NCBI RefSeq assembly: GCF_003053845.1
Contig: NZ_QAYG01000004.1
Location: forward strand, 62,001-126,000
Direction: 5' to 3'
Length of the DNA stretch: 64,000 bases
Source of the DNA: Breoghania corrubedonensis
GTDB taxonomy: Bacteria > Pseudomonadota > Alphaproteobacteria > Rhizobiales > Stappiaceae
The notes beneath the pieces are model-generated. The model was not told the origin of the DNA and made no database searches. It saw only the letters and a list, made by a program, of their open reading frames with translations. Shown one piece after another: positions 1 to 64,000 of this stretch (positions are counted from its first letter, which is position 1; every line of letters starts with the position of its first letter). Position numbers and translations under genes: made by a program.

Positions 1-18
1 ACGGTCTTCGGACGCACT

Positions 19-1206
19 ATGAAGACAATCGAGCGCTACATCCTGAGACGAATCTCGGGCGCCTTCCTGCTTGCATTCGGCGCCATGATCGGCGTCGTGT
101 GGGCAACGCAGGCGCTGCGGCAGCTGGATCTCGTCACGGCCAAGGGCCAGACCATCGTCCAGTTCCTGAAGATGACCATGCTCGCCCTGCCCTTTCTTGG
201 CGTTATCGTTGCGCCTTTCGCGCTCGCCATTGCACTCATCATCGTGCTGAACGCCTTGAACAGCGACAACGAACTGGTGGTCATCAACGCGACCGGCGCC
301 GCGAAGACAAAGGTGCTCAAGCCGGTGATGGCCTTCGCCTTCCTGCTGAGCGTACTGACGCTGATCGCCTCACTCTGGGTTTCGCCGGCCGGCCTCGCAC
401 AGCTTCGCCAGGAACTGACCCAGGTTCGCGTTGATCTCGTCGCCAACATTGTGCGCCCCGGGCGCTTCATCGAAGTCGATGACGGCCTGACCTTCCACAT
501 CCGCAACCGATCGGGTGACGGCACTCTGGAAAGCCTGATGATGGACGACAGGCGAGACCCCGAGACCACCTTCACCTATCTTGCACAGAAGGGGCAGGTC
601 GCCGAGATCGCGGGCCGCATGCTGCTTGTCATGCATGACGGCACCATTCAGCGGCGAACCAATGAAACCGGCGCGATCTCGATCGTGAAGTTCGAATCCT
701 ATGCCTTCGACCTGACGAGCCTGATGCCTCAGGCTTCGGCACCGACCTTCAAGCCATCCGAACGTACCATTGGCGAGTTGCTCAACCCGCCTGCCGACGA
801 CAACTACTACAAGAGGTATACGGAGCGCTTTCACGCCGAAATTCACGACCGCTTCGCCGTCGCGCTCTACCCGCTGGCGTTCGGGATGATCATTTTCGTG
901 TTCCTCGGTGAAGCCCGCACGACCCGACAAAGCCGGCATACCGGCGTTCTGGGCGCGCTGTTTGGCTGCGTTCTCGTTCGCGTCGCCGGATTCGGCGCCA
1001 CAAACCTGGCTGTTTCCGATCCAGACATGGTGCTCGCGATCTATCTCGTTCCGCTCTCCGTCATGGGGCTTTCCGCCCGGCTGGCGCTTTCGGATGCCCG
1101 CCCCGTGTGGGTGCGGTTCATCGGACGTGCGGTTCACGGCGTCGTTGGCACCATCGAATCCACCGCTGAACGCATTACATCGCGCTTCGCGAACGGACGG
1201 ACGTGA
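19..1206 (+). CDS. lptF: LPS export ABC transporter permease LptF
   Basis: This inner-membrane permease of the LptB2FG transporter extracts lipopolysaccharide from the inner membrane and feeds it to the periplasmic Lpt bridge. The 395-residue protein has the YjgP/YjgQ layout: two or three hydrophobic helices in the first ~120 residues, a soluble periplasmic beta-jellyroll region (about 130-270), and three C-terminal helices (about 280-365). It starts MKTIERYILRR, typical of the family. The next gene begins 3 bases after its stop and is the partner permease, so the two are co-transcribed. The promoter lies upstream of the window. Confidence 0.93.
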   Translation: MKTIERYILRRISGAFLLAFGAMIGVVWATQALRQLDLVTAKGQTIVQFLKMTMLALPFLGVIVAPFALAIALIIVLNALNSDNELVVINATGAAKTKVLKPVMAFAFLLSVLTLIASLWVSPAGLAQLRQELTQVRVDLVANIVRPGRFIEVDDGLTFHIRNRSGDGTLESLMMDDRRDPETTFTYLAQKGQVAEIAGRMLLVMHDGTIQRRTNETGAISIVKFESYAFDLTSLMPQASAPTFKPSERTIGELLNPPADDNYYKRYTERFHAEIHDRFAVALYPLAFGMIIFVFLGEARTTRQSRHTGVLGALFGCVLVRVAGFGATNLAVSDPDMVLAIYLVPLSVMGLSARLALSDARPVWVRFIGRAVHGVVGTIESTAERITSRFANGRT

Positions 1207-1209
1207 CGC

Positions 1210-2304
1210 ATGACGGTTGGTTTGACCCTTTGGCGCTACTTCGCGATCAGATTTCTCATCGCGATCCTGGGATTGTTCCTGTTCGCAGCGGTGCTGATCT
1301 TCATCTTCGATTTCCTTGAACTCGTTCGCCGCGGTGGCGACCGGGAAGGCTTCACCGTGCTCCGCGTCGCGCTGATATCGCTGCTGCGCATACCGGTCCT
1401 CCTGGAACAGGTCCTGCCTTTCGCAACGCTGTTCGGCGCGATCCTCGCTTTCGTGACCTTGAGCCGCAGCCTCGAACTCGTCATCGCGCGCGCGTCCGGC
1501 ATGTCGGTCTGGCAATTCATCGCCCCCGCCCTGATCGTTGCCATCTTTCTGGGTGCGCTCGCGATCGTGGCCTACAATCCCCTGGCGGTCGCCTTGAAGG
1601 ACAAGTCCGACCAGCTCAGCGTGGATCTTTTCGGCAATCAGGAGAAGGTGTTGCTACAAGCCTCCAACAATGCCTGGCTGCGCCAGGACGGACTGGACGG
1701 CGAAACCATCCTCCATGCCAGCCAGTCGACCGATCAGGGCCTGCATCTTTATGGCGTCACCATCTTCGCCTTTGATAAAAAAGGCATTTTCCGCGAACGC
1801 GTGGAGGCAAAAGAAGCGACGCTCGGCGATGGCGCGTGGCATCTCAAGGATGCAATCGTCTATACGGCCGACGATGACCCAAAGACCTACGCGTCCTATC
1901 TGGTCTCCACCTATCTCGGTCCCCTGGAGGTGCGCCAGAGCATCGCATCTCCCGAATCGGTTTCGTTCTGGGACCTTCCCAGCCTGATCGAACTCGCGCG
2001 CAGAGCAGGATTGCCAGCCTACCGCTACACCCTTCAATACGAGACATTGTTCGCACGTCCGCTACTGCTTGCCGCAATGGTGCTGATCGCGGCAGCAGTT
2101 TCCCTCAGGGTATCGCGTTTTGGCGGTTTAGGACGAATGATTCTGGGTGGAATATCAGCGGGGTTCGTGCTTTATGTGCTCACTGAACTTGCGAAGGATC
2201 TTGGTGGTGCCGGAATCGTGTCTCCGGTGGTCGCCGCGTGGTCTCCGGGGATAGTAGCGACTTTGATGGGTTTCACGATCCTATTGCATCAGGAGGACGG
2301 CTAG
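1210..2304 (+). CDS. lptG: LPS export ABC transporter permease LptG
   Basis: Second permease of LptB2FG, the LPS extractor in the inner membrane. The 364-residue product has the same architecture as its upstream neighbour: N-terminal helices, a central periplasmic domain (about 130-260) and three C-terminal helices including the stretch near LLLAAMVLIAAAVSLRV. The lptF-lptG-lptD order and tight spacing support the call. Its TAG stop shares one base with the GTG start of lptD, which suggests translational coupling. Confidence 0.93.
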   Translation: MTVGLTLWRYFAIRFLIAILGLFLFAAVLIFIFDFLELVRRGGDREGFTVLRVALISLLRIPVLLEQVLPFATLFGAILAFVTLSRSLELVIARASGMSVWQFIAPALIVAIFLGALAIVAYNPLAVALKDKSDQLSVDLFGNQEKVLLQASNNAWLRQDGLDGETILHASQSTDQGLHLYGVTIFAFDKKGIFRERVEAKEATLGDGAWHLKDAIVYTADDDPKTYASYLVSTYLGPLEVRQSIASPESVSFWDLPSLIELARRAGLPAYRYTLQYETLFARPLLLAAMVLIAAAVSLRVSRFGGLGRMILGGISAGFVLYVLTELAKDLGGAGIVSPVVAAWSPGIVATLMGFTILLHQEDG

Positions 2305-4721
2305 TGTCGGGTTCGTCCGTTCTCCCGCCCAACAGGGTCGGCGTCCGACACCCTGGCCGTGCCTTCGGGTGCGGGCTTAAGGGCGCGTTGCGCGGCTCCA
2401 TTTCGCTTGTCGCGGTGCTGGCCGTTCTGGCCTCGGCGCCGGGTGCTGTTCTTGCGCAGGCCCAGGACGACAGCACCATCGAGAAGATGCTGACGCGCAA
2501 TGCGGATCCGAAATCCCAGATGCTGCTGGAGGCAACAGAACTCGAGTACAATTTCGACAAGGACATCGTTTCCGCGATAGGCGACGTCCAGATCTATTAC
2601 GAAGGCAACACGCTGGAAGCGGACCGGGTCACACTGGATCGCAAGAAGGCGCGCCTCTACGCGACTGGCAATGTCCGCCTCACGGAGCCGGAAGGCAACG
2701 TGATCGAGAGCGACAGTCTGGAACTCAGCGACGATTTCCGAAATGGCTTCGTTCGCCAGCTCCGCGTCGAGACGATCCAGCGCACCCGTTTCACCGCCGA
2801 GAGCGCCGAGCGCAAGAACGGTGAGACGACAACGTTCAAGAACGGCATCTACACGGTCTACACCAAGCCGACCAATCCTCCGGACAAGCCGCCGCTTTGG
2901 CGCATCAAGGCGACCAAGATCGTCCACAAGGAGAAAGAGCGGACGGTCTATTACGAGGGCGCGCGTCTGGAATTCTGGGGCGTGCCGATTGCCTATCTGC
3001 CCTTCATGTCGCATCCCGATCCCACGCTGAAACGCAAGTCGGGCTTTCTGACGCCCACGACCGTCTATGACGAAAAGGTCGGCGTCGGCGTCTCCGTGCC
3101 CTATTACTGGGTACTGGGACCGGACAAGGATCTGACATTTACCGCGACGCCATTGTCCAAACAGGGGCCTCTACTGGAGGCCATGTGGCGCCAGCGGCTT
3201 GAAAACGGCAAGTATTCCATCTCGCTCGCCGGCATCCACCAGGCAAAACCTGAGAATTTCTCCGGTTCTTCGGGGGATCGCGAGTGGCGCGGATATGCGA
3301 ACACCAAGGGCGAATTCACGATCAACGAGCGCTGGAAATGGGGCTGGGACCTTTCCCGCATGTCCGATCGCGCGTTCGTCAAGGATTATGAGATCGACAG
3401 CAACAGCGACGCGTTGACATCCAGCGTCTATCTGACGGGATTGAGCGAGCGCAACTACTTCGATGTCCACGCCTACGCCTTCCAGATCACGCAGGAAGAC
3501 GATCCGGACTCCGGTGACGCCAACGCAGGTGCGCCGTTCTCCGATGTTGGAGCAAACCTGCAGGACAAGCAGCCCATTGTTCATCCGGTCATCGACTACA
3601 GCTACATCTGGGACAACCCCGTGGTCGGCGGTGAGCTGTCGTTTGCGGGCAACCTGACAAGTCTCACCCGGAACGAGACAGATGCCTTCGCCTATAACGG
3701 CATTCGTCGCTTCCGTGGTGTCGAAGGCACGTTCACACGCACTTCGGTGAAAGCGCAGTGGAGGCGGACCCTGATCGATCCGATCGGTCAGATGTTCACG
3801 CCGTTTGCCTACGTGAAGGCGGATCTCTACTTCCTGCAGTCGGCGGACAAGAATGTTTCCACGCTGACCGACGAGGCGTTCGTTGCCCGCGCAATGCCCG
3901 CCGTGGGACTGGAATACCGCTATCCCTTCCTGATCACCACGGGCGGTTCCAGCCATGTGATCGAGCCCATCGCTCAGATCATCGTGCGCCCGTCGGAGCA
4001 GCGGATAGGCGAATTGCCGAACGATGACGCACAAAGCCTCGTGTTCGATGACACCAATCTTTTCCAGTGGGACAAGTTCTCCGGCAACGACCGCTCCGAG
4101 GGTGGTACGCGCGCCAATGTGGGCTTCCAGTACAAGGGCCAGTTCCATGGCCTGGGCTCGGTCAACGCCCTGTTCGGCCGCTCGTTCCATATCGCGGGTA
4201 CGAATTCCTACGCGACGGACGATGTGCTGGCGACGGGAACGAATTCGGGTCTGGAGTCGGATGACTCCGATTACGTCTCGCGCGTCTACTTCGACACCAA
4301 CCTCGGCCTGCGCTTCGGCGCACGGGCGCGCTTTGACAACGACAATTTCGCAGTCCGTCGGGCTGAGGTTCAGGCGAGCGGCACACGCGGCCCATTCAGT
4401 GCGTCTCTTGGCTACGCCTTCCTCGGTGCCAAACCCGCACAAGGGATCGATGACGATCGCGAGGAGATCCTCGGCGCGGGTTCTTTGCGACTGCTGACGA
4501 ACTGGCGCGTTTTCGGCTCCGTACGCTACGATCTTCGCAACTCCACGACGGTGCGTGATGCTGTCGGGCTTGGTTACGACGATGAAGGCTTCTCTGCCTC
4601 GCTTGCCTACGCCGAAGACCGCAGCCGCAACGACGGAGATCCCGTGGACAAGACGATCTACCTGCGCATCGGTCTGCGCACGTTGGGCGACACCCAGCTA
4701 TCGACCAACGCCGATCGATAG
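2304..4721 (+). CDS. lptD: LPS assembly outer-membrane protein LptD
   Basis: LptD (OstA/Imp) is the outer-membrane beta-barrel that, with LptE, places LPS in the outer leaflet. The reading frame is open from 2238, but the chosen start is GTG 2304: a perfect AGGAGG lies at 2291-2296, 7 bases upstream, and the lptG stop overlaps this codon. That gives about 805 residues. A hydrophobic signal segment ending around VLAQAQ is followed by an OstA/LptA-like N-terminal domain with repeated E-A-D-x-V and G-N-V-x-L strands, then a long barrel region rich in aromatic residues. LptE is not visible nearby. Confidence 0.93.
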   Translation: MSGSSVLPPNRVGVRHPGRAFGCGLKGALRGSISLVAVLAVLASAPGAVLAQAQDDSTIEKMLTRNADPKSQMLLEATELEYNFDKDIVSAIGDVQIYYEGNTLEADRVTLDRKKARLYATGNVRLTEPEGNVIESDSLELSDDFRNGFVRQLRVETIQRTRFTAESAERKNGETTTFKNGIYTVYTKPTNPPDKPPLWRIKATKIVHKEKERTVYYEGARLEFWGVPIAYLPFMSHPDPTLKRKSGFLTPTTVYDEKVGVGVSVPYYWVLGPDKDLTFTATPLSKQGPLLEAMWRQRLENGKYSISLAGIHQAKPENFSGSSGDREWRGYANTKGEFTINERWKWGWDLSRMSDRAFVKDYEIDSNSDALTSSVYLTGLSERNYFDVHAYAFQITQEDDPDSGDANAGAPFSDVGANLQDKQPIVHPVIDYSYIWDNPVVGGELSFAGNLTSLTRNETDAFAYNGIRRFRGVEGTFTRTSVKAQWRRTLIDPIGQMFTPFAYVKADLYFLQSADKNVSTLTDEAFVARAMPAVGLEYRYPFLITTGGSSHVIEPIAQIIVRPSEQRIGELPNDDAQSLVFDDTNLFQWDKFSGNDRSEGGTRANVGFQYKGQFHGLGSVNALFGRSFHIAGTNSYATDDVLATGTNSGLESDDSDYVSRVYFDTNLGLRFGARARFDNDNFAVRRAEVQASGTRGPFSASLGYAFLGAKPAQGIDDDREEILGAGSLRLLTNWRVFGSVRYDLRNSTTVRDAVGLGYDDEGFSASLAYAEDRSRNDGDPVDKTIYLRIGLRTLGDTQLSTNADR

Positions 4722-4926
4722 TCCGCAGTTCTCGCAGGGTGTTTTCGGGATGCGGCCGACTGCGTTATATTTCCGGGAGATCGTGCGCGCAGGCGCCTAG
4801 CTTTCGCCACACCAAGCGGGCAACGAAGTCCGCAAGAAACGCCGGGAACCGGCGTCCTCAGCAAAATCGGGCCGCGACGGCCATCTGACAGATAAAGACG
4901 ACCGGCGCGACAAGGGAGACGTGAAG

Positions 4927-5913
4927 ATGATGCCGACGACAGCAGACCTTGCGGGACGCAAGCGGGCGAGATCCGCCGTTTCGCATTGGCTTGCCGCGCT
5001 CTTTGCAGTCGCGCTCGCCGGTGGGATTCTGGGTGGCATACCGCTCGTCGCGAATGCGGCGACGAGCATCAAGGTCATCGTGAACGACCAACCGATCACC
5101 AACTACGATATCTCCCAGCGCGCCCGTCTCATCCAGCTCACAGCGCGCAAATCCGCCGGGGTTTCCCAGCGTATGGCGCAGGATGAGTTGATCGAAGAGC
5201 GCCTGAAGATGCAGGAAGCAAAGCGTCGCGGCGTATCGGTTTCGGATGCGGAGGTCGAGCAGGCCTTCGCCCGTATCGCGAGCCGGACGAAAATGTCCCC
5301 CAAGCAACTCGGCGCCGCGCTCTCGCGTTCCGGTGTGAACCCCTCGACGCTGAAGGACCGGATCCGGACCGAAATCATGTGGCACAATGTTGTGTTGCGC
5401 CGCTTCCGCGCGCAGGTGAACGTCTCCGAGCAGGATGTCGTTGCCGCGATGTTGAAGCAGGACAAGGATAAGGTCGACGTCAGCAAGACCACCGAGTACA
5501 CGCTTTCGCAGGTCATCTTCGTCATTCCCAAGAACGCATCCGCTTCGTTGAAAGCCCAGCGCAAGAAGGAAGCGAACAGCCTTCGCCACCGCTTTACGGA
5601 CTGCGATAGCGGTCTCAAGTTCGCGGAAAGCCTCAAGGAAGTTGTGGTCAAACCTGTCGGTGTGCGCCTCGCACCGGAACTGCCGGACGAGGTAATCCAA
5701 CTGCTCAAGGATGTTCCGTCGGGCCATCTGAGCACGCCTGTGGAGACGGGCAGCGGAATTTCGGCTTATGCTGTGTGCAAGAAGCGCGAAATCGATAGCG
5801 ATGCCGGACTGCGCACTCAGATCAAGGACGAGTTGCGCAACAAGGAGGGGCAGATGATGGCCCGTCGTTATCTGCGCGACCTGCGCCGGGATGCCGTCAT
5901 CGAATACCGCTGA
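4927..5913 (+). CDS. surA: SurA-type periplasmic peptidyl-prolyl isomerase/chaperone
   Basis: Periplasmic chaperone for outer-membrane proteins, matching its place between lptD and pdxA. The frame opens at GTG 4921; ATG 4927 fits better because GGGAG sits about 9 bases upstream. A signal peptide (ALFAVALAGGILGG, cleavage near NAA) precedes a SurA N-terminal domain with helices such as DELIEERLKMQEA. A single divergent parvulin-like region follows (about 190-300, with TLSQVIF). At about 328 residues it is shorter than enterobacterial SurA, which has two parvulin domains. Whether it retains isomerase activity is uncertain. Confidence 0.82.
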   Translation: MMPTTADLAGRKRARSAVSHWLAALFAVALAGGILGGIPLVANAATSIKVIVNDQPITNYDISQRARLIQLTARKSAGVSQRMAQDELIEERLKMQEAKRRGVSVSDAEVEQAFARIASRTKMSPKQLGAALSRSGVNPSTLKDRIRTEIMWHNVVLRRFRAQVNVSEQDVVAAMLKQDKDKVDVSKTTEYTLSQVIFVIPKNASASLKAQRKKEANSLRHRFTDCDSGLKFAESLKEVVVKPVGVRLAPELPDEVIQLLKDVPSGHLSTPVETGSGISAYAVCKKREIDSDAGLRTQIKDELRNKEGQMMARRYLRDLRRDAVIEYR

Positions 5914-5921
5914 GGCAGGAA

Positions 5922-6926
5922 ATGCCACTCGTCGTCACCATGGGCGATCCCGCAGGGATCGGTCCTGAATTGCTGCTGGCCGCCTGGCGTAACCGCGCCG
6001 AATTCGGCCTGCCACCATTCTATGTCCTCGCCGACCCCGACGTCATGCGAACCCGGGCGCGAGATCTCGCCATCCACGTTGGCGTGGCCACTTGCACGCC
6101 GGAGGAAGTCGAGCAGTGTTTCGCCAGCGCCCTCCCCGTCGTCACCCTTGAAAACCGGGCGGATACACGTTCGGGCGCGGATGCGCCAGCTTCGCCGGAC
6201 GCCGTGGTGGAAGCGATCGCAACCGCCGTCGCGCACGTCAAGGCCGGGCTCGCGACAGGCATGGTGACGTCACCGATCACCAAGAAGTCTCTCTATGCGG
6301 CCGGTTTCAAATATCCTGGCCATACCGAGTATCTCGGCGCGCTCGCCGCCACCCATTGGCCGGACGAGCCGGCAGCCCCGGTCATGATGCTGGCGGGTCC
6401 CGATCTCAGAACGGTTCCCATCACCGTCCACATCCCGATCCATGCCATTCCCCAAGCCTGGTTGAAAGAACGCATCATCGAGGTTGCGCGGATCACGGCT
6501 AGGGACCTTGAAACCCGCTTTGGCATCGCCACCCCCCGCCTGGTACTCGCCGGTCTCAACCCCCATGCGGGAGAAGGCGGAACCATCGGTCACGAGGACG
6601 AGACGGTCTCGCGTCCGGCGGTGGAGCAACTCCGCGCGGAAGGCATCGATATCGCAGGTCCCCTGCCCGCAGACACCCTGTTTCACGCCCGCGCTCGCAA
6701 AGGCTATGATGCGGCGCTTTGCGCCTATCACGATCAGGCGTTGATACCGGTCAAGACCCTGGCGTTCGACGAGACCGTGAACGTGACGCTCGGACTTCCG
6801 TTTGTTCGAACCTCGCCAGATCACGGCACAGCGTTTGATATCGCGGGAAAAGGCATCGCAAGACCGGACAGCCTCGTCGCGGCCATCCGGCTCGCGGATC
6901 AACTCTCCAGGGACCACACCCGCTGA
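5922..6926 (+). CDS. pdxA: 4-hydroxythreonine-4-phosphate dehydrogenase PdxA
   Basis: Oxidises 4-hydroxy-L-threonine phosphate in the DXP-dependent pyridoxal phosphate pathway, in the cytoplasm. The 334-residue protein begins with [17 protein letters not shown] and contains TSPITKKSL, the metal-binding motif LNPHAGEGG, and the C-terminal [11 protein letters not shown] and [16 protein letters not shown] blocks, all family signatures. AGGCAGGA just upstream acts as ribosome binding site. The stop overlaps the rsmA start (TGATG), so the pair is translationally coupled. Confidence 0.96.
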
Positions 6927-7768
6927 TGGCGCAGATAGACGGCCTTCCTCCGCTCCGCGACGTCATCCGCCGTCACGGGCTGGACGCCAGGAAATCGCTT
7001 GGTCAGAACTTTCTGCTCGATCTGAATCTGACGGCCCGTATCGCACGCTCCTCCGGACGTCTTGACGACATCACCGTCATCGAGGTCGGGCCGGGGCCCG
7101 GCGGGCTTACGCGAGGGCTCCTCGCGGAAGGTGCGGCGAAGGTCATCGCAATCGAGAAGGATCGCCGCTGCCTGCCCGCCCTGGAAGAGATCGCCGCCGC
7201 TTATCCCGGCCGGCTGGAAATCATCGAGGATGACGCTCTCGCTGTCGACATGGCGGGGCTTGCCGAGGGGAAGACCCGCATCGTCGCGAACCTCCCCTAC
7301 AATGTGGCAACACCGCTTTTGACCGGCTGGCTGGAGGCTTCCTGGCCGCCGTTCTGGGACTCCCTCACCCTGATGTTCCAGAAGGAAGTCGCAGAACGCA
7401 TCGTTGCCCATGCGGGCGACAAGGCTTACGGCCGGCTCGCCGTGCTGGCAGGTTGGCGTACTCACGCGGAAATCGTCCTGAACCTGCCGCCGCAGGCTTT
7501 CACGCCGCCGCCGAAGGTCTCCTCCGCCGTCGTTCAGCTTGTGCCCCGGGCCGTACCGCTGGCATGCGATATCAAGGTGCTCGCACGGGTCACCGCAGCC
7601 GCCTTCGGGCAACGGCGCAAAATGCTTCGCGCCGCGCTGAAGTCACTGGGTGGTGACACGCCCGGTCTGATCGAAAAGGCTGGCTTGAACCCGACCGCCC
7701 GCGCGGAGGAAATACCCGTCGAAGGGTTTGTGGCGCTTGCCAACGTCTTCCAGCAACAAACGCCCTGA
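6926..7768 (+). CDS. rsmA: 16S rRNA dimethyladenosine transferase RsmA (KsgA)
   Basis: Dimethylates the two adjacent adenosines near the 3' end of 16S rRNA during 30S assembly, using S-adenosylmethionine. At 280 residues it shows SLGQNFLLD near the N terminus, the SAM-binding motif [10 protein letters not shown] near residue 52, and the catalytic NLPYN near 122, followed by the KEVAERI block and the helical C-terminal domain (FGQRRKMLR). It overlaps pdxA by one base and ends the forward operon. It converges on gmk, with about 47 bases between them. Confidence 0.96.
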
Positions 7769-7815
7769 ACGGCAACACCTGGCAGACAAAAGACCGCCAG
7801 AGGCCAGAGCGCGTC

Positions 7816-8475
7816 TCAGGCTTCCTGTTGAAGCTGGTCCACGAAATATTCCATGCCGAGATTGCGCTCGCGACGGCGGCGCTCGGCGCAGAGAATTTTC
7901 TGAACATCCTGAAAAGTCTGGTCAAGATCGTCATTGATCAGAACGTAGTCGTACTCGTTCCAATGCGAGATCTCCGTCCGTGCGTTCTGAAGCCGGCGCT
8001 CGATCACTTCGGCGGAATCTTCAGCTCGTCTCTCCAGCCTGGACCTCAGTTCTTTCATAGAGGGCGGCAGGATGAAGACGGAAGCCACGTCAGGCCGTGC
8101 GGCATCAAACAGCTGGAGCGTCCCCTGCCAATCGATGTCGAACAGGATGTCGTTCCCGTTGGACAGCGCGGTCTCAACCGGCGCCCTCGGCGTGCCGTAG
8201 AAGTTGCCATGCACTTCCGCGGACTCCAGCAAATCGCCATCCTCGCGCATGGAAAGAAACCGCTTCTTGGAGATGAAGTGGTAGTGCACGCCGTCGATTT
8301 CGCTCGGCCGCCGCTCACGCGTGGTGACTGAGACCGATAGCATCAGTTCCCGATCGGATTCGAGCAGGCTGCGTGCGATCGTCGACTTGCCCGCTCCCGA
8401 AGGCGACGACAGGACAAACATCAGGCCTCGGCGATGGGTTTCACCGGCCTTGCGGGCTTCCGGAGTGGCGGACAT
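7816..8475 (-). CDS. gmk: guanylate kinase
   Basis: Phosphorylates GMP to GDP with ATP. The 219-residue protein has the P-loop [11 protein letters not shown] near residues 24-34, the GMP-binding block ([19 protein letters not shown]) and the IDWQGTLQL segment. It lies 5 bases after yicC, which together with mltG forms a common alphaproteobacterial cluster. Last gene of the reverse operon; no strong hairpin was found in the short convergent gap with rsmA. Confidence 0.96.
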
Positions 8476-8480
8476 GGCTT

Positions 8481-9365
8481 CTATTCCAGGTTCTGGATCT
8501 GCTCGCGCAGCTGATCGATCGTGGTCTTGAGATCAAGACCGATCGCCGTAAGCGAGGTATCGTTGGCTTTCGAGCACAAGGTGTTGGCCTCCCGGTTGAA
8601 CTCCTGCGCCAGGAAATCCAGCTTACGGCCAATCGGCCCGCCACTGGCGATCAGATCGCACACGGCCGCCACATGGGCCTTGAGACGGTCGAGTTCCTCG
8701 CGGATATCCGCCTTCGTCGCCAGCAGAACAGCCTCCTGATGGAGCCGTCCCTCGTCGAACTCACCATGCTCCATGAGTTGACGAACCTGCTGGGCGAGCC
8801 GCGCGCGGATCCCGTCCACCGAGCGTGCGGGACAGTTCTCGGCGTCCTCTGTCAGGCTCGCGATCCTGGTTACATGGCCTTCGATCATACGCTGGACCGC
8901 ATCGCCTTCGGACTGCCGCATGGAAACGAGATCTGCGAGCGCCGTTTCGAAGGAGGCCAGAACCGCGGCGTGTTGCCTGGCGCGCTCTTCCTCTCCGATT
9001 TCGCTTTCCTGAACCTCGAAGACGCCCCGGAATGACAGGATCCCTTCCGCCGTAGCAGGCGCCGCCCCTGTCCTCCGGCGGATCGCCTCCAGCGCCTCGA
9101 TAACCGCCTCGAGCGCGCTGTCATTGATCCGCGGCACGATCTCGCCGGCCTCTCGGTGTACCGACAGCGTGATATTGACGTTTCCGCGCGCAAGCGCCGC
9201 GCCAACATTCTTGCGCAGTGCCGGCTCGAGACTGTCGAAGCCATTCCCGAGCCTGAAGCGAACGTCGAGCCCCTTGCCGTTGACCGAACGCAATTCCCAC
9301 GTCCAACGGATCGCTCCATGCGTACCTTCGGCACGGGCGAATCCGGTCATGCTCGCTAGGGTCAT
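8481..9365 (-). CDS. yicC: YicC family endoribonuclease
   Basis: Member of the YicC/YloC family, reported in E. coli as an endoribonuclease acting on small RNA. The 294-residue protein starts [14 protein letters not shown], the near-invariant family opening, and ends with the conserved block around [24 protein letters not shown]. It sits between mltG and gmk in the same direction, the usual context. The target RNAs here cannot be inferred. Confidence 0.92.
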
Positions 9366-9490
9366 CGTGTCTTTTCTTCTCTTTTGTCAGCGGATATGCC
9401 GGATCGCCGAGATCATTGAAACTTCGTTCTGATTTGGACGTGTCCGGGCCATGCAACAACCCACAAGAGAGGAGCCCTCCCGGTACAGGT

Positions 9491-10807
9491 TCAGTTCGAT
9501 CCACTCTCTGGCTTCGCCTCGGGCTGAATCACGCCCGGTGTATCCGTTTCGGTTTCCGCGTCCGCTTTTTCCGCCGGCTCTGTGGCAGCCGCATCGCGTC
9601 TGGCCTTTTCCGCCTCGCGCCACCGCCGAACGTTGCGTTGATGCTCCTGAAGCGTTTCCGCGAAGAGATGCCCGCCTGTCCCGTCAGCCACAAAGAACAT
9701 TTCCTTGGTCCGGGATGGATTGGCCACAGCTTCCATCGCCTTGCGTCCGGGATTGGCGATCGGCCCGGGCGGCAGTCCGCGGATCTGGTAGGTGTTGTAG
9801 CGGTTGGGAGCGTCTTTTTCGCTCTTCAGGATCGTGCGCGAACGCTGCCACGCCTCGCCGCCATGTAGGCCGTAGAGGATCGTGGGGTCGGAATCCAGTC
9901 TCCAGCCCTGCTTGAGCCGGTTTACGAAAACGCCGGCAACCCGTGGCCGTTCGTCCGCACGCCCGGTCTCCTTCTCAACGATAGAGGCCAGAATGACCAG
10001 CTCACGCGGGCTCTTGATCGGCAGGCCTTCCGAGCGCCGTTCCCAGATTTCCGCCAGCGCCTTTTCCTGCGCCCGGCGCATGCGCTCTATGATTTCCTGC
10101 CGCGTCGTTCCGCGGGTGAACTTGTAGGTTTCCGGCAGCAGAGATCCCTCTTCGGGCACTTCCGACAGCTCACCCGTCAGAACCGGATCGTCCTTGACGC
10201 GTTCCACAATCTGCGCGCTGGTCCAGCCTTCCGGAATGGTGATGGAATGCAGGATCGCCTTGCCAGCCACCAGCATGTCCATGACGTTGCGCATGCTGAC
10301 ACCAGCGGGGAAAAGATACTCCCCCGCCTTCAGCTTGCCGGCATTCTTGTAAAGCTGCACCCCGCCCATGAAGATCCAGGCCTGACCGATCACGCCGCTG
10401 CGATCCAGCGTATGTGCGATCGACTCAAGCCCGGATCCCGGAGCCACGATGATCGTCGTTTCCTGGGTCAGCGGTCCCTTGGCATCGAACTCACCCTTCC
10501 CCCAATAGAGCGTCCCGCCGATGGCGAGGACCACCAGAACCGCGAACGTCAGCGCGAAATTGAGGAAAACGACGAAAGGATTGCGCGCGCGCCGCGAACG
10601 GGCCGGCGGCTCGGGCAGCCGCTCTGGCTGGATCGCCTCACGCGGGCTCTTGGGTGCAGGCCGCATCGGGCTCGCGCTCTCCGCGGAAGACTGTGCCGAC
10701 GCCTGGCTGTCCGGCGGGCCGGAAGACTGGGCGGTGTCGTTGGTAGACGTCTCTGTTTCTGACGAGGCCGGGGTTTGACCGTCCGAGGTTTCTGGCGTGT
10801 CTTGCAT
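9491..10807 (-). CDS. mltG: endolytic murein transglycosylase MltG
   Basis: Cleaves nascent glycan strands in the periplasm to terminate peptidoglycan polymerisation. The 438-residue protein has a Ser/Ala/Pro-rich cytoplasmic N-terminal region (1-75), one transmembrane helix (about 80-105, FVVFLNFALTFAVLVVLA), a LysM-like domain and the YceG catalytic region with ASIVEKETG, which carries the catalytic glutamate. A low-complexity Ala/Glu/Thr tail follows about residue 390. In many relatives mltG follows fabF directly; here a hairpin-bearing gap of 355 bases separates them. Confidence 0.93.
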   Translation of the reverse strand: MQDTPETSDGQTPASSETETSTNDTAQSSGPPDSQASAQSSAESASPMRPAPKSPREAIQPERLPEPPARSRRARNPFVVFLNFALTFAVLVVLAIGGTLYWGKGEFDAKGPLTQETTIIVAPGSGLESIAHTLDRSGVIGQAWIFMGGVQLYKNAGKLKAGEYLFPAGVSMRNVMDMLVAGKAILHSITIPEGWTSAQIVERVKDDPVLTGELSEVPEEGSLLPETYKFTRGTTRQEIIERMRRAQEKALAEIWERRSEGLPIKSPRELVILASIVEKETGRADERPRVAGVFVNRLKQGWRLDSDPTILYGLHGGEAWQRSRTILKSEKDAPNRYNTYQIRGLPPGPIANPGRKAMEAVANPSRTKEMFFVADGTGGHLFAETLQEHQRNVRRWREAEKARRDAAATEPAEKADAETETDTPGVIQPEAKPESGSN

Positions 10808-10871
10808 ATGCGCGCTCTACCTGTTCGACGACGACACCCATGAGCCCCCGCGTTATCCGGGAAACCGGAAA

Positions 10872-10913
10872 GACACGACATTTCCGAGCCGAAGCGGTCG
10901 GAAATGTCGTGTC
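10872..10913 (-). terminator. 16-bp perfect hairpin between fabF and mltG
   Basis: Arms 10872-10887 and 10898-10913 are exact reverse complements around a 10-base loop. Read on the reverse strand the stem is followed by TTTCCGG, a weak U-rich stretch, which fits termination after fabF or an mRNA-stabilising stem. It lies 250 bases beyond the fabF stop and 65 bases before mltG. Confidence 0.55.
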
Positions 10914-10984
10914 CGCCAAGGATACATCCCGTTGCCGGAATAGAGGCGGTTCGTGTCAATTTGCGGGTGGTGCGGACGCATTGC

Positions 10985-11010
10985 CCGCATCCTTGGACCG
11001 CATCCTTGGA
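10985..11010. repeat. two tandem copies of a 13-base unit
   Basis: The unit CCGCATCCTTGGA occurs at 10985-10997 and again, exactly and without spacer, at 10998-11010. Two copies only; no function is evident. Confidence 0.8.
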
Positions 11011-11162
11011 CGGACGAGAGGCGGATCCGGCGCGACGCGCATCGGCGACATCTCAGGTCCTGCCTGTCGATATCCAACGAGAACGGCTCCGCAGGAGCCC
11101 ATTTCGCAGATGCACCGCACCGACATGGCCGGCGCGGCACCTGTTCAGTTTCGCCCGCGGGT

Positions 11163-12431
11163 CTAGTCGGCCACGCGGCGGAAAACCAGCGACGCATTCG
11201 TGCCGCCGAAGCCGAACGAATTGGACAGCACCGTATCAATCTGCATCTGCTTGGGCTTGTGCGCAACGAGATCGATGTCCGTCTCAATCGACGGATTGTC
11301 GAGATTGATCGTCGGTGGCGCGACATTGTCGCGAATGGCCAGGACGGAGAAGATGGCCTCCACCGCACCGGCCGCACCCAGAAGATGCCCGACCGAAGAC
11401 TTTGTCGAAGACATCGTCAGCTTGCCGGCGGCATCGCCCATGAGACGGCTCACCGCGCCGAGCTCGATTTCGTCGCCGAGTGGCGTGGACGTACCATGCG
11501 CGTTGACGTAGTCGATATCGGAAGGGCCGATACCGGCGCGCTTCAAGGCCGCCTGCATGCATCTGTACGCGCCGTCACCGTCCTCGGCAGGCGCCGTGAT
11601 GTGATAGGCATCGCCCGACATGCCGTAGCCAATGACTTCGGCATAGATCTTGGCACCGCGGGCCTTGGCGTGCTCGTATTCCTCAAGCACAACGCAACCG
11701 GCACCCTCGCCCATGACAAAACCGTCGCGGTCCTTGTCATAAGGGCGCGATGCGCGCTGCGGATCATCGTTAAACCCGGTCGAAAGCGCACGACAAGCGG
11801 CGAAACCGGCGAGAGCCAACCGCCCGATGGGCGATTCCGCCCCGCCAGCCACCATGACATCGGCATCGCCGAGCGCGATGAGGCGCGCCGCATCACCGAC
11901 CGCATGGGCCCCCGTGGAACACGCGGTCACGACAGCGTGGTTCGGCCCCTTGAGGCCATGCTTGATCGAGACATGCCCCGAGCACAGATTGATCAAACGC
12001 CCCGGAATAAAGAACGGGCTGAGCCTGCGCGGCCCTTTCTCCTTGAGAAGAAGAGCATTCTGCTCGATCCCGAGCAGACCGCCGATACCCGAACCGATCA
12101 GCACGCCCGTGCTGATCTGATCCTCGTAGGTTTCCGGCTTCCACCCAGCATCCGCGAGGGCCTGATCGGCGGCGGCAACCGAATAGACGATGAAATCGTC
12201 CACCTTGCGCTGCTCCTTGGGCTCCATCCAGTCATCTGGATTGAAGGTACCATCGGAACCGTCGCCCCGGGGAATTTCGCACGCGACCTGACAGGCGAGG
12301 TCGGAGACCTCAAACGTGTCTGGCCGCCCGGCCCCGCTGCGTCCTTCCAGAATCCGCGACCAAGTGACATCGACGCCGCACCCAAGCGGCGTCACCATCC
12401 CCAGGCCAGTGACGACTACACGCCTCATCAT
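11163..12431 (-). CDS. fabF: beta-ketoacyl-ACP synthase II (FabF)
   Basis: Condenses malonyl-ACP with acyl-ACP in fatty-acid elongation. The 422-residue protein begins RRVVVTGLGMVTPLG and has the Cys-His-His triad in VTACSTGAHA, NAHGTSTPLGD and SSVGHLLGAAG. It closes the fabD-fabG-acpP-fabF cluster, 68 bases after acpP. Length and motifs are normal for the family. Confidence 0.96.
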   Translation of the reverse strand: MMRRVVVTGLGMVTPLGCGVDVTWSRILEGRSGAGRPDTFEVSDLACQVACEIPRGDGSDGTFNPDDWMEPKEQRKVDDFIVYSVAAADQALADAGWKPETYEDQISTGVLIGSGIGGLLGIEQNALLLKEKGPRRLSPFFIPGRLINLCSGHVSIKHGLKGPNHAVVTACSTGAHAVGDAARLIALGDADVMVAGGAESPIGRLALAGFAACRALSTGFNDDPQRASRPYDKDRDGFVMGEGAGCVVLEEYEHAKARGAKIYAEVIGYGMSGDAYHITAPAEDGDGAYRCMQAALKRAGIGPSDIDYVNAHGTSTPLGDEIELGAVSRLMGDAAGKLTMSSTKSSVGHLLGAAGAVEAIFSVLAIRDNVAPPTINLDNPSIETDIDLVAHKPKQMQIDTVLSNSFGFGGTNASLVFRRVAD

Positions 12432-12499
12432 CTTCCTTCCAAAGCGAAGATTGTCCGTTCCAGGCGACGCCCAAAGCCGCCGCCCGCACCGGTTCCGAC

Positions 12500-12736
12500 T
12501 TAGGCGGAGTTCTTCTCGAGGAAGCTGACCGCGTCACCGACGGTCTGGATGGTCTCGGCCGCATCGTCCGGAATCTCGACGCCGAACTCCTCTTCGAAGG
12601 CCATGACGAGTTCAACGTTGTCCAGGCTGTCAGCGCCCAGATCATCAATGAAGCTCGCATTGTCCGTCACCTTTTCGGCGTCGACGCCAAGGTGCTCGAT
12701 CACGATCTTCTTCACGCGCTCAGCAATGTCACTCAT
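12500..12736 (-). CDS. acpP: acyl carrier protein
   Basis: Carries growing acyl chains on a 4'-phosphopantetheine arm. The 78-residue acidic protein has the DSL attachment motif with Ser37 ([10 protein letters not shown]). AGGGAAA lies just upstream of the ATG. It has its own upstream gap of 278 bases, consistent with the separate promoter often found for this highly expressed gene. Confidence 0.97.
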
Positions 12737-12961
12737 TTTCGATTTCCCTGATGGTCTTCAAGACACTCGGAACTGGCCACCTTATGAGCAAAGGACGCCC
12801 AGTCTGTTTGTTAAAAGCCCCGTTCGCATAATCCGGACGACAGGACAACTTAGCATCCCGCGTGCCCCGGTCGAGCCGAATAAAGGCCCGACCTTGCCGG
12901 CGGCGTATCGATCGGCCGGCGGCTAGGTAACACACTTTGTTTGCCTTGACCAGCCGCACAC

Positions 12962-12982
12962 GGGGGCTGTTGGCAAGCCCCC
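12962..12982 (-). terminator. GC-rich hairpin downstream of fabG
   Basis: GGGGGC (12962-12967) pairs with GCCCCC (12977-12982) around a 9-base loop, about 33 bases past the fabG stop on the reverse strand. No convincing U-tract follows, so this is a possible rather than certain terminator. Confidence 0.35.
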
Positions 12983-13014
12983 GGAAGGCTCACCAAGCGG
13001 AGTTTTTTCTCCTG

Positions 13015-13752
13015 TTAAATCATAGCCATGCCGCCATTCACATGGATTGTCTGACCCGTCACGTAGGCGCCTTCGGTGCTGGCGAGGTAAACGGCCGCCG
13101 CCGCGATCTCGTCTCCGCTGCCCAGCCGGCCGGCAGGGATCGTCTCGAGAATCGATGTCCGCTGCTTTTCATTCAGCGCGTCCGTCATCGCGGTTTCGAT
13201 GAAGCCTGGCGCAATCGTGTTAACGGTAATGTTGCGGCTCGCCACTTCACGGGCAAGCGATTTCGACATGCCGATAAGCCCCGCCTTCGCCGCCGCATAG
13301 TTGACCTGGCCGGGATTGCCGGTGACGCCGACGATCGAGGTGATGCCGATGATGCGACCATACCGGCGCTTCATCATGCCCTTGATCGCAGCCCGCGTCA
13401 GCCGGAACGCGGCCGTCAGGTTCACTTCGAGCACCTGATCCCACTCTTCATCCTTCATTCGCATGAAGATGTTGTCACGCGTGATGCCGGCATTGTTCAC
13501 CAGAATGTCGAGGCCGCCCATGGCCGCCTCGGCGGCCGGCACGAGCCCGTCGACATCCTCGCGCGAAGAGAGATTGGCCGCAGCGACGTGCGCCCGCTCG
13601 CCCAGGTCGGAGGCGAGAGCGGCGAGCCGTTCCTCGCGCGTCCCGGACAGCGTTACGGTCGCGCCCCGGGCATGCAGCGCCCGCGCGATTGCCTCGCCGA
13701 TGCCTCCCGTCGCTCCGGTAACGAGCGCGGTTTTTCCGGTCAGATCGAACAT
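13015..13752 (-). CDS. fabG: 3-oxoacyl-ACP reductase FabG
   Basis: NADPH-dependent reduction of beta-ketoacyl-ACP in fatty-acid synthesis. The 245-residue short-chain dehydrogenase has the nucleotide-binding TGATGGIG, the NNAG motif, the catalytic Ser in SIVGVTG and the YxxxK pair in NYAAAKAG. It ends with the usual VTGQTIHVNGGMAMI block. It lies 18 bases after fabD, so the two are co-transcribed. Confidence 0.96.
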   Translation of the reverse strand: MFDLTGKTALVTGATGGIGEAIARALHARGATVTLSGTREERLAALASDLGERAHVAAANLSSREDVDGLVPAAEAAMGGLDILVNNAGITRDNIFMRMKDEEWDQVLEVNLTAAFRLTRAAIKGMMKRRYGRIIGITSIVGVTGNPGQVNYAAAKAGLIGMSKSLAREVASRNITVNTIAPGFIETAMTDALNEKQRTSILETIPAGRLGSGDEIAAAAVYLASTEGAYVTGQTIHVNGGMAMI

Positions 13753-13770
13753 ACGAACCTCTCTCGGTTT

Positions 13771-14718
13771 CTATTCCGTGGCGATGCGCTCAAGCAGCGC
13801 ATCGATGTCTTCCGCGCCACCAACCGCGATCGCTTCAAGCGACTTGTCGATTCTCTTGGCCATGCCGGTCAGCGCCTTTCCAGAACCGATCTCAACGATG
13901 GTGGTCACGCCATTTTCAGCAAGCCAGGAAACCGACTCGCGCCAGCGAACCCGCCCGGTCACTTGTTCGATGAGCCGGTTGCGGATCTCCACGGGATCCG
14001 TGATCGGCCGAGCCAGAACATTTGACACCAACGGCACCACCGGTGCCACGATTTCGGTTTCCCCGAGCGCCTCGGCCATGACGTCTGCGGCCGGCTGCAT
14101 GAGACTACAATGGAAGGGCGCGCTCACCGGCAGCAGCAAAGCCCTGCGCGCACCCTTTTGCTTGGCGAGATCGAGCGCGCGTTCGACAGCCGCGCGGTGG
14201 CCGGAAACGACCACCTGGCCGGGAGCATTGTCGTTGGCCGCCTCGCAAGCCTCGCCTTGGGCAGCGGCGGCGGCCACTTCGCTCGCCGCGTCGAAGTCGA
14301 GCCCGAGCAGTGCCGCCATGGCGCCCTCGCCCACAGGCACTGCCTCTTGCATCGCCTTGCCGCGCGTGCGCAGCAGCCGCGCCGTGTCCGCAAGACCGAT
14401 GCTGCCCGCAGCAGCCAGCGCGGAGTATTCACCAAGCGAATGGCCCGCCACGTAGGCGACTGAGGACTTGAGGTCCAGCCCGCGCGCTTCCAGCACCCGC
14501 ATGGCGGCGAGGCTCACGGCCATCAGGGCCGGCTGCGCATTGGTCGTCAGGGTGAGTTCGTCCTCGCGACCTTCCCACATCACCCGGCTCAACGCCTGGC
14601 CCAGCGCATCGTCCACTTCCTCAAAGACCGCGCGCGCTTCCGGGAAAGCCTCGGCAAGTGCCTTGCCCATACCAACCGACTGCGAACCCTGACCGGGAAA
14701 GGTGAATGCGATGCTCAT
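13771..14718 (-). CDS. fabD: malonyl-CoA:ACP transacylase FabD
   Basis: Loads malonyl groups from CoA onto ACP. The frame is open further upstream to 14808, but the family start is MSIAFTFPGQGSQ, giving ATG 14718 and 315 residues; the extra 30 residues do not resemble any FabD. The nucleophile Ser is in GHSLGEYSAL, and the conserved His lies in VSAPFHCSLM. No strong ribosome binding site precedes this ATG. First gene of the fab operon. Confidence 0.94.
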   Translation of the reverse strand: MSIAFTFPGQGSQSVGMGKALAEAFPEARAVFEEVDDALGQALSRVMWEGREDELTLTTNAQPALMAVSLAAMRVLEARGLDLKSSVAYVAGHSLGEYSALAAAGSIGLADTARLLRTRGKAMQEAVPVGEGAMAALLGLDFDAASEVAAAAAQGEACEAANDNAPGQVVVSGHRAAVERALDLAKQKGARRALLLPVSAPFHCSLMQPAADVMAEALGETEIVAPVVPLVSNVLARPITDPVEIRNRLIEQVTGRVRWRESVSWLAENGVTTIVEIGSGKALTGMAKRIDKSLEAIAVGGAEDIDALLERIATE

Positions 14719-15141
14719 GTGAACCGACGATCCCGTTTCTGTTGACCTCTGGACGACCCATGTTCGAAGGTCGCACATGTCTCCCGCCCCAAAAGCGTGC
14801 TCCGTCAACCGACAGACGAGCGGGCCACGAGGTTGGGCTTATGAGCGGTCACAAGGGGCACCTGTCAAGTCCGCAACGCCTTTTGCCACGGATTTTCGAG
14901 CTTTTTTTACGTTGAATTTCTGAGCGAAACGCGTATAGACACCGCTTCGAACGAAACCCCGGCTGGGGGCTGTACGGAAGGTCGCGGTACGACACCCTCC
15001 ATTCTCAGGGTGCTGGCCGGACAGGATCCGAAAGGGATCCGACTTCCCGTGTCTCCGCTCTCAAAGACGTCCTGCAAGGCCTTTCCCAGGCTTTGAAGAG
15101 GCTTCGCGCCGGGTTTGGTTGCAACTTGAGGAAAGGCATTC
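14719..15141. promoter_or_regulatory. divergent control region, fabD / rpsF
   Basis: 423 bases without a gene between the divergent fabD and rpsF. On the forward strand TTGAAT (14912-14917) and TATAGA (14934-14939), 16 bases apart, form a plausible sigma-70 promoter for rpsF. The resulting leader of about 190 bases includes a small stem (GGATCC 15024-15029 with 15035-15040). Many bacteria regulate rpsF through an S6:S18-binding leader; whether this one does cannot be told by eye. Confidence 0.5.
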
Positions 15142-15585
15142 ATGGCCCTTTATGAACACGTGTTCCTGGCACGCCAGGACGTTTCCGCGCAACAGGTCGA
15201 GCAGCTCGTAGAGCAGTTCAAGGAGATCATCACCAATGGCGGCGGCACCGTCGGCAAGGTGGAGAACTGGGGCCTGCGCACCCTCGCCTACCGCGTGAAC
15301 AAGAACCGCAAGGCGCATTACACGCTGATGAACATCGATGCGCCGCACCCCGCGGTCGCCGAAATGGAACGTCAGATGCGCCTCAATGAAGACGTGCTGC
15401 GCTTCCTGACCCTGAAGGTCGACGAGCACGAAGAAGAACAGTCCGCGATGATGCAGAAGCGCGACCGTGACGACCGCCGTCGCGGCGGCCGCGGTGATCG
15501 CTTCGAGCGTGATGGAGGCGGCCGCGGTGGTGACCGTGATCGCGGCCCGCGCCGTTCGGACCGTGACAGCGAGGAGAAGAACTGA
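15142..15585 (+). CDS. rpsF: 30S ribosomal protein bS6
   Basis: Binds bS18 on the platform of the 30S subunit. The N-terminal ~100 residues are the standard fold ([34 protein letters not shown]). A highly charged tail of about 40 residues rich in Arg, Asp and Gly follows, as in many alphaproteobacteria. GAGGAAAGG precedes the ATG. The stop overlaps the rpsR start (TGATG), giving coupled synthesis of the two partners. Confidence 0.96.
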
Positions 15586-15833
15586 TGATCGATATCGCAC
15601 AGCTGCCGACCCGCCGGCCCTTCTTCCGCCGTCGCAAGACCTGCCCGTTCTCCGGCGCCAACGCCCCGAAGATCGACTACAAGGACATCAAGCTGCTGCA
15701 GCGCTACGTGTCCGAGCGCGGCAAGATCGTGCCGAGCCGGATCACGGCGGTTTCCGCCAAGAAGCAGCGTGAACTGGCCCGCGCCATCAAGCGCGCCCGT
15801 TTCCTGTCCCTGCTGCCCTACGTGATCAGCTAA
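15585..15833 (+). CDS. rpsR: 30S ribosomal protein bS18
   Basis: Partner of bS6 on the 30S platform. The 82-residue basic protein has the conserved core [17 protein letters not shown] and [28 protein letters not shown]. It shares one base with rpsF. A strong hairpin begins 5 bases after its stop. Confidence 0.97.
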
Positions 15834-15837
15834 GCCA

Positions 15838-15869
15838 CGGGAGAGCCGGACCTTTGTCCGGCTCTCCCG
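15838..15869 (+). terminator. 14-bp hairpin between rpsR and rplI
   Basis: Arms 15838-15851 and 15856-15869 pair perfectly around a CTTT tetraloop, 4 bases past the rpsR TAA. No T-run follows, so it may act as a partial terminator, or as a processing or stability stem that sets the ratio of rpsF-rpsR to rplI transcript. Confidence 0.6.
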
Positions 15870-15990
15870 CATCGGCCCGGGCGTCGTGTGCCGCCGGGCC
15901 CCTCTGGGACAGAGCCGGAATTCTTCCGCGACCTGCCCCTAACCGACCAGCCAGCCGGCATGGCGGGACAGACGGATAGGAGTATCCAAA

Positions 15991-16602
15991 ATGCAAGTCA
16001 TTCTTCTCGAGCGCGTCGCGCGCCTCGGCCAGATGGGCGACACCGTGCGCGTGCGCGACGGTTACGCACGCAACTACCTGCTGCCCCAGGGCAAGGCGCT
16101 TCGCGCGACCAAGGCCAACGAGAAGCGCTTCGAAGGCGAGCGCGCCCAGCTCGAGGCCCGCAACCTGGAGCGTCGTCAGGAAGCCGAACAGGTCGCAGTC
16201 AAGCTTGATGGCGCGAGCTTCGTTGTCATCCGCTCCGCGGGTGCGACCGGTCACCTCTACGGCTCGGTTTCGACGCGCGACATCGCCAACGAACTGACCG
16301 AGGGTGGCTTCTCGCTGTTGCGCAGCCAGGTTCGCCTCGACACGCCGATCAAGACCATCGGCCTGCACAGCGTCGTCATCGTGCTGCACCCCGAAGTGGA
16401 GGTGAGCGTTCAGGTCAACGTCGCCCGCTCGGATGACGAAGCCGAGCGTCAGGCACGCGGTGAGGATCTCACACAGCGCGAAAACGACGCTTTCGAGTTT
16501 GAGGAAGACGAAGAAGCGGAAGGTGAAGAGGGCGATGAAGACGCGGTTGAAGGCGAGGCCGAAGATGCCGTTGCCGACACCGAGGAAGCCGACGAAGCCT
16601 GA
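15991..16602 (+). CDS. rplI: 50S ribosomal protein bL9
   Basis: Two-domain protein of the L1 stalk base. It begins [17 protein letters not shown] with the standard N-domain and connecting helix; the C-domain ends near residue 150. An extra tail of about 50 residues is strongly acidic (runs of Glu, Asp and Ala), making the protein 203 residues against the usual ~150. GGAGTATCCAAA lies before the ATG. The membrane protein gene often found between rpsR and rplI in this group is absent here. Confidence 0.95.
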
Positions 16603-16642
16603 TCTAACCACTTGAATGGTAAGTTCTCTTACCTAGAAATTG

Positions 16643-16674
16643 AACGGCGCCCTTCCGGGGCGCCGTTTTTTTTT
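16643..16674 (+). terminator. rho-independent terminator after rplI
   Basis: A 10-bp stem (16643-16652 with 16658-16667), a 5-base loop, then a run of nine T (16666-16674). Textbook intrinsic terminator, 40 bases past the rplI stop. Confidence 0.92.
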
Positions 16675-16719
16675 GCGCCACACGCTGCCGGATCCATTTT
16701 TCAAATCCTTGATTTAATC

Positions 16720-16747
16720 TTGAAATGGAGCGACGCTCGTCTAGTTA
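16720..16747 (+). promoter_or_regulatory. possible cfa promoter
   Basis: TTGAAA (16720-16725) and TAGTTA (16742-16747) are separated by 16 bases in an AT-rich stretch right after the rplI terminator and about 80 bases before the cfa ATG. Candidate only. Confidence 0.35.
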
Positions 16748-16824
16748 CCAATCATATCTCACAACCCGCGACGTGCCAGGCGAGGAGGGTCTGGCTGTCG
16801 TCATCAATAGACGAGGGATAGGCA

Positions 16825-18078
16825 ATGGGGCGATTGCTTGCCACCTATTTGAGCAAATTTATCAAGAACGGCTCCCTGACGGTCCATTACCCGGATGGGA
16901 AAAGCGAAAGCTACGGCGACGGAACCGGATCTCATGTCGCCATGGAACTCACTGACAAAGCGGCAGAAAGGGCATTGGTTCTCGACCCAGCCCTCAAGGC
17001 CGGCGAGCTCTTCATGGACGGACGACTGCGGATCACGGATGGAAGCATCTACGACTTCCTCGCCTTGATCAGCAGCAACACCCAGGGTCTGCCGATTACG
17101 TGGTCGTGGCACGTGCTGAACAAGTTGCGTATCCTGACCCGGCGCATCCACCAGCACAACACGCTCAGGCGTTCGAAAAGCAACGTCGCGCGTCACTACG
17201 ATCTCGATGGAACCCTTTATCGGCTTTTCCTCGACTCGGATCGCCAGTACTCGTGCGGCTATTTCGAGCATCCCGACGACAATCTGGAAAACGCACAGCT
17301 TGCCAAAAAGCGGCATATCGCTGCCAAGATGTGTATCGAGGACGGCATGGATGTTCTCGACATAGGCTGTGGATGGGGCGGCATGGGCCTCTACCTGGCA
17401 GACCTGTGTGGTGCGAACGTCACCGGTCTGACGCTTTCGGAAGAGCAGCACGGAATAGCCAATGGCCGCGCTGTCGATTCCGGGCTCACCGACAGGGCGC
17501 GGTTCAGGTTGCAAGACTATCGTGACTGCCGGGGACAGTTCGACCGGATTGTTTCGGTTGGAATGTTCGAGCATGTCGGTGTCGGCAACTACCCGACATT
17601 CTTCGATGCCGCGCACCGCCTGCTGAAGCCGGACGGGGTAATGCTCCTGCACTCCATCGGCCGGTTCGATGGCCCCGGCGCGACCAACCCCTGGGTTGAC
17701 AAATACATCTTCCCCGGTGGCTATATCCCTTCCTTGTCGGAGGTCCTCCCGAAAATCGAGAAGGCCGGGCTCAAGGTCACCGATATCGAGATCCTGCGGC
17801 TGCATTATGCGGAAACACTGAAAGCGTGGCGGGACCGTTTCCTGGCACGCAGGGACGAAGCCAAGGCACTCTATGACGAGCGCTTCTGCCTGATGTGGGA
17901 ATTCTACCTGGCCGCGTCCGAAACGGCCTTCCGCTACCAGGACATGATGGTGTTCCAGATCCAGATCACCCGTGATCAGGAAGCCGTGCCGCTGACGCGT
18001 GACTATATTCTCGAAGCCGAACAACGCTTGCGCGAACGCGAGCGCAAGGTGCCTCACCTGCGACTTGCCGGCGAGTAA
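16825..18078 (+). CDS. cfa: cyclopropane-fatty-acyl-phospholipid synthase
   Basis: Transfers a methylene group from S-adenosylmethionine to unsaturated membrane acyl chains, usually in stationary phase or under stress. The 417-residue protein has a lipid-binding N-terminal region (1-120) and a methyltransferase domain with VLDIGCGWGGMGLYLA (near 175), SVGMFEHVG and the conserved WEFYLAASETAFRY block near the C terminus. GAGGGATAG lies upstream of the ATG. It is a single-gene unit bounded by terminators on both sides. Confidence 0.93.
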   Translation: MGRLLATYLSKFIKNGSLTVHYPDGKSESYGDGTGSHVAMELTDKAAERALVLDPALKAGELFMDGRLRITDGSIYDFLALISSNTQGLPITWSWHVLNKLRILTRRIHQHNTLRRSKSNVARHYDLDGTLYRLFLDSDRQYSCGYFEHPDDNLENAQLAKKRHIAAKMCIEDGMDVLDIGCGWGGMGLYLADLCGANVTGLTLSEEQHGIANGRAVDSGLTDRARFRLQDYRDCRGQFDRIVSVGMFEHVGVGNYPTFFDAAHRLLKPDGVMLLHSIGRFDGPGATNPWVDKYIFPGGYIPSLSEVLPKIEKAGLKVTDIEILRLHYAETLKAWRDRFLARRDEAKALYDERFCLMWEFYLAASETAFRYQDMMVFQIQITRDQEAVPLTRDYILEAEQRLRERERKVPHLRLAGE

Positions 18079-18595
18079 AACGAAGACCGGGCCGTCGCGA
18101 CATATACGCGACGGTCTTTTCTCCCTTCATGATTCCACCTCCGGTCCCCCGCGTTCGCGTCTCCTTTTCCACCGCTCGCCGCTATCTGGCTCATCGCGAA
18201 CGCCTATTTTGCCAGCTCATTTTCAAAAGCCCCATCACAGATGCCCCGCGACACCACAAGCAGCACGATTCCGCGCGGTCGGAACTCACTTTCGGCGCGC
18301 CGAGTCAACGCCCCCATGCGTCATTCGTTACAGTTACCCAAGTCCATCAACTGAATTAACAGGCCGCGCCACATGAAGGCCCCGCGAAGACGCTTTCCGT
18401 CGTTTTTCGTGACGGAAGGACTTTCGAAGCCGTGTGCTAGAGTCTAACCAGAAGGGGGCGGCGGCACGGCGTTTCCGGCGGGCAACGTACGCGGGAACAA
18501 GCTTCTGTGTTTTTCCGACGCTTCCAGGATTTGAAGATCGTGCGAACGACGTGACGATTCCGGCTGGCCGCGCGCCTGCCGAGGGGACCTTTGAA
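18079..18595. other. 517-base intergenic region, cfa to dnaB
   Basis: Holds the cfa terminator at its start and presumably the dnaB promoter near its end. Its last 160 bases are open in the dnaB frame from 18434, but that extension does not resemble DnaB. No RNA gene was recognised. Confidence 0.6.
18092..18120 (+). terminator. terminator after cfa
   Basis: CCGTCGCG (18092-18099) pairs with CGCGACGG (18107-18114) around a 7-base loop, followed by TCTTTTC. It starts 13 bases after the cfa stop. Confidence 0.75.
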
Positions 18596-20080
18596 ATGAA
18601 CAACGCCGCACCCAAACTGGAGCCAGTGAACACGCTTTCGCGCACGGCACCGCACAACGCGGAAGCCGAACGTCAGCTCCTGGGTGCCATCCTCGTCAAC
18701 AACGAAACGTTCTATCGTGTTTCGGACTTCCTTGATGCGGCACATTTCTATCTGACGCCGCACCAGGAAATCTATGAAATGACTGGGAAGCTGATCCGGG
18801 CGGGCAAGATCGCCTCCCCGATCACGTTGAAGACCTATTTCCCCGCCGACGCCCAGATTGCCGACCTCACGGCGACGCAGTACCTCCTGCGACTGGCCGC
18901 CGATGCCACCTCGATCATAAATTCGGAGGATTACGGCCGCACGATCTACGATCTGGCCATGCGCCGCGATCTCATTCGCATCGGCGAAGACATGGTCAAC
19001 ATCGCCTTCGATGCGCCGATCGACATGCCGCCCTCCGCGCAGATCGACGACGCTGAGCGCCGTCTCTTCGCGCTTGCGGAGACCGGAGGTGCGAATGCCG
19101 GATTTGTCGCCTTTGGCGATGCGATCACCTCGACCATCGACATGGCCGCCGCCGCTTTCCAGCGCGAAGGCGCCTTGTCCGGCCTTTCCTCCGGACTTCG
19201 CGACCTCGACGCCCGGATGGGCGGCCTGCAGTCGTCGGATCTAATTGTGCTTGCCGGTCGTCCGGGCATGGGCAAGACCTCGCTTGCCACCAACATCGCC
19301 TACAATGTCGCCTCCGCCTACCGCGCCGAAGAACTTGCCGACGGTACGATGAAGACGATCGACGGCGGCGTGGTCGGGTTCTTCTCACTGGAAATGTCCG
19401 CCGAACAGCTCGCAACCCGTATCATTTCCGAGCAGACCGAGATTTCGTCCTCGAAGATCCGGCGCGGCGACATTTCCGAAGCCGACTTCGAGATGCTGGT
19501 CGCCGCCTCCCAGCACATGCAGACGGTGCCGCTTTATATCGACCAGACCGGTGGCATCTCGATTTCCAACCTTGTGGCGCGCGCGCGCCGACTCAAGCGC
19601 CAGCGCGGCCTCGACCTTCTGGTAATCGACTATATCCAGCTGCTGTCGGGGTCGGGAAAGCGCTCCGACAACCGCGTTCAGGAAATCACCGAGATCACGA
19701 CGGGCCTCAAGGCGCTTGCCAAGGAACTCAATGTTCCCATTATCGCGCTTTCTCAGCTTTCGCGTCAGGTCGAATCGCGCGACGACAAGCGTCCCCAGCT
19801 TTCGGACCTTCGCGAATCGGGCTCCATCGAGCAGGATGCGGACGTGGTCATGTTCGTGTTCCGCGAGGAGTACTATCTCGGCAAGACCATGCCCCAGGAG
19901 GGCTCGGAAGATTTCTTCAAATGGCAGGCGGACATGGACCGCGTCGCCGGACGTGCCGAGGTGATCATCGGCAAGCAGCGCCACGGGCCCACGGGCACCG
20001 TCGACCTGCAATTCGCCGGCGAGTACACACGCTTCTCCGATCTGGCCCAGGACGACCACCTGCCCGAACGCACGGAATGA
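18596..20080 (+). CDS. dnaB: replicative DNA helicase DnaB
   Basis: Hexameric 5'-3' helicase of the replication fork. The chosen ATG 18596 follows GAGGGGACC; the upstream in-frame extension of 54 residues is not DnaB-like. The 494-residue product has the N-terminal helical domain (PHNAEAERQLLGAIL), Walker A GRPGMGKT, the KRQRGLDLLVIDYIQLL Walker B region and the LSQLSRQVESR motif. No intein is present. Its stop is 4 bases before alr. Confidence 0.96.
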   Translation: MNNAAPKLEPVNTLSRTAPHNAEAERQLLGAILVNNETFYRVSDFLDAAHFYLTPHQEIYEMTGKLIRAGKIASPITLKTYFPADAQIADLTATQYLLRLAADATSIINSEDYGRTIYDLAMRRDLIRIGEDMVNIAFDAPIDMPPSAQIDDAERRLFALAETGGANAGFVAFGDAITSTIDMAAAAFQREGALSGLSSGLRDLDARMGGLQSSDLIVLAGRPGMGKTSLATNIAYNVASAYRAEELADGTMKTIDGGVVGFFSLEMSAEQLATRIISEQTEISSSKIRRGDISEADFEMLVAASQHMQTVPLYIDQTGGISISNLVARARRLKRQRGLDLLVIDYIQLLSGSGKRSDNRVQEITEITTGLKALAKELNVPIIALSQLSRQVESRDDKRPQLSDLRESGSIEQDADVVMFVFREEYYLGKTMPQEGSEDFFKWQADMDRVAGRAEVIIGKQRHGPTGTVDLQFAGEYTRFSDLAQDDHLPERTE

Positions 20081-20084
20081 CCTG

Positions 20085-21224
20085 ATGGCGGATACGCGGA
20101 AGGACAGTCTGGCCTGTGGCCGGCTGACCATCGATCTGGCGGCTTTGGCCGATAACTGGCGAAGCCTGGCGCAACGGACCGGAAAGACGGAATGTGGCGC
20201 CGCCATCAAGGGAGATGGGTACGGTACCGGTCTTGAAAAGGCGGCCGTCGCCCTGAGTCAGGCCGGGTGCCGCACCTTTTTTACTGCCGTTCCGCAAGAA
20301 GGACTGCGCGCCCGCGCTGCGGCTCCGGATGCGCGTGTTTTCGTGTTGGCCGGTCTTTTGCCCGGCGCGGCCGAGTCCTATCGCGATGGCGGCTTGATTC
20401 CGGTTCTCAACTGTCCGGCAGAAGTCCTTGAGTGGTCTGAATTTTGCGCTTCCACAGGACAAAAACTGCCCGCAGCCTTACATCTCGATACCGGCATGAA
20501 TCGCATGGGTCTCGACATCGATGAGGCCAGGACCATTGCGCAAGCACCGGATGTGCTGACACGGTTTGATCTCGCGCTCGTCATGAGCCACCTTGTGTGC
20601 GGCGGAGACCCTGAAAATCCACTCAACGCCCTCCAGCTCGAGCGCTTCCACGAAATGACAGCGCTCTTTCCCTGCGTCCCGCGTTCCCTCGCCAATTCTC
20701 CCGGCATTTTCCTGGGCCCGGATTTCCATTTCGACGTCGCCCGCCCGGGAATATCGCTCTATGGCGGCCGCGCAATGGATGAGGGGGAAAACCCCATGCG
20801 CCCTGTCGTGACAGCCGAGGCGCGGGTACTGATCACCCATTCGGCTCGCAACGGAGAAACCGTCGGATACGGCGCGGTGGAAACGCTACGCCGCAACTCG
20901 CGCATCGCTATTGTCGGCATCGGATATGCCGATGGTTATCATCGGCTCGCAGGGGCCGGCGGTGGCAGCGATACCGCGAAGGTCTGGATCAACGGCCACA
21001 AGGTTCCGCTGGTGGGTCGAGTCTCGATGGATCTGATCGCGGTCGACGTGACCGATGTTCCGGAGCGCGAATGCCTGCGTGGCGACTGGGTGGAAATGTT
21101 CGGGCCTCACATTCCGGTGGATGAAGCCGCGGCCGCGGCCGACACGATCGGCTACGAATTCCTCACCGGACTTGGCAGCCGTTACGCCCGCACCTATATC
21201 GGCGCTTCAGACGATCGGGCCTGA
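20085..21224 (+). CDS. alr: alanine racemase
   Basis: PLP enzyme that makes D-alanine for peptidoglycan. The 379-residue protein has the PLP-lysine motif in the form AAIKGDGYGTG near residue 44 (usually VKANAYGHG), LHLDTGMNRMG, and the C-terminal block GRVSMDLIAVDVTD. The catalytic tyrosine region is VGYGAVETL. The K-G-D variant of the motif is unusual but keeps the lysine and the tyrosine. It is tightly linked to dnaB, as in relatives. Confidence 0.92.
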   Translation: MADTRKDSLACGRLTIDLAALADNWRSLAQRTGKTECGAAIKGDGYGTGLEKAAVALSQAGCRTFFTAVPQEGLRARAAAPDARVFVLAGLLPGAAESYRDGGLIPVLNCPAEVLEWSEFCASTGQKLPAALHLDTGMNRMGLDIDEARTIAQAPDVLTRFDLALVMSHLVCGGDPENPLNALQLERFHEMTALFPCVPRSLANSPGIFLGPDFHFDVARPGISLYGGRAMDEGENPMRPVVTAEARVLITHSARNGETVGYGAVETLRRNSRIAIVGIGYADGYHRLAGAGGGSDTAKVWINGHKVPLVGRVSMDLIAVDVTDVPERECLRGDWVEMFGPHIPVDEAAAAADTIGYEFLTGLGSRYARTYIGASDDRA

Positions 21225-21275
21225 GACCGTCGCAACGCGTCGGCGCGCATCGCTCCAACTCACCGTGGACCCCTC

Positions 21276-22661
21276 ATGGCCAAGCGCACTCTTCAATACG
21301 TCTGCCAGAACTGTGGTGCGGTTACAGCGCGATGGGCTGGCAAATGCGACGCCTGCGGTGAGTGGAACACCATCGTGGAGGAAAACCTCGGCGGCATCGG
21401 CGCAAGCCCGAAACTCCGTGCCAAATCGCGCGGCCGCGTCGTCCCTCTGGTCGGGCTTACGGGCGAGACGCGGGAGGCGCCTCGCATCCAGACGGGCTTG
21501 AACGAACTCGACCGTGTGACCGGCGGCGGATTCGTGCGCGGTTCGGCCCTGCTGGTGGGTGGGGATCCGGGTATCGGCAAATCCACCTTGTTGATCCAGG
21601 CCTCCGCGGCTCTCGCCCGCGCAGGGCACCGTTCCATCTACATTTCCGGCGAGGAGGCGATCGACCAGGTGCGCCTGCGCGCCGAACGCCTCGGTCTTTC
21701 CGATGCACCGGTGGCCCTTGCGGCGGAAACCAGCGTGGAAGACATCATCGCCACACTGGAGGCGGGGCAGCCTCCTGCCCTCGTCATCGTCGATTCCGTG
21801 CAGACGTTGTGGAGCGACCAGGTGGAATCGGCGCCTGGAACCGTCACCCAGGTACGCGCGGGCGCGCAGGCCATGGTGCGCTACGCCAAGAATTCCGGCG
21901 CGGCCGTCGTCATCGTCGGCCACGTCACCAAGGACGGCCAGATTGCCGGTCCGCGCGTCGTGGAACACATGGTCGATGCCGTTCTCTATTTCGAGGGCGA
22001 CGGCATGCACCAGTACCGGGTGCTGAGGGCAGTGAAGAACCGGTTCGGACCTACCGACGAGATCGGCGTCTTCGAGATGGGCGGTGCGGGTCTCGCTGAA
22101 GTCGCAAACCCTTCCGCGCTTTTTCTGGGCGAGCGAAATGCGGCCAGCCCGGGGGCTGCCGTCTTTGCGGGTCTGGAAGGCTCCCGACCTCTGCTCATCG
22201 AGATCCAGGCACTCGTAGCCCCCTCTCCGCTCGGCACCCCGCGCCGCGCAGTCGTGGGCTGGGAATCAAGCCGTCTTTCGATGATCCTGGCCGTGCTGGA
22301 AGCGCGTTGCGGCGTCCGGTTCGGGCAATCCGACGTTTACCTGAATGTCGCCGGGGGCCTGCGTATCAACGAGCCGGGAGCGGACATGGCGGTCGCCGCC
22401 GCGCTCGTCTCCTCGCTCAGCGGGGTTGCCCTTCCGACGGAGAGCGTCTATTTCGGCGAAGTCAGCCTGTCCGGAGCGATCCGGCCGGTGGCCCAGGCAT
22501 CCGTCCGGCTGAAGGAAGCTGGCAAACTGGGTTTCACCCGAGCCTACGTACCGCGTGCGAACACCAAGGACGAACCGGGGCGCGAGATAGAAGTCCATGG
22601 TTTGGCGGAACTGGGTGACCTCGTCGCCGAGGTTGCGGCTGGCACACTGGACGATGCCTGA
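21276..22661 (+). CDS. radA: DNA repair protein RadA (Sms)
   Basis: RecA-like ATPase that promotes branch migration in recombination. The 461-residue protein has a four-Cys zinc finger (CQNCG...CDACG, residues 10-30), Walker A GGDPGIGKST, the signature KNRFGPTDE and a C-terminal Lon-protease-like domain (about 290-455) with VAAALVSSLS. Start is ATG 21276. Length and order of domains are standard. Confidence 0.96.
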   Translation: MAKRTLQYVCQNCGAVTARWAGKCDACGEWNTIVEENLGGIGASPKLRAKSRGRVVPLVGLTGETREAPRIQTGLNELDRVTGGGFVRGSALLVGGDPGIGKSTLLIQASAALARAGHRSIYISGEEAIDQVRLRAERLGLSDAPVALAAETSVEDIIATLEAGQPPALVIVDSVQTLWSDQVESAPGTVTQVRAGAQAMVRYAKNSGAAVVIVGHVTKDGQIAGPRVVEHMVDAVLYFEGDGMHQYRVLRAVKNRFGPTDEIGVFEMGGAGLAEVANPSALFLGERNAASPGAAVFAGLEGSRPLLIEIQALVAPSPLGTPRRAVVGWESSRLSMILAVLEARCGVRFGQSDVYLNVAGGLRINEPGADMAVAAALVSSLSGVALPTESVYFGEVSLSGAIRPVAQASVRLKEAGKLGFTRAYVPRANTKDEPGREIEVHGLAELGDLVAEVAAGTLDDA

Positions 22662-22790
22662 AGCCGGCAAATCTATGCCTCCGCTTGCATCAGGTCGAGG
22701 AAAACGCCGACTCGACCTCGTCGCGGCGGAGCGAACGTGATATCGAGTTCTGCGACAAACCGCTGAGGAAGCGCGGGAGCCTGGCACGCC

Positions 22791-23426
22791 ATGCCGATTA
22801 CCCTTCTGGACGGAATTTTGATCGTCATCATGCTGATTTCGGCCGTGCTGGCGATGATCAGGGGCTTCGTGCGCGAGGTTCTGTCAATCGTCTCGTGGCT
22901 TGCCGCCGCGGTCGCCGCCTACATGTTCTACGATGACCTGCTGCCATTCCTGAAGCAGTACATCTCGCACGAGCAGATCGCCCTTGGCGCCTCAGTCGCC
23001 GTTATCTTCCTTGTGACGTTGATCATCGTCTCCTACATCACGATGCGGATTTCGGATTTCGTGCTCGACAGCCGCATAGGCGCGCTGGACCGTTCACTCG
23101 GCTTTGTGTTCGGCGCCGCCCGGGGGCTTCTTCTCGTCGTTGTGGCGATGTTGTTTTTCAACTGGTTCGTGCAGGAGCCTAAGCAGCCCGGCTGGGTTGC
23201 CAACGCAAAATCGCGACCGCTGCTCAATTCGATCGGCCAGCGGCTGATCGCGGCGCTTCCGGAGGATCCGGAGTCCGAGATCATCAACCAGTTGCGCAAC
23301 CGAGGGACGAAGCGGAACGACGATGCCGCGACGCCGGCTGCCGAAAATGATGACAATGCCGGGTATTCCGAGCGCGAGCGCAGCGGAATCAACCAGCAGA
23401 TCGAAGCCACACAACCAGCAAATTAG
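22791..23426 (+). CDS. cvpA: CvpA family inner-membrane protein
   Basis: Membrane protein named from colicin V production, commonly located next to purF as here. The first ~150 of 211 residues contain four hydrophobic helices beginning ITLLDGILIVIMLISAVLAMIRGFVREVLS, with the conserved GFVRE and GAxRG motifs. The C-terminal 60 residues are charged and probably cytoplasmic. Molecular function in this group is not established. Confidence 0.88.
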   Translation: MPITLLDGILIVIMLISAVLAMIRGFVREVLSIVSWLAAAVAAYMFYDDLLPFLKQYISHEQIALGASVAVIFLVTLIIVSYITMRISDFVLDSRIGALDRSLGFVFGAARGLLLVVVAMLFFNWFVQEPKQPGWVANAKSRPLLNSIGQRLIAALPEDPESEIINQLRNRGTKRNDDAATPAAENDDNAGYSERERSGINQQIEATQPAN

Positions 23427-23507
23427 GCGAGTATTCAGACGCATGGGCCAGACCTCCCCTTCCGGCCGTAGCGACCGCCGGGTGAAATTCCCGGCTCAGG
23501 AGTAGCC

Positions 23508-25007
23508 ATGAGCGACAAAACGCTTCCTTCCGTGTCCCCGGCCACAATCGGGCCTGACGATGGAGAAGCTGACGACCACTTTCACGATGAATGTGGCGTC
23601 TTCGGCGTCTATGAGCACCCGGATGCGGGCGCGCTGACGGCCCTCGGGCTACACGCGCTTCAGCACCGTGGACAGGAAGCGGCCGGTATCGTCTCCTTCG
23701 ACGGCCGCCAGTTCTACAACGAACGCCATATCGGCCTCGTTGGAGACAACTTCACCAAACAGAGCGTGATTGACCGGCTGAAAGGCACTCGTGCCATCGG
23801 TCACACGCGCTATTCCACGACCGGCGCCCCCGTGCTGCGCAACGTGCAGCCGCTTTATGCCGAGCTTGCCGGCGGCGGGTTCGCTGTCGCCCACAACGGC
23901 AACCTCACCAACGCCCAGACCCTGCAGCGCGCCCTTCAGGAACGCGGCTCGATCTTCCAGTCCACCTCGGACACGGAGACGATCATCCATCTGGTCGCCA
24001 TGAGTGCCAAACAGGCTTTCGTCGACCGGCTGATCGACGCGCTGAGCCAGCTCGAAGGCGCTTACGCTGTCGTGGCCCTGTCGGAGAAGAAGCTGATCGG
24101 CGCGCGCGACCCGCTCGGCGTGCGTCCGCTCGTTCTCGGCGATCTGGGCGGCACCTATGTGCTGGCTTCGGAGACCTGCGCACTGGATATCATTGGCGCC
24201 CACTATGTGCGCGACGTGGAACCTGGCGAGGTCGTCGTCATTACCGAAAACGGCCTTCAGAGCATGAAGCCGTTCGCGCAGACGTCGAACCATTCGCGCT
24301 TCTGCATCTTCGAGTACGTCTATTTCGCCCGGCCCGATTCCTCGGTGAACGGAACCAACGTCTACTCGGTCAGGAAGCGCATTGGCGAAGAACTGGCGCG
24401 CGAGTCCGGTGTCGAGGCCGATATCGTGGTTCCGGTTCCCGATTCCGGCACCCCCGCGGCTATCGGCTACGCGCAGGAAGCCGGATTGCCGTTCGAGCTC
24501 GGCATCATCCGAAATCACTATGTCGGCCGCACCTTCATTCAGCCGACCGATTCCATCCGCCACATGGGCGTGAAACTGAAGCACAATGCCAACCGCACCA
24601 TGCTGGCCGGCAAGCGCGTGGTGCTGGTGGACGATTCCATCGTACGCGGCACCACATCACTGAAGATCGTGCAGATGGTGCGCGAGGCGGGCGCGAAGGA
24701 AGTGCACATGCGCATAGCGTCCCCGCCGACCCGGGACAGCTGCTTCTATGGCGTCGACACACCGGAGAAATCGAAGCTTCTCGCCTCCCGCATGACGATT
24801 GCGGAAATGGCCGACTACATCAAGGTCGACAGCCTCGCCTTTCTTTCGATAGACGGGCTCTACCGTGCCGTGGGAGAAGCCGGCCGCAATTCGGACGCGC
24901 CGCAATATTGCGACGCCTGCTTCACCAGCGACTATCCGACCCCCCTCACCGACAAGTCCGGCACCGCCGAAATGCGTCAGCTCAATCGTCTGGTAGAAGT
25001 GAGTTGA
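23508..25007 (+). CDS. purF: amidophosphoribosyltransferase PurF
   Basis: First committed step of purine synthesis: PRPP plus glutamine to phosphoribosylamine. The 499-residue protein carries a propeptide of 28 residues ahead of Cys29 (HDECGVFGVYEH), which becomes the N-terminal nucleophile of the glutaminase domain. The PRPP loop VVLVDDSIVRGTTS is near residue 370. Cys residues in the C-terminal region (QYCDACFTSDYP) match the type that binds an Fe-S cluster, where further Cys ligands lie in SPPTRDSCFYG. Confidence 0.96.
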   Translation: MSDKTLPSVSPATIGPDDGEADDHFHDECGVFGVYEHPDAGALTALGLHALQHRGQEAAGIVSFDGRQFYNERHIGLVGDNFTKQSVIDRLKGTRAIGHTRYSTTGAPVLRNVQPLYAELAGGGFAVAHNGNLTNAQTLQRALQERGSIFQSTSDTETIIHLVAMSAKQAFVDRLIDALSQLEGAYAVVALSEKKLIGARDPLGVRPLVLGDLGGTYVLASETCALDIIGAHYVRDVEPGEVVVITENGLQSMKPFAQTSNHSRFCIFEYVYFARPDSSVNGTNVYSVRKRIGEELARESGVEADIVVPVPDSGTPAAIGYAQEAGLPFELGIIRNHYVGRTFIQPTDSIRHMGVKLKHNANRTMLAGKRVVLVDDSIVRGTTSLKIVQMVREAGAKEVHMRIASPPTRDSCFYGVDTPEKSKLLASRMTIAEMADYIKVDSLAFLSIDGLYRAVGEAGRNSDAPQYCDACFTSDYPTPLTDKSGTAEMRQLNRLVEVS

Positions 25008-25055
25008 GGCCGGCTTCGCGCGGATTCCCTCCCCCTGTTGCAAAGACGTTCGATC

Positions 25056-25796
25056 ATGACCAAACGGTTTGAAGGAAAGCTCGCGGTCGTCACCGGTGCA
25101 TCGCGCGGTATCGGCTATCAGGTGGCGAAGGGACTTGCGGCGGAAGGCGCGCATATCATCGCGATCGCGCGCACAGTCGGCGGGCTGGAGGATCTCGATG
25201 ACGAGATCCAGGCCGCGGGCGGCAGCACGACGCTCGTGCCGCTCGACCTCATGGACTTCGAGGCAATCGACCGGCTCGGTGCCTCGATCTACGAGCGCTG
25301 GGGCAAGCTCGACATGCTGGTCGGCAATGCTGGCCTCCTTGGTATTCTCTCGCCGGTCGGCCATATCGATCCGAAGGATTTCGAAGAGGTGATGGCGGTG
25401 AACGTCACCGCCAATTACCGGCTTATCCGCTCGCTCGATCCGCTCCTGCGCGCCGCCAACGCCGGTCGCGCAGCGTTCATCTCGTCCGGCGCCGCGCACA
25501 AATGCAAACCGTACTGGGGCATCTATTCCGTTTCAAAGGCCGCTCTCGAAGCGCTGGTACGCACCTATGCCGGCGAGACCGAAACGACGAGCAACGTGCG
25601 CGCCAATCTCGTCAACCCCGGCCCCATGCGCACCGCGATGCGCGCCAAGGCGATGCCGGGCGAAGATCCAGAAACGCTCCCCCATCCGGGCGAACTTGTC
25701 GGACCGATCATGGATCTGCTGTCTGCGGACTTCGACGAAACCGGCAAGCTCTACGATTTTCCCACGCACGCCCTGAAGGACTTCGCCGCCGGGTGA
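25056..25796 (+). CDS. short-chain dehydrogenase/reductase
   Basis: NAD(P)-dependent SDR of unknown substrate. ATG 25056 is preferred over TTG 25038 because MTKRFEGKLAVVTGAS is the usual family opening; no strong ribosome binding site is visible at either. About 246 residues, with TGASRGIG, VGNAGLL (in place of NNAG), a serine in FISSGAA and the YSVSK catalytic pair. It follows purF by 48 bases, a conserved alphaproteobacterial neighbourhood. A hairpin lies 130 bases downstream. Confidence 0.88.
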   Translation: MTKRFEGKLAVVTGASRGIGYQVAKGLAAEGAHIIAIARTVGGLEDLDDEIQAAGGSTTLVPLDLMDFEAIDRLGASIYERWGKLDMLVGNAGLLGILSPVGHIDPKDFEEVMAVNVTANYRLIRSLDPLLRAANAGRAAFISSGAAHKCKPYWGIYSVSKAALEALVRTYAGETETTSNVRANLVNPGPMRTAMRAKAMPGEDPETLPHPGELVGPIMDLLSADFDETGKLYDFPTHALKDFAAG

Positions 25797-25925
25797 TTGG
25801 TACGGTATCGCGAGAAACAATCTCGGGACACACCTCGAAGATCCGGCCGCATGTCTGCGCCCTTGATGGCCAGCGCCCATCTTTCATGGGCCATCGTTTT
25901 GTCGAGTCGGCCGTTCTCTGAACGA

Positions 25926-25954
25926 CAAAGCCCCCGCATAGGGCGAGGGCTTTG
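25926..25954. terminator. bidirectional terminator, SDR / chemoreceptor
   Basis: CAAAGCCC (25926-25933) pairs with GGGCTTTG (25947-25954), with CGC/GCG pairing further inside. AATTTTC follows on the forward strand. It lies in the convergent gap between the SDR gene and the methyl-accepting chemotaxis gene. Confidence 0.75.
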
Positions 25955-25993
25955 AATTTTCTTGATCCAGTTCTTCGATTTGCCTCGCCCGCC

Positions 25994-27664
25994 TCAGGCG
26001 GCGGCGAAATCTCGCACGAAGGTCTCCACCACCTGGTTCAGCTCTGCCGCCTGGCCGGAGAGGCCGGACGAGAGGTCCATGAGCTGCTGCGAGGCGGCGC
26101 CGGTCATCTCTGCGGCTTGGCTTACGCCCGAGATATTCTCAGTTACTTCCTGCGTGCCCGTTGCCGCCTGCTGGCAGTTGCGGGCGATCTCGCCGGTCGC
26201 CGCGCCCTGCTCCTCCACCGCACCGGCAATGGCCGAAGCAATTTCCTTGATGTCGGCGACGACACGGACGATCTCCGACATGGAAGTCACCGTGCCGTCG
26301 GCCGCCTGCTGGATCTCGCCGATCTTCTGGGCGATCTCTTCCGTCGCCCGGCCGGTCTGGGAAGCGAGCTCCTTCACTTCAGCCGCGACAACCGCAAAGC
26401 CCTTGCCGGCCTCACCGGCGCGGGCCGCTTCGATGGTTGCGTTGAGCGCCAGCAGATTGGTCTGGTCGGCGATGCCATTGATTAGATCGACAACCGCACC
26501 GATGGCGCTCGCCGTCTCCGCCAGCACCTCGATACGGGCGTTGGAGGCTTCCGCCTCGGTAAAGGCTAGATCGGCCACTTTGGCCGAATGCGTGACCTGA
26601 CCGTTGATCTCCCGAACGGAGGCGGCCATTTCCTCGGACGCGGTCGCGACCGTCTGTACATTGGCGGACGCTTGCTCGGCAGCCGCTGCCACCGATTGGG
26701 CCTGTCGTGAGGTCTCCTCGGCCGTCGCGGAAAGATTGTGCGCCGCATCGGCCACGGAACCGGATGACGTACCAAAGCTGGCGGAAAGCGCCTGCATCCG
26801 TCCGACGAAGTCCTTCGCCAACGTTTCGCGGCGAGCAAGGCCCTCACGCTCGGCGGCCTCGCGCAATACCGATTGCGATCGCATTTCCTCGGCCTTGACC
26901 AATCCCTGCAACGCCACGTTGAGCGCGCTGGACATCTGGCCGAACTCGTCCTTGCGGTCGATGCCACCAATAACGATGTCGAGCTTGCCGTCGGCGATAC
27001 CGTTCATGGCTGTGAGCAGTTCAGACATGCCACGGCTGATACCACGGTTGATCTTGAAGCTGATGGCGAATGTGACCGCCAGCGATGCAACCATGACACC
27101 CAGTATCCAGAGGAGCGCAGAAGAGGTGGCATCATCGAACTGCGTGTCTGCGTGGAGTGCTTCCGCCATGGCCAACGCCTCAAGCCCACGAAAGGATGTC
27201 TTGATCTCCGACACGACGTCATCGATTTCTGAATCAAGTTCGCGAATAGCCGTCGTCATGCCTTCGGCCTTCTCGAGTTCCGGCATCATTGTCGTCTCGA
27301 AGAGATCCACAAGCTTGTTGATGGCAGCTTCACCAGCCTTGAACGCCGCAGCATCGGCTGGCGCTGTGGCCCATTCCCCGATCGACTGAATTTGCGTGCG
27401 CTCCTTGGCGAGTGCCTCCGTCCAATCCTTGCGGGTGGTGACGAGATCACGGTTGATCTCCGCGTCAGCGATAACACGGTAGAGCCGGGCGCCAACGCTG
27501 CCCATATCAGCTGCTTGCTCGGCACGTTCGGAAAGCTCTGCTCCCCTGTCCTGGAAAACCCGCACCCAGTCCATACCTATCCAGGCACCGACTGTCAGTG
27601 CCAGTAAAAGTATAGAGAAAAATATAGCGAGACTATTCAACTGGCCCTTGATTGAGATTTGCAT
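25994..27664 (-). CDS. methyl-accepting chemotaxis protein
   Basis: Transmembrane chemoreceptor feeding the CheA/CheW pathway. The 556-residue protein has an N-terminal helix (about 10-32), a mostly helical periplasmic sensor (about 33-180, resembling the four-helix-bundle MCP type), a second helix (about 182-205), a HAMP domain (to about 260) and a long signalling domain. The hairpin tip contains [20 protein letters not shown]. Ligand unknown. It ends in DFAAA with no CheR-docking pentapeptide. The upstream gap is AT-rich and shared with a divergent AraC regulator. Confidence 0.93.
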
Positions 27665-28011
27665 TCTTACCCCCAGCTCCCCTGCGATTTAGATCGTCCT
27701 CCTTCTAAGTAAATTATTCATGGTTAATCTCTCTTGAATTCCATATCAGACAAATTCGATCCCGATATTCAAATCACGACAGGTGCCGGGACCATCGATA
27801 GTCCGAGTTTCCCGGCAGAAAATTCGAAAAAAGGGAGAACTAAAAAATTTCCGAACCAAATGCCCACGCGGATTCTATGGGGTTACGCGGAAATAGGTAA
27901 TATTTCGGAGATAGTCATCGACCGCTTTTTGGCTGATCCTCTGCGACCCACGTCGTATGGTTAACAAATCAAGCCATCCCCCCCGTCCAATTCTCGAGCC
28001 GGAAATAAGTC
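27665..28011. promoter_or_regulatory. AT-rich divergent region, chemoreceptor / AraC regulator
   Basis: 347 bases, clearly more AT-rich than the surroundings. It should hold the promoters of both divergent genes. A short direct repeat ATGGTTAA occurs at each end (near 27720 and 27957). An open frame at 27734-27964 has no recognisable features and is not called. Confidence 0.55.
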
Positions 28012-28974
28012 ATGTTTCTCAGATCCTTCCCGGCCATTGAAGCGGACAGCGTCGACCAACTTGCGGACCTTATTGCTGCAATTGGGGGGGGCACGGTCCA
28101 ATGCGCGCATGTGCACACGCAGGGCGTAAAATTTGTCTGTCGAAGCGTTTCCGCAAAAAACATCTCGATCTTTTACTTGAATAGCGGCTTTTGCACTGAG
28201 TTTTCATTTCCGCCGGCTGATTATATCCGCATCGTGCTGCAAATCGATCGACCGTGTAACGTGCGGATTGGAGCGATACAGCTGGAGGCGAGCCCGCGCA
28301 CCAGTGGCTATGTGGTTCCCGAGAACGTGCCGCTAAGCGAGAGACACCCAGAAGGCTACAAGAGTGTCGCGGTACGCGTCAGCGCCTCTGCGCTCCGCCA
28401 GCGGCTGGAAATGCTGCTCGGTCATGAGATCCACGACACGGTTGCATTCGAGCAACCGACGCGCGGCGACAGGCGGTTCGCCGACTACTTTCGCCAGCCG
28501 TTGCTGACCGCCTGCCATGAACTGGACCAAATCGACCCGCGTTTCCAGGGCACGTTCATGTGCGAGCTGGAAGCGCTGACGCTGACGCGTCTTCTGCTGC
28601 ACACCCGGCACAACTATTCCGACGCCCTGGACCGCAAGAAGGCCGATACGAACGTCACACGCCTTCGACGGGTCGAGGACCACATTCACGCAAACTGGAA
28701 CAAGACGCTTACGCTGGAAGACCTCGCCGCCGTGGCTGAGCTTAGCGGGCGGACGCTTCACCGCAGTTTCATTGCCCGTCATGGCGAGACGCCGCACGAG
28801 TACATCAAGTACTTACGCCTATCCAAGGCCCGCGCCATGTTGATCGACGGCTGCCACGCTTCGGTGATAGCGGTGGCCTTGCATTGCGGCTTCAGCAGTC
28901 TGGGTCACTTCGCCCGGGCGTATCGAGAGCGCTTCGGCGAGCTGCCATCCGATAGCATCCGGTTTCGCAAATAA
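28012..28974 (+). CDS. AraC family transcriptional regulator
   Basis: The 320-residue protein has an N-terminal sensor region of the AraC-binding type (about 1-200) and a C-terminal double helix-turn-helix (about 220-318): LTLEDLAAVAELSGRTLHRSF and the second motif IAVALHCGFSSLGHFARAYRERFG. Effector and targets are unknown; the divergent chemoreceptor is an obvious candidate. An eight-G run at 28084-28091 falls in the coding start and encodes part of AAIGGG. Slippage there would destroy the frame. Confidence 0.9.
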   Translation: MFLRSFPAIEADSVDQLADLIAAIGGGTVQCAHVHTQGVKFVCRSVSAKNISIFYLNSGFCTEFSFPPADYIRIVLQIDRPCNVRIGAIQLEASPRTSGYVVPENVPLSERHPEGYKSVAVRVSASALRQRLEMLLGHEIHDTVAFEQPTRGDRRFADYFRQPLLTACHELDQIDPRFQGTFMCELEALTLTRLLLHTRHNYSDALDRKKADTNVTRLRRVEDHIHANWNKTLTLEDLAAVAELSGRTLHRSFIARHGETPHEYIKYLRLSKARAMLIDGCHASVIAVALHCGFSSLGHFARAYRERFGELPSDSIRFRK

Positions 28975-29029
28975 GACCCGGTTCCGCTGGCGGACGACGC
29001 GGGAACCGCGCCACGCTCCGCCTCCGGAG

Positions 29030-30451
29030 CTACCGCTTCTTTTTCGCCTTGTTGGCGTAAGGGTTCTCACCTTTGCGGAACGACAGGCGTATGGGTGTTC
29101 CCGGGAGCTTGAAGGTCTCGCGGACACCATTGACCAGATAACGCAAATACGCCTCCGGCAACTGTTCGGGCCGCGAGCAGAACACGATGAAATGCGGCGG
29201 CCGCGTCTTCGCCTGGGTCAGATAACGCAGCTTGATGCGCCGGCCGGCGACCGCCGGAGGCGGGTGATGCGCGACCACGCCTTCAAGCCACTTGTTGAGC
29301 CGCGCAGTCGAGACCCGCGCGTTCCACATCTTGTAGGCGTCAAAGACCGCTTCCATCAGCTTGTCGAGGCCTTGCCCCGTGGTCGCGGAGATCGGCACCA
29401 TGGCGACGCCGCGCACCTGATTCAGATAGCGCTCGGCCTGGTACTTGATCTCCGTCCAGACTTCGGTGCGATCCTCAATCGTGTCCCACTTGTTGAAGGC
29501 GATGACCAGCGCCCGCCCCTCGCGCTGGACGAGATCAATGATCTGCAGGTCCTGTTTTTCGAACGGGATGTTCGCATCGAGCGTGACAACCACGACCTCG
29601 GCGAACTTGATGGCCCGCAACGCGTCGGCAACGGAGAGCTTTTCCAGCTTTTCCTGCACGCGCGCCTTGCGGCGCATACCGGCGGTATCAAACAGCTTCA
29701 CATGCCGCTCGCGCCAGACCCAATCGACGGAAATAGAGTCACGCGTGATGCCCGCCTCCGGTCCCGTCAGCAACCGCTCCTCACCAAGCAGCTTGTTGAT
29801 CAGTGTCGACTTGCCCGCATTCGGCCGCCCCGCGATTGCGACGCGCAGAGGCCGATCGACGGTTCCCGCAGGCTCGTCGTCTTCCTCGCCGTCGGCATCC
29901 GGATCGATGACGATATCGGTTTCGGCTTCTTCGCTCGGCCCCTCGGCGGCCTCGAGTTTTTCGAACTCCTCGCGCAACGCGTCATAGAGATCGGAAAGTC
30001 CCTCGCCATGCTCGGCCGAAATCGGCACCGGCTCGCCAAGCCCGAGTGAATAGGCCTCATAGATCCCCGGCTCCCCGGCGCGGCCTTCCGCCTTGTTGGC
30101 GAGCAGGATCACAGGACGCGCGATCTTGCGCGCCACTTCCGCGAAATGAGCGTCAAGCGGCGTGACACCGGCGCGCGCATCAATGACGAACAGCACGACA
30201 TCGGCGTCCTGGATCGCTTCTTCGGTCTGCTTGCGCATGCGGCCTGCGAGGGTGGCCTTGTCGGCATCCTCCAGCCCCGCCGTATCGACGATGGTGAAGC
30301 GCAGATCACCCAGACGCGCGTCCCCCGGCCGGCGGTCGCGCGTGACACCGGGCGTGTCATCGACCAGCGCCAGGCGCTTGCCGACAAGACGGTTGAAAAG
30401 GGTCGACTTGCCCACGTTGGGGCGGCCGATAATGGCGACGGTCGCGTTCAC
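29030..30451 (-). CDS. der: ribosome biogenesis GTPase Der (EngA)
   Basis: Double GTPase needed for 50S assembly. The 473-residue protein has two G domains with P-loops [10 protein letters not shown] (near residue 8) and [10 protein letters not shown] (near 212), each followed by DTAG and NK.D motifs, separated by an acidic linker (about 170-200). A C-terminal KH-like domain ends in a basic KAKKKR tail. It converges on the AraC gene. The upstream boundary is a strong hairpin. Confidence 0.96.
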
Positions 30452-30520
30452 GCCCTTCGCTCCTTACTCATGACGACTGGCCGCGGAACGCGGCTGGCAC
30501 GCGTGCGGAATACACGAAAA

Positions 30521-30555
30521 CGGCCGGCGCGCGAAGGGCACGCCGGCCTTTTATT
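30521..30555. terminator. bidirectional terminator after bamB
   Basis: GGCCGGCG (30522-30529) pairs with CGCCGGCC (30541-30548). TTTTATTTTT follows on the forward strand and a short TTTTC follows on the reverse strand, which is the direction needed to end bamB transcription. It sits between the bamB stop and der. Confidence 0.8.
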
Positions 30556-30573
30556 TTTGCGCTCGCACGCAGA

Positions 30574-31953
30574 TCAGTTGTAGGCGACGATATCGCCCTT
30601 GCCTTCGACCACAATCATGCGACCGCTAGCGACAATCGGCGACATGTAGGTCGGCTCCGACGTCTCTCGGTTCGAAATGATGGTCCCGTTCGTGGGATTG
30701 ACCAGCGCCATATGACCATCGCTGGAGAACATCCAGAGCTTGTTGCCCGCAAGAACCGGACCGGCCCAGTTCGACTGCTTCTTCTTCGTACGTACCACCG
30801 GAAGCTGGGTCACCCACATCGGTTGACCGCTTTTGAGGTCAAGCGCAACCAGACGGTCGTTCAGATCGATCAGGAACACCGCATTGCCTGCGACGGCCGG
30901 CGTGTGAACGCTTCCGATATCCTGTTCCCACAGCCGCTCGCCTGTCTTCAGGCTAACGCCTATCGTGCGGCCGGCGACACCGGTGGCGATCACCGTGCCA
31001 CCAGCAATAACCGGGCTTGCGGAAACGTCGGCCAGTCCGGAAATCGCCTGGGTCCGGTAGGAGCGGCTGACGGCATCCGACCACTTGGGCGTACCGTCCT
31101 TGGCGTCAATCGCCGTGACCTCTCCCGAGGAGAACGGCACCACCACGGTGTTACCGGATATGGCCGGATTGGCTGAGGAGAGCAGGCCTGCCGTCTCCGA
31201 AATGCCAGCATAGGTCCAGATCTGGGACCCATCTTCCTGATTAATCGCGACGACTTCGTTGGTCTGCGTCACGACGTAGACCTTGCCGCCCGCAGCTGTC
31301 GGAGCGCCGCGTGCGGGTGCATCGAGCGGCACTGTCCAGAGCCTTGCGCCGTTGGCCGGGTTGAGCGCCACAAGAGAGCCGTAACCGGTTGCAGCGAAGA
31401 TCCGGCCGCTGTCGGCGGCAACACCGCCACCGAGCGCTGAGTCGCTTTCGCCCTCCGGACGAAGCTCGACCTTCCACTGACGCCCGCCATTTGCGGAGAG
31501 CGCAGTCACAGTGCCGTTCTGCTCGTAGATATAGATCCGGCCCTGATAGGAGATCGGACGCGCCGACACGCGCGGCGCCGAACTACCGAAGGTGGAGAGC
31601 TTGTACGAGTCGCCGCCCAGCGACGCCTTCCAGGCGCGCGCGCCGTTTCCGGCCATTGCGACGTGCCCGGGATTGTTCATTGCGTTGCCGCCCGCCTGGC
31701 TCCAATCGCCGACATTTTGCGGCGCCGGGATGGAAACGGTCTTCCTTTCCACCCCCTCGTTTTCAAGCGCGTTCGCGCCCTTGAACAACGGCTGCCGATC
31801 ACCGGGAAGAATATCCTCTTTCTCCGCGAAGGGATTGAGCGAAGAAATCGAGGAGCAGCCCCCCAGAAGCACTGCGGCCAGGAGCACGGTCGTAACCGCG
31901 CGGATACGCCTGCCATACCGGGCGCCGTTGGAAGGGTTACGCTTGCTGATCAC
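30574..31953 (-). CDS. bamB: BamB-like outer-membrane assembly lipoprotein
   Basis: PQQ-repeat beta-propeller that supports the BAM complex in outer-membrane protein insertion. The 459-residue protein has a lipoprotein signal (TTVLLAAVLLGGC, lipobox LGGC near residue 33), an Asn/Pro linker, and at least six propeller repeats recognisable by G-x-x-L-W/I-W endings such as NGARLWTVPLD and TGERLWEQDIG. Its ATG overlaps the stop of the upstream TPR gene by 4 bases (ATGA). BamB-TPR-Der order is conserved in Hyphomicrobiales. Confidence 0.9.
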   Translation of the reverse strand: MISKRNPSNGARYGRRIRAVTTVLLAAVLLGGCSSISSLNPFAEKEDILPGDRQPLFKGANALENEGVERKTVSIPAPQNVGDWSQAGGNAMNNPGHVAMAGNGARAWKASLGGDSYKLSTFGSSAPRVSARPISYQGRIYIYEQNGTVTALSANGGRQWKVELRPEGESDSALGGGVAADSGRIFAATGYGSLVALNPANGARLWTVPLDAPARGAPTAAGGKVYVVTQTNEVVAINQEDGSQIWTYAGISETAGLLSSANPAISGNTVVVPFSSGEVTAIDAKDGTPKWSDAVSRSYRTQAISGLADVSASPVIAGGTVIATGVAGRTIGVSLKTGERLWEQDIGSVHTPAVAGNAVFLIDLNDRLVALDLKSGQPMWVTQLPVVRTKKKQSNWAGPVLAGNKLWMFSSDGHMALVNPTNGTIISNRETSEPTYMSPIVASGRMIVVEGKGDIVAYN

Positions 31954-32654
31954 TGGGTCTTTTCCTCGTCGGTGGCGGCGCCGTTCGCGTTCGAAGCGAC
32001 TTCCGGTGTCTTGGCCGCCTGAATGAGCGACTGCATCATTCGCGCCCGGGTGGAAACGTCTGCGGGCGCTTCCCTGTCCTCAAGGATCATGGCGAACCAT
32101 TTGTCGGCCCCGTCCATGTCTCCGGCCTTCCACGCGGCAAGTCCAAGGATCTCCCACGCGGCAGCCCGAAGTGAATTCGCCGCGTCGGCGAGCGGCTCGA
32201 CCCGCGCCTTCACCTTGTCGCGGTCTTCCAGATCAACAGCGAGATAGCCGGCGCGAATAGCGGCCATATCACGATACAGTTTGTCGATAGACGTATCGTC
32301 CGCGATCTTTGAAAACGCTTTCAGCGCCCCGTCCTTGTCACCGGCGGCAGCAAGTTCGCTCGCGGCGCGCATGCTACCCAGCATCGCATAGCCACCGGTG
32401 GCGTCGGAAAGGCCGGCAAGCTCCTCACGCGCCTTGTCGTGATCGCCGGCATTGCCTTCATCGATCGCGGTAAGGAGCATATCGCCGGCCTTTGCCGATT
32501 GCTGCGCTTGCCGGTACTCAAAGAACCGGTAGCCGCCGGTCCCAGCCACGATCAGCACCGCAACGCCGATGATGTAAGGCGCGAGCCGCTTCCACAGCTT
32601 GCCATAACGATCGCGCCGTAGGTCCTCATCGACCTCGCGAAAAATGTCGGACAT
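31950..32654 (-). CDS. TPR-like membrane-anchored protein (YfgM-like)
   Basis: The likely start is ATG 32654 (MSDIFREVDEDLRRDRYGKLW), giving 234 residues; the frame is open 19 codons further. One transmembrane helix (about 27-47, YIIGVAVLIVAGTGGYRFF) follows a short cytoplasmic segment, then a periplasmic helical region with tetratricopeptide-like repeats. YfgM relatives work with periplasmic chaperones near the Sec translocon. It overlaps bamB by 4 bases. Confidence 0.85.
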   Translation of the reverse strand: MSDIFREVDEDLRRDRYGKLWKRLAPYIIGVAVLIVAGTGGYRFFEYRQAQQSAKAGDMLLTAIDEGNAGDHDKAREELAGLSDATGGYAMLGSMRAASELAAAGDKDGALKAFSKIADDTSIDKLYRDMAAIRAGYLAVDLEDRDKVKARVEPLADAANSLRAAAWEILGLAAWKAGDMDGADKWFAMILEDREAPADVSTRARMMQSLIQAAKTPEVASNANGAATDEEKTQ

Positions 32655-32905
32655 CGAACCTCGCTCGAAACTTCCATCAGATCCCACACCGCCGACGGTG
32701 TGTCGAACCAAATACGATTGCGGGATCCGTACCTTGCATTGGCCTTCTCACACGCGTGAGAGGTTCCCGAATGCCGCCGGACCATACATGCTCGCCCTTG
32801 CGGACGCAATCAGACCGGCCCCAAGTCCGCCAATCCATTCCCACCTGCGCCCTCATGCGTCGGGGTCATGGCGAATTTGCGGCCGGCGACGCGCATTTGC
32901 CGCTC

Positions 32906-33742
32906 CTATTCGCCCGAAGCGACCTTTTTCGGCATTCCGTAGACGTATTCGGGTGCGGGGAATGTGCGCGCACGCACTTCCTGCGCATAGTCGCCCACAG
33001 CGGAATCGATCGCGTCGGCAAGCCGCCCGTAAGTCTTGACGAATTTCGGCACCCGCGGCGACAGGCCGAGCATGTCTTCCAGAACGAGTATCTGCCCGTC
33101 GCAGGCGCTGGATGCACCGATTCCGATCGTCGGGATCGCAACCTGGCGCGTGATGCGGGCAGCCAGAGGCTCGACAAGGCCTTCGAGAACGACGCCGAAC
33201 GACCCGGCCTCTGCCACCGCGGCGGCATCGGCTTCGAGCTCCGGCCATTTCGCCTCGTCACGTCCCTGTACCTTGAACCCTCCCATGGTGTTCACCGACT
33301 GCGGCGTCAGGCCGATGTGGGAGAGAACGGGAACGCCACGCTCGGTCAGATAGCGCACGGTCGGGGCAATGTGGCGCCCGCCTTCAAGCTTGATCGCACC
33401 GCAACCCGTCTCCTTCATGACACGCGCGGCTGTTCGAAACGCCTGCTCGGGACTTTCCTCATAAGATCCAAACGGCAGGTCCACCACGACGAGCGCCCGT
33501 TCAGAACCGCGAACAACCGACTGACCGTGAAGAATCATCATCTCGACGGTAACAGGAACGGTCGATTCCAGGCCGTGCATCACCATGCCGAGTGAGTCGC
33601 CTACCAACATGAAATCGGCATGCCGATCGACAAGCCGCGCCGTGTGGGCATGGTAGGCGGTCAACGACACGATCGGCTCGCCTCCCTTGCGGTTGGCGAT
33701 GTCCACCGCCGTCAGACGGCGGCTCTGTGCGTGTGCCGACAT
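32906..33742 (-). CDS. panB: 3-methyl-2-oxobutanoate hydroxymethyltransferase PanB
   Basis: Makes ketopantoate from alpha-ketoisovalerate and methylenetetrahydrofolate in pantothenate synthesis. The 278-residue protein has the substrate and metal region [11 protein letters not shown], the KLEGG motif, HIGLTPQS and [21 protein letters not shown]. PanC is not adjacent. The 251-base gap to the next gene holds no recognised element. Confidence 0.95.
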
Positions 33743-33802
33743 GGCAAATCCTCCAGGTGCAGATTAAGTCAATTCATCGCAGACAGGTGCCTTCACACGC
33801 TG

Positions 33803-34369
33803 TCAGGTGAGAATAGGTACACCGATTAGCCACAGATGAAGCTTCCAGACGAATGCGGCATAAAGAACGACGCCTATGACAACGGCAAGGATGTCGTTTC
33901 GCATCGATCCGCGAACCGACTCTGGCGCGGGGCGGCGCTTGAGCGATATGCGGTCGTAAACGCCCCAGGCAAGGAAGGTCAGAAAAAGGACAAGCGAGGC
34001 GGCGTCACCGTTGACCAGCAAATGCGCCAGCGCCCAGGTCTTCACCGCCGTGATCATCGGATGCTTGACTGTCGCCTTTATCCGGCCCGGCAGGTAAGCC
34101 GCAGGAATCAGAATGAAGGCAAACAGCATGAGCAGCATCGCGATATGACGCGTCCAGGGCGGCGGATCGTAGAGGACCGGCACGCCCTGCGCCCGCGCCA
34201 TTCCGAACCCGTAAACGATCAGAACGAAACCAGCGAGCGAGACAAGACCGAAAACCGCTCGATAGCCTACCGGTCCCAGCCGCTCCACAAGTCCCGCTCG
34301 CAGGGCCGGACGAGCCGGCACCAGATGCGCGGCGACAAAAAGCGCCAGGCCGATTATCAGGATTTCCAT
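33803..34369 (-). CDS. NnrU family membrane protein
   Basis: Integral membrane protein related to NnrU, originally linked to denitrification, though many members lack that link. The start is ATG 34369 (MEILIIGLALFVAAHL) with AGGAGGGA a few bases upstream; the frame is open much further but the extension has unrelated composition. About 188 residues with five or six hydrophobic helices and the conserved HPM(I/L) region in KHPMITAVKTWALAHLLVNGD. No denitrification genes are in the window. Confidence 0.85.
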   Translation of the reverse strand: MEILIIGLALFVAAHLVPARPALRAGLVERLGPVGYRAVFGLVSLAGFVLIVYGFGMARAQGVPVLYDPPPWTRHIAMLLMLFAFILIPAAYLPGRIKATVKHPMITAVKTWALAHLLVNGDAASLVLFLTFLAWGVYDRISLKRRPAPESVRGSMRNDILAVVIGVVLYAAFVWKLHLWLIGVPILT

Positions 34370-34676
34370 TGTCGTCTCCCTCCTGGGCAGCACTCGCACA
34401 ATCGCCGGGCCACCAGTCCCTGCCCGCTCTATAGCAAAATGCGCGCAGTTGCGGGAGGGAAGATGGACACACCTCCGCACGGATTGCCGGCTCTCGCGCT
34501 GAATGTCCGCGCCAGATCCGCCAGATGCAGCGCTCCCCGCGTCCCGCCATCCCCAACCGGGACCACAGGAAGAGAGTTTCGACACAAGACGGCAGCGGAT
34601 ACGGGACGGCCTGTAATCATCTATTCACTTCCCGTTCGTATTCTCACTCGTGAAATGTACGTGGAAGAGTTGGAAG
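34370..34676. other. 307-base divergent gap, NnrU-like / PilZ
   Basis: Must contain the two divergent promoters. No clear repeat, hairpin or operator was recognised. Confidence 0.5.
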
Positions 34677-34991
34677 ATGGACTACTCGGACCGGCGCAAG
34701 TCGCACCGCAGACGGATGTTACAGGGCGGCAAGATCGTCTACGGTCGCAGCGCCCTGCTGATCGACTGCATGATCCGCGATCTTTCGGAAGAAGGCGCGC
34801 GCCTGAAGGTGGCCAGCGCCAGGGATGTCCCCGACAATATCAGGCTGTTCAACAGCGGCGACAACACCGTTATCGACGCAGAAGTCGTCTGGCGCTCACC
34901 CCGCGAAGTCGGCATCCGGTTCAATGGCAAGGTCAGCCCGATCAGCGAAAGCGACGATCCCAAGATTCGCAACCTGCGTTTCCACGATTGA
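34677..34991 (+). CDS. PilZ domain protein
   Basis: Small cytoplasmic c-di-GMP receptor candidate. Start at ATG 34677 gives 104 residues (MDYSDRRKSHRRRM); the frame also opens 9 codons earlier. The N-terminal RRKSHRRR region supplies an RxxxR-type motif and DLSEEGARL matches the (D/N)-x-S-x-x-G motif of PilZ domains. The IGIRF-like strand near GIRFNGKV completes the barrel. A stand-alone PilZ protein; the effector it controls is unknown. Confidence 0.8.
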   Translation: MDYSDRRKSHRRRMLQGGKIVYGRSALLIDCMIRDLSEEGARLKVASARDVPDNIRLFNSGDNTVIDAEVVWRSPREVGIRFNGKVSPISESDDPKIRNLRFHD

Positions 34992-35180
34992 TGGCACGAT
35001 CTCTGCCGCAGCATATCCGCGCTTGAGATTGATCTCCTTCGTGCCGTTATAGCGACCGTCCGTAAGTGCCTCAATGCAGGAGGTGCGTGCCCGAGCGGAT
35101 AGCGTGTGACTCGTCACACTTTTATTTACTGTCGGCAGGTATACTTCCCCAACGTTATGTACTTTTGCGTGGGGGCATTC

Positions 35181-35633
35181 ATGTTTCGCAAGCTAATCCT
35201 GTCGATGTGGCTGTTCATCGGCTTCACTGCAACTGCCGATGCGACAGCAAATGCCGGACTGGCCTACGATGGACCGAGCATCGTCGCGGTCGTAGATTTG
35301 TCTGACCAGCAGCTCAGCATCTACAACGCAGGCGTTCTCCTGCACCAGTGGAAGGTTTCAACCGCTCGGCGCGGCTACATCACACCGGTGGGGCGATACC
35401 GCCCGTACCGCATCCACAAGATGTGGCGTTCTCGCAAGTATGACAACGCACCGATGCCCTATTCGGTTTTCTTCCATAAGGGCTGGGCCGTCCACGGCAC
35501 CAATGCGATCCGCCGCCTTGGCCGACCTGCGTCGCACGGGTGCGTACGTCTCGATCCCAAGAACGCAAAGATGCTCTACGGACTGGTTCGCCAATACGGT
35601 ATGGAAGACGTGGAAATCGTCATCCGGAAGTGA
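35181..35633 (+). CDS. L,D-transpeptidase (YkuD family)
   Basis: Periplasmic peptidoglycan cross-linking enzyme. ATG 35181 gives 150 residues and a proper signal peptide (MFRKLILSMWLFIGFTATADA); the frame opens earlier at GTG 35106. The catalytic region reads VHGTNAIRRLGRPASHGCVRL, the HG...SHGCVR signature with the nucleophilic Cys. Little more than the catalytic domain is present. Converges on a GNAT gene across a palindromic element. Confidence 0.9.
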   Translation: MFRKLILSMWLFIGFTATADATANAGLAYDGPSIVAVVDLSDQQLSIYNAGVLLHQWKVSTARRGYITPVGRYRPYRIHKMWRSRKYDNAPMPYSVFFHKGWAVHGTNAIRRLGRPASHGCVRLDPKNAKMLYGLVRQYGMEDVEIVIRK

Positions 35634-35704
35634 ACGGGCGGATCCGGCCCGACGCGGTCATTCCAATCTCATTTATGGGGCCACCCCATAGAGCGCTTGC
35701 TGGA

Positions 35705-35749
35705 GCATATTCTTGTCGATCAGATTGGGTAAATCTGATCGGAATATGC
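35705..35749. repeat. long imperfect palindrome between two convergent genes
   Basis: The outer arms GCATATTC (35705-35712) and GAATATGC (35742-35749) and the inner arms CGATCAGATT (35717-35726) and AATCTGATCG (35732-35741) pair around a 5-base loop, with a 4-base bulge on one side: 18 paired bases. It lies between the L,D-transpeptidase and GNAT stops. It may be a bidirectional terminator or a copy of a dispersed intergenic palindrome. Confidence 0.75.
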
Positions 35750-35750
35750 C

Positions 35751-36257
35751 CTAGATACGGCGTTCGAAGTATCGCACACGCTTGTCGCGGCCAGAAAGAA
35801 ATGCCGAGCCGACCTCTTCAAACCCGAGCGCAGCGTGAAACGCGTCGGAGACTGGATTGGGCGGCTCAGCATTGATCTCGCAAACGACCCTACCAGCGCC
35901 CGCGGCCCGCGCGCGCTCAAAGACGTGGGTGTAGAGCCGGCGCGCGATCCCCTGCCCCCGTCGGGCAGGATCGACGCAAATCCGGTCGATGTAAACAAAT
36001 CGCTCGAAGCGGTTGCGGAACCAAAGAAAATTGGGACTGTCATAGTCCGCCGTTTCGTCAAACGCGATGATAAAGGCATCTGCCGCCGCCATCCGCGCCG
36101 CTACGAAGGCACCAGCGACAAGCGCCCGCATTTCTTCCAGATTCAGATAGCTCAACTCCGTTGCATGCGCGTTGTTGAGGCGCAGCAGCGCTTCATCCGC
36201 CGTCAGAGCGTCGTCGTCAAGCGCAACGATCGCGGCAGGTGTCTCAAGGGGCACCAT
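35751..36257 (-). CDS. GNAT family N-acetyltransferase
   Basis: Acetyl-CoA-dependent acetyltransferase of unknown substrate. The chosen ATG 36257 (MVPLETPAAIVALDD) gives 168 residues; the longer open frame runs through a strong hairpin and is not plausible. The acetyl-CoA loop is RICVDPARRGQGIARRLY and the C-terminal beta-bulge region is SDAFHAALGFEEVG. No partner gene suggests a substrate. Confidence 0.85.
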   Translation of the reverse strand: MVPLETPAAIVALDDDALTADEALLRLNNAHATELSYLNLEEMRALVAGAFVAARMAAADAFIIAFDETADYDSPNFLWFRNRFERFVYIDRICVDPARRGQGIARRLYTHVFERARAAGAGRVVCEINAEPPNPVSDAFHAALGFEEVGSAFLSGRDKRVRYFERRI

Positions 36258-36321
36258 TTGTTTCACCTGATTTCGTGACCATGGTTTTGGTGCGCCGAAC
36301 TGAACTTCGGCACAGTTGAAT

Positions 36322-36359
36322 GGAAGAAGGCCGGGCGACAAGCCGCCCGGCCTTCTTCC
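36322..36359 (-). terminator. 16-bp perfect hairpin after the efflux operon
   Basis: Arms 36322-36337 and 36344-36359 are exact reverse complements around the loop ACAAGC, with a U/C-rich 3' arm when read on the reverse strand. It lies 84 bases past the RND transporter stop and upstream of the GNAT gene, so it most likely terminates the efflux operon. Confidence 0.7.
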
Positions 36360-36442
36360 TGCGCGTCGGGCAACAGAGACAATCGCCCGACGGTTCGGTT
36401 TGGGGATCGAGCCGCCTGGTTGGCGGTTCAACCACGACAAGA

Positions 36443-39400
36443 TCAGGCCTCGGCCCCTTCGCCTTCGGCAGCTTCCTTACCCTCGCTGTCGCCGGCATCG
36501 CCCTTGTGCTTTCCCGGGAAGATCTTGCGTACAAGCACGAACAGTAGCGGGGCGAAGAACACGCCAATCACTGTGGAGGCGATCATCCCGCCCATCACGG
36601 CGATACCGATGGCATTCTGGCTGCCTGACCCGGCGCCACTGGCGATCGCCAACGGCGTAACGCCGAGGATGAAGGCGAGCGAGGTCATGATGATCGGCCG
36701 CAACCGTTGACGTGCGGCTTCAAGTGTCGCCGAGAAGAGATCCTTGCCGCGCTTTTGCCAATCGATGGCGAATTCGACGATCAGGATCGCATTCTTTGCC
36801 GCCAGTCCGATGGTGGTGAGCATGCCGACCTTGAAGTAAACGTCATTCGACTGATCGAACAACAAGGCCGCAACAAGGGCACCAAGAATGCCGATCGGCA
36901 CGGTCAGCATGACCGCAAACGGAATACTCCAGCTTTCATAGAGCGCGGCAAGAGCCAGGAACACGACCAACGTGGAGATCAGATAGAGGTAGACTGCCTG
37001 ATTGCCCGCGATCTGTTCCTGCGCTGACAGGCCCACCCATTCAAAGCTGTAGCCTTGCGGCAGGGTTTTGATAAGTCGCTCTATTTCGTTCATTGCAAGA
37101 CCGGACGTGGCACCGGCGCCCGGGCTGCCCTGGATCTCGACAGCCGATAGCCCGTTGAAGCGTTCGAGCCGTGGCGACCCGAAAGTCCAACGCCCCTTCG
37201 CAAAGGCCGAGAACGGAACCATGTCATTGTCCGAGTTGCGGACATACCACTTGTCGATGTCCTCGGGCTGCATGCGATACTTCGCATCGCCCTGCACGTA
37301 TACCGACTTGATGCGGGTCTCGTAGATGAAGTCGTTGACATAGGTCCCCCCCCAGGCCGACGACAACGTATTGTAGATATCAGACAGCGAGAGCGAATAG
37401 GAACTCGCCTTTTCCTCGTCGATATCGACGTGATATTGCGCCGAATCCTCCATGCCATTGGGCCGGGTATTGGCCAGAAGCGGGCTCTGCGCCGCCTTTC
37501 CCAGAAGCTCGTTCCGGGCCGCGACCAGCTTTTCATGGCCCTGCCCGTTGGCGTCCTGAAGATAGAGGTCAAAGCCACCCGTGACACCAAAACCCGGAAT
37601 GGCGGGAGGCGACAACGCGAAGACCTGCGAATCCTTGAATTGCGAAAACACCCCCATCGCCCGCCCTGCAATAGCGCTGGCAGATGATTGAGGGGTATTT
37701 CGCTCGGCGAAATCCTTCAACCGAATGAACATCAGGCCGACATTCTGACCCTGGCCGCCGAAACCGAACCCGGCCACGCTCATCACGCCCTTGACGTATT
37801 CGCTCTCGTCTTCAAGGAAGTGCTTGCGGACGCGCGCGATGACGGCATCCGTCTGTGGCGAGGTGGCGCCCTGCGGCAGCTGGATGCTGGCGATCAGGAT
37901 GCCCTGGTCTTCCTGCGGGATGAAGGCGCTCGGCACCTTGCCGAACAGCATTCCAGCCGCACCAACCATGGCGACAAAGAGCACGATGAACGGGATCGGC
38001 CGCAGCAGCATGCCGCGAACGCCATTACGGTACCCGCGCGTCGTTCGATCGAAATTGCGATTGAAGAAACCAAAGATTCCGCGTTCCTTGGAGCCCTCCT
38101 TGGGGCGTTTGAGGAGCGTCGCACAAAGCGCCGGGGTCAGAATCAACGCGACCAGCACAGACAGCAACATCGCGGTGACGATGGTCACGGAGAACTGCCG
38201 GTAGATCACACCGACGGACCCGCCGAAGAAGGCCATCGGAATAAACACCGCCGAGAGCACCGTCGCGATACCGACCAGCGCACCGGTAATCTCCTTCATC
38301 GACATGATCGTCGCCTGCTTCGGCGAGACGTCGTCATCCTCCATCACGCGTTCAACGTTCTCGACAACGACGATGGCGTCATCGACCAGAAGGCCGATTG
38401 CAAGCACCATGGCGAACATTGTGAGCGTGTTGATCGAATAGCCGAAGACAGCCAGCATCCCAAATGTGCCGAGCAGAACCACCGGCACGGCAAGCGTCGG
38501 AATCAGCGTTGCCCGGAAGTTCTGAAGGAAGACGAACATCACCACGAACACGAGGATGATGGCCTCGAAGAGCGTACGGACGACTTCCTCAATCGAGAGC
38601 TCGACAAACGGTGTCGTATCGTAGGGATAGACGACTTCGACCCCCGCCGGCAGCGTCGGCGAAACATCCGCGATGACGTTTTTGACCGCCGTCGCCGTGC
38701 TGATCGCATTGGCGCCAGTCGCTAGATAGACACCAAGGCCGGCGGCGGGCTTGCCATTGTACTTGGAAGAGGTGTTGTAGCTGCTCGCACCGACTTCGAC
38801 GCGGGCCACATCGTTCAGACGGACCATCGAACCGTCCGTCGACGATTTCAAAATGATGTTCTCGAACTGGGAGATGGTCTGGAGGCGGCTCTTCGCCGTA
38901 ACGGTCACATTGAGGAGCTGTCCGTTGAGCTGGGGACGAGCTCCCAGTTGCCCGGCAGAAACCTGTGTGTTCTGCGCCGTGATCGCAGAGGTCACGTCGC
39001 TGGGCATAAGCGCATATTTTTGCAGCTTCGACGGATCGAGCCATATGCGCATGGCGTATTCCGCGCCAAACAGGCGTGTCGAGCCGACACCTTCGAGCCG
39101 GCTGATACGGTCCTGGAGATTGCTGTCGACCCAGTCGGACAGATCCGTATTGTTCAACGAACCGTCGTTCGAGACGAAGCCGATCACCATCAGAAAGCTG
39201 TCGGATGACTTCGTCACGGTGACGCCCGTACTGGTGACAGCCGTCGGAAGCTGGCTCTCCACCAATTGCAGTTTGTTCTGCACCTGCATCTGGGCGACGT
39301 CGGGGTCGGCCTCGTTCGTGAACGTCAGCGTGATCGAGGAGCTACCGGTCTGCGACGAGGTCGACGTCATGTAGTCGAGATAATCGATACCGGTCATGCC

Positions 39401-39601
39401 CTGTTCGATCACCTTGGTGACCGTATTCTCGACCGTCTGCGCATCCGCGCCGGTGTAGGTCGCGGATATGCTGACCGTTGTCGGGGAGATTTGCGGGTAC
39501 TGCGAGATTGGCAGCGAGTAGACCGCCAAAAGGCCGCCGAGCATCACGACGATCGCGAGCACAGCGGCGAAGATCGGCCGCTCGATGAAGAAGCGCGACA
39601 T
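36443..39601 (-). CDS. RND efflux transporter, inner-membrane subunit (AcrB/MexB type)
   Basis: Proton-driven drug exporter of the HAE1 family. The 1052-residue protein has the twelve-helix layout with two large periplasmic loops. It starts MSRFFIERPIFAAVLAIVVML, contains the proton-relay Asp pair in GLLVDDAIVVVENVER (near residue 405) and the second-half block AKNAILIVEFA. The C terminus is an acidic Glu/Gly-rich tail. It lies 10 bases after its adaptor gene. No outer-membrane channel gene is adjacent, so it probably recruits one encoded elsewhere. Confidence 0.95.
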   Translation of the reverse strand: MSRFFIERPIFAAVLAIVVMLGGLLAVYSLPISQYPQISPTTVSISATYTGADAQTVENTVTKVIEQGMTGIDYLDYMTSTSSQTGSSSITLTFTNEADPDVAQMQVQNKLQLVESQLPTAVTSTGVTVTKSSDSFLMVIGFVSNDGSLNNTDLSDWVDSNLQDRISRLEGVGSTRLFGAEYAMRIWLDPSKLQKYALMPSDVTSAITAQNTQVSAGQLGARPQLNGQLLNVTVTAKSRLQTISQFENIILKSSTDGSMVRLNDVARVEVGASSYNTSSKYNGKPAAGLGVYLATGANAISTATAVKNVIADVSPTLPAGVEVVYPYDTTPFVELSIEEVVRTLFEAIILVFVVMFVFLQNFRATLIPTLAVPVVLLGTFGMLAVFGYSINTLTMFAMVLAIGLLVDDAIVVVENVERVMEDDDVSPKQATIMSMKEITGALVGIATVLSAVFIPMAFFGGSVGVIYRQFSVTIVTAMLLSVLVALILTPALCATLLKRPKEGSKERGIFGFFNRNFDRTTRGYRNGVRGMLLRPIPFIVLFVAMVGAAGMLFGKVPSAFIPQEDQGILIASIQLPQGATSPQTDAVIARVRKHFLEDESEYVKGVMSVAGFGFGGQGQNVGLMFIRLKDFAERNTPQSSASAIAGRAMGVFSQFKDSQVFALSPPAIPGFGVTGGFDLYLQDANGQGHEKLVAARNELLGKAAQSPLLANTRPNGMEDSAQYHVDIDEEKASSYSLSLSDIYNTLSSAWGGTYVNDFIYETRIKSVYVQGDAKYRMQPEDIDKWYVRNSDNDMVPFSAFAKGRWTFGSPRLERFNGLSAVEIQGSPGAGATSGLAMNEIERLIKTLPQGYSFEWVGLSAQEQIAGNQAVYLYLISTLVVFLALAALYESWSIPFAVMLTVPIGILGALVAALLFDQSNDVYFKVGMLTTIGLAAKNAILIVEFAIDWQKRGKDLFSATLEAARQRLRPIIMTSLAFILGVTPLAIASGAGSGSQNAIGIAVMGGMIASTVIGVFFAPLLFVLVRKIFPGKHKGDAGDSEGKEAAEGEGAEA

Positions 39602-39611
39602 AAAGCGGCCC

Positions 39612-40829
39612 TCAGTTTTTATTCGCGGCAGCAGCGCTGCCGTCGTCGGTCGCGGCGGCGCCGCTCGAACCCAACGAATTGATCTCGGCGGCGTCCACCA
39701 TTCGCGTCTTCACCTCCTGCCCTGCGGCGACCTTGGATGTCCCCTCCACGATGAGCAGGTCGCCTGCGGAGATACCTCCATCGACAAGCCAGTTGTTGCC
39801 AACCGAGCGCTGGACCGAAAGCGTGCGAACATCGACCTTCCCATCCTTGTTGACGAACTTCGCTGTCGCGGCGCCTTCCGGCGTGTGCTCGACCAGGCTT
39901 TGCGGCACCAGGAAACTGCCTTCCGCGACACCTTCCTCGATGATCCCGCGCACATACATGCCCGGCAGCAAGAGGTGGTCCGGATTGGGGAACTGCAGAC
40001 GCACCGTGAAAGTGCCGGTGGTCTCATCGATCACACTTTCGCGGAACTCGAGGGAACCGTTCATGTCGTAAATGGACCCGTCTTCCAGCCGGAGCTTGAC
40101 TGCAACATTGTCGCCAGAGGTCTTGACGCGACCTTCCTTCACCGCGCGTTCCAGCCGCAGGAGATTGGTGCTCGACTGAATGACGTCGACGTTGATTGGA
40201 TCGAGCGTGCGGATGGTCGTCAAGGCGGAGGTCTGGTCGGCCGTCACGAGGGCCCCCACGGTCACGGTCGAGGCGTCCACGCGTCCCGAGATAGCAGCCT
40301 TCACCTTGGTATAATCGAGATTGATCCGGGCGGTCTCGACATTGGCCTTCTGCGCAGCGACTTCAGCTTTCGCCTGCAGCAGGCTCGACAGTGCGTCGTC
40401 GTAATCCTGCTTGGCGACGGCGTCCTGCTTGACCAGATTCTCATACCGATCGTACTTGGACTGGGCACTCGGTACCGCGGCTTCTGCATTCTGCAGGGCT
40501 GCCTTGGCGGAATCGAAGGTTGCCTGATAACTCGCCGGGTCGATCTGATAGAGCACGTCCCCTTCTTGGACCTCGCTCCCCTCCTTGAACAGGCGCTTCA
40601 GGATAATGCCGCCAACCTGCGGCCGCACCTCGGCGACGAGCGACGCCGCCGTGCGGCCCGGCAGCTCAGCGGTTATCGCAACCGTCTGTGGCTCCAGCTT
40701 GATGACGCCGACTTCGTATTTCCCCTTCGGCGCACCATTTTCGGCCTGTTGCTTCTGCTCGTCGCAGGCCGCAAGGCCGAGGCACGCAAGTCCCACGAGC
40801 GCGGCGCCGATCAAGGGTCGACGACGCAT
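39612..40829 (-). CDS. RND efflux periplasmic adaptor lipoprotein (AcrA/MexA type)
   Basis: Links the inner-membrane pump to the outer-membrane channel. The start MRRRPLIGAALVGL at 40829 gives about 405 residues with a lipobox ending LAAC near residue 17; the frame is open 46 codons further but loses the signal. The hairpin region (about 80-175) has the paired barrel-sandwich motifs YQIDPASYQATFDSAKAAL and KVKAAISGRVD. The next gene is the transporter; a TetR gene diverges upstream. Confidence 0.93.
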   Translation of the reverse strand: MRRRPLIGAALVGLACLGLAACDEQKQQAENGAPKGKYEVGVIKLEPQTVAITAELPGRTAASLVAEVRPQVGGIILKRLFKEGSEVQEGDVLYQIDPASYQATFDSAKAALQNAEAAVPSAQSKYDRYENLVKQDAVAKQDYDDALSSLLQAKAEVAAQKANVETARINLDYTKVKAAISGRVDASTVTVGALVTADQTSALTTIRTLDPINVDVIQSSTNLLRLERAVKEGRVKTSGDNVAVKLRLEDGSIYDMNGSLEFRESVIDETTGTFTVRLQFPNPDHLLLPGMYVRGIIEEGVAEGSFLVPQSLVEHTPEGAATAKFVNKDGKVDVRTLSVQRSVGNNWLVDGGISAGDLLIVEGTSKVAAGQEVKTRMVDAAEINSLGSSGAAATDDGSAAAANKN

Positions 40830-40982
40830 TTTCGAACCGATTGTAGAAGAGATCACGACCCGATCCTTGTTAAGGGCGCGGCAAAGGCGAGGAAGACAGA
40901 GACTTGCTTTTTGACGCAAGCCGCACCTATTTACAAAACTGAAGTTTCCCATTAGCCACTCCACCAACCCATGTCAACGACT

Positions 40983-41001
40983 GGCATTTAGTGACAATGC
41001 C
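40983..41001. promoter_or_regulatory. candidate operator of the divergent TetR regulator
   Basis: GGCATT (40983-40988) and AATGCC (40996-41001) form a perfect inverted repeat with a 7-base centre, lying between the adaptor gene and the tetR start. The position is suitable for repression of both directions. Confidence 0.5.
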
Positions 41002-41023
41002 GAACCAGTAGGGTGGGAAAGCC

Positions 41024-41695
41024 GTGTCGAAAATCACTGCCTTAACGTCAGAACGTCCGCCCTCTGAGCCTCTTCGTTCTCGGGGGCGCCCAAAGGTGAA
41101 ATCCGACTGCCTGCAAAGACGCGAGATTCTTGCTGCGGCGAGAGATCTTTTTTTAACCCGCGGTTACGGCAAAACGACGACAGACGACATCGCCGCCCGG
41201 TGCGGCATATCCAAACGGACGCTTTACCGGCTCTACCAGAGCAAGATCGACCTGTTCGCGGGGATCATCGAGACGTCTCGCGCGCAGATGTTCACGCTGC
41301 CTGATCCTGGCCAGATTCTCTCCGCCACCGCCGCTCTAGAGCGCATGTTCCGGATCGACCTCTCGCCCGAACAGGAGACGGAAACGGAGGAAATCCTGAA
41401 AATCGTGTGTACGGAAGCGGAAAGGTGCCCGGAACTGCGCGAAGTCGTCAGACAGCACGGGGCGGAGGTCGCGCTGGCGGAATTGTCCGGATGGCTGGCG
41501 GATCGTCACCAGGCGCGCGAGATCGTCATAGACGACCCGCAGGCCTGTGCGCAAATTCTGATGGACATGGTCTTTGGCACTCTCGTAAAGACGATGCCGG
41601 AACACGCGTCCATACCCAGAGGCCACGCACGCGCCCTTCATATACGTCGCTGCGTCGCGATTTTTCTCAAGGGTGTATCGACAAAACGAGCGTGA
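41024..41695 (+). CDS. TetR family transcriptional regulator of the efflux operon
   Basis: Probable local repressor of the divergent RND pump. The GTG start gives 223 residues. The N-terminal helix-turn-helix is typical (RREILAAARDLFLTRGYGKTTTDDIAARCGISKRTLYRLY). The C-terminal ligand domain is of the AcrR-like TetR_C type. It starts with a proline/arginine-rich stretch (RPPSEPLRSRGRPKVKSD) ahead of the DNA-binding helices. Confidence 0.9.
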   Translation: MSKITALTSERPPSEPLRSRGRPKVKSDCLQRREILAAARDLFLTRGYGKTTTDDIAARCGISKRTLYRLYQSKIDLFAGIIETSRAQMFTLPDPGQILSATAALERMFRIDLSPEQETETEEILKIVCTEAERCPELREVVRQHGAEVALAELSGWLADRHQAREIVIDDPQACAQILMDMVFGTLVKTMPEHASIPRGHARALHIRRCVAIFLKGVSTKRA

Positions 41696-41792
41696 TTGTG
41701 AATGCGGATAGCGTTCGGCGACAACATTGGAAATGCCGTTCGCCGGCGGGCTGTATTGGAGAAGCGCTTGCGGGGGTATCCAGCAATCCCGC

Positions 41793-42692
41793 TCAGGCCA
41801 TTTCGGCCAGTTTCGGCGCGAGCTTGCGCGCCTCTTCGATCAACGCCGCGGTCAGCGGCGGTTGCGGATCGCGCTGCGCGACGACCAGGCCGATCAAACG
41901 TGTAACTTCCGGTGCCACCAAAGGAATGGCGCGGATTGAAGACGGCAGATCGAGCGCTTCAACCATTATATGCGGCATGATCGTAGACCAGACGCCCGAG
42001 GCGAGGTGCGTCTCGATAACGACGATCGAGTTCGACTCCAGTTTCGGGTGGATGTCGATTCCCGCCTCGCTGAAGACCTGATCGATGATGCGACGGTTCT
42101 GCATGTCGCGGGAAAGCAGGCACAGCGGCAGGCTAGCAGCCTCATCCCATGTCACCGATTTCCGGTCACGGAACGGCCCGTCTGCGGACGTCACCAGGTG
42201 ATAGCGCTCCCGGTAGAGCGGGACCTCGTAGACACGCCCCAGCGGCTCGTTGTCGAGATAGGTAATCCCGGCATCGAGTTGCAGATTGTCGATCCGCCCG
42301 AGAATGTCCGTCGACGTATGGGACGAGATGGTCAGTTCGATTCCGGGATGAACGGCCCATAGAGCAGACGTGTGCTTGACCATGACAGGCAGCGCCGTCG
42401 GTATCGCCCCAATTCGAAGATGGCCGACATCCCCCTGCTTCATCGTCTCCACATCGGAGCGCATGGCGTTCATGTCACCGACAATGCGGCGGGCCCATTC
42501 CAGAACCCGCTGTCCTTCCGCAGTAAAGCCGAAAAAGCGAGATCCCCGGTCGACCAGCGGAATTCCGAGTGTGTTTTCGAGTTGCTTGATGGCCGCGGAA
42601 AGGTTGGGTTGGGATACCCCACATGCCTGCGCGGCCCGACCGAAGTGCTTTTCCCGGGCCAAAGCCAGCAGGAATTCAAGTTTCTCTTCCAT
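41793..42692 (-). CDS. LysR family regulator, FdsR-like
   Basis: The 299-residue protein has the N-terminal winged helix (FLLALAREKHFGRAAQACGVSQPNLSAAIKQLENTLG) followed by the substrate-binding domain. The opening, with KLEFLLALAREKHFGRAA and RVLEWARRIVGD, closely recalls LysR proteins found beside formate dehydrogenase (fds) genes in alphaproteobacteria. That resemblance is from memory, not a search. It lies just downstream of hypA and fdhF in the same direction, so it may control formate metabolism. Confidence 0.85.
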   Translation of the reverse strand: MEEKLEFLLALAREKHFGRAAQACGVSQPNLSAAIKQLENTLGIPLVDRGSRFFGFTAEGQRVLEWARRIVGDMNAMRSDVETMKQGDVGHLRIGAIPTALPVMVKHTSALWAVHPGIELTISSHTSTDILGRIDNLQLDAGITYLDNEPLGRVYEVPLYRERYHLVTSADGPFRDRKSVTWDEAASLPLCLLSRDMQNRRIIDQVFSEAGIDIHPKLESNSIVVIETHLASGVWSTIMPHIMVEALDLPSSIRAIPLVAPEVTRLIGLVVAQRDPQPPLTAALIEEARKLAPKLAEMA

Positions 42693-42871
42693 ACGGAACC
42701 ATTTCAGATTGGGGGAGGACCACAGCGACTAAATCACTTATTCGAGTATGGCCCATTGATGGAGAAGGCCCTTTGAGGGAGGTCAAGGGACTTCAGCGGT
42801 TGCGACTCACTCCGTTGTAACTCACTTGGTGATCGGCGACCTCGGCCCGAGGGTTGCCGGAAAGTGCCGGC

Positions 42872-43213
42872 CTATGCGACTTCCAGTTCCACGAGTTGCA
42901 TCTCGTCGCCGCCGACCGGATCAAGATTGTACCCGCCACATTGCGGGCAGGCGGAAAGGCGGGACTCGACCTCGACCTGAGCACCGCAATCAAGGCATTT
43001 CGACAATCCGGGAGGTTGCTCGATTTCCAGCAGTGCCCCTTCCGCGAAAGTCTGTCTGCTCGTGACATCAAAAGCGTAACGCAACGATTCGGGATCCAGG
43101 CAACTGAAACGTCCGATCACGAGCTTCAACCTGTGAACCCGGTCGAAGCCCCTCGCCTTGCGTTCGCGCGCCAGGATACGAAAAAGGGATTCGCAAATCG
43201 TGAGTTCGTGCAT
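42872..43213 (-). CDS. hypA: hydrogenase nickel incorporation protein HypA
   Basis: Delivers nickel to the hydrogenase large subunit with HypB. Start at ATG 43213 gives MHELTICESL, the conserved opening with the nickel-binding His2; the frame is open 10 codons further. About 113 residues with a zinc site made of CLDCG and CPQCG. It stands apart from hypBFCDE, 15 kb away, and follows fdhF after a large hairpin, so it may have its own promoter. Confidence 0.95.
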   Translation of the reverse strand: MHELTICESLFRILARERKARGFDRVHRLKLVIGRFSCLDPESLRYAFDVTSRQTFAEGALLEIEQPPGLSKCLDCGAQVEVESRLSACPQCGGYNLDPVGGDEMQLVELEVA

Positions 43214-43251
43214 GGCCGACCTGTGACGTCTGTCTCGAAGCATCTTATCAC

Positions 43252-43274
43252 CCTTCAGCGGAGACGGCTGAAGG
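43252..43274 (-). other. small hairpin upstream of hypA
   Basis: CCTTCAGC (43252-43259) pairs with GCTGAAGG (43267-43274) around 7 bases, 39 bases before the hypA ATG on the reverse strand. Could be a leader structure. Confidence 0.45.
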
Positions 43275-43385
43275 CGGAAAAAAGGCTCTGCGGCTTCTAG
43301 AATTTCATGATGTGACCATTCTGCAAGACCGAATCCTTTCGCAAATTCAAAACTTGCCGGTCATCTGCGACGTAACGCAAGCCTT

Positions 43386-43441
43386 CTGACGAACGACCGC
43401 CCACGTCGGCGAAGCGACGGGGCGGTCGACCATTTCGTCAG
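43386..43441 (-). terminator. large three-part hairpin after fdhF
   Basis: Three nested stems: CTGACGAA/TTCGTCAG (43386-43393, 43434-43441), CGACCGCCC/GGGCGGTCG (43394-43402, 43420-43428) and CGTCG/CGACG (43404-43408, 43415-43419), 22 paired bases with one 5-base bulge. It begins 19 bases past the fdhF stop. There is no U-tract, so it may end transcription only partly or protect the fdhF mRNA end. Confidence 0.65.
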
Positions 43442-43460
43442 ATCAGACAGGCCTCAGACC

Positions 43461-45638
43461 TTAGGCCGGCTCCTGCTCCGCCAGAACGGAGGCGTTTTCT
43501 ACCGCCCCGCTCAGGTTGCCCTTCAGCGTCGCATAGAGTTCCTGGACGTGATTCTCGGCCCAGATCTGATCATCGATCGATTCCAGCTTGACGGCGGAAT
43601 ACTTGTATTCCGGGGTCTTGGAAGTCGGGTCGAAGCTCTCGCCGGTAAGCTCGTTACAGGCACCGATCCACCACTGGTAGGTCATGTAGACCGCACCCTT
43701 GTTGGTGCGCTCCGTGAGCTTCGCCCGGGTGATGATCTTTCCGCGACGCGAGGAGACGTAGACGAGTTCCTTGTCCTTGATGCCGAGACGCTTGGCATCT
43801 TCGGGGTTGATCGTCACGAAGCCCGGCTCGTCCGCCAGCGTCTGCAACGCCGAGCAGTTGCCGGTCATCGAACGACAGGAATAGTGCCCCACCTCGCGAA
43901 CCGTGCACAGAACCAACGGGAAATCGTCGTCCGTCTGGTCCATCGGCGGATGCCATTCGCAGGCATAGAGCAGGCCCTTGCCATTCGGCCGCTGGAACTT
44001 GTTACCTTCGTAGAGGTACTTGGTTCCGTGGGCGTCATCAAGGTCCGTGCACGGCCACTGAACGTAGCCGAGGCCTTCCATTTTCTCGTAAGTGGCACCG
44101 TAGAAGATCGGGGTCAGCTCACGCAGCTCGTCCCAGATCTCCTTGGTGTTCTCGTAGTGCATCGGATAGCCCATCGCCGTGGAGATTTCGGAGATGATCT
44201 CCCAGTCGTGCTTGCACTCGCCCTTCGGCGGCACCGCCGCTTCAAAGCGCTGGAACGTACGGTCGGCGGCCGTAAAGACGCCTTCATGTTCGCCCCAGGA
44301 CGTCGCAGGCAGAACCAGGTCGGCGAACATCGCCGTCTTGGTCATGAAGATGTCCTGAACGATGACAAACTCCATGCCTTCCAGCGACTCGCGGACCGAG
44401 GTCAGATCCGGATCGGTCTGAGCCGGGTCTTCGCCCATGATGTAGTAGCCCTTGAGCTTGCCATCCTTCACCAGATGCGGCACGTCGGTGACCATGGCAC
44501 CGATCTTGTCGGGCAGCTCCTTCACGCCCCAGCGCTTGGCGAACTTGGCGCGGATCTTGGCGTCCGTGACGGGCTGATAGCCCGGGAAGACGTTCGGAAG
44601 CACACCCAGATCGCACGAACCCTGCACGTTGTTCTGGCCACGGACCGGGCCGACGCCCACATTCGGACGGCCGAGGTTGCCGGTCAGCAGCGCCAGGCCC
44701 GAAAGGCCCTTCACCACATCGACGCCCATCGTCCACTGCGTGACGCCCATGCCCCACAGAATCGTGGCGGAAGGAGCCGCAGCGTAGATACGCATCGCCT
44801 CGCGAATATCATCGGGATCAAGGCCGGTGATTTCCGAAACGTATTCCGGCGTGTATTTGGAGACGATCTTCTTGTATTCGTCGAATCCTTCCGTGTGCTT
44901 GGCAACGAAGTCCTTGTCGTAGAGGCCTTCATTGATCAGCACATTGGCAAAGGCGTTGACCAGAGCCATGTTCGAGCCGTTCTTGAGCGGCAGGTACAGA
45001 TCGGCAAGGCGCGCCGTCTCGATCTTGCGGGGATCGCAGACGATGACCTTGGCGCCCTTTTCCTTGGCTTCGATGACGCGCCGGGCAATGACCGGGTGGC
45101 TGTCGGCGACGTTGTAACCGAAGACCAACAGGCATTCTGTGTCACCGATCTCCTGAATGGAGTTCGACATGGCACCGTTGCCGAGCGTCACGGCAAGGCC
45201 GGCGACGGACGGCGCATGGCAGACGCGAGCGCAGTTGTCGACATTGTTGGTGCCGATGGCGGCGCGGGTGAACTTCTGCATGACGAAGTTCGTCTCGTTG
45301 CCGCAACCGCGCGATGAACCGGTCGTCATGATCGCATCCGGGCCATACTTCTCCTTGATTTCGGAGAACTTCGTGGCCGCGATCTTGATCGCTTCGTCCC
45401 AGGTAATCCGCTCGAAATCCTTGTCGCGCGAACGGCGATACATCGGGTACATCAGCCGCGGCGTAAGGATTTTCGTATCGTTGACGAAGTCGAAGCCGTA
45501 GTGCCCCTTCAGGCAAAGCCGACCTTCGTTGGTGATACCGTCGAGCGGTTCCACACCAACGATCTTTTCGCCCTCGACCAGCAGATTGAACTTACATCCC
45601 GTCCCGCAATACGGGCAGACGGACATGTGCTTTTCCAT
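43461..45638 (-). CDS. fdhF: formate dehydrogenase H, cysteine form (FdhF)
   Basis: Molybdopterin enzyme that oxidises formate to CO2 and, in formate hydrogenlyase, passes electrons to the hydrogenase through ferredoxin-like subunits. The 725-residue cytoplasmic protein has no signal peptide. A [4Fe-4S] site is made by C8, C11, C15 and C42 with Lys44 nearby. The catalytic residue is Cys140 (codon TGC) in CARVCHAPSVAG, exactly where E. coli FDH-H has selenocysteine 140, with the conserved His141 next to it. AAGGTGAAATT precedes the ATG. It lies 27 bases after hydN in one operon. Confidence 0.94.
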   Translation of the reverse strand: MEKHMSVCPYCGTGCKFNLLVEGEKIVGVEPLDGITNEGRLCLKGHYGFDFVNDTKILTPRLMYPMYRRSRDKDFERITWDEAIKIAATKFSEIKEKYGPDAIMTTGSSRGCGNETNFVMQKFTRAAIGTNNVDNCARVCHAPSVAGLAVTLGNGAMSNSIQEIGDTECLLVFGYNVADSHPVIARRVIEAKEKGAKVIVCDPRKIETARLADLYLPLKNGSNMALVNAFANVLINEGLYDKDFVAKHTEGFDEYKKIVSKYTPEYVSEITGLDPDDIREAMRIYAAAPSATILWGMGVTQWTMGVDVVKGLSGLALLTGNLGRPNVGVGPVRGQNNVQGSCDLGVLPNVFPGYQPVTDAKIRAKFAKRWGVKELPDKIGAMVTDVPHLVKDGKLKGYYIMGEDPAQTDPDLTSVRESLEGMEFVIVQDIFMTKTAMFADLVLPATSWGEHEGVFTAADRTFQRFEAAVPPKGECKHDWEIISEISTAMGYPMHYENTKEIWDELRELTPIFYGATYEKMEGLGYVQWPCTDLDDAHGTKYLYEGNKFQRPNGKGLLYACEWHPPMDQTDDDFPLVLCTVREVGHYSCRSMTGNCSALQTLADEPGFVTINPEDAKRLGIKDKELVYVSSRRGKIITRAKLTERTNKGAVYMTYQWWIGACNELTGESFDPTSKTPEYKYSAVKLESIDDQIWAENHVQELYATLKGNLSGAVENASVLAEQEPA

Positions 45639-45665
45639 AATTTCACCTTTTAATCTGGTTTGCCC

Positions 45666-46202
45666 TTAGACCGCGATCGAGGAAACCGCGGTGCGCGCGC
45701 GCAGATCAGCAAGAGATTTCTCGACACTCTCCTCGTCGACGACATGCAGCGCATTCGTCGGGCACGATGCGACGCAGGCAGGACCGGCTTCGCGGTCGGT
45801 GCACAGATCGCACTTGTGCGCCTGAGCCTTGACGCCGGTCGTCATCTTCACGCCGGCGAATTCCTTGACCGCCGGCACCGTGATCACATCCATCACGCCG
45901 AACGGACACGCCATCATGCAATTCTTGCATCCGACGCAGCGTTCCTGATCGATCTGAACCGAATTGTTGCGATAAACGATCGCACCTTCCGGGCAGGAAT
46001 TCAGGCAAGGAGCGTCCTCGCAGTGGTGACACATCACGGCGGTCGTGACGGTCGCCGTCTTGATGACACGAATGCGAGGCTTGAAGTTTTCATCGGACAG
46101 GGGCGCGGGCGTCCCGTCTCCATTGTGCGCCATTGAGCACGCGATCTCACAAGTGCGGCAGCCGATGCACTTGCTCGGATCTGCAGCGACGAACCTATTC
46201 AT
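45666..46202 (-). CDS. hydN: HydN-type four-cluster ferredoxin
   Basis: Electron carrier that in E. coli is needed for full FDH-H activity. The 178-residue protein has sixteen Cys arranged for four [4Fe-4S] clusters: KCIGCRTCEIAC, CHHCEDAPCLNSC, CVGCKNCMMACPFG and KCDLC...CVASCPTNAL. No Tat or Sec signal, so it acts in the cytoplasm. First gene of the hydN-fdhF operon, read away from the hyf operon. It is similar in layout to the HyfA subunit across the divergent region. Confidence 0.93.
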   Translation of the reverse strand: MNRFVAADPSKCIGCRTCEIACSMAHNGDGTPAPLSDENFKPRIRVIKTATVTTAVMCHHCEDAPCLNSCPEGAIVYRNNSVQIDQERCVGCKNCMMACPFGVMDVITVPAVKEFAGVKMTTGVKAQAHKCDLCTDREAGPACVASCPTNALHVVDEESVEKSLADLRARTAVSSIAV

Positions 46203-46403
46203 CAGCTTTCATTCCTTCCGAATGCGTCTGTCCCCGAAGGACGCGCACAGGCCACGGCCCGACCGGCGTCCTTCCATAATCGTCCTGGGGGCCCGAGGAG
46301 GCGCAACGCGCCCGGACATAGGCCGCAAGTTCAAGGGCTTGCTCACCCGGCTCCACCTCCGTCGCGCCGCGCGTCTACCGCGAAAACGCAACGATCAGAG
46401 GGC

Positions 46404-46419
46404 CGCGCACCCCGTGCCG
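46404..46419 (-). promoter_or_regulatory. weak sigma-54-like element upstream of hydN
   Basis: Read on the reverse strand it is CGGCACGGGGTGCGCG: a good -24 GGCACG and a GC at the right -12 distance, but the TT before GC is missing. About 200 bases before hydN. Could be chance in GC-rich DNA. Confidence 0.25.
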
Positions 46420-46441
46420 GCAAAGGGATGATTTGTTCTCC

Positions 46442-46499
46442 TTATCGACCGATCCAAAATATATATTCGTCTATTACTCATGTTCAGATCGGTCGATAA
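46442..46499. promoter_or_regulatory. 13-bp perfect inverted repeat in the hyf control region
   Basis: TTATCGACCGATC (46442-46454) and its exact complement GATCGGTCGATAA (46487-46499), 32 bases apart, AT-rich between. The half-sites are about three helical turns apart centre to centre on a divergent promoter region. This fits a pair of activator or repressor sites, or an upstream activating sequence, better than a terminator. Confidence 0.6.
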
Positions 46500-46559
46500 C
46501 AAGTATCTATCACCCGTATTCCAGCGAACAATTCATATACCCCAATTTATTTTGGACAA

Positions 46560-46573
46560 TTGATCGATATCAA
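46560..46573. promoter_or_regulatory. perfect FNR/Anr/FixK-type binding site
   Basis: TTGAT-CGAT-ATCAA matches the FNR consensus TTGAT-N4-ATCAA at every conserved base. Its centre is 46566.5. A TAGGTT hexamer at 46595-46600 fits a -10 box for a start near 46608, placing the site at about -41.5, the classic activating position for the forward hyf operon. Confidence 0.75.
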
Positions 46574-46762
46574 ATTACGAAAACGGGATGCTGCTAGGTT
46601 GCAACTGCTGAACAGGACTGAACCGCCCCTCTCCACTAAACTAATACTTATTTTTTATTGGGCGATCAGTTTTTGCTATCGAGTAAACCAGAGCCACCCG
46701 GCTCGACAGGCGGCGCCTTGGTAAAGGACGTCGCTGGCGCATCCGGAGGTGCGAAGACAACA

Positions 46763-47353
46763 ATGAACCGCTTCGTAGTCGCGGAGCCCAGCAAGTGCAT
46801 CGGCTGCAACACCTGCATGGCCGCCTGCACGGAGGCGCACAAGCGCGAGGGCCTGCAATCCCATCCACGCCTACAGGTGACCAAGACATGGGAGCAAACC
46901 GCCCCCATCCTGTGTCACCATTGTGAGGACGCCCCTTGCGCCCGGGTCTGCCCGGTCGACGCAATCCAACATGTCGATGGTGCGATCCAGCTCGACGAAA
47001 AGATCTGCGTCGGCTGCAAGATGTGTGCCTTGGCCTGCCCCTTCGGGGCGATCACCCCGAGCGGCACCAGCCTCGCTGGTGTGGCAGGCATCATGACAAA
47101 GGCTCCGCAATATTCAGAGGCGCTCGATCCCTTGCTCGTCTGGGATCTCGGCGTCCATACCGTCGCGGTCAAATGCGACCTCTGTTCGTTCTCCGACGAC
47201 GGTCCCGCTTGCGTCAAATCCTGCCCCACCGCCGCTCTCTACATAGCTGGCGACGACGGTCTGCATGACGCCAATTCAACCAAACGCGAAACGACTGCCA
47301 CACAGGTGGTCAAGCCGCGGCTTCAGCCCGTTATGGAGGGACCTGGGGCATGA
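46763..47353 (+). CDS. hyfA: hydrogenase-4 component A, four-cluster ferredoxin (HyfA)
   Basis: Electron-transfer subunit expected to link formate dehydrogenase to the hydrogenase module. The start is ATG 46763 (MNRFVVAEPSKCIGC) with GGAGGT 12 bases upstream; the frame also opens at TTG 46658. About 196 residues with sixteen Cys for four [4Fe-4S] clusters: KCIGCNTCMAAC, CHHCEDAPCARVC, CVGCKMCALACPFG, KCDLC...CVKSCPTAAL. First gene of the operon; overlaps hyfB by 4 bases. Confidence 0.93.
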   Translation: MNRFVVAEPSKCIGCNTCMAACTEAHKREGLQSHPRLQVTKTWEQTAPILCHHCEDAPCARVCPVDAIQHVDGAIQLDEKICVGCKMCALACPFGAITPSGTSLAGVAGIMTKAPQYSEALDPLLVWDLGVHTVAVKCDLCSFSDDGPACVKSCPTAALYIAGDDGLHDANSTKRETTATQVVKPRLQPVMEGPGA

Positions 47354-49368
47354 CACCGCTCAGTTTCTTCTGGATTTCGATCCTCGTGTCGGTCGTCGGT
47401 GCTCTTGCCAGCATTCTGGTCAGAAACTCCGACAGCACCGCCATTCGTGCGGCCAGTGGCGCAGGCATCGTGGCTTCGGCCGCGGGTCTCGTCTCCGGCC
47501 TTTCCGCGCTATCCGGCCCGGCTGCCGTCATCGACCTCGCCGGCCCCTACCCCTTCGCCCATTTCGTTCTCAGGGTCGATCCGCTGGCGGGGTTGATGAT
47601 CTCGGTCATCTCCCTCCTCTCGCTCGTCGCCTGGATCTACGGCCTCGCCTACATGCGCGAGTACGAAGGACGCGGCGTTGGCGGCATGGGCTTCTTCATG
47701 CACATCTTCATCGCCTCGATGATGCTGGTGGTTGCGGCCGATAACGCCTTCTGGTTCCTCATCTTCTTCGAGATGATGTCGCTTGCCTCCTACTTTCTGG
47801 TCATCTTCGACCAGAACGACGAGGCGGTGAGTGCCGGCTTCCTCTACTTCTTCGTCGCCCATGCGGGCTCAGTGCTGATCATGGCCGCCTTCTTCCTGAT
47901 GGCCAATGCAGCGGGAAGCTTTGACTTCGCTGCCTTCCGCGAAACATCGCTTTCGCCGACGACCGCCTCCATCGTCTTCCTGCTCGGCTTCCTCGGCTTC
48001 GGCGCCAAGGCGGGCATGATCCCACTGCATATCTGGTTGCCGCGTGCCCACCCGGCCGCGCCGTCTCATGCTTCGGCCCTGATGTCCGGCGTCATGATCA
48101 AGATCGGCGTCTTCGGTATCATCAAGGTTGGCCTCGACCTGCTCGGCGGACAGGAACTGCTGTGGTGGGGCGTTGTCGTCCTGGCCTTCGGCGCCGTCTC
48201 CTCGGTTCTGGGCGTGATCTACGCGCTGGCCGAGCACGACATCAAGAAGCTGCTCGCCTACCACTCGGTGGAGAATATCGGCATCATCCTGCTCGGCGTC
48301 GGCGTCGGCATGATCGGCATCGCGATGAACAATCCGACGCTGGCGGTTCTCGGCCTGATGGCCGGCCTCTACCACCTTCTCAACCACGCCGTCTTCAAGG
48401 GGCTCCTGTTCCTCGGCGCGGGCTCGGTGATCTACCGCACCCACACCAAGGACATGGAAGCCATGGGCGGTCTGGCGAAGGCCATGCCGTGGACAGCGCT
48501 TTCCTTCCTGATCGGCGCGCTGGCCATCTCCGCGATCCCGCCGCTGAACGGCTTCGTGTCGGAGTGGTACACCTATCAGGCCCTGTTCGCAGGCGCGCTT
48601 GAAGGCTCGTTCCTGGTTCGTTTCGCAACCCCGATCGCCGCCGTCATGCTGGCACTCACCGGCGCCCTTGCCGTGATGTGCTTCGTCAAGGCCTACGGCG
48701 TGATCTTCTCCGGTCCGGCACGCTCCGAGAATGCCCGCAACGCCACCGAGGCTCCGCACTCGATGGTGGCCGGCATGGCGATCCTTGCCGCGGCCTGCGT
48801 GCTTCTCGGTCTGCTCGCCCCGCTCGTCGCTCCTGTCATGGGCAACATCGCCTCCGCCACCCTTGGCGTTCCGGCGGTCATGTTCGCTGACGGCGCCACA
48901 TTGATGCCGGGCGAAGGAGCACGCACCGTGCTCTCCACTCCGCTCATCGCGGTCCTGCTGATCGCGCTGGCAATGCTGCCGCTCGTCATCCACGGCATCA
49001 ATGCGCGGATGCGGGCCACCCGGCGGCATACGGAAGCGGCCTGGGCAACCGGCTACCTGCCCGACGTGCACATGGCGCTGACCGCCAAGAGCTTCGCGCA
49101 GCCGATCCGGATGTTCTTCGCTCCCCTCTATGCAGTCCGCAAGACCGTCTCGACGGTGTGGGCGTGCCTGACCCGCGGCTACGAACGCTTCGTGTGCTTT
49201 GCACGGCGCAACGAGCCCTGGGCCGACAACCGCTTCGTCAACCCCATCGCCAGTGGCGTCGGTGTTGCCGGGCGTCGGTTCCAGGTCATCCAGGGCGGGG
49301 ATTTCCGGATCTACTGCCTCTACATCGTTGGCGCGCTCGTCGCGCTGCTCATCGTGGCTGCAAGTTAG
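47350..49368 (+). CDS. hyfB: hydrogenase-4 component B (HyfB), antiporter-like membrane subunit
   Basis: NuoL/Mrp-antiporter-like subunit of the membrane arm. The 672-residue protein, the same size as E. coli HyfB, has about fifteen helices with conserved charged sites inside the membrane such as FFEMMSLASYFLV, FGAKAGMIPLHIWLPRAHPAAPSHASALMSGV and the lysine in EHDIKKLLAYHSVENIGII. The long C-terminal part includes a soluble segment (about 560-640). ATGA overlap with hyfA. Confidence 0.95.
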   Translation: MTPLSFFWISILVSVVGALASILVRNSDSTAIRAASGAGIVASAAGLVSGLSALSGPAAVIDLAGPYPFAHFVLRVDPLAGLMISVISLLSLVAWIYGLAYMREYEGRGVGGMGFFMHIFIASMMLVVAADNAFWFLIFFEMMSLASYFLVIFDQNDEAVSAGFLYFFVAHAGSVLIMAAFFLMANAAGSFDFAAFRETSLSPTTASIVFLLGFLGFGAKAGMIPLHIWLPRAHPAAPSHASALMSGVMIKIGVFGIIKVGLDLLGGQELLWWGVVVLAFGAVSSVLGVIYALAEHDIKKLLAYHSVENIGIILLGVGVGMIGIAMNNPTLAVLGLMAGLYHLLNHAVFKGLLFLGAGSVIYRTHTKDMEAMGGLAKAMPWTALSFLIGALAISAIPPLNGFVSEWYTYQALFAGALEGSFLVRFATPIAAVMLALTGALAVMCFVKAYGVIFSGPARSENARNATEAPHSMVAGMAILAAACVLLGLLAPLVAPVMGNIASATLGVPAVMFADGATLMPGEGARTVLSTPLIAVLLIALAMLPLVIHGINARMRATRRHTEAAWATGYLPDVHMALTAKSFAQPIRMFFAPLYAVRKTVSTVWACLTRGYERFVCFARRNEPWADNRFVNPIASGVGVAGRRFQVIQGGDFRIYCLYIVGALVALLIVAAS

Positions 49369-49378
49369 GAGGCTCGTC

Positions 49379-50317
49379 GTGCCGACACTTTCTCACTTCT
49401 TGCTCGCCGTGGTTCAAGCCCTTGCGCTGTTCGCAGTCGCCCCGCTGATTTCGGGACTGTCACGCTTCGAACGGGCAAAGATGCATACCCGCCGCGGACC
49501 GAGCATCTTTCAGGACTACCGCGACATCTACAAACTCTTGCGGCGCCAGGATCTGGCGCCGGGCGAGGCCGGGCGCATCTTCCAGTTCATGCCCGTCGTC
49601 ATGCTGGCGACCCTGATGGTCATCGCGACCGGCCTGCCGATGTTGACCCGCTTCACGCCGATCTCGGCCGTGGGCGACCTGATCACCGTCGTCTATCTGT
49701 TCGCCCTCATCCGCTTCTTCTTCTCGCTTTCAGGCCTCGATAGCGGCAGTTCCTTTGCCGGTATCGGCGCCAGCCGCGAGTTGACCATGGGCGTTCTGGT
49801 CGAGCCGATCATGATGTTGGCGCTCTTCGTGGCGGCCCTCCTCGCAGGGTCCACCAATCTCGGCGAGATCGGCATCGCGATTTCGTCAGGAACGGTGCAC
49901 TCTGCAGCCGCGACACTGCTCGCCGCCGGCGCCTTCGCCTTCGCTCTCTACATCGAGCTTGGCAAGCTGCCCTACGACATGGCGGAAGCCGAACAGGAGC
50001 TGCAGGAAGGGCCTCTTACCGAGTATTCCGGCCCCTCTCTGGCTCTCGTGAAGTGGGGACTGGCCCTCAAGCAGACCCTGGTGGTCGGCTGGTTCATCGG
50101 AGTGTTCCTGCCCTTCGGCAGCGCCACCGAGATGTCCTTCTTCGGCCTCATCGGCGGCCTGATCGCCTTCGTCATCAAGCTCTTCGTGATTTTCGGCGTC
50201 ATCGCCGTCATCGAAAACAGCGTGGCTCGCGCCCGCTTCCGCCTGACACCGCAACACAGTTGGCTGGGGGTCGGCGCAGCGTCGCTTGCCTTCGTCTTCT
50301 ACCTCGTCGGGCTATGA
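49379..50317 (+). CDS. hyfC: hydrogenase-4 component C (HyfC), NuoH-like
   Basis: Membrane anchor that joins the soluble hydrogenase module to the antiporter-like subunits, homologous to complex I NuoH. The start is GTG 49379 with a perfect AGGAGG (49367-49372) 6 bases upstream; the frame is open earlier inside hyfB but that extension is spurious. About 312 residues, eight helices, with the conserved FERAKMHTRRGPSIFQDYRDIYKLL and PYDMAEAEQELQEGPLTEYSG loops. Confidence 0.95.
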   Translation: MPTLSHFLLAVVQALALFAVAPLISGLSRFERAKMHTRRGPSIFQDYRDIYKLLRRQDLAPGEAGRIFQFMPVVMLATLMVIATGLPMLTRFTPISAVGDLITVVYLFALIRFFFSLSGLDSGSSFAGIGASRELTMGVLVEPIMMLALFVAALLAGSTNLGEIGIAISSGTVHSAAATLLAAGAFAFALYIELGKLPYDMAEAEQELQEGPLTEYSGPSLALVKWGLALKQTLVVGWFIGVFLPFGSATEMSFFGLIGGLIAFVIKLFVIFGVIAVIENSVARARFRLTPQHSWLGVGAASLAFVFYLVGL

Positions 50318-50338
50318 GAGACGTGTAGGGGCATTCCC

Positions 50339-51790
50339 GTGATTACTCTTCCAACCACATTCCTGACGTTCCTGGCCCTGGCTGCCACGCTCGTGCCGTT
50401 CATCGGCGCCGTCGTGATCGCCTCGCTGCCGCGGGAACATGCCAAATGGATCTGTCACGGCTTCGCCGCCGTGACGGTCGTGATCGCCCTGGTGATCGCC
50501 TTCGCATTCGGCAACGACAGTCATGTCGTTCTTATCGGCTTCGGAGATACCGAGGTCCTCGGCCTGACGCTTGATCGCGTCAGCGTCCTCGTCGCACTCG
50601 CCGTCATCTCCATCGGTTACCTCGTCGCCCTCTATTCGATCGGCTATCTGAATGAAGGCAACCGCGAGCATCCCGATATCGGCCGGCGGCGCTTCTACGC
50701 CTTCCTGCTGGTCTTCATCGGCGCGATGGCGGGTCTCGTCTTCACCTCCACCGTCATCGGTCAGCTCGTCTTCTTCGAGATCACCGGTGCCTGCTCCTGG
50801 GCTCTCATCGGCTACTACGAGACGCCCAAGGCGCTGCGCTCGGCGGCGAAGGCCCTGCTGGTCACTCACATCGCCTCCATCGGGCTCTATGTGGCGGCAG
50901 CCCTGCTCTTCATCTTCACCGGCACCTTCGCGGTGACCGCGATCGCGACCCTCACCGCTTCGCAGAAGGCCATCGTCCTGCTGGCCATCCTCGTCGCGGC
51001 CTGGGGCAAGTCGGCACAGCTGCCCTTCCATATGTGGCTGCCCGACGCCATGGAGGCGCCGACCCCGGTCTCCGCCTACCTGCACGCGGCATCGATGGTG
51101 AAGGTCGGCGTCTACATCTTCGCCCGCGGCCTGCTTTCGTCGGGCGGCGCACCGGAGATCGTCGGCTGGGTCGGCTGCACCATGGCGATCATCACACTGG
51201 TCTACGGCTTTGTCATGTACCTGCCGCAGATCGACATGAAGCGGCTGCTCGCCTACTCCACCATCACCCAGCTCGCGACCATCATGTTCGGCCTGTCGAT
51301 CTCGGTCTTCGGTTCGGATCTGGCCTTCAAGGGTGCCATCGCGCACATCTTCAACCACGCTTTCGGCAAGACCCTGTTCTTCCTGGTTGCCGGCGCTCTC
51401 AGCTACACCGCCGGTACGCGCATGCTGCCGCAGCTTCGTGGCATCCTCTCCAAGAAGCCGCTGCTCGGCATCGGCTTTGCGTGCGCCGCCATGGCGATCG
51501 CGGGTGTCCCGCCCTTCTCCGGCTTCTTTTCGAAGTTCGCGATCTTCGCCGGCGGCTTCGAGGTCGGCAAGGACCACTGGCTGCTGATGGTGTTCGTGGC
51601 AATCGCTCTGCTGGAATCGGTGGCGACCTTCGCGTGGTTCCTGAAGTGGCTGGGCCAGTGCATCCCCGGCAAGCCGTCGGAAGCCATCGCCAACGCCGCG
51701 CCCACCCCCTTCACCATCCAGGTGGTCATCACCGTGCTGATCGTGATGTCGGTGTGCTCCAGCTTCATCGCAGCCTGGTGGCTTGGTTGA
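50339..51790 (+). CDS. hyfD: hydrogenase-4 component D (HyfD), antiporter-like membrane subunit
   Basis: Second NuoL/M/N-type subunit, specific to the Hyf form and absent from the simpler Hyc complex. GTG start after AGGGGC. The 483-residue protein has about fourteen helices and the typical AWGKSAQLPFHMWLPDAMEAPTPVSAYLHAASMVKVGVYI block and DMKRLLAYSTITQL lysine segment. An additional ion-translocating subunit could increase coupling of H2 production to ion movement. Confidence 0.94.
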   Translation: MITLPTTFLTFLALAATLVPFIGAVVIASLPREHAKWICHGFAAVTVVIALVIAFAFGNDSHVVLIGFGDTEVLGLTLDRVSVLVALAVISIGYLVALYSIGYLNEGNREHPDIGRRRFYAFLLVFIGAMAGLVFTSTVIGQLVFFEITGACSWALIGYYETPKALRSAAKALLVTHIASIGLYVAAALLFIFTGTFAVTAIATLTASQKAIVLLAILVAAWGKSAQLPFHMWLPDAMEAPTPVSAYLHAASMVKVGVYIFARGLLSSGGAPEIVGWVGCTMAIITLVYGFVMYLPQIDMKRLLAYSTITQLATIMFGLSISVFGSDLAFKGAIAHIFNHAFGKTLFFLVAGALSYTAGTRMLPQLRGILSKKPLLGIGFACAAMAIAGVPPFSGFFSKFAIFAGGFEVGKDHWLLMVFVAIALLESVATFAWFLKWLGQCIPGKPSEAIANAAPTPFTIQVVITVLIVMSVCSSFIAAWWLG

Positions 51791-51801
51791 GGAGATAGGT
51801 C

Positions 51802-52455
51802 ATGCACGAATTCCTGTTCATAAACGGCCTGTCCGGCCTCCTGATCATCACCGCACTGATGGTGATCCTGTCCAAGAAGGCGATCAACTCCGCGATCTAC
51901 TACGCGGCTCAGTCCTTCGTCATCGTTGTGCTCTTCATCTTCCTGGGAGCACAGACCGGATCGGGCGAGCTCTATCTGTGGTCCTTCACGGCCTTCATCA
52001 CCAAGGTCCTGCTGGTACCCTTCATCATGTACACGATGTTTCGCCGGCTCGATGACGGTGAACTCGGATCCGGCCAGGTGATGCCGGCGGCCTTCTCCGC
52101 CATCGGCGCCGCGCTGATCGTGATCCTGTGTTACGCGGTTGTGTCCGGCGTCACGCTGCCGTCGGCCGAAAACCTCAAGCCGGCGCTGGCGATCTCGCTC
52201 GCCCACTTCTTCCTCGGGCTCTTCTGCATCGTCGCCCAGCGCAACATCCTCAAGCAGGTCTTCGGATACTGCCTGATGGAAAACGGCTCTCACCTCACCC
52301 TCGCCATCCTGGCCCCCAACGCACCCGAACTGGTGGAGATCGGTATCGCCACCGACGCCGTGTTCGCGGTCGCCATCATGGCTGTGCTCGGGACCCGCAT
52401 CTTCGGGAAGTTCAACTCCCTTGATGCCGGCAAGCTCACGACCTTGAAGGGCTGA
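51802..52455 (+). CDS. hyfE: hydrogenase-4 component E (HyfE)
   Basis: Small membrane subunit specific to the Hyf type, with NuoK/MrpC-like character. The 217-residue protein has about seven helices and the conserved FGYCLMENGSHLTLAILAP segment with an in-membrane Glu. It begins MHEFLFINGLSGLLII. AGGAGATAGGT precedes the ATG, 11 bases after hyfD. Confidence 0.93.
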   Translation: MHEFLFINGLSGLLIITALMVILSKKAINSAIYYAAQSFVIVVLFIFLGAQTGSGELYLWSFTAFITKVLLVPFIMYTMFRRLDDGELGSGQVMPAAFSAIGAALIVILCYAVVSGVTLPSAENLKPALAISLAHFFLGLFCIVAQRNILKQVFGYCLMENGSHLTLAILAPNAPELVEIGIATDAVFAVAIMAVLGTRIFGKFNSLDAGKLTTLKG

Positions 52456-52460
52456 CAAAA

Positions 52461-54083
52461 ATGACACCCTCACTCTTGCCAATCCTGATCCTGATCGTTC
52501 CTCTGGTGGCTGCCCTCGGGCTTCTGCTCACCCCGACACGGAACCTGACGACCAGGACCTGCGAAGGGGTCCATATCGGCTCCATCGTGCTCATCGTGTT
52601 GCTGTCGCTGGGGCTGGCCGCTTCGGTCCTGGCAGGCAACCATCCCTCAAGCCTCGGCGGTTGGCTCTATGTCGACGCGCTGGGCGTGATCTTCCTGCTG
52701 ATCATCGGCGTCGTCGGTCTCATGACCGGCCTCTACTCGATCGGCTACATCCGGCACGACCTTGAAGAAGGCCTACTCGACGCGCATCGCGTGAAGATCT
52801 ACTACGGCTTCTTCTCCCTGTTCCTCTTCACCATGCTGCTGTCGGCAACCGCCAACAACATCGTGATGATGTGGGTCGCGGTAGAAGCCACCACGCTCGG
52901 TTCCGCCTTCCTGGTCGGCATCTATGGCCAGAAGTCGTCGCTGGAAGCGGCCTGGAAATACGTGATCATCTGCACCGTCGGCGTCGCCTTCGGTCTCTAT
53001 GGCACGGTCCTGGTCTTCGCCAACGGTGCAGAAGTGCTGTCCGATCCCCATCAGGCGGTTCTGTGGACGTCGCTTGCCGAAAACGCCAAGCTGCTCGACC
53101 CCTCGCTGATGAAGATCGCCTTCGTCTTCGTTCTCGTCGGCTTCGGCACCAAGGCCGGCCTCTTCCCGATGTACGCCTGGTTGCCCGACGCCCACTCAGA
53201 GGCGCCGAGCCCGGTTTCCGGCCTCCTCTCGGGCGTCCTGTTGAAATGCGCGCTGTTCGTCATCATCCGCTACTACGCCCTGATGATCCGCTCGATCGGC
53301 CCGGAATTCCCGCAGACGCTGATCCTGGTGCTTGGAACCCTGTCGGTGATCGTCGCCGCCATGCTGTTCTACGTGCAGAAGGACCTGAAGCGGAAGCTCG
53401 CCTACTCCTCCGTCGAACATGTCGGCTTCATCGCCGTCGGTCTCGGCCTTGGTGGCCCGCTGGGCGTCGCCGCAGCGCTGCTGCACTCCATCAACCACTC
53501 CCTCGCCAAGGCACTTCTGTTCTGTGGCTCGGGCAACGTGGTGATGAAGTACGGCACCCGTGATCTCGGCAAGGTCAAGGGCATGCTCCGCCTCGCCCCG
53601 GCAAGCGGCGTGCTGCTGATGGTCGGCGCACTGGCGCTGTCGGGCTTCCCGCCCTTCAACGTCTTCGTCAGCGAATTCATGATCTTCACCGCCGGAATCA
53701 AGGCTGGCTACTGGATCTTGATGCTGGTGCTGCTGGGCTTCTTCACGGTTACCATCGCCGGCTTCGTGCAGATCATCTCCGGCTCCGTCCTCGGCAAGCC
53801 CGAGGAGAACGCCAAGGTCGGCGACGTCGGCAAGCAGACCCTCATCCCTCTCGGCATCCTCGCCGCCATGGTGCTGATCATGGGCTTCGCCGTTCCCACC
53901 CCGATCGCGCGACTGGTTTCACAGGCCAGCGCCATCGTCCTGGACAGCGGTGATCCCATCGTCGTCAAGGCGCCCTGGTCGCTCTTCGGCAACGAGGAGG
54001 CCACCGTCGCGGAAAAGGCCGGCAACCTTATCGTCACTCCCGCGGCGGCGGCTGAAACCGCACAGAATACGGAGACCAAGTGA
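52461..54083 (+). CDS. hyfF: hydrogenase-4 component F (HyfF), antiporter-like membrane subunit
   Basis: Third antiporter-like subunit, also Hyf-specific. The 540-residue protein carries FGTKAGLFPMYAWLPDAHSEAPSPVSGLLSGVLLKCALFVI, the KDLKRKLAYSSVEHVGFI lysine helix and the HSINHSLAKALLFC segment. Its last helix is followed by a soluble tail of about 55 residues rich in Ala, Glu and Thr. The stop TGA overlaps the hyfG start, coupling membrane and catalytic modules. Confidence 0.95.
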   Translation: MTPSLLPILILIVPLVAALGLLLTPTRNLTTRTCEGVHIGSIVLIVLLSLGLAASVLAGNHPSSLGGWLYVDALGVIFLLIIGVVGLMTGLYSIGYIRHDLEEGLLDAHRVKIYYGFFSLFLFTMLLSATANNIVMMWVAVEATTLGSAFLVGIYGQKSSLEAAWKYVIICTVGVAFGLYGTVLVFANGAEVLSDPHQAVLWTSLAENAKLLDPSLMKIAFVFVLVGFGTKAGLFPMYAWLPDAHSEAPSPVSGLLSGVLLKCALFVIIRYYALMIRSIGPEFPQTLILVLGTLSVIVAAMLFYVQKDLKRKLAYSSVEHVGFIAVGLGLGGPLGVAAALLHSINHSLAKALLFCGSGNVVMKYGTRDLGKVKGMLRLAPASGVLLMVGALALSGFPPFNVFVSEFMIFTAGIKAGYWILMLVLLGFFTVTIAGFVQIISGSVLGKPEENAKVGDVGKQTLIPLGILAAMVLIMGFAVPTPIARLVSQASAIVLDSGDPIVVKAPWSLFGNEEATVAEKAGNLIVTPAAAAETAQNTETK

Positions 54084-55798
54084 TGGACATGTTCGTTCAA
54101 GACCGTGTCGGCGGCGAATACCTGACCGCGCTGCGTACCGTTCTGCCCAATGCCATCGTCAACGAGGAATGGCAGACCCCGCGGCAGGTCACGATCACAG
54201 TCACCGCCGACGCCCTCGCCGATGTCATGAAGACGCTCTACTACGAGCACTACGGGTGGGTTTCGGTCGTGGTTGGCAACGACGAACGTCCCCTCAACGG
54301 ACACTTCGCCGTCTACTACGTCCTCTCGATGGAGGGGCCGCAAAAGTGCCACATCGTGGTGCGCGTCGAGGTGTCCGCCATTACCCAGGAATGGCCGTCG
54401 GTAACCCCCGTCGTGCCGGCCTGCGTATGGGGAGAACGCGAGGTGCGCGACATGTTCGGTCTGACCCCCGTGGGTCTGCCGGACGCCCGCCGCCTCGTCC
54501 TGCCGGACGACTGGCCTGATGATCTGCATCCGCTGCGCAAGGACGCGATGGACTACAGGACCCGGCCGGCCCCCACCCAGGACGACGAGACCTACGAGTT
54601 CATCAACGATGCAAAGCAGGAAACGACGATCGTCCCGATCGGCCCCCTGCACATCACCTCCGACGAACCGGGCCACTTCCGCCTCTTCGTCGACGGTGAG
54701 GACATCATCGATGCGGACTACCGGATGTTCTACGTCCACCGCGGAATGGAAAAGGCGGCCGAAGCCCGCATGGGCTACAACGAGGTCACCTTCCTCGCCG
54801 ACCGTGTCTGCGGCATCTGCGGCTACGCCCACTCGGTCGCCTACACCACCTCGGTGGAGAACGCGCTGGGCGTGGTGGTTCCCGAGCGTGGCCAGGCGAT
54901 CCGCGCGATCCTGCTGGAGACCGAGCGGCTGCACAGCCATCTGCTGAACCTCGGCCTCGTCTGCCACTACACAGGCTTCGATTCAGGCTTCCAGCAGTTC
55001 TTCCGCGTCCGCGAAAAGGCGATGGTCCTGGCCGAAGTGCTGACCGGTTCGCGCAAGACATACGGCATGAACCTGATCGGCGGCGTGCGTCGCGACATTC
55101 TCGGCGATCAGGCGATCGAAACCCGCCGGGTGGTCGCGGAGCTGCGCGAGGACGTCAACCGTCTGGTCGACATCCTGCTGGAGACAGCCAACATCACCGG
55201 CCGCGTTGTGGGTGTGGGCAAACTCGACAAGCAGGTCGCCCGCGACTTCAGCCCCGTCGGCCCGATGGTGCGCGGATCCGGCTTCGCCCGCGACACGCGG
55301 TCCGATCACACGTTCGCCGGCTACGCGTCCGTACCGTTCACCCCCCGCTCGCATGACGGCTGCGACGTGCTCTCGCGCACCTTGGTGCGCATCGAGGAGG
55401 TCCATGACAGCCTCAACCTGATCGAGGCGCTGCTCGACGTCGCGCCCGGCGGCCGGATCCTCACCGAGGACTTCGAGTACAAGCCGCACAAGTTCGCTCT
55501 CGGCTTCACCGAAGCGCCGCGCGGCGAGGACATCCACTGGTCAATGACCGGCGACAACCAGAAGCTCTACCGCTGGCGCTGCCGGGCCTCGACCTACAAC
55601 AACTGGCCCGTGCTCCGCTACATGCTTCGCGGCAACACGGTGTCGGATGCGGCCGTCATCGTTGGCTCTCTCGACCCCTGCTACTCCTGCACCGACCGCG
55701 TGACCGTCGTCGACGTTCGCAAGCATAGCGCCCAGACCGTCCCCTACAAGGAGATGGAACGCTACGGCCGCGAGCGCAAGGATTCACCGCTCAAGTAA
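54083..55798 (+). CDS. hyfG: group 4 [NiFe]-hydrogenase large subunit (HyfG)
   Basis: Catalytic subunit for proton reduction to H2. ATG 54083, with GGAG 8 bases upstream, is preferred to GTG 54080. The 571-residue protein fuses a NuoC-like N-terminal domain (about 1-175) to a NuoD-like domain. The nickel ligands are C243 and C246 (VCGICGYAHS) and C533 and C536 (DPCYSC). The C-terminal extension after Arg539 (CTDR then VTVVDV) matches the site cut by HycI in E. coli HycE, leaving a 32-residue peptide to be removed. Confidence 0.96.
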   Translation: MDMFVQDRVGGEYLTALRTVLPNAIVNEEWQTPRQVTITVTADALADVMKTLYYEHYGWVSVVVGNDERPLNGHFAVYYVLSMEGPQKCHIVVRVEVSAITQEWPSVTPVVPACVWGEREVRDMFGLTPVGLPDARRLVLPDDWPDDLHPLRKDAMDYRTRPAPTQDDETYEFINDAKQETTIVPIGPLHITSDEPGHFRLFVDGEDIIDADYRMFYVHRGMEKAAEARMGYNEVTFLADRVCGICGYAHSVAYTTSVENALGVVVPERGQAIRAILLETERLHSHLLNLGLVCHYTGFDSGFQQFFRVREKAMVLAEVLTGSRKTYGMNLIGGVRRDILGDQAIETRRVVAELREDVNRLVDILLETANITGRVVGVGKLDKQVARDFSPVGPMVRGSGFARDTRSDHTFAGYASVPFTPRSHDGCDVLSRTLVRIEEVHDSLNLIEALLDVAPGGRILTEDFEYKPHKFALGFTEAPRGEDIHWSMTGDNQKLYRWRCRASTYNNWPVLRYMLRGNTVSDAAVIVGSLDPCYSCTDRVTVVDVRKHSAQTVPYKEMERYGRERKDSPLK

Positions 55799-55811
55799 GG
55801 CACACCGAGCC

Positions 55812-56360
55812 ATGTTCAAACTTTTGAAGGAAATCCTCCGCACCGGCGACGCGACCGTGCAGTACCCCTTCGCTCCCTACGAAGCGAGCAAGGACTTTCG
55901 CGGCAAGCCGGAACACGACGCGGAGAAGTGCATCGCCTGTGCGGCCTGCACCATCGCCTGTCCGCCCAACGCCATCCACATGGAAACAGACCTGGATGCG
56001 GGAACACGGACATGGTCCATCGATTACGGCCGCTGCATCTTCTGCGGCCGTTGCGAGGAATCCTGTCCCACCGGCGCCATCGGACTGACGCCGGAATTCG
56101 AACTCGCCGTGATGAGCAAGGAAGACCTCACCGTGAAGGCGGTCTTCCAGCTGGATCACTGCCGCTCCTGTGGCAAGCCGTTCGCACCCCTCAAGGAAGT
56201 CGAATACGTCGGCAAGCTTCTCGCCCAGACCGGCGGTGAAACGGAACGCAGCGCGCGCGAGGAGCAGATCCTCCACACCTGCCCCGAATGCAAGCGCAAG
56301 AACGACCTTGAGCAAGTGAGCCGGATGAAGATTGCGGCTCAGATGGAGACCTCCAAATGA
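55812..56360 (+). CDS. hyfH: hydrogenase-4 component H (HyfH), NuoI-like ferredoxin
   Basis: Carries electrons from the ferredoxin subunits to the small subunit. The 182-residue protein has two [4Fe-4S] motifs, [17 protein letters not shown] (near 39-55) and [16 protein letters not shown] (near 72-88), and a further four-Cys site, CRSCG plus CPECK, towards the C terminus. It begins [20 protein letters not shown], as in HycF/HyfH. ATGA overlap with hyfI. Confidence 0.94.
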
Positions 56361-57151
56361 ATTCTCCGTTCAACGCCCCCTTCACAACCGACGGGCTGCA
56401 GGCAAAGCCGCCCGTCGTCTCGATCCCCGATCAGGTGGCCAAAATGAAGGCCGCCCTGCTCAAGGACATCCAGCGCTCCGCCTACGTCTACCGTGTGGAC
56501 TGCGGCGGCTGTAACGGCTGCGAGATCGAGATCTTCGGAACCATCACACCGGTGTTCGATGCCGAGCGTTTCGGCATCAAGGTCGTCCCCTCGCCGCGCC
56601 ACGCCGACATTCTGCTCTATACGGGCGCGGTCACGCGCTCCATGCGGATGCCGGCGCTCAGAAGCTGGGAAGCTGCGCCCGATCCGAAGATCGTGATCTC
56701 CTACGGCGCGTGCGGCTGCACCGGCGGCATCTTCCACGACATGTATTGCGTGTGGGGCGGCACCGACAAGATCGTGCCCGTCGACGTCTTCATCCCAGGC
56801 TGCCCGCCGACGCCGGCGGCCACCATCTACGGCTTCGCGGTTGCGCTCGGCCTTCTGGGCCAGAAGCTCAAGACCCACACGCATATCGAGCAGGAAGGCG
56901 AGAGCGTTCCCGTCTCCCATCCAGATATTCCCTACAAGCTGCGCGTGGCGCTCGAGCGCGAGGCACGGCGGATGGCGGGCTATCGTCAGGGCCGCGATCT
57001 GGTGGAGGAATTCCTCGACCAGCTCGACGCCAAGGCGGCAGCGCCCCTGCCTGAACGCATGAAGCGCTTCGTCGCGAACCAGGAAGATCCCCGCCGCGCC
57101 GAGATTTTCGGATGCCTCGAAGGGATCGTCACCCAGGCAATCGGAGGCTGA
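56357..57151 (+). CDS. hyfI: group 4 [NiFe]-hydrogenase small subunit (HyfI), NuoB-like
   Basis: Holds the [4Fe-4S] cluster next to the NiFe site. The 264-residue cytoplasmic protein has [11 protein letters not shown] (C49, C52, C55), [10 protein letters not shown] and [15 protein letters not shown], supplying the NuoB-type cluster ligands. Like other group 4 small subunits it lacks a Tat signal and the extra C-terminal clusters of respiratory hydrogenases. A 110-residue C-terminal region is mostly helical and charged. Confidence 0.95.
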
Positions 57152-57154
57152 GAA

Positions 57155-57574
57155 ATGACCATGGTCGGCACCAAACGCGTCATCTTCTATCAGCTCAGCG
57201 CGAAATACATGGAGCGTGAAGAAGACATCCCGCCCGAGTCGAAGGAGGTCATGTACTACTCCCTCGCCATCGGGCACCACATCGGCGTGTTCGACTGTTT
57301 CAAGCCACAGCTGAAATGCTCCGGGGAGCTCTACGACCGGATCATCGAGGCTTTGCCGGAGGCAAGCGAGGCCCGCCGGAAGTTCGCAGGACTGCACAAG
57401 TTCGGCGAGATCATTGTCGACGCCACCCACACCAAGATGCTGTTGGCGGCGATCGAAACCCTCCTGCCCGATGCCGATCACGACATGGGCGAATGGCTCA
57501 AAGGCCTGCGCGCCTCGCTCGAAGCGATCCGCGCAGAGCCCGCGATCTATCTGATGGGGAGGATCATGGGATGA
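57155..57574 (+). CDS. hyfJ: HyfJ/HycH family formate hydrogenlyase maturation protein
   Basis: Small cytoplasmic protein of the HycH/HyfJ family, thought to assist maturation of the large subunit. The 139-residue protein starts VGTKRVIFYQLSAKYME and contains MYYSLAIGHHIGVFDCF, both family hallmarks. Its stop overlaps the start of the endopeptidase gene (ATGA), in keeping with a shared role in processing. Confidence 0.92.
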   Translation: MTMVGTKRVIFYQLSAKYMEREEDIPPESKEVMYYSLAIGHHIGVFDCFKPQLKCSGELYDRIIEALPEASEARRKFAGLHKFGEIIVDATHTKMLLAAIETLLPDADHDMGEWLKGLRASLEAIRAEPAIYLMGRIMG

Positions 57575-58029
57575 AACGCGTGGTGTTCACCGTCGGAAAC
57601 CCGATGCGCGGCGACGATGCGGCGGGCCCTCTGCTGGCGGAAATGCTGGAAAACGAACCAGCGCCGGGCTGGGACGTCATCGACGGCGCCGATGTCCCGG
57701 AAAACCACACGCACGCCGTGCGCAGGCTGGAGCCGGATCAGGTGCTCGTCGTCGACGCCGCAGCGATGGGGCTGAAACCGGGAGAAATCCGCATAATCGA
57801 TGAAGGTGACGTCGCGGACAACTTTCTCATCACGACGCACGCCATCCCACTGAATTTTCTCATTCAAAGTCTGAAGGAGACAGTCTCAGACATCCAGTTT
57901 CTCGGGATACAGCCCGAGGATACGAGCTTCTATGGCCCCGTTACCCCCGTCGTCCGCGAAGCCGTCGCAACGCTTCACAGGCATCTCGTGTCGGGAGGAG
58001 CCCCGGAAGACTATCAACCGGTCGCATGA
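57571..58029 (+). CDS. hycI: hydrogenase maturation endopeptidase (HycI type)
   Basis: Removes the C-terminal peptide of HyfG once nickel is inserted. The start is ATG 57571 with GGGAGG 8 bases upstream. The 152-residue protein has the nickel-sensing residues in GNPMRGDDAAG (Asp near 16), VVDAAAMG and the TTHAIPL histidine. Unlike E. coli, where hycI lies in the hyc operon and hyf has no dedicated protease, here it is part of the hyf operon. Confidence 0.93.
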   Translation: MKRVVFTVGNPMRGDDAAGPLLAEMLENEPAPGWDVIDGADVPENHTHAVRRLEPDQVLVVDAAAMGLKPGEIRIIDEGDVADNFLITTHAIPLNFLIQSLKETVSDIQFLGIQPEDTSFYGPVTPVVREAVATLHRHLVSGGAPEDYQPVA

Positions 58030-58101
58030 CTACTTCTCCGGCCTCTCCCGCAGAACGTCAGGCGAACCGTTCACCGAACCCGATACCGAAGGGAGATTTC
58101 G

Positions 58102-59013
58102 ATGGTAACGGGACAAAAGCAAGACGCACAGATCAAGTTAGACGCACTAACTCCGATTGAAATGGAAGAGAAGGCCGAACTGGCCGGCATCAGCAAAGCC
58201 AAGATGCCCGCCATGCCGATGTTCCTCCTGGCGATAGCCGCCGGCGCGTTCATCGCTCTCGGCGGCATGTACTACTGCATCATCGCTGCCGACCCCAACC
58301 TCGGTTTTGCCGCCAAGAAAATGGTCGGTGGCATCGCCTTCTGTCTCGGACTGGCCCTAGTTCTCGTGGCTGGCGCCGAGCTGTTTACCGGCAACTCGCT
58401 GATGGTCATGGCCCGCCTCAGCGGCCGGATCACCACGCCGCAAATCCTGCGGAACTGGATCATCGTTTGGGTTGGCAACCTTGTCGGCTCTGTCGTGATC
58501 GTCTTCATCGCCTTCATGGCGCATGAATACACGCTCAACGGCAACGGCGTCGAAACGGTGATGCTGAAAATCGGTATCGCGAAGGTATCGCTGGATTCCA
58601 CGACGATCTTCTTCAAGGCCATCATGTGCAACCTGATGGTGTGCCTGGCCGTGTGGCTCGCCTATTCCTGCCGCACTGTCGCCGACAAGATCATCGCGAT
58701 CATCCTGCCGATCTCCGGCTTCGTTGCCGCCGGCTTCGAACACTGCGTTGCCAACATGTACTTCCTGCCCTTCGCCTATCTCCTGAAGGAGACAGGCAAT
58801 GTCCCGGACGGCATGGACGTTTCGGCGCTGACCATTGCCAGCATCGCCCACAACATCCTGTTCGCTACAGCTGGCAATATCGTCGGCGGCGGTCTCTTCG
58901 TCGGCGCCCTGTACTGGGCCATCTATCGCAAGGGCATGGGCGGAACCGCACCGGCTCCCTCGAAGCAGGAAACGACAAGTGCCTCGAGCGGCCAGGTGGC
59001 GGCTCAGCAATAA
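58102..59013 (+). CDS. focB: formate/nitrite transporter family channel (FocA/FocB)
   Basis: Pentameric inner-membrane channel that would import or export formate. The 303-residue protein has six helices and family motifs ELFTGN, IMCNLMVCLAVWLAYS (pore-side region) and FEHCVANMYF. AAGGGAGA precedes the ATG. It lies 72 bases after hycI and probably ends the hyf operon, as focB does in E. coli. The symbol is by context; FocA and FocB cannot be separated by eye. Confidence 0.93.
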   Translation: MVTGQKQDAQIKLDALTPIEMEEKAELAGISKAKMPAMPMFLLAIAAGAFIALGGMYYCIIAADPNLGFAAKKMVGGIAFCLGLALVLVAGAELFTGNSLMVMARLSGRITTPQILRNWIIVWVGNLVGSVVIVFIAFMAHEYTLNGNGVETVMLKIGIAKVSLDSTTIFFKAIMCNLMVCLAVWLAYSCRTVADKIIAIILPISGFVAAGFEHCVANMYFLPFAYLLKETGNVPDGMDVSALTIASIAHNILFATAGNIVGGGLFVGALYWAIYRKGMGGTAPAPSKQETTSASSGQVAAQQ

Positions 59014-59146
59014 TACAAGGAACGCGGTCCGGGGTTCCCTCCTGCCGACCAGGGAATTTCGGGCCTCGTCCCCCGCAAATACGATCGATCCGGACCATGG
59101 AAACGCATTCGCCGCGGCCCAGGTCGTCGTGATGCGGGGGACAAGT

Positions 59147-59189
59147 GGAGCGCGGTAAGGACAGAGGTCTCGCTGTCCTGCCGCGCTCC
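59147..59189 (+). terminator. long hairpin downstream of the hyf operon
   Basis: GGAGCGCGG (59147-59155) pairs with CCGCGCTCC (59181-59189), and AGGACAG (59158-59164) with CTGTCCT (59173-59179), 16 pairs in all around an 8-base loop. No T-run follows, so it may be rho-assisted or protective. Confidence 0.5.
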
Positions 59190-59264
59190 ATGCGTTGTGA
59201 CCCTCGTGCCCAGCAGGCTGCCGCGTTCCCGCGATACTTCGCAGGAAAAGCAGGCGCCGCGGCG

Positions 59265-59306
59265 CAAAAAATCCCTCGAGACGCCCGTCAGGTGTCTCGA
59301 GGGATT
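59265..59306 (-). terminator. rho-independent terminator after hypE
   Basis: AATCCCTCGAGAC (59270-59282) and GTCTCGAGGGATT (59294-59306) form a 13-bp perfect stem with an 11-base loop. On the reverse strand it is followed by a U-tract (bases 59266-59271 read as T). It lies 46 bases past the hypE stop. Confidence 0.9.
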
Positions 59307-59352
59307 GGCAAAAGGACAGACTTGCTTGAGACGGCCCAGGCCGTCGGAAATG

Positions 59353-60417
59353 TCAGCAAATGCGAGGAAGCTGCTCGCCGTTCAGCCATTCCACGACACG
59401 TTCGGAGCCGAAGCTGGTCTCAAGCCGCACAAGCTTCAAGGGATCCGCTACCACGTGGCCGATTATTGCCGCATCGCTTCCGAAAGGGGCGGCCTGCATG
59501 ACCGCCAGCAGCGCTTCGGCCTTGTCCTTTGGACAGAAGGCGAGAAGCTTGCCTTCGTTGGCGACACCCAGCGGATCGATGCCCAGAAGCTCGCAGGCTC
59601 CGCGAACCGCCGGCTTGATCGGCAGCGCCTCCTCCTCCAGCACCAGACCGACGCCGGACTGATTGGCGAGTTCGTTCAAGGTGGCAGCAAGTCCTCCGCG
59701 CGTGGGGTCGCGCAGGCAGTGGATCTCGGGCTCCGCCTCAACCATTGCCCGGATCATACGGTGAAGCGGGGCGCTGTCGCTTTCGATTGCGGTTTCGAAA
59801 TCGAGGTTCTCGCGCTTCGACAGGATGGCGATGCCATGGTCGCCGATGGATCCCGAAACCAGAATGGCATCGCCTTCCTGAATCCTGTCACCACCGATCT
59901 CCAGGCCATCTGCCAGCACACCGACGCCGGCCGTCGATATGAAGACACCATCCGCCTTGCCGCGTTCGACGACCTTGGTATCACCGGTGACGATCGGCAC
60001 CCCGGCCGCGCGCGACGCGTCGGCCATGCTCAGGACGATGCGCCTGAGATCGGCAAGCGGCAGCCCTTCCTCGATGATAAAGCTCGCCGACAGATAGAGC
60101 GGTGTCGCTCCGCTCATGGCAACGTCATTGATGGTGCCATGCACGGCGAGCGAGCCGATATCGCCACCGGGAAAGAACAGTGGCGAGATGACATAACCGT
60201 CCGTCGACATGACAAGACGACCATCGGCCGGCGGCATGACCGCCATGTCATTCCCCTGGGACAAAAACTCGTTGTCGAATGCCTGCCCGAAGATCTCGGA
60301 TACAAGCTGCGCCATGGCCCGGCCGCCGCCACCGTGGGTCATGTCGACCCGGCCATTGGCAATATCGAGCGGACGCGGGAACAGACGGGTGTCCCGTCTT
60401 CTGGGTTGTTCGTTCAT
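59353..60417 (-). CDS. hypE: hydrogenase maturation protein HypE
   Basis: Dehydrates the carbamoyl group placed on its C-terminal Cys to a thiocyanate, the source of the CN ligands of the NiFe site. The start is ATG 60417 with AAGGAGGGG just upstream; the longer open frame runs back into hypD and is not used. The 354-residue protein belongs to the PurM/SelD fold, has MTHGGGGRAM near the N terminus and DPTRGGLAATLNE in the middle, and ends in the obligatory PRIC. Confidence 0.96.
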   Translation of the reverse strand: MNEQPRRRDTRLFPRPLDIANGRVDMTHGGGGRAMAQLVSEIFGQAFDNEFLSQGNDMAVMPPADGRLVMSTDGYVISPLFFPGGDIGSLAVHGTINDVAMSGATPLYLSASFIIEEGLPLADLRRIVLSMADASRAAGVPIVTGDTKVVERGKADGVFISTAGVGVLADGLEIGGDRIQEGDAILVSGSIGDHGIAILSKRENLDFETAIESDSAPLHRMIRAMVEAEPEIHCLRDPTRGGLAATLNELANQSGVGLVLEEEALPIKPAVRGACELLGIDPLGVANEGKLLAFCPKDKAEALLAVMQAAPFGSDAAIIGHVVADPLKLVRLETSFGSERVVEWLNGEQLPRIC

Positions 60418-60439
60418 TATCCCCTCCTTCATGGCCGCG

Positions 60440-61552
60440 CTACGCCGCCGCCTTGTTCCGATGTCGGCCATAGAGCCAATGAGCCGCACAGCCGCCCTCG
60501 CTCGATACCATGCACGAGCCGATCGGTTCGTCGGGCGTGCAGGTCCGACCAAAGAGCGGGCATTGTTCCGGCCGCTTGAGCCCGCGAACCACGTCCGCGC
60601 AGGCGCACGACTTGGGATCGGGAACGGCACGATAGGGAAGCTGGAATTTCAGCTCCGCATCGAAGTCTGCATAGTCATCAGCCACCCTCAGCGCGCTGTC
60701 GGGCAAACGCCCAAGTCCACGCCATTCGAAGGCACCGCGAAGCTGAAGCGTCTCCGCGATCACTTCACGCGCCTTCGGGTTGCCAACTGCTGGAAGTGCG
60801 CGCACATAAGCATTTTCCACGCGCGGCCGGCCTTCATTGACCTGCCGAGTCAGCATCAGGATCGCCTGCAGCAGGTCGAGCGGCTCGAAGCCCGCCACAA
60901 CGATCGCCTGCCCTCTGTCGGCGAATTCCTGATAGGGCTCGATACCGATGACGGCAGAGACGTGGCCCGGCCCGATGATACCCTGCAAAGGCAGGCTCTC
61001 CCCGTCCAGGATCGCTCGCATGGCGGCCGGGGTCAGCACATGATTGCAGAAGATGGAGAAATTCGTCAGCCGCTCCGCTTTGGCGATCTTCAGCGCCATG
61101 GCGGTCGGCGGCGTCGTCGTCTCGAAGCCGATGGCGAGGAATGCGACTTCACGATCGGGATTCTCACGCGCGATTTTCAACGCATCGAGCGTCGACCAGA
61201 CCATGCGGATATCGGCCCCGGCCGCCTTGGCTCTCAGAAGGCTCATACGGTGGGAGCCGGGAACCCGCATCATGTCGCCATAGGAGCACAGGATCACCCC
61301 ATGATCGCGCGCAAGTTCGATTGCGCTGTCGACGCGCCCCACCGGGAGCACACAGACCGGGCATCCCGGGCCGTGAACAAGGCGGATGCTTTTTGGAAGC
61401 ATCTCCTCAAGGCCATAGCGCGCGATGGTATGAGTATGTCCGCCACAGAATTCCATGAACGTGTAGGAACGATCCGGCGTGCACTCGGCGTCAATCGCAG
61501 CGGCGATCTTGCGGGCGAGCTTGCCATCCCTGAATTCGGTAGCGTACTTCAT
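60440..61552 (-). CDS. hypD: hydrogenase formation protein HypD
   Basis: Iron-sulfur scaffold on which the Fe(CN)2CO group is built with HypC. The 370-residue protein has the key Cys in FMEFCGGHTHTIARYG (near residue 35), the GPGCPVCVLP motif, and the C-terminal [4Fe-4S] Cys set (CACADVVRG, ECPLFG-type CPLFGRTCTPD, and SEGGCAAHW). Its start overlaps the hypC stop by 4 bases; it is 22 bases before hypE. Confidence 0.96.
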   Translation of the reverse strand: MKYATEFRDGKLARKIAAAIDAECTPDRSYTFMEFCGGHTHTIARYGLEEMLPKSIRLVHGPGCPVCVLPVGRVDSAIELARDHGVILCSYGDMMRVPGSHRMSLLRAKAAGADIRMVWSTLDALKIARENPDREVAFLAIGFETTTPPTAMALKIAKAERLTNFSIFCNHVLTPAAMRAILDGESLPLQGIIGPGHVSAVIGIEPYQEFADRGQAIVVAGFEPLDLLQAILMLTRQVNEGRPRVENAYVRALPAVGNPKAREVIAETLQLRGAFEWRGLGRLPDSALRVADDYADFDAELKFQLPYRAVPDPKSCACADVVRGLKRPEQCPLFGRTCTPDEPIGSCMVSSEGGCAAHWLYGRHRNKAAA

Positions 61553-61800
61553 CCTGCCAGCTCCGCCAGCTTGAGTTCGCCCGCCAGTTCCCCCATTTCC
61601 CTGAGCGCATCCAGCGTTTCCTTCGCCTCCTCCGGCGAAATGCGGCTGAGAGCGAAACCCACGTGAATGAGAACGTAGTCGCCGACGACGATATTACTGA
61701 GCAACGCCAGGCTCACAGCCTTCTCGACGCCATCGATATTGACCTTGCCCATCCCGTCGGGCAGGAGTTCGACCACTTCGGCCGGAATAGCCAGACACAT
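61549..61800 (-). CDS. hypC: hydrogenase maturation chaperone HypC
   Basis: Carries the iron group from HypD to the large subunit. The start is ATG 61800, giving MCLAIPAEVVEL with the essential Cys2; the frame is open upstream into hypF but Cys2 must be next to the initiator. 83 residues, with the IHVGFALSRIS block typical of HypC. AAGGGAAAG precedes the ATG. ATGA overlap with hypD. Confidence 0.96.
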   Translation of the reverse strand: MCLAIPAEVVELLPDGMGKVNIDGVEKAVSLALLSNIVVGDYVLIHVGFALSRISPEEAKETLDALREMGELAGELKLAELAG

Positions 61801-61817
61801 CGTTCTTTCCCTTCGTA

Positions 61818-62975
61818 CTAGAACGCCTCTTCGAGGCGTTGCGCTGCCGCAAACGCCTGCCCGAGACTGACCGCCGGATCGCCCGGACCGAGCCGATCGG
61901 GTTTCAGGATCTGCACCCCCTGGGCACCGAGCCTGTAGGAAAGATCCCTCGTGAGGACCTTGTTGAAGAAGCAGCCGCCGGAATAGACGATCCCCGTGAC
62001 TGGCAGCGGCAACCGGTGCATGGAGACGACCACCCACTCCGCAACCGCCGCAGCCAGCGTTCCGTGAAAGAGATTGGCGCCTTCCACCGGATCGCTCACG
62101 TCGGCCAGGGCCGAAAGCAACGGCCGCAGGTCGAGTTCCCCCTCACCGGAGATACGCCAGCCGGTCGGAAGTTCCTTCGGTTCGCTCACCAGCGCCTCCA
62201 GTGCCATCGGCGCCTGCCCCTCGTGTTCGGCGACCTCGCAAACGCCCAGAAGCCCGGCAGCGGCATCGAATAGCCGGCCCATCGATGTGGTTCGCGGGCA
62301 GTTGAGGCCCTTGTCCATCACGAGAGCGAGATGCCGCGCGCCCTCGATGTCAGGCCAGCGGGCGGAAATATCCGCCCCCCGCCCGATCGCGTGAAGCGCC
62401 GCGGCCCCCATGCGCCAGACCTCGCGGGCAGCCACGTCGCCCCCCGGCTGAAGAATGGGATGAAGATGCCCCGCCCGGAAATACGTGCCGCCGTCGACGA
62501 ACAGCAGTTCGCCACCCCAGGCCTCGTTTTCGGGTCCGAGACCGAATCCGTCGAAGGACAATCCGAGCACGGGAGCATCGTGAGCGTTTTCAGCCACCAC
62601 CGCCGCCACATGGGCATGATGGTGCTGCACCGGGATCAGTTCGGCACCGAGCTCTTCCGCCAGCACGGCCGCGAAACGGGTGGAGGGGAAATCCGGGTGA
62701 AGATCGTGAGCGACCGCCGCCGGCACCACGCCGAGCCGCTCTATCAGCGCCCACGCCATCTCTTCCATGGCCATGATCGCACCCGGCGTGTCGGTGTGGC
62801 CGACATCGCGCGATACATGGGCCTTGTCCCCGTCGATCACCGTGATCGTGTCTTTCAGGAAGGCACCGAGGCCGATGACCGGCGGCAACCGGCGTGGGAG
62901 ATCGACGACGATGTGAACAGGATCGTCCGCCCCCCTCGCCTGCTTCGCCATTCTGCGTTCGGCCGCGCTTGCCAT
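61818..62975 (-). CDS. hypF: short HypF: C-terminal carbamoyltransferase region only
   Basis: HypF normally makes carbamoyl-adenylate and moves the carbamoyl group to HypE. Full-length HypF is about 750 residues: acylphosphatase, zinc fingers, YrdC-like and Kae1-like domains. This protein has 385 residues and shows only the Kae1-like part: GLGAFLKDT, the metal-binding HHHAH (near 118), LSFDGFGLGPENEAWGGELL and YSGGCFFNKVL. No acylphosphatase or zinc-finger motif is seen, and the frame does not continue upstream because hypB ends 3 bases before it. A comparable short HypF1 is known, from memory, in Cupriavidus. Confidence 0.85.
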   Translation of the reverse strand: MASAAERRMAKQARGADDPVHIVVDLPRRLPPVIGLGAFLKDTITVIDGDKAHVSRDVGHTDTPGAIMAMEEMAWALIERLGVVPAAVAHDLHPDFPSTRFAAVLAEELGAELIPVQHHHAHVAAVVAENAHDAPVLGLSFDGFGLGPENEAWGGELLFVDGGTYFRAGHLHPILQPGGDVAAREVWRMGAAALHAIGRGADISARWPDIEGARHLALVMDKGLNCPRTTSMGRLFDAAAGLLGVCEVAEHEGQAPMALEALVSEPKELPTGWRISGEGELDLRPLLSALADVSDPVEGANLFHGTLAAAVAEWVVVSMHRLPLPVTGIVYSGGCFFNKVLTRDLSYRLGAQGVQILKPDRLGPGDPAVSLGQAFAAAQRLEEAF

Positions 62976-62977
62976 GA

Positions 62978-63895
62978 TCAGGCCGCCCTTGTGGCAAGCA
63001 GCCCGGCACGACGTTCGCGCACCCAGTCGAGCCAGGCTTCAAGCCCCTCGCCGGTCGTGGCGGATAGCTGAAGGATCTGCAGCGACGGGTTCACACGACG
63101 CGCCATTCCCATGCAACGAGCAATATCGAACTGAACGTAGGGCGCAAGATCGATCTTGTTCAGGATCATCAGGTCCGCAACGGCGAACATGTCGGGATAC
63201 TTGATCGGTTTGTCCTCGCCTTCGGTGACGGACAGGATCACCACCTTTGCCGCCTCACCAAGATCGAAAGCGGCTGGACAGACGAGATTGCCGACATTCT
63301 CGATGAAGAGCACCGAGCCCTCCTCCGCGGAGAGCCCGTTCGCGGCATCCTCGATCATCGCCGCATCCAGGTGGCACCCCTTGCCCGTGTTGACCTGGAT
63401 GGCCGGCGCACCAGTTGCGCGAATCCGGTCGGCGTCGTTGGAGGTCTGCTGATCACCCTCGATGACAGCGACGGGGAGTTCCGATTGAAGGGCCTTGACC
63501 GTCTCGCACAAAAGCGTCGTCTTGCCCGAACCCGGGCTCGACAGCAGATTGAGGGCGAGCACGCCATCCGTTTCGAACCTTGCGCGGTTTCGCGAAGCCC
63601 GACGGTCATTTTCGCCAAGCACCGCTTCCTCCATCCGGATCACATGGGTCTGATCGAGACCGGGCACCGAGACACCGGCTTCTCCCTCTCCATAGTGGAT
63701 GTGGGACGCACCGCGCTCGAGCTCGTGCCCATGCCCGTGCCCATGTTCGTGACCATGCGCGACACCAGCCGCGTGGAGCGCGGCGTGTTCGGCCTCGCTC
63801 ATTCCCTCATGATCATGATGGTGGTGATGGCCGTGATCGTGGCCATGGCCTTGACCTTCGACGGTGGCCTGACCGCAACCGCAAACGCTACACAT
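62978..63895 (-). CDS. hypB: hydrogenase nickel incorporation GTPase HypB
   Basis: GTPase that inserts nickel into the large subunit with HypA. The start is ATG 63895 (MCSVCGCG), placing the high-affinity nickel motif CxxCGC at the N terminus; the frame is open 10 codons further. The 305-residue protein has a His-rich stretch (about 16-62, over 20 His) able to store nickel or zinc, then the GTPase with P-loop [10 protein letters not shown], the metal-binding Cys/His pair in GKGCHLD, and NKIDLAPYV. First gene of hypBFCDE. Confidence 0.96.
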
Positions 63896-63906
63896 GGCGC
63901 CTAACT

Positions 63907-63960
63907 CCGATACCCGCTGCGTCACCTTCGCACGCGAGCCGCGTCAGAAGCGGGTATCGG
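63907..63960. promoter_or_regulatory. 12-bp perfect inverted repeat upstream of hypB
   Basis: CCGATACCCGCT (63907-63918) and AGCGGGTATCGG (63949-63960) are exact complements 30 bases apart, beginning 11 bases upstream of the hypB ATG. It may be a leader stem in hypB mRNA or the terminator of a gene beyond the window. Confidence 0.5.
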
Positions 63961-64000
63961 CCCGACGCTTGCGTGCTGTTTCGAATTCGTCAAATCAGTG

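Follow-up and report, generated by a model that had tools for sequence, protein, structure and literature searches.

The window analyzed here, a stretch of 64,000 nucleotides from Breoghania corrubedonensis, contains hydrogenase maturation genes in the order hypB, short hypF, hypC, hypD and hypE, together with a formate hydrogenlyase gene set (FdhF, hyf/hyc subunits, HycH, HycI and a formate transporter; Table 1). The hypA gene lies ~19 kb from this hyp cluster. The start of hypE near 60417 is an estimate, the listed open reading frame extending to 60630. The sequence of the hypE product ends in ...NGEQLPRIC and therefore includes the carbamoyl-accepting cysteine, and the sequence of the hydrogenase large subunit retains four metal-ligand cysteines; because both features are present, the usual cyanide-bearing cofactor is expected.

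Table 1. Coordinates of features in the window and of related features elsewhere in the host genome (G000; C4 is the contig of the window) and in other genomes.
Feature	Position	Strand	Basis or remark
Short HypF, Kae1-like carbamoyltransferase half only, 385 aa	61818..62975	-	Pfam, TIGR00143, predicted fold
hypB	62978..63925	-	NF007775/TIGR00073 above cut-off
hypC (MCLAIP...)	61549..61803	-	PF01455
hypD	60440..61552	-	PF01924, 482 bits
hypE	59353..60417	-	TIGR02124 over residues 94-425 of ORF; sequence
hypA, away from other hyp genes, beside fdhF	42878..43213 (G000:C4:104878-105213)	-	PF01155, 104.6 bits
HycE/HyfG-type hydrogenase large subunit	54080..55798	+	sequence; RVCGICG and DPCYSC metal-ligand motifs
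Formate hydrogenlyase iron-sulfur subunit	55812..56360	+	NF009053 above cut-off
Small subunit (HycG/NuoB-like)	56357..57151	+	family scan
HycH maturation protein	57155..57574	+	NF011664 above cut-off
HycI maturation peptidase	57571..58029	+	TIGR00142 above cut-off
Formate transporter (FocA/FNT family)	58102..59013	+	TIGR04060/TIGR00790, just under cut-offs
Formate dehydrogenase H-like FdhF, hydrogenase partner	43461..45638	-	reading of translation alone
NodU/CmcH-type carbamoyltransferases, G000	C4:274207-274761; C4:167646-168158; C1:711531-712037		two on the contig of the window
Second hypA-like gene, G000	C1:1003937-1004266		far from hyp cluster
Short hypF of congener (L178; G413, contig C40)	6851-8007		four frameshifted pieces
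Truncated fdhF, G413 C40	1594-3564		beside focA
focA, G413 C40	3551-4095		beside fdhF
HypF with internal deletion (L023; G361)	1231-2976	-	581 aa
Short hypF match (L027; G153)	C109:1182-2231		one in-frame TAG
Stand-alone acylphosphatase near short hypF (L027)	607-900
Stand-alone acylphosphatase near short hypF (G251)	C41:14417-14638

The hypF frame is intact and begins with ATG, and its product corresponds to the Kae1-like carbamoyltransferase half of HypF alone. Pfam domains HypF_C (residues 31-129; 78.7 bits) and HypF_C_2 (138-373; 202.5 bits) both score above cut-off, while the same scan of the protein finds no acylphosphatase, zf-HYPF or YrdC domain, nor the C-terminal YrdC-like domain (PF16861) that marks NodU/CmcH carbamoyltransferases. 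The NCBIfam model TIGR00143 (hypF, 741 positions) aligns over positions 367-740 only, scoring 214 bits where the cut-off is 466, and the protein falls outside the full-length HypF equivalog with its complete domain set. It is instead a stand-alone Kae1-like half inside a hyp operon, of the Cupriavidus HypF1 type, and its transferase domain has the metal and substrate residues. The structure predicted by AlphaFold is a confident single domain (pLDDT 93.2, pTM 0.90) that most closely resembles the Kae1-like half of HypF proteins of solved structure (TM 0.80-0.85; 0.85 for 3vti). The full-length HypF proteins of E. coli, Caldanaerobacter (3VTH/3VTI) and Thermococcus (4G9I) share this fold at 27-30% identity, and their active-site motifs are those of the window protein, which, unlike them, has no internal channel and none of the acylphosphatase, zinc-finger and YrdC-like domains. 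The Pfam, TIGR00143 and fold results thus bear out the first-pass annotation, which had described 385 residues covering the Kae1-like region only. Its remark that the gene is packed between hypB and hypC with no room for the missing half also holds, the gaps being 2 bases from the end of hypB upstream and 14 bases to hypC downstream. The missing domains, which might have been encoded in frame upstream, are not there; the whole open frame amounts to 406 codons and hides no N-terminal half.

The first-pass annotation had suggested that the activated carbamoyl group comes from a separate full HypF, from an unlinked N-terminal half, or by way of a different donor or mechanism, and had proposed a genome search for a second hypF or stand-alone acylphosphatase and YrdC-like genes. 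The host genome (5.33 Mb, draft, 21 contigs, 100% complete by markers) contains one HypF-C copy, and no zf-HYPF match above cut-off was found in it. A profile of the HypF N-terminal half, built from 12 full-length proteins, retrieved from this genome nothing better than Sua5 (40 bits) and a stand-alone acylphosphatase (32 bits), compared with 570 and 573 bits for two intact full-length controls. A second full HypF and an unlinked N-terminal half therefore appear to be excluded as far as sequence allows. The proposed search did yield a stand-alone acylphosphatase, located near lipB and a phosphoglycolate-phosphatase-like gene and away from the hyp genes, and the housekeeping Sua5, which is the one PF01300 match above cut-off and the only clear stand-alone YrdC protein, so that a dedicated extra YrdC gene in this genome was rejected. 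The [NiFe] hydrogenase large subunit of the window (HycE/HyfG-type) is the only one in the genome, the other PF00374 match (368 aa) probably being NuoD, and HypX has no clear homologue there (best match 22 bits). Three NodU/CmcH-type carbamoyltransferases, each with its own YrdC-like domain, are also encoded in this genome, as is a second hypA-like gene, despite the single [NiFe] hydrogenase.

The short form is not peculiar to this genome. In a class sample of 385 genomes, 28 gave a HypF-C match and 6 of these had the short form; a scan of named genomes recovered 80 HypF loci, 26 of them short with no N-terminal half within the flanks (a 27th short locus, L119, is interrupted by the end of its contig and is not counted among the 26). 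These 26 further short forms occur in Alpha- and Betaproteobacteria (e.g., Caenispirillum, Magnetospirillum, Defluviicoccus, Insolitispirillum, Gallionella, Nitrotoga, Nitrosomonas, Sulfuritalea and Methyloversatilis), persisting across numerous genera as well as in genomes reduced to 1.2-1.4 Mb. The N-terminal half was missing from all 22 short-HypF genomes searched whole with the profile (best 48.8 bits), whereas five full-length controls scored 490-570 bits. When the two search sets, which have one genome in common, are combined, it was found in none of 27 distinct short-HypF genomes (best at most 48.8 bits versus 490-573 for intact controls). Of the sources first suggested, the separate HypF and the unlinked half are thus not supported, and a different donor or mechanism is the part that stands, the 27 genomes being alike in this respect. 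HypE ends in PRIC at all 15 short-HypF loci that have a complete HypE, as it does in the window.

Several loci in the survey depart from the common pattern. In a congener, the short hypF overlaps the end of hypB and is broken into four frameshifted pieces; on the same contig a truncated fdhF and focA stand side by side, hypB, hypD and hypE look intact, and hyf/hyc hydrogenase genes are absent from the part read, as if the hydrogenase genes had been deleted. In a Bradyrhizobium-like HypF, from a single-contig genome of 8 Mb in which no other N-terminal half was found, an internal deletion has left part of the acylphosphatase domain fused to the last portion of the YrdC-like domain, followed by the entire transferase half; this protein retains full-type motifs, as expected if the deletion is young. 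In two small genomes (1.2-1.4 Mb, one family, f24), the strand opposite the short hypF carries a stand-alone acylphosphatase gene at a distance of ~0.3 and 1.6 kb, which may reflect chance synteny or a partner. The short hypF match of one genome (G153) contains one in-frame TAG. Another HypF (G124; L026/L047) is split across contig ends, with the first part of the N-terminal half on C313 and the remainder on C287; such a break in the assembly might be misread as a genuinely split gene.

After removal of long-branched and redundant rows, a tree of 69 C-terminal halves places the short forms in four clades, all of them well supported and each lying within full-length HypF: Cupriavidus HypF1 together with Methyloversatilis; a group of betaproteobacteria adjoining Propionivibrio and Rhodoferax; a Gallionella/Nitrotoga/Nitrosomonas group; and an alphaproteobacterial group with the window protein, Caenispirillum and Magnetospirillum. 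A single origin of all short forms is rejected (p-AU 0.010), and an earlier tree of 102 rows without HypF1 gave two or three short groups. The N-terminal half thus appears to have been lost about four separate times, more than one loss being surer than the exact number. The short HypF is under purifying selection, with pairwise dN/dS of about 0.16-0.31 in six pairs of short forms, and the 30 short proteins do not differ from one another at any of the catalytic and metal-site residues (in the numbering of the window protein, used throughout: first and last His of HHHAH, D91, H93, D142, E156, R234, D237, H304, C335, N338 and D366). No new domain, insertion or clear shared residue gain was seen in the short proteins. 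Among the 62 positions that are near-invariant in 73 full-length HypF proteins, three (His57, Pro363 and Gly367) are lost in all four short clades, in which the PxNDGG motif beside the catalytic Asp becomes PGDA, PGDP or similar. The value of these three residues together as a clean marker of the short form is weakened by five full-length sisters of one short clade (L090, L105, L111, L113 and L126), which are also altered at 363 or 367 and have an SPGDA-type motif in place of PPNDGG; judging from these sequences, the motif change can come before, or without, loss of the N-terminal half. His57 separates the groups well, being present in 71 of 73 full-length and 0 of 30 short proteins, and may serve the missing half through docking or the channel.

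The closest known counterpart is HypF1 of Cupriavidus necator (pHG1, H16_RS31625), which likewise consists of the transferase half only, lies between hypB and hypC, and has lost the equivalents of His57, Pro363 and Gly367. However, Cupriavidus also has a full HypF2, which makes HypF1 a precedent and not an explanation; the window genome has neither a second copy nor an N-terminal half. The two proteins belong to different short clades, and HypF1 serves oxygen-tolerant hydrogenases with HypX, whereas the hydrogenase of the window genome belongs to a formate hydrogenlyase and HypX is not found. It has been argued that HypF1 likely needs carbamoyl adenylate and suggested that enough of this compound may be available only in aerobic cells, and without oxygen HypF1 seemed to be inactive (PMC9100943). 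HypF1 also failed to complement a hypF deletion in E. coli, although its production was not seen there either (PMC5350229).

In full HypF, carbamoyl phosphate is converted to carbamate, the YrdC-like domain adenylates it, and the Kae1-like domain transfers the carbamoyl group to the HypE cysteine, the three sites being joined by an internal channel (PMC9654439; PMC6022934; PMC12134894). The short HypF is probably a working stand-alone HypE S-carbamoyltransferase that receives carbamoyl-adenylate from another protein not dedicated to the hydrogenase. It would retain the last of the three HypF reactions and have lost the first two; carbamoyl-adenylate would be made elsewhere, the likeliest candidate maker being a housekeeping YrdC-fold enzyme (Sua5 here, TsaC/Sua5/YciO elsewhere), and the short HypF would transfer the carbamoyl group to the C-terminal cysteine of HypE. 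That the short protein is active and takes carbamoyl-adenylate as its substrate is what we infer. Supply by another protein is chemically awkward, since full HypF channels carbamate and carbamoyl-adenylate internally and both compounds are very unstable (PMC6022934; PMC12134894). Sua5/TsaC is put forward only tentatively as the supplier; it is preferred because HypF and TobZ use the YrdC fold for adenylation and because Sua5/TsaC is universal, a universality which also means that co-occurrence cannot test this role. The proposed arrangement resembles TsaC/Sua5 and TsaD of t6A tRNA modification, in which a YrdC-fold adenylating enzyme and a Kae1-fold transferase are two proteins; there the product is threonylcarbamoyl-adenylate, which is passed to tRNA, and the use of such an arrangement for HypE is a proposal. 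A broader and more doubtful version would make Sua5/TsaC a general maker of carbamoyl-adenylate feeding both TsaD (tRNA) and HypF (hydrogenase), with this split taking the place of the fused four-domain HypF on about four occasions.

Other candidate partners were considered and rejected. The stand-alone acylphosphatase has an unrelated neighborhood in the host genome and was not detected (E<=0.001) in several short-HypF genomes. The TobZ/NodU/CmcH O-carbamoyltransferases resemble the short HypF in Kae1-like carbamoyl transfer from carbamoyl-adenylate, and the one sequence of this type that was read has a GDAG-type motif at the catalytic Asp; unlike the short HypF they possess their own YrdC-like domain. 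As general donors they fail, in spite of the three copies in the host genome, by being missing from the Caenispirillum and Nitrosomonas short-HypF genomes. No gene family specific to short loci, and hence no conserved neighbor that could act as partner, was found among gene clusters within 6 kb.

Alternatively, the short HypF could be self-sufficient, its own nucleotide site taking ATP and carbamoyl phosphate (or another donor) with no separate adenylating enzyme. No co-occurring supplier is seen, acylphosphatase being undetected in several Nitrosomonas genomes and roughly half of the short-HypF genomes having no NodU/CmcH-type enzyme, and the alteration beside the catalytic Asp in all four clades could be read in the same direction. 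This explanation is nevertheless rather unlikely, as the short proteins show no new domain, no insertion and no clear residue gain in common, the change near Asp366 extends to full-length sisters, and related Kae1-like enzymes depend on a YrdC partner for activation (PMC9654439). Manufacture or donation of the activated carbamoyl group by a protein unrelated to YrdC would fit the absence of any N-half homologue in 27 genomes, and the lability of carbamoyl-adenylate favors a dedicated partner; yet the gene clusters within 6 kb contain no family peculiar to short loci, and a partner gained at least four times ought to be more readily seen. This source is very unlikely. That the short hypF is a decaying or inactive remnant, leaving the hydrogenase without cyanide ligands or not made, is hardly credible given an intact window gene with a wholly kept active site, the low dN/dS of short forms and their persistence in many genera and reduced genomes, even with the broken hypF of the congener, on a contig without hydrogenase genes, and the inactivity of Cupriavidus HypF1 in E. 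coli.

The short kind of HypF is already known from one strain (Cupriavidus); new are its presence as the sole copy, the finding that it is widespread and arose repeatedly, and its association with a formate hydrogenlyase. The carbamoyl source of the short HypF is a question that ordinary gene removals and purified proteins can address. The link to formate hydrogenlyase without HypX argues against the published idea that a short HypF may work only aerobically, provided that this complex is produced without oxygen, as it is in E. coli. Full HypF has been explained by a channel that shields two labile intermediates, carbamate and carbamoyl-adenylate, on their way between its three active sites. 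The Cupriavidus case is explicable by its second, full HypF, but genomes whose sole HypF is short are not, and if many bacteria make active hydrogenase with the last site only, then either the channel is dispensable or the activated carbamoyl group arrives by another route.
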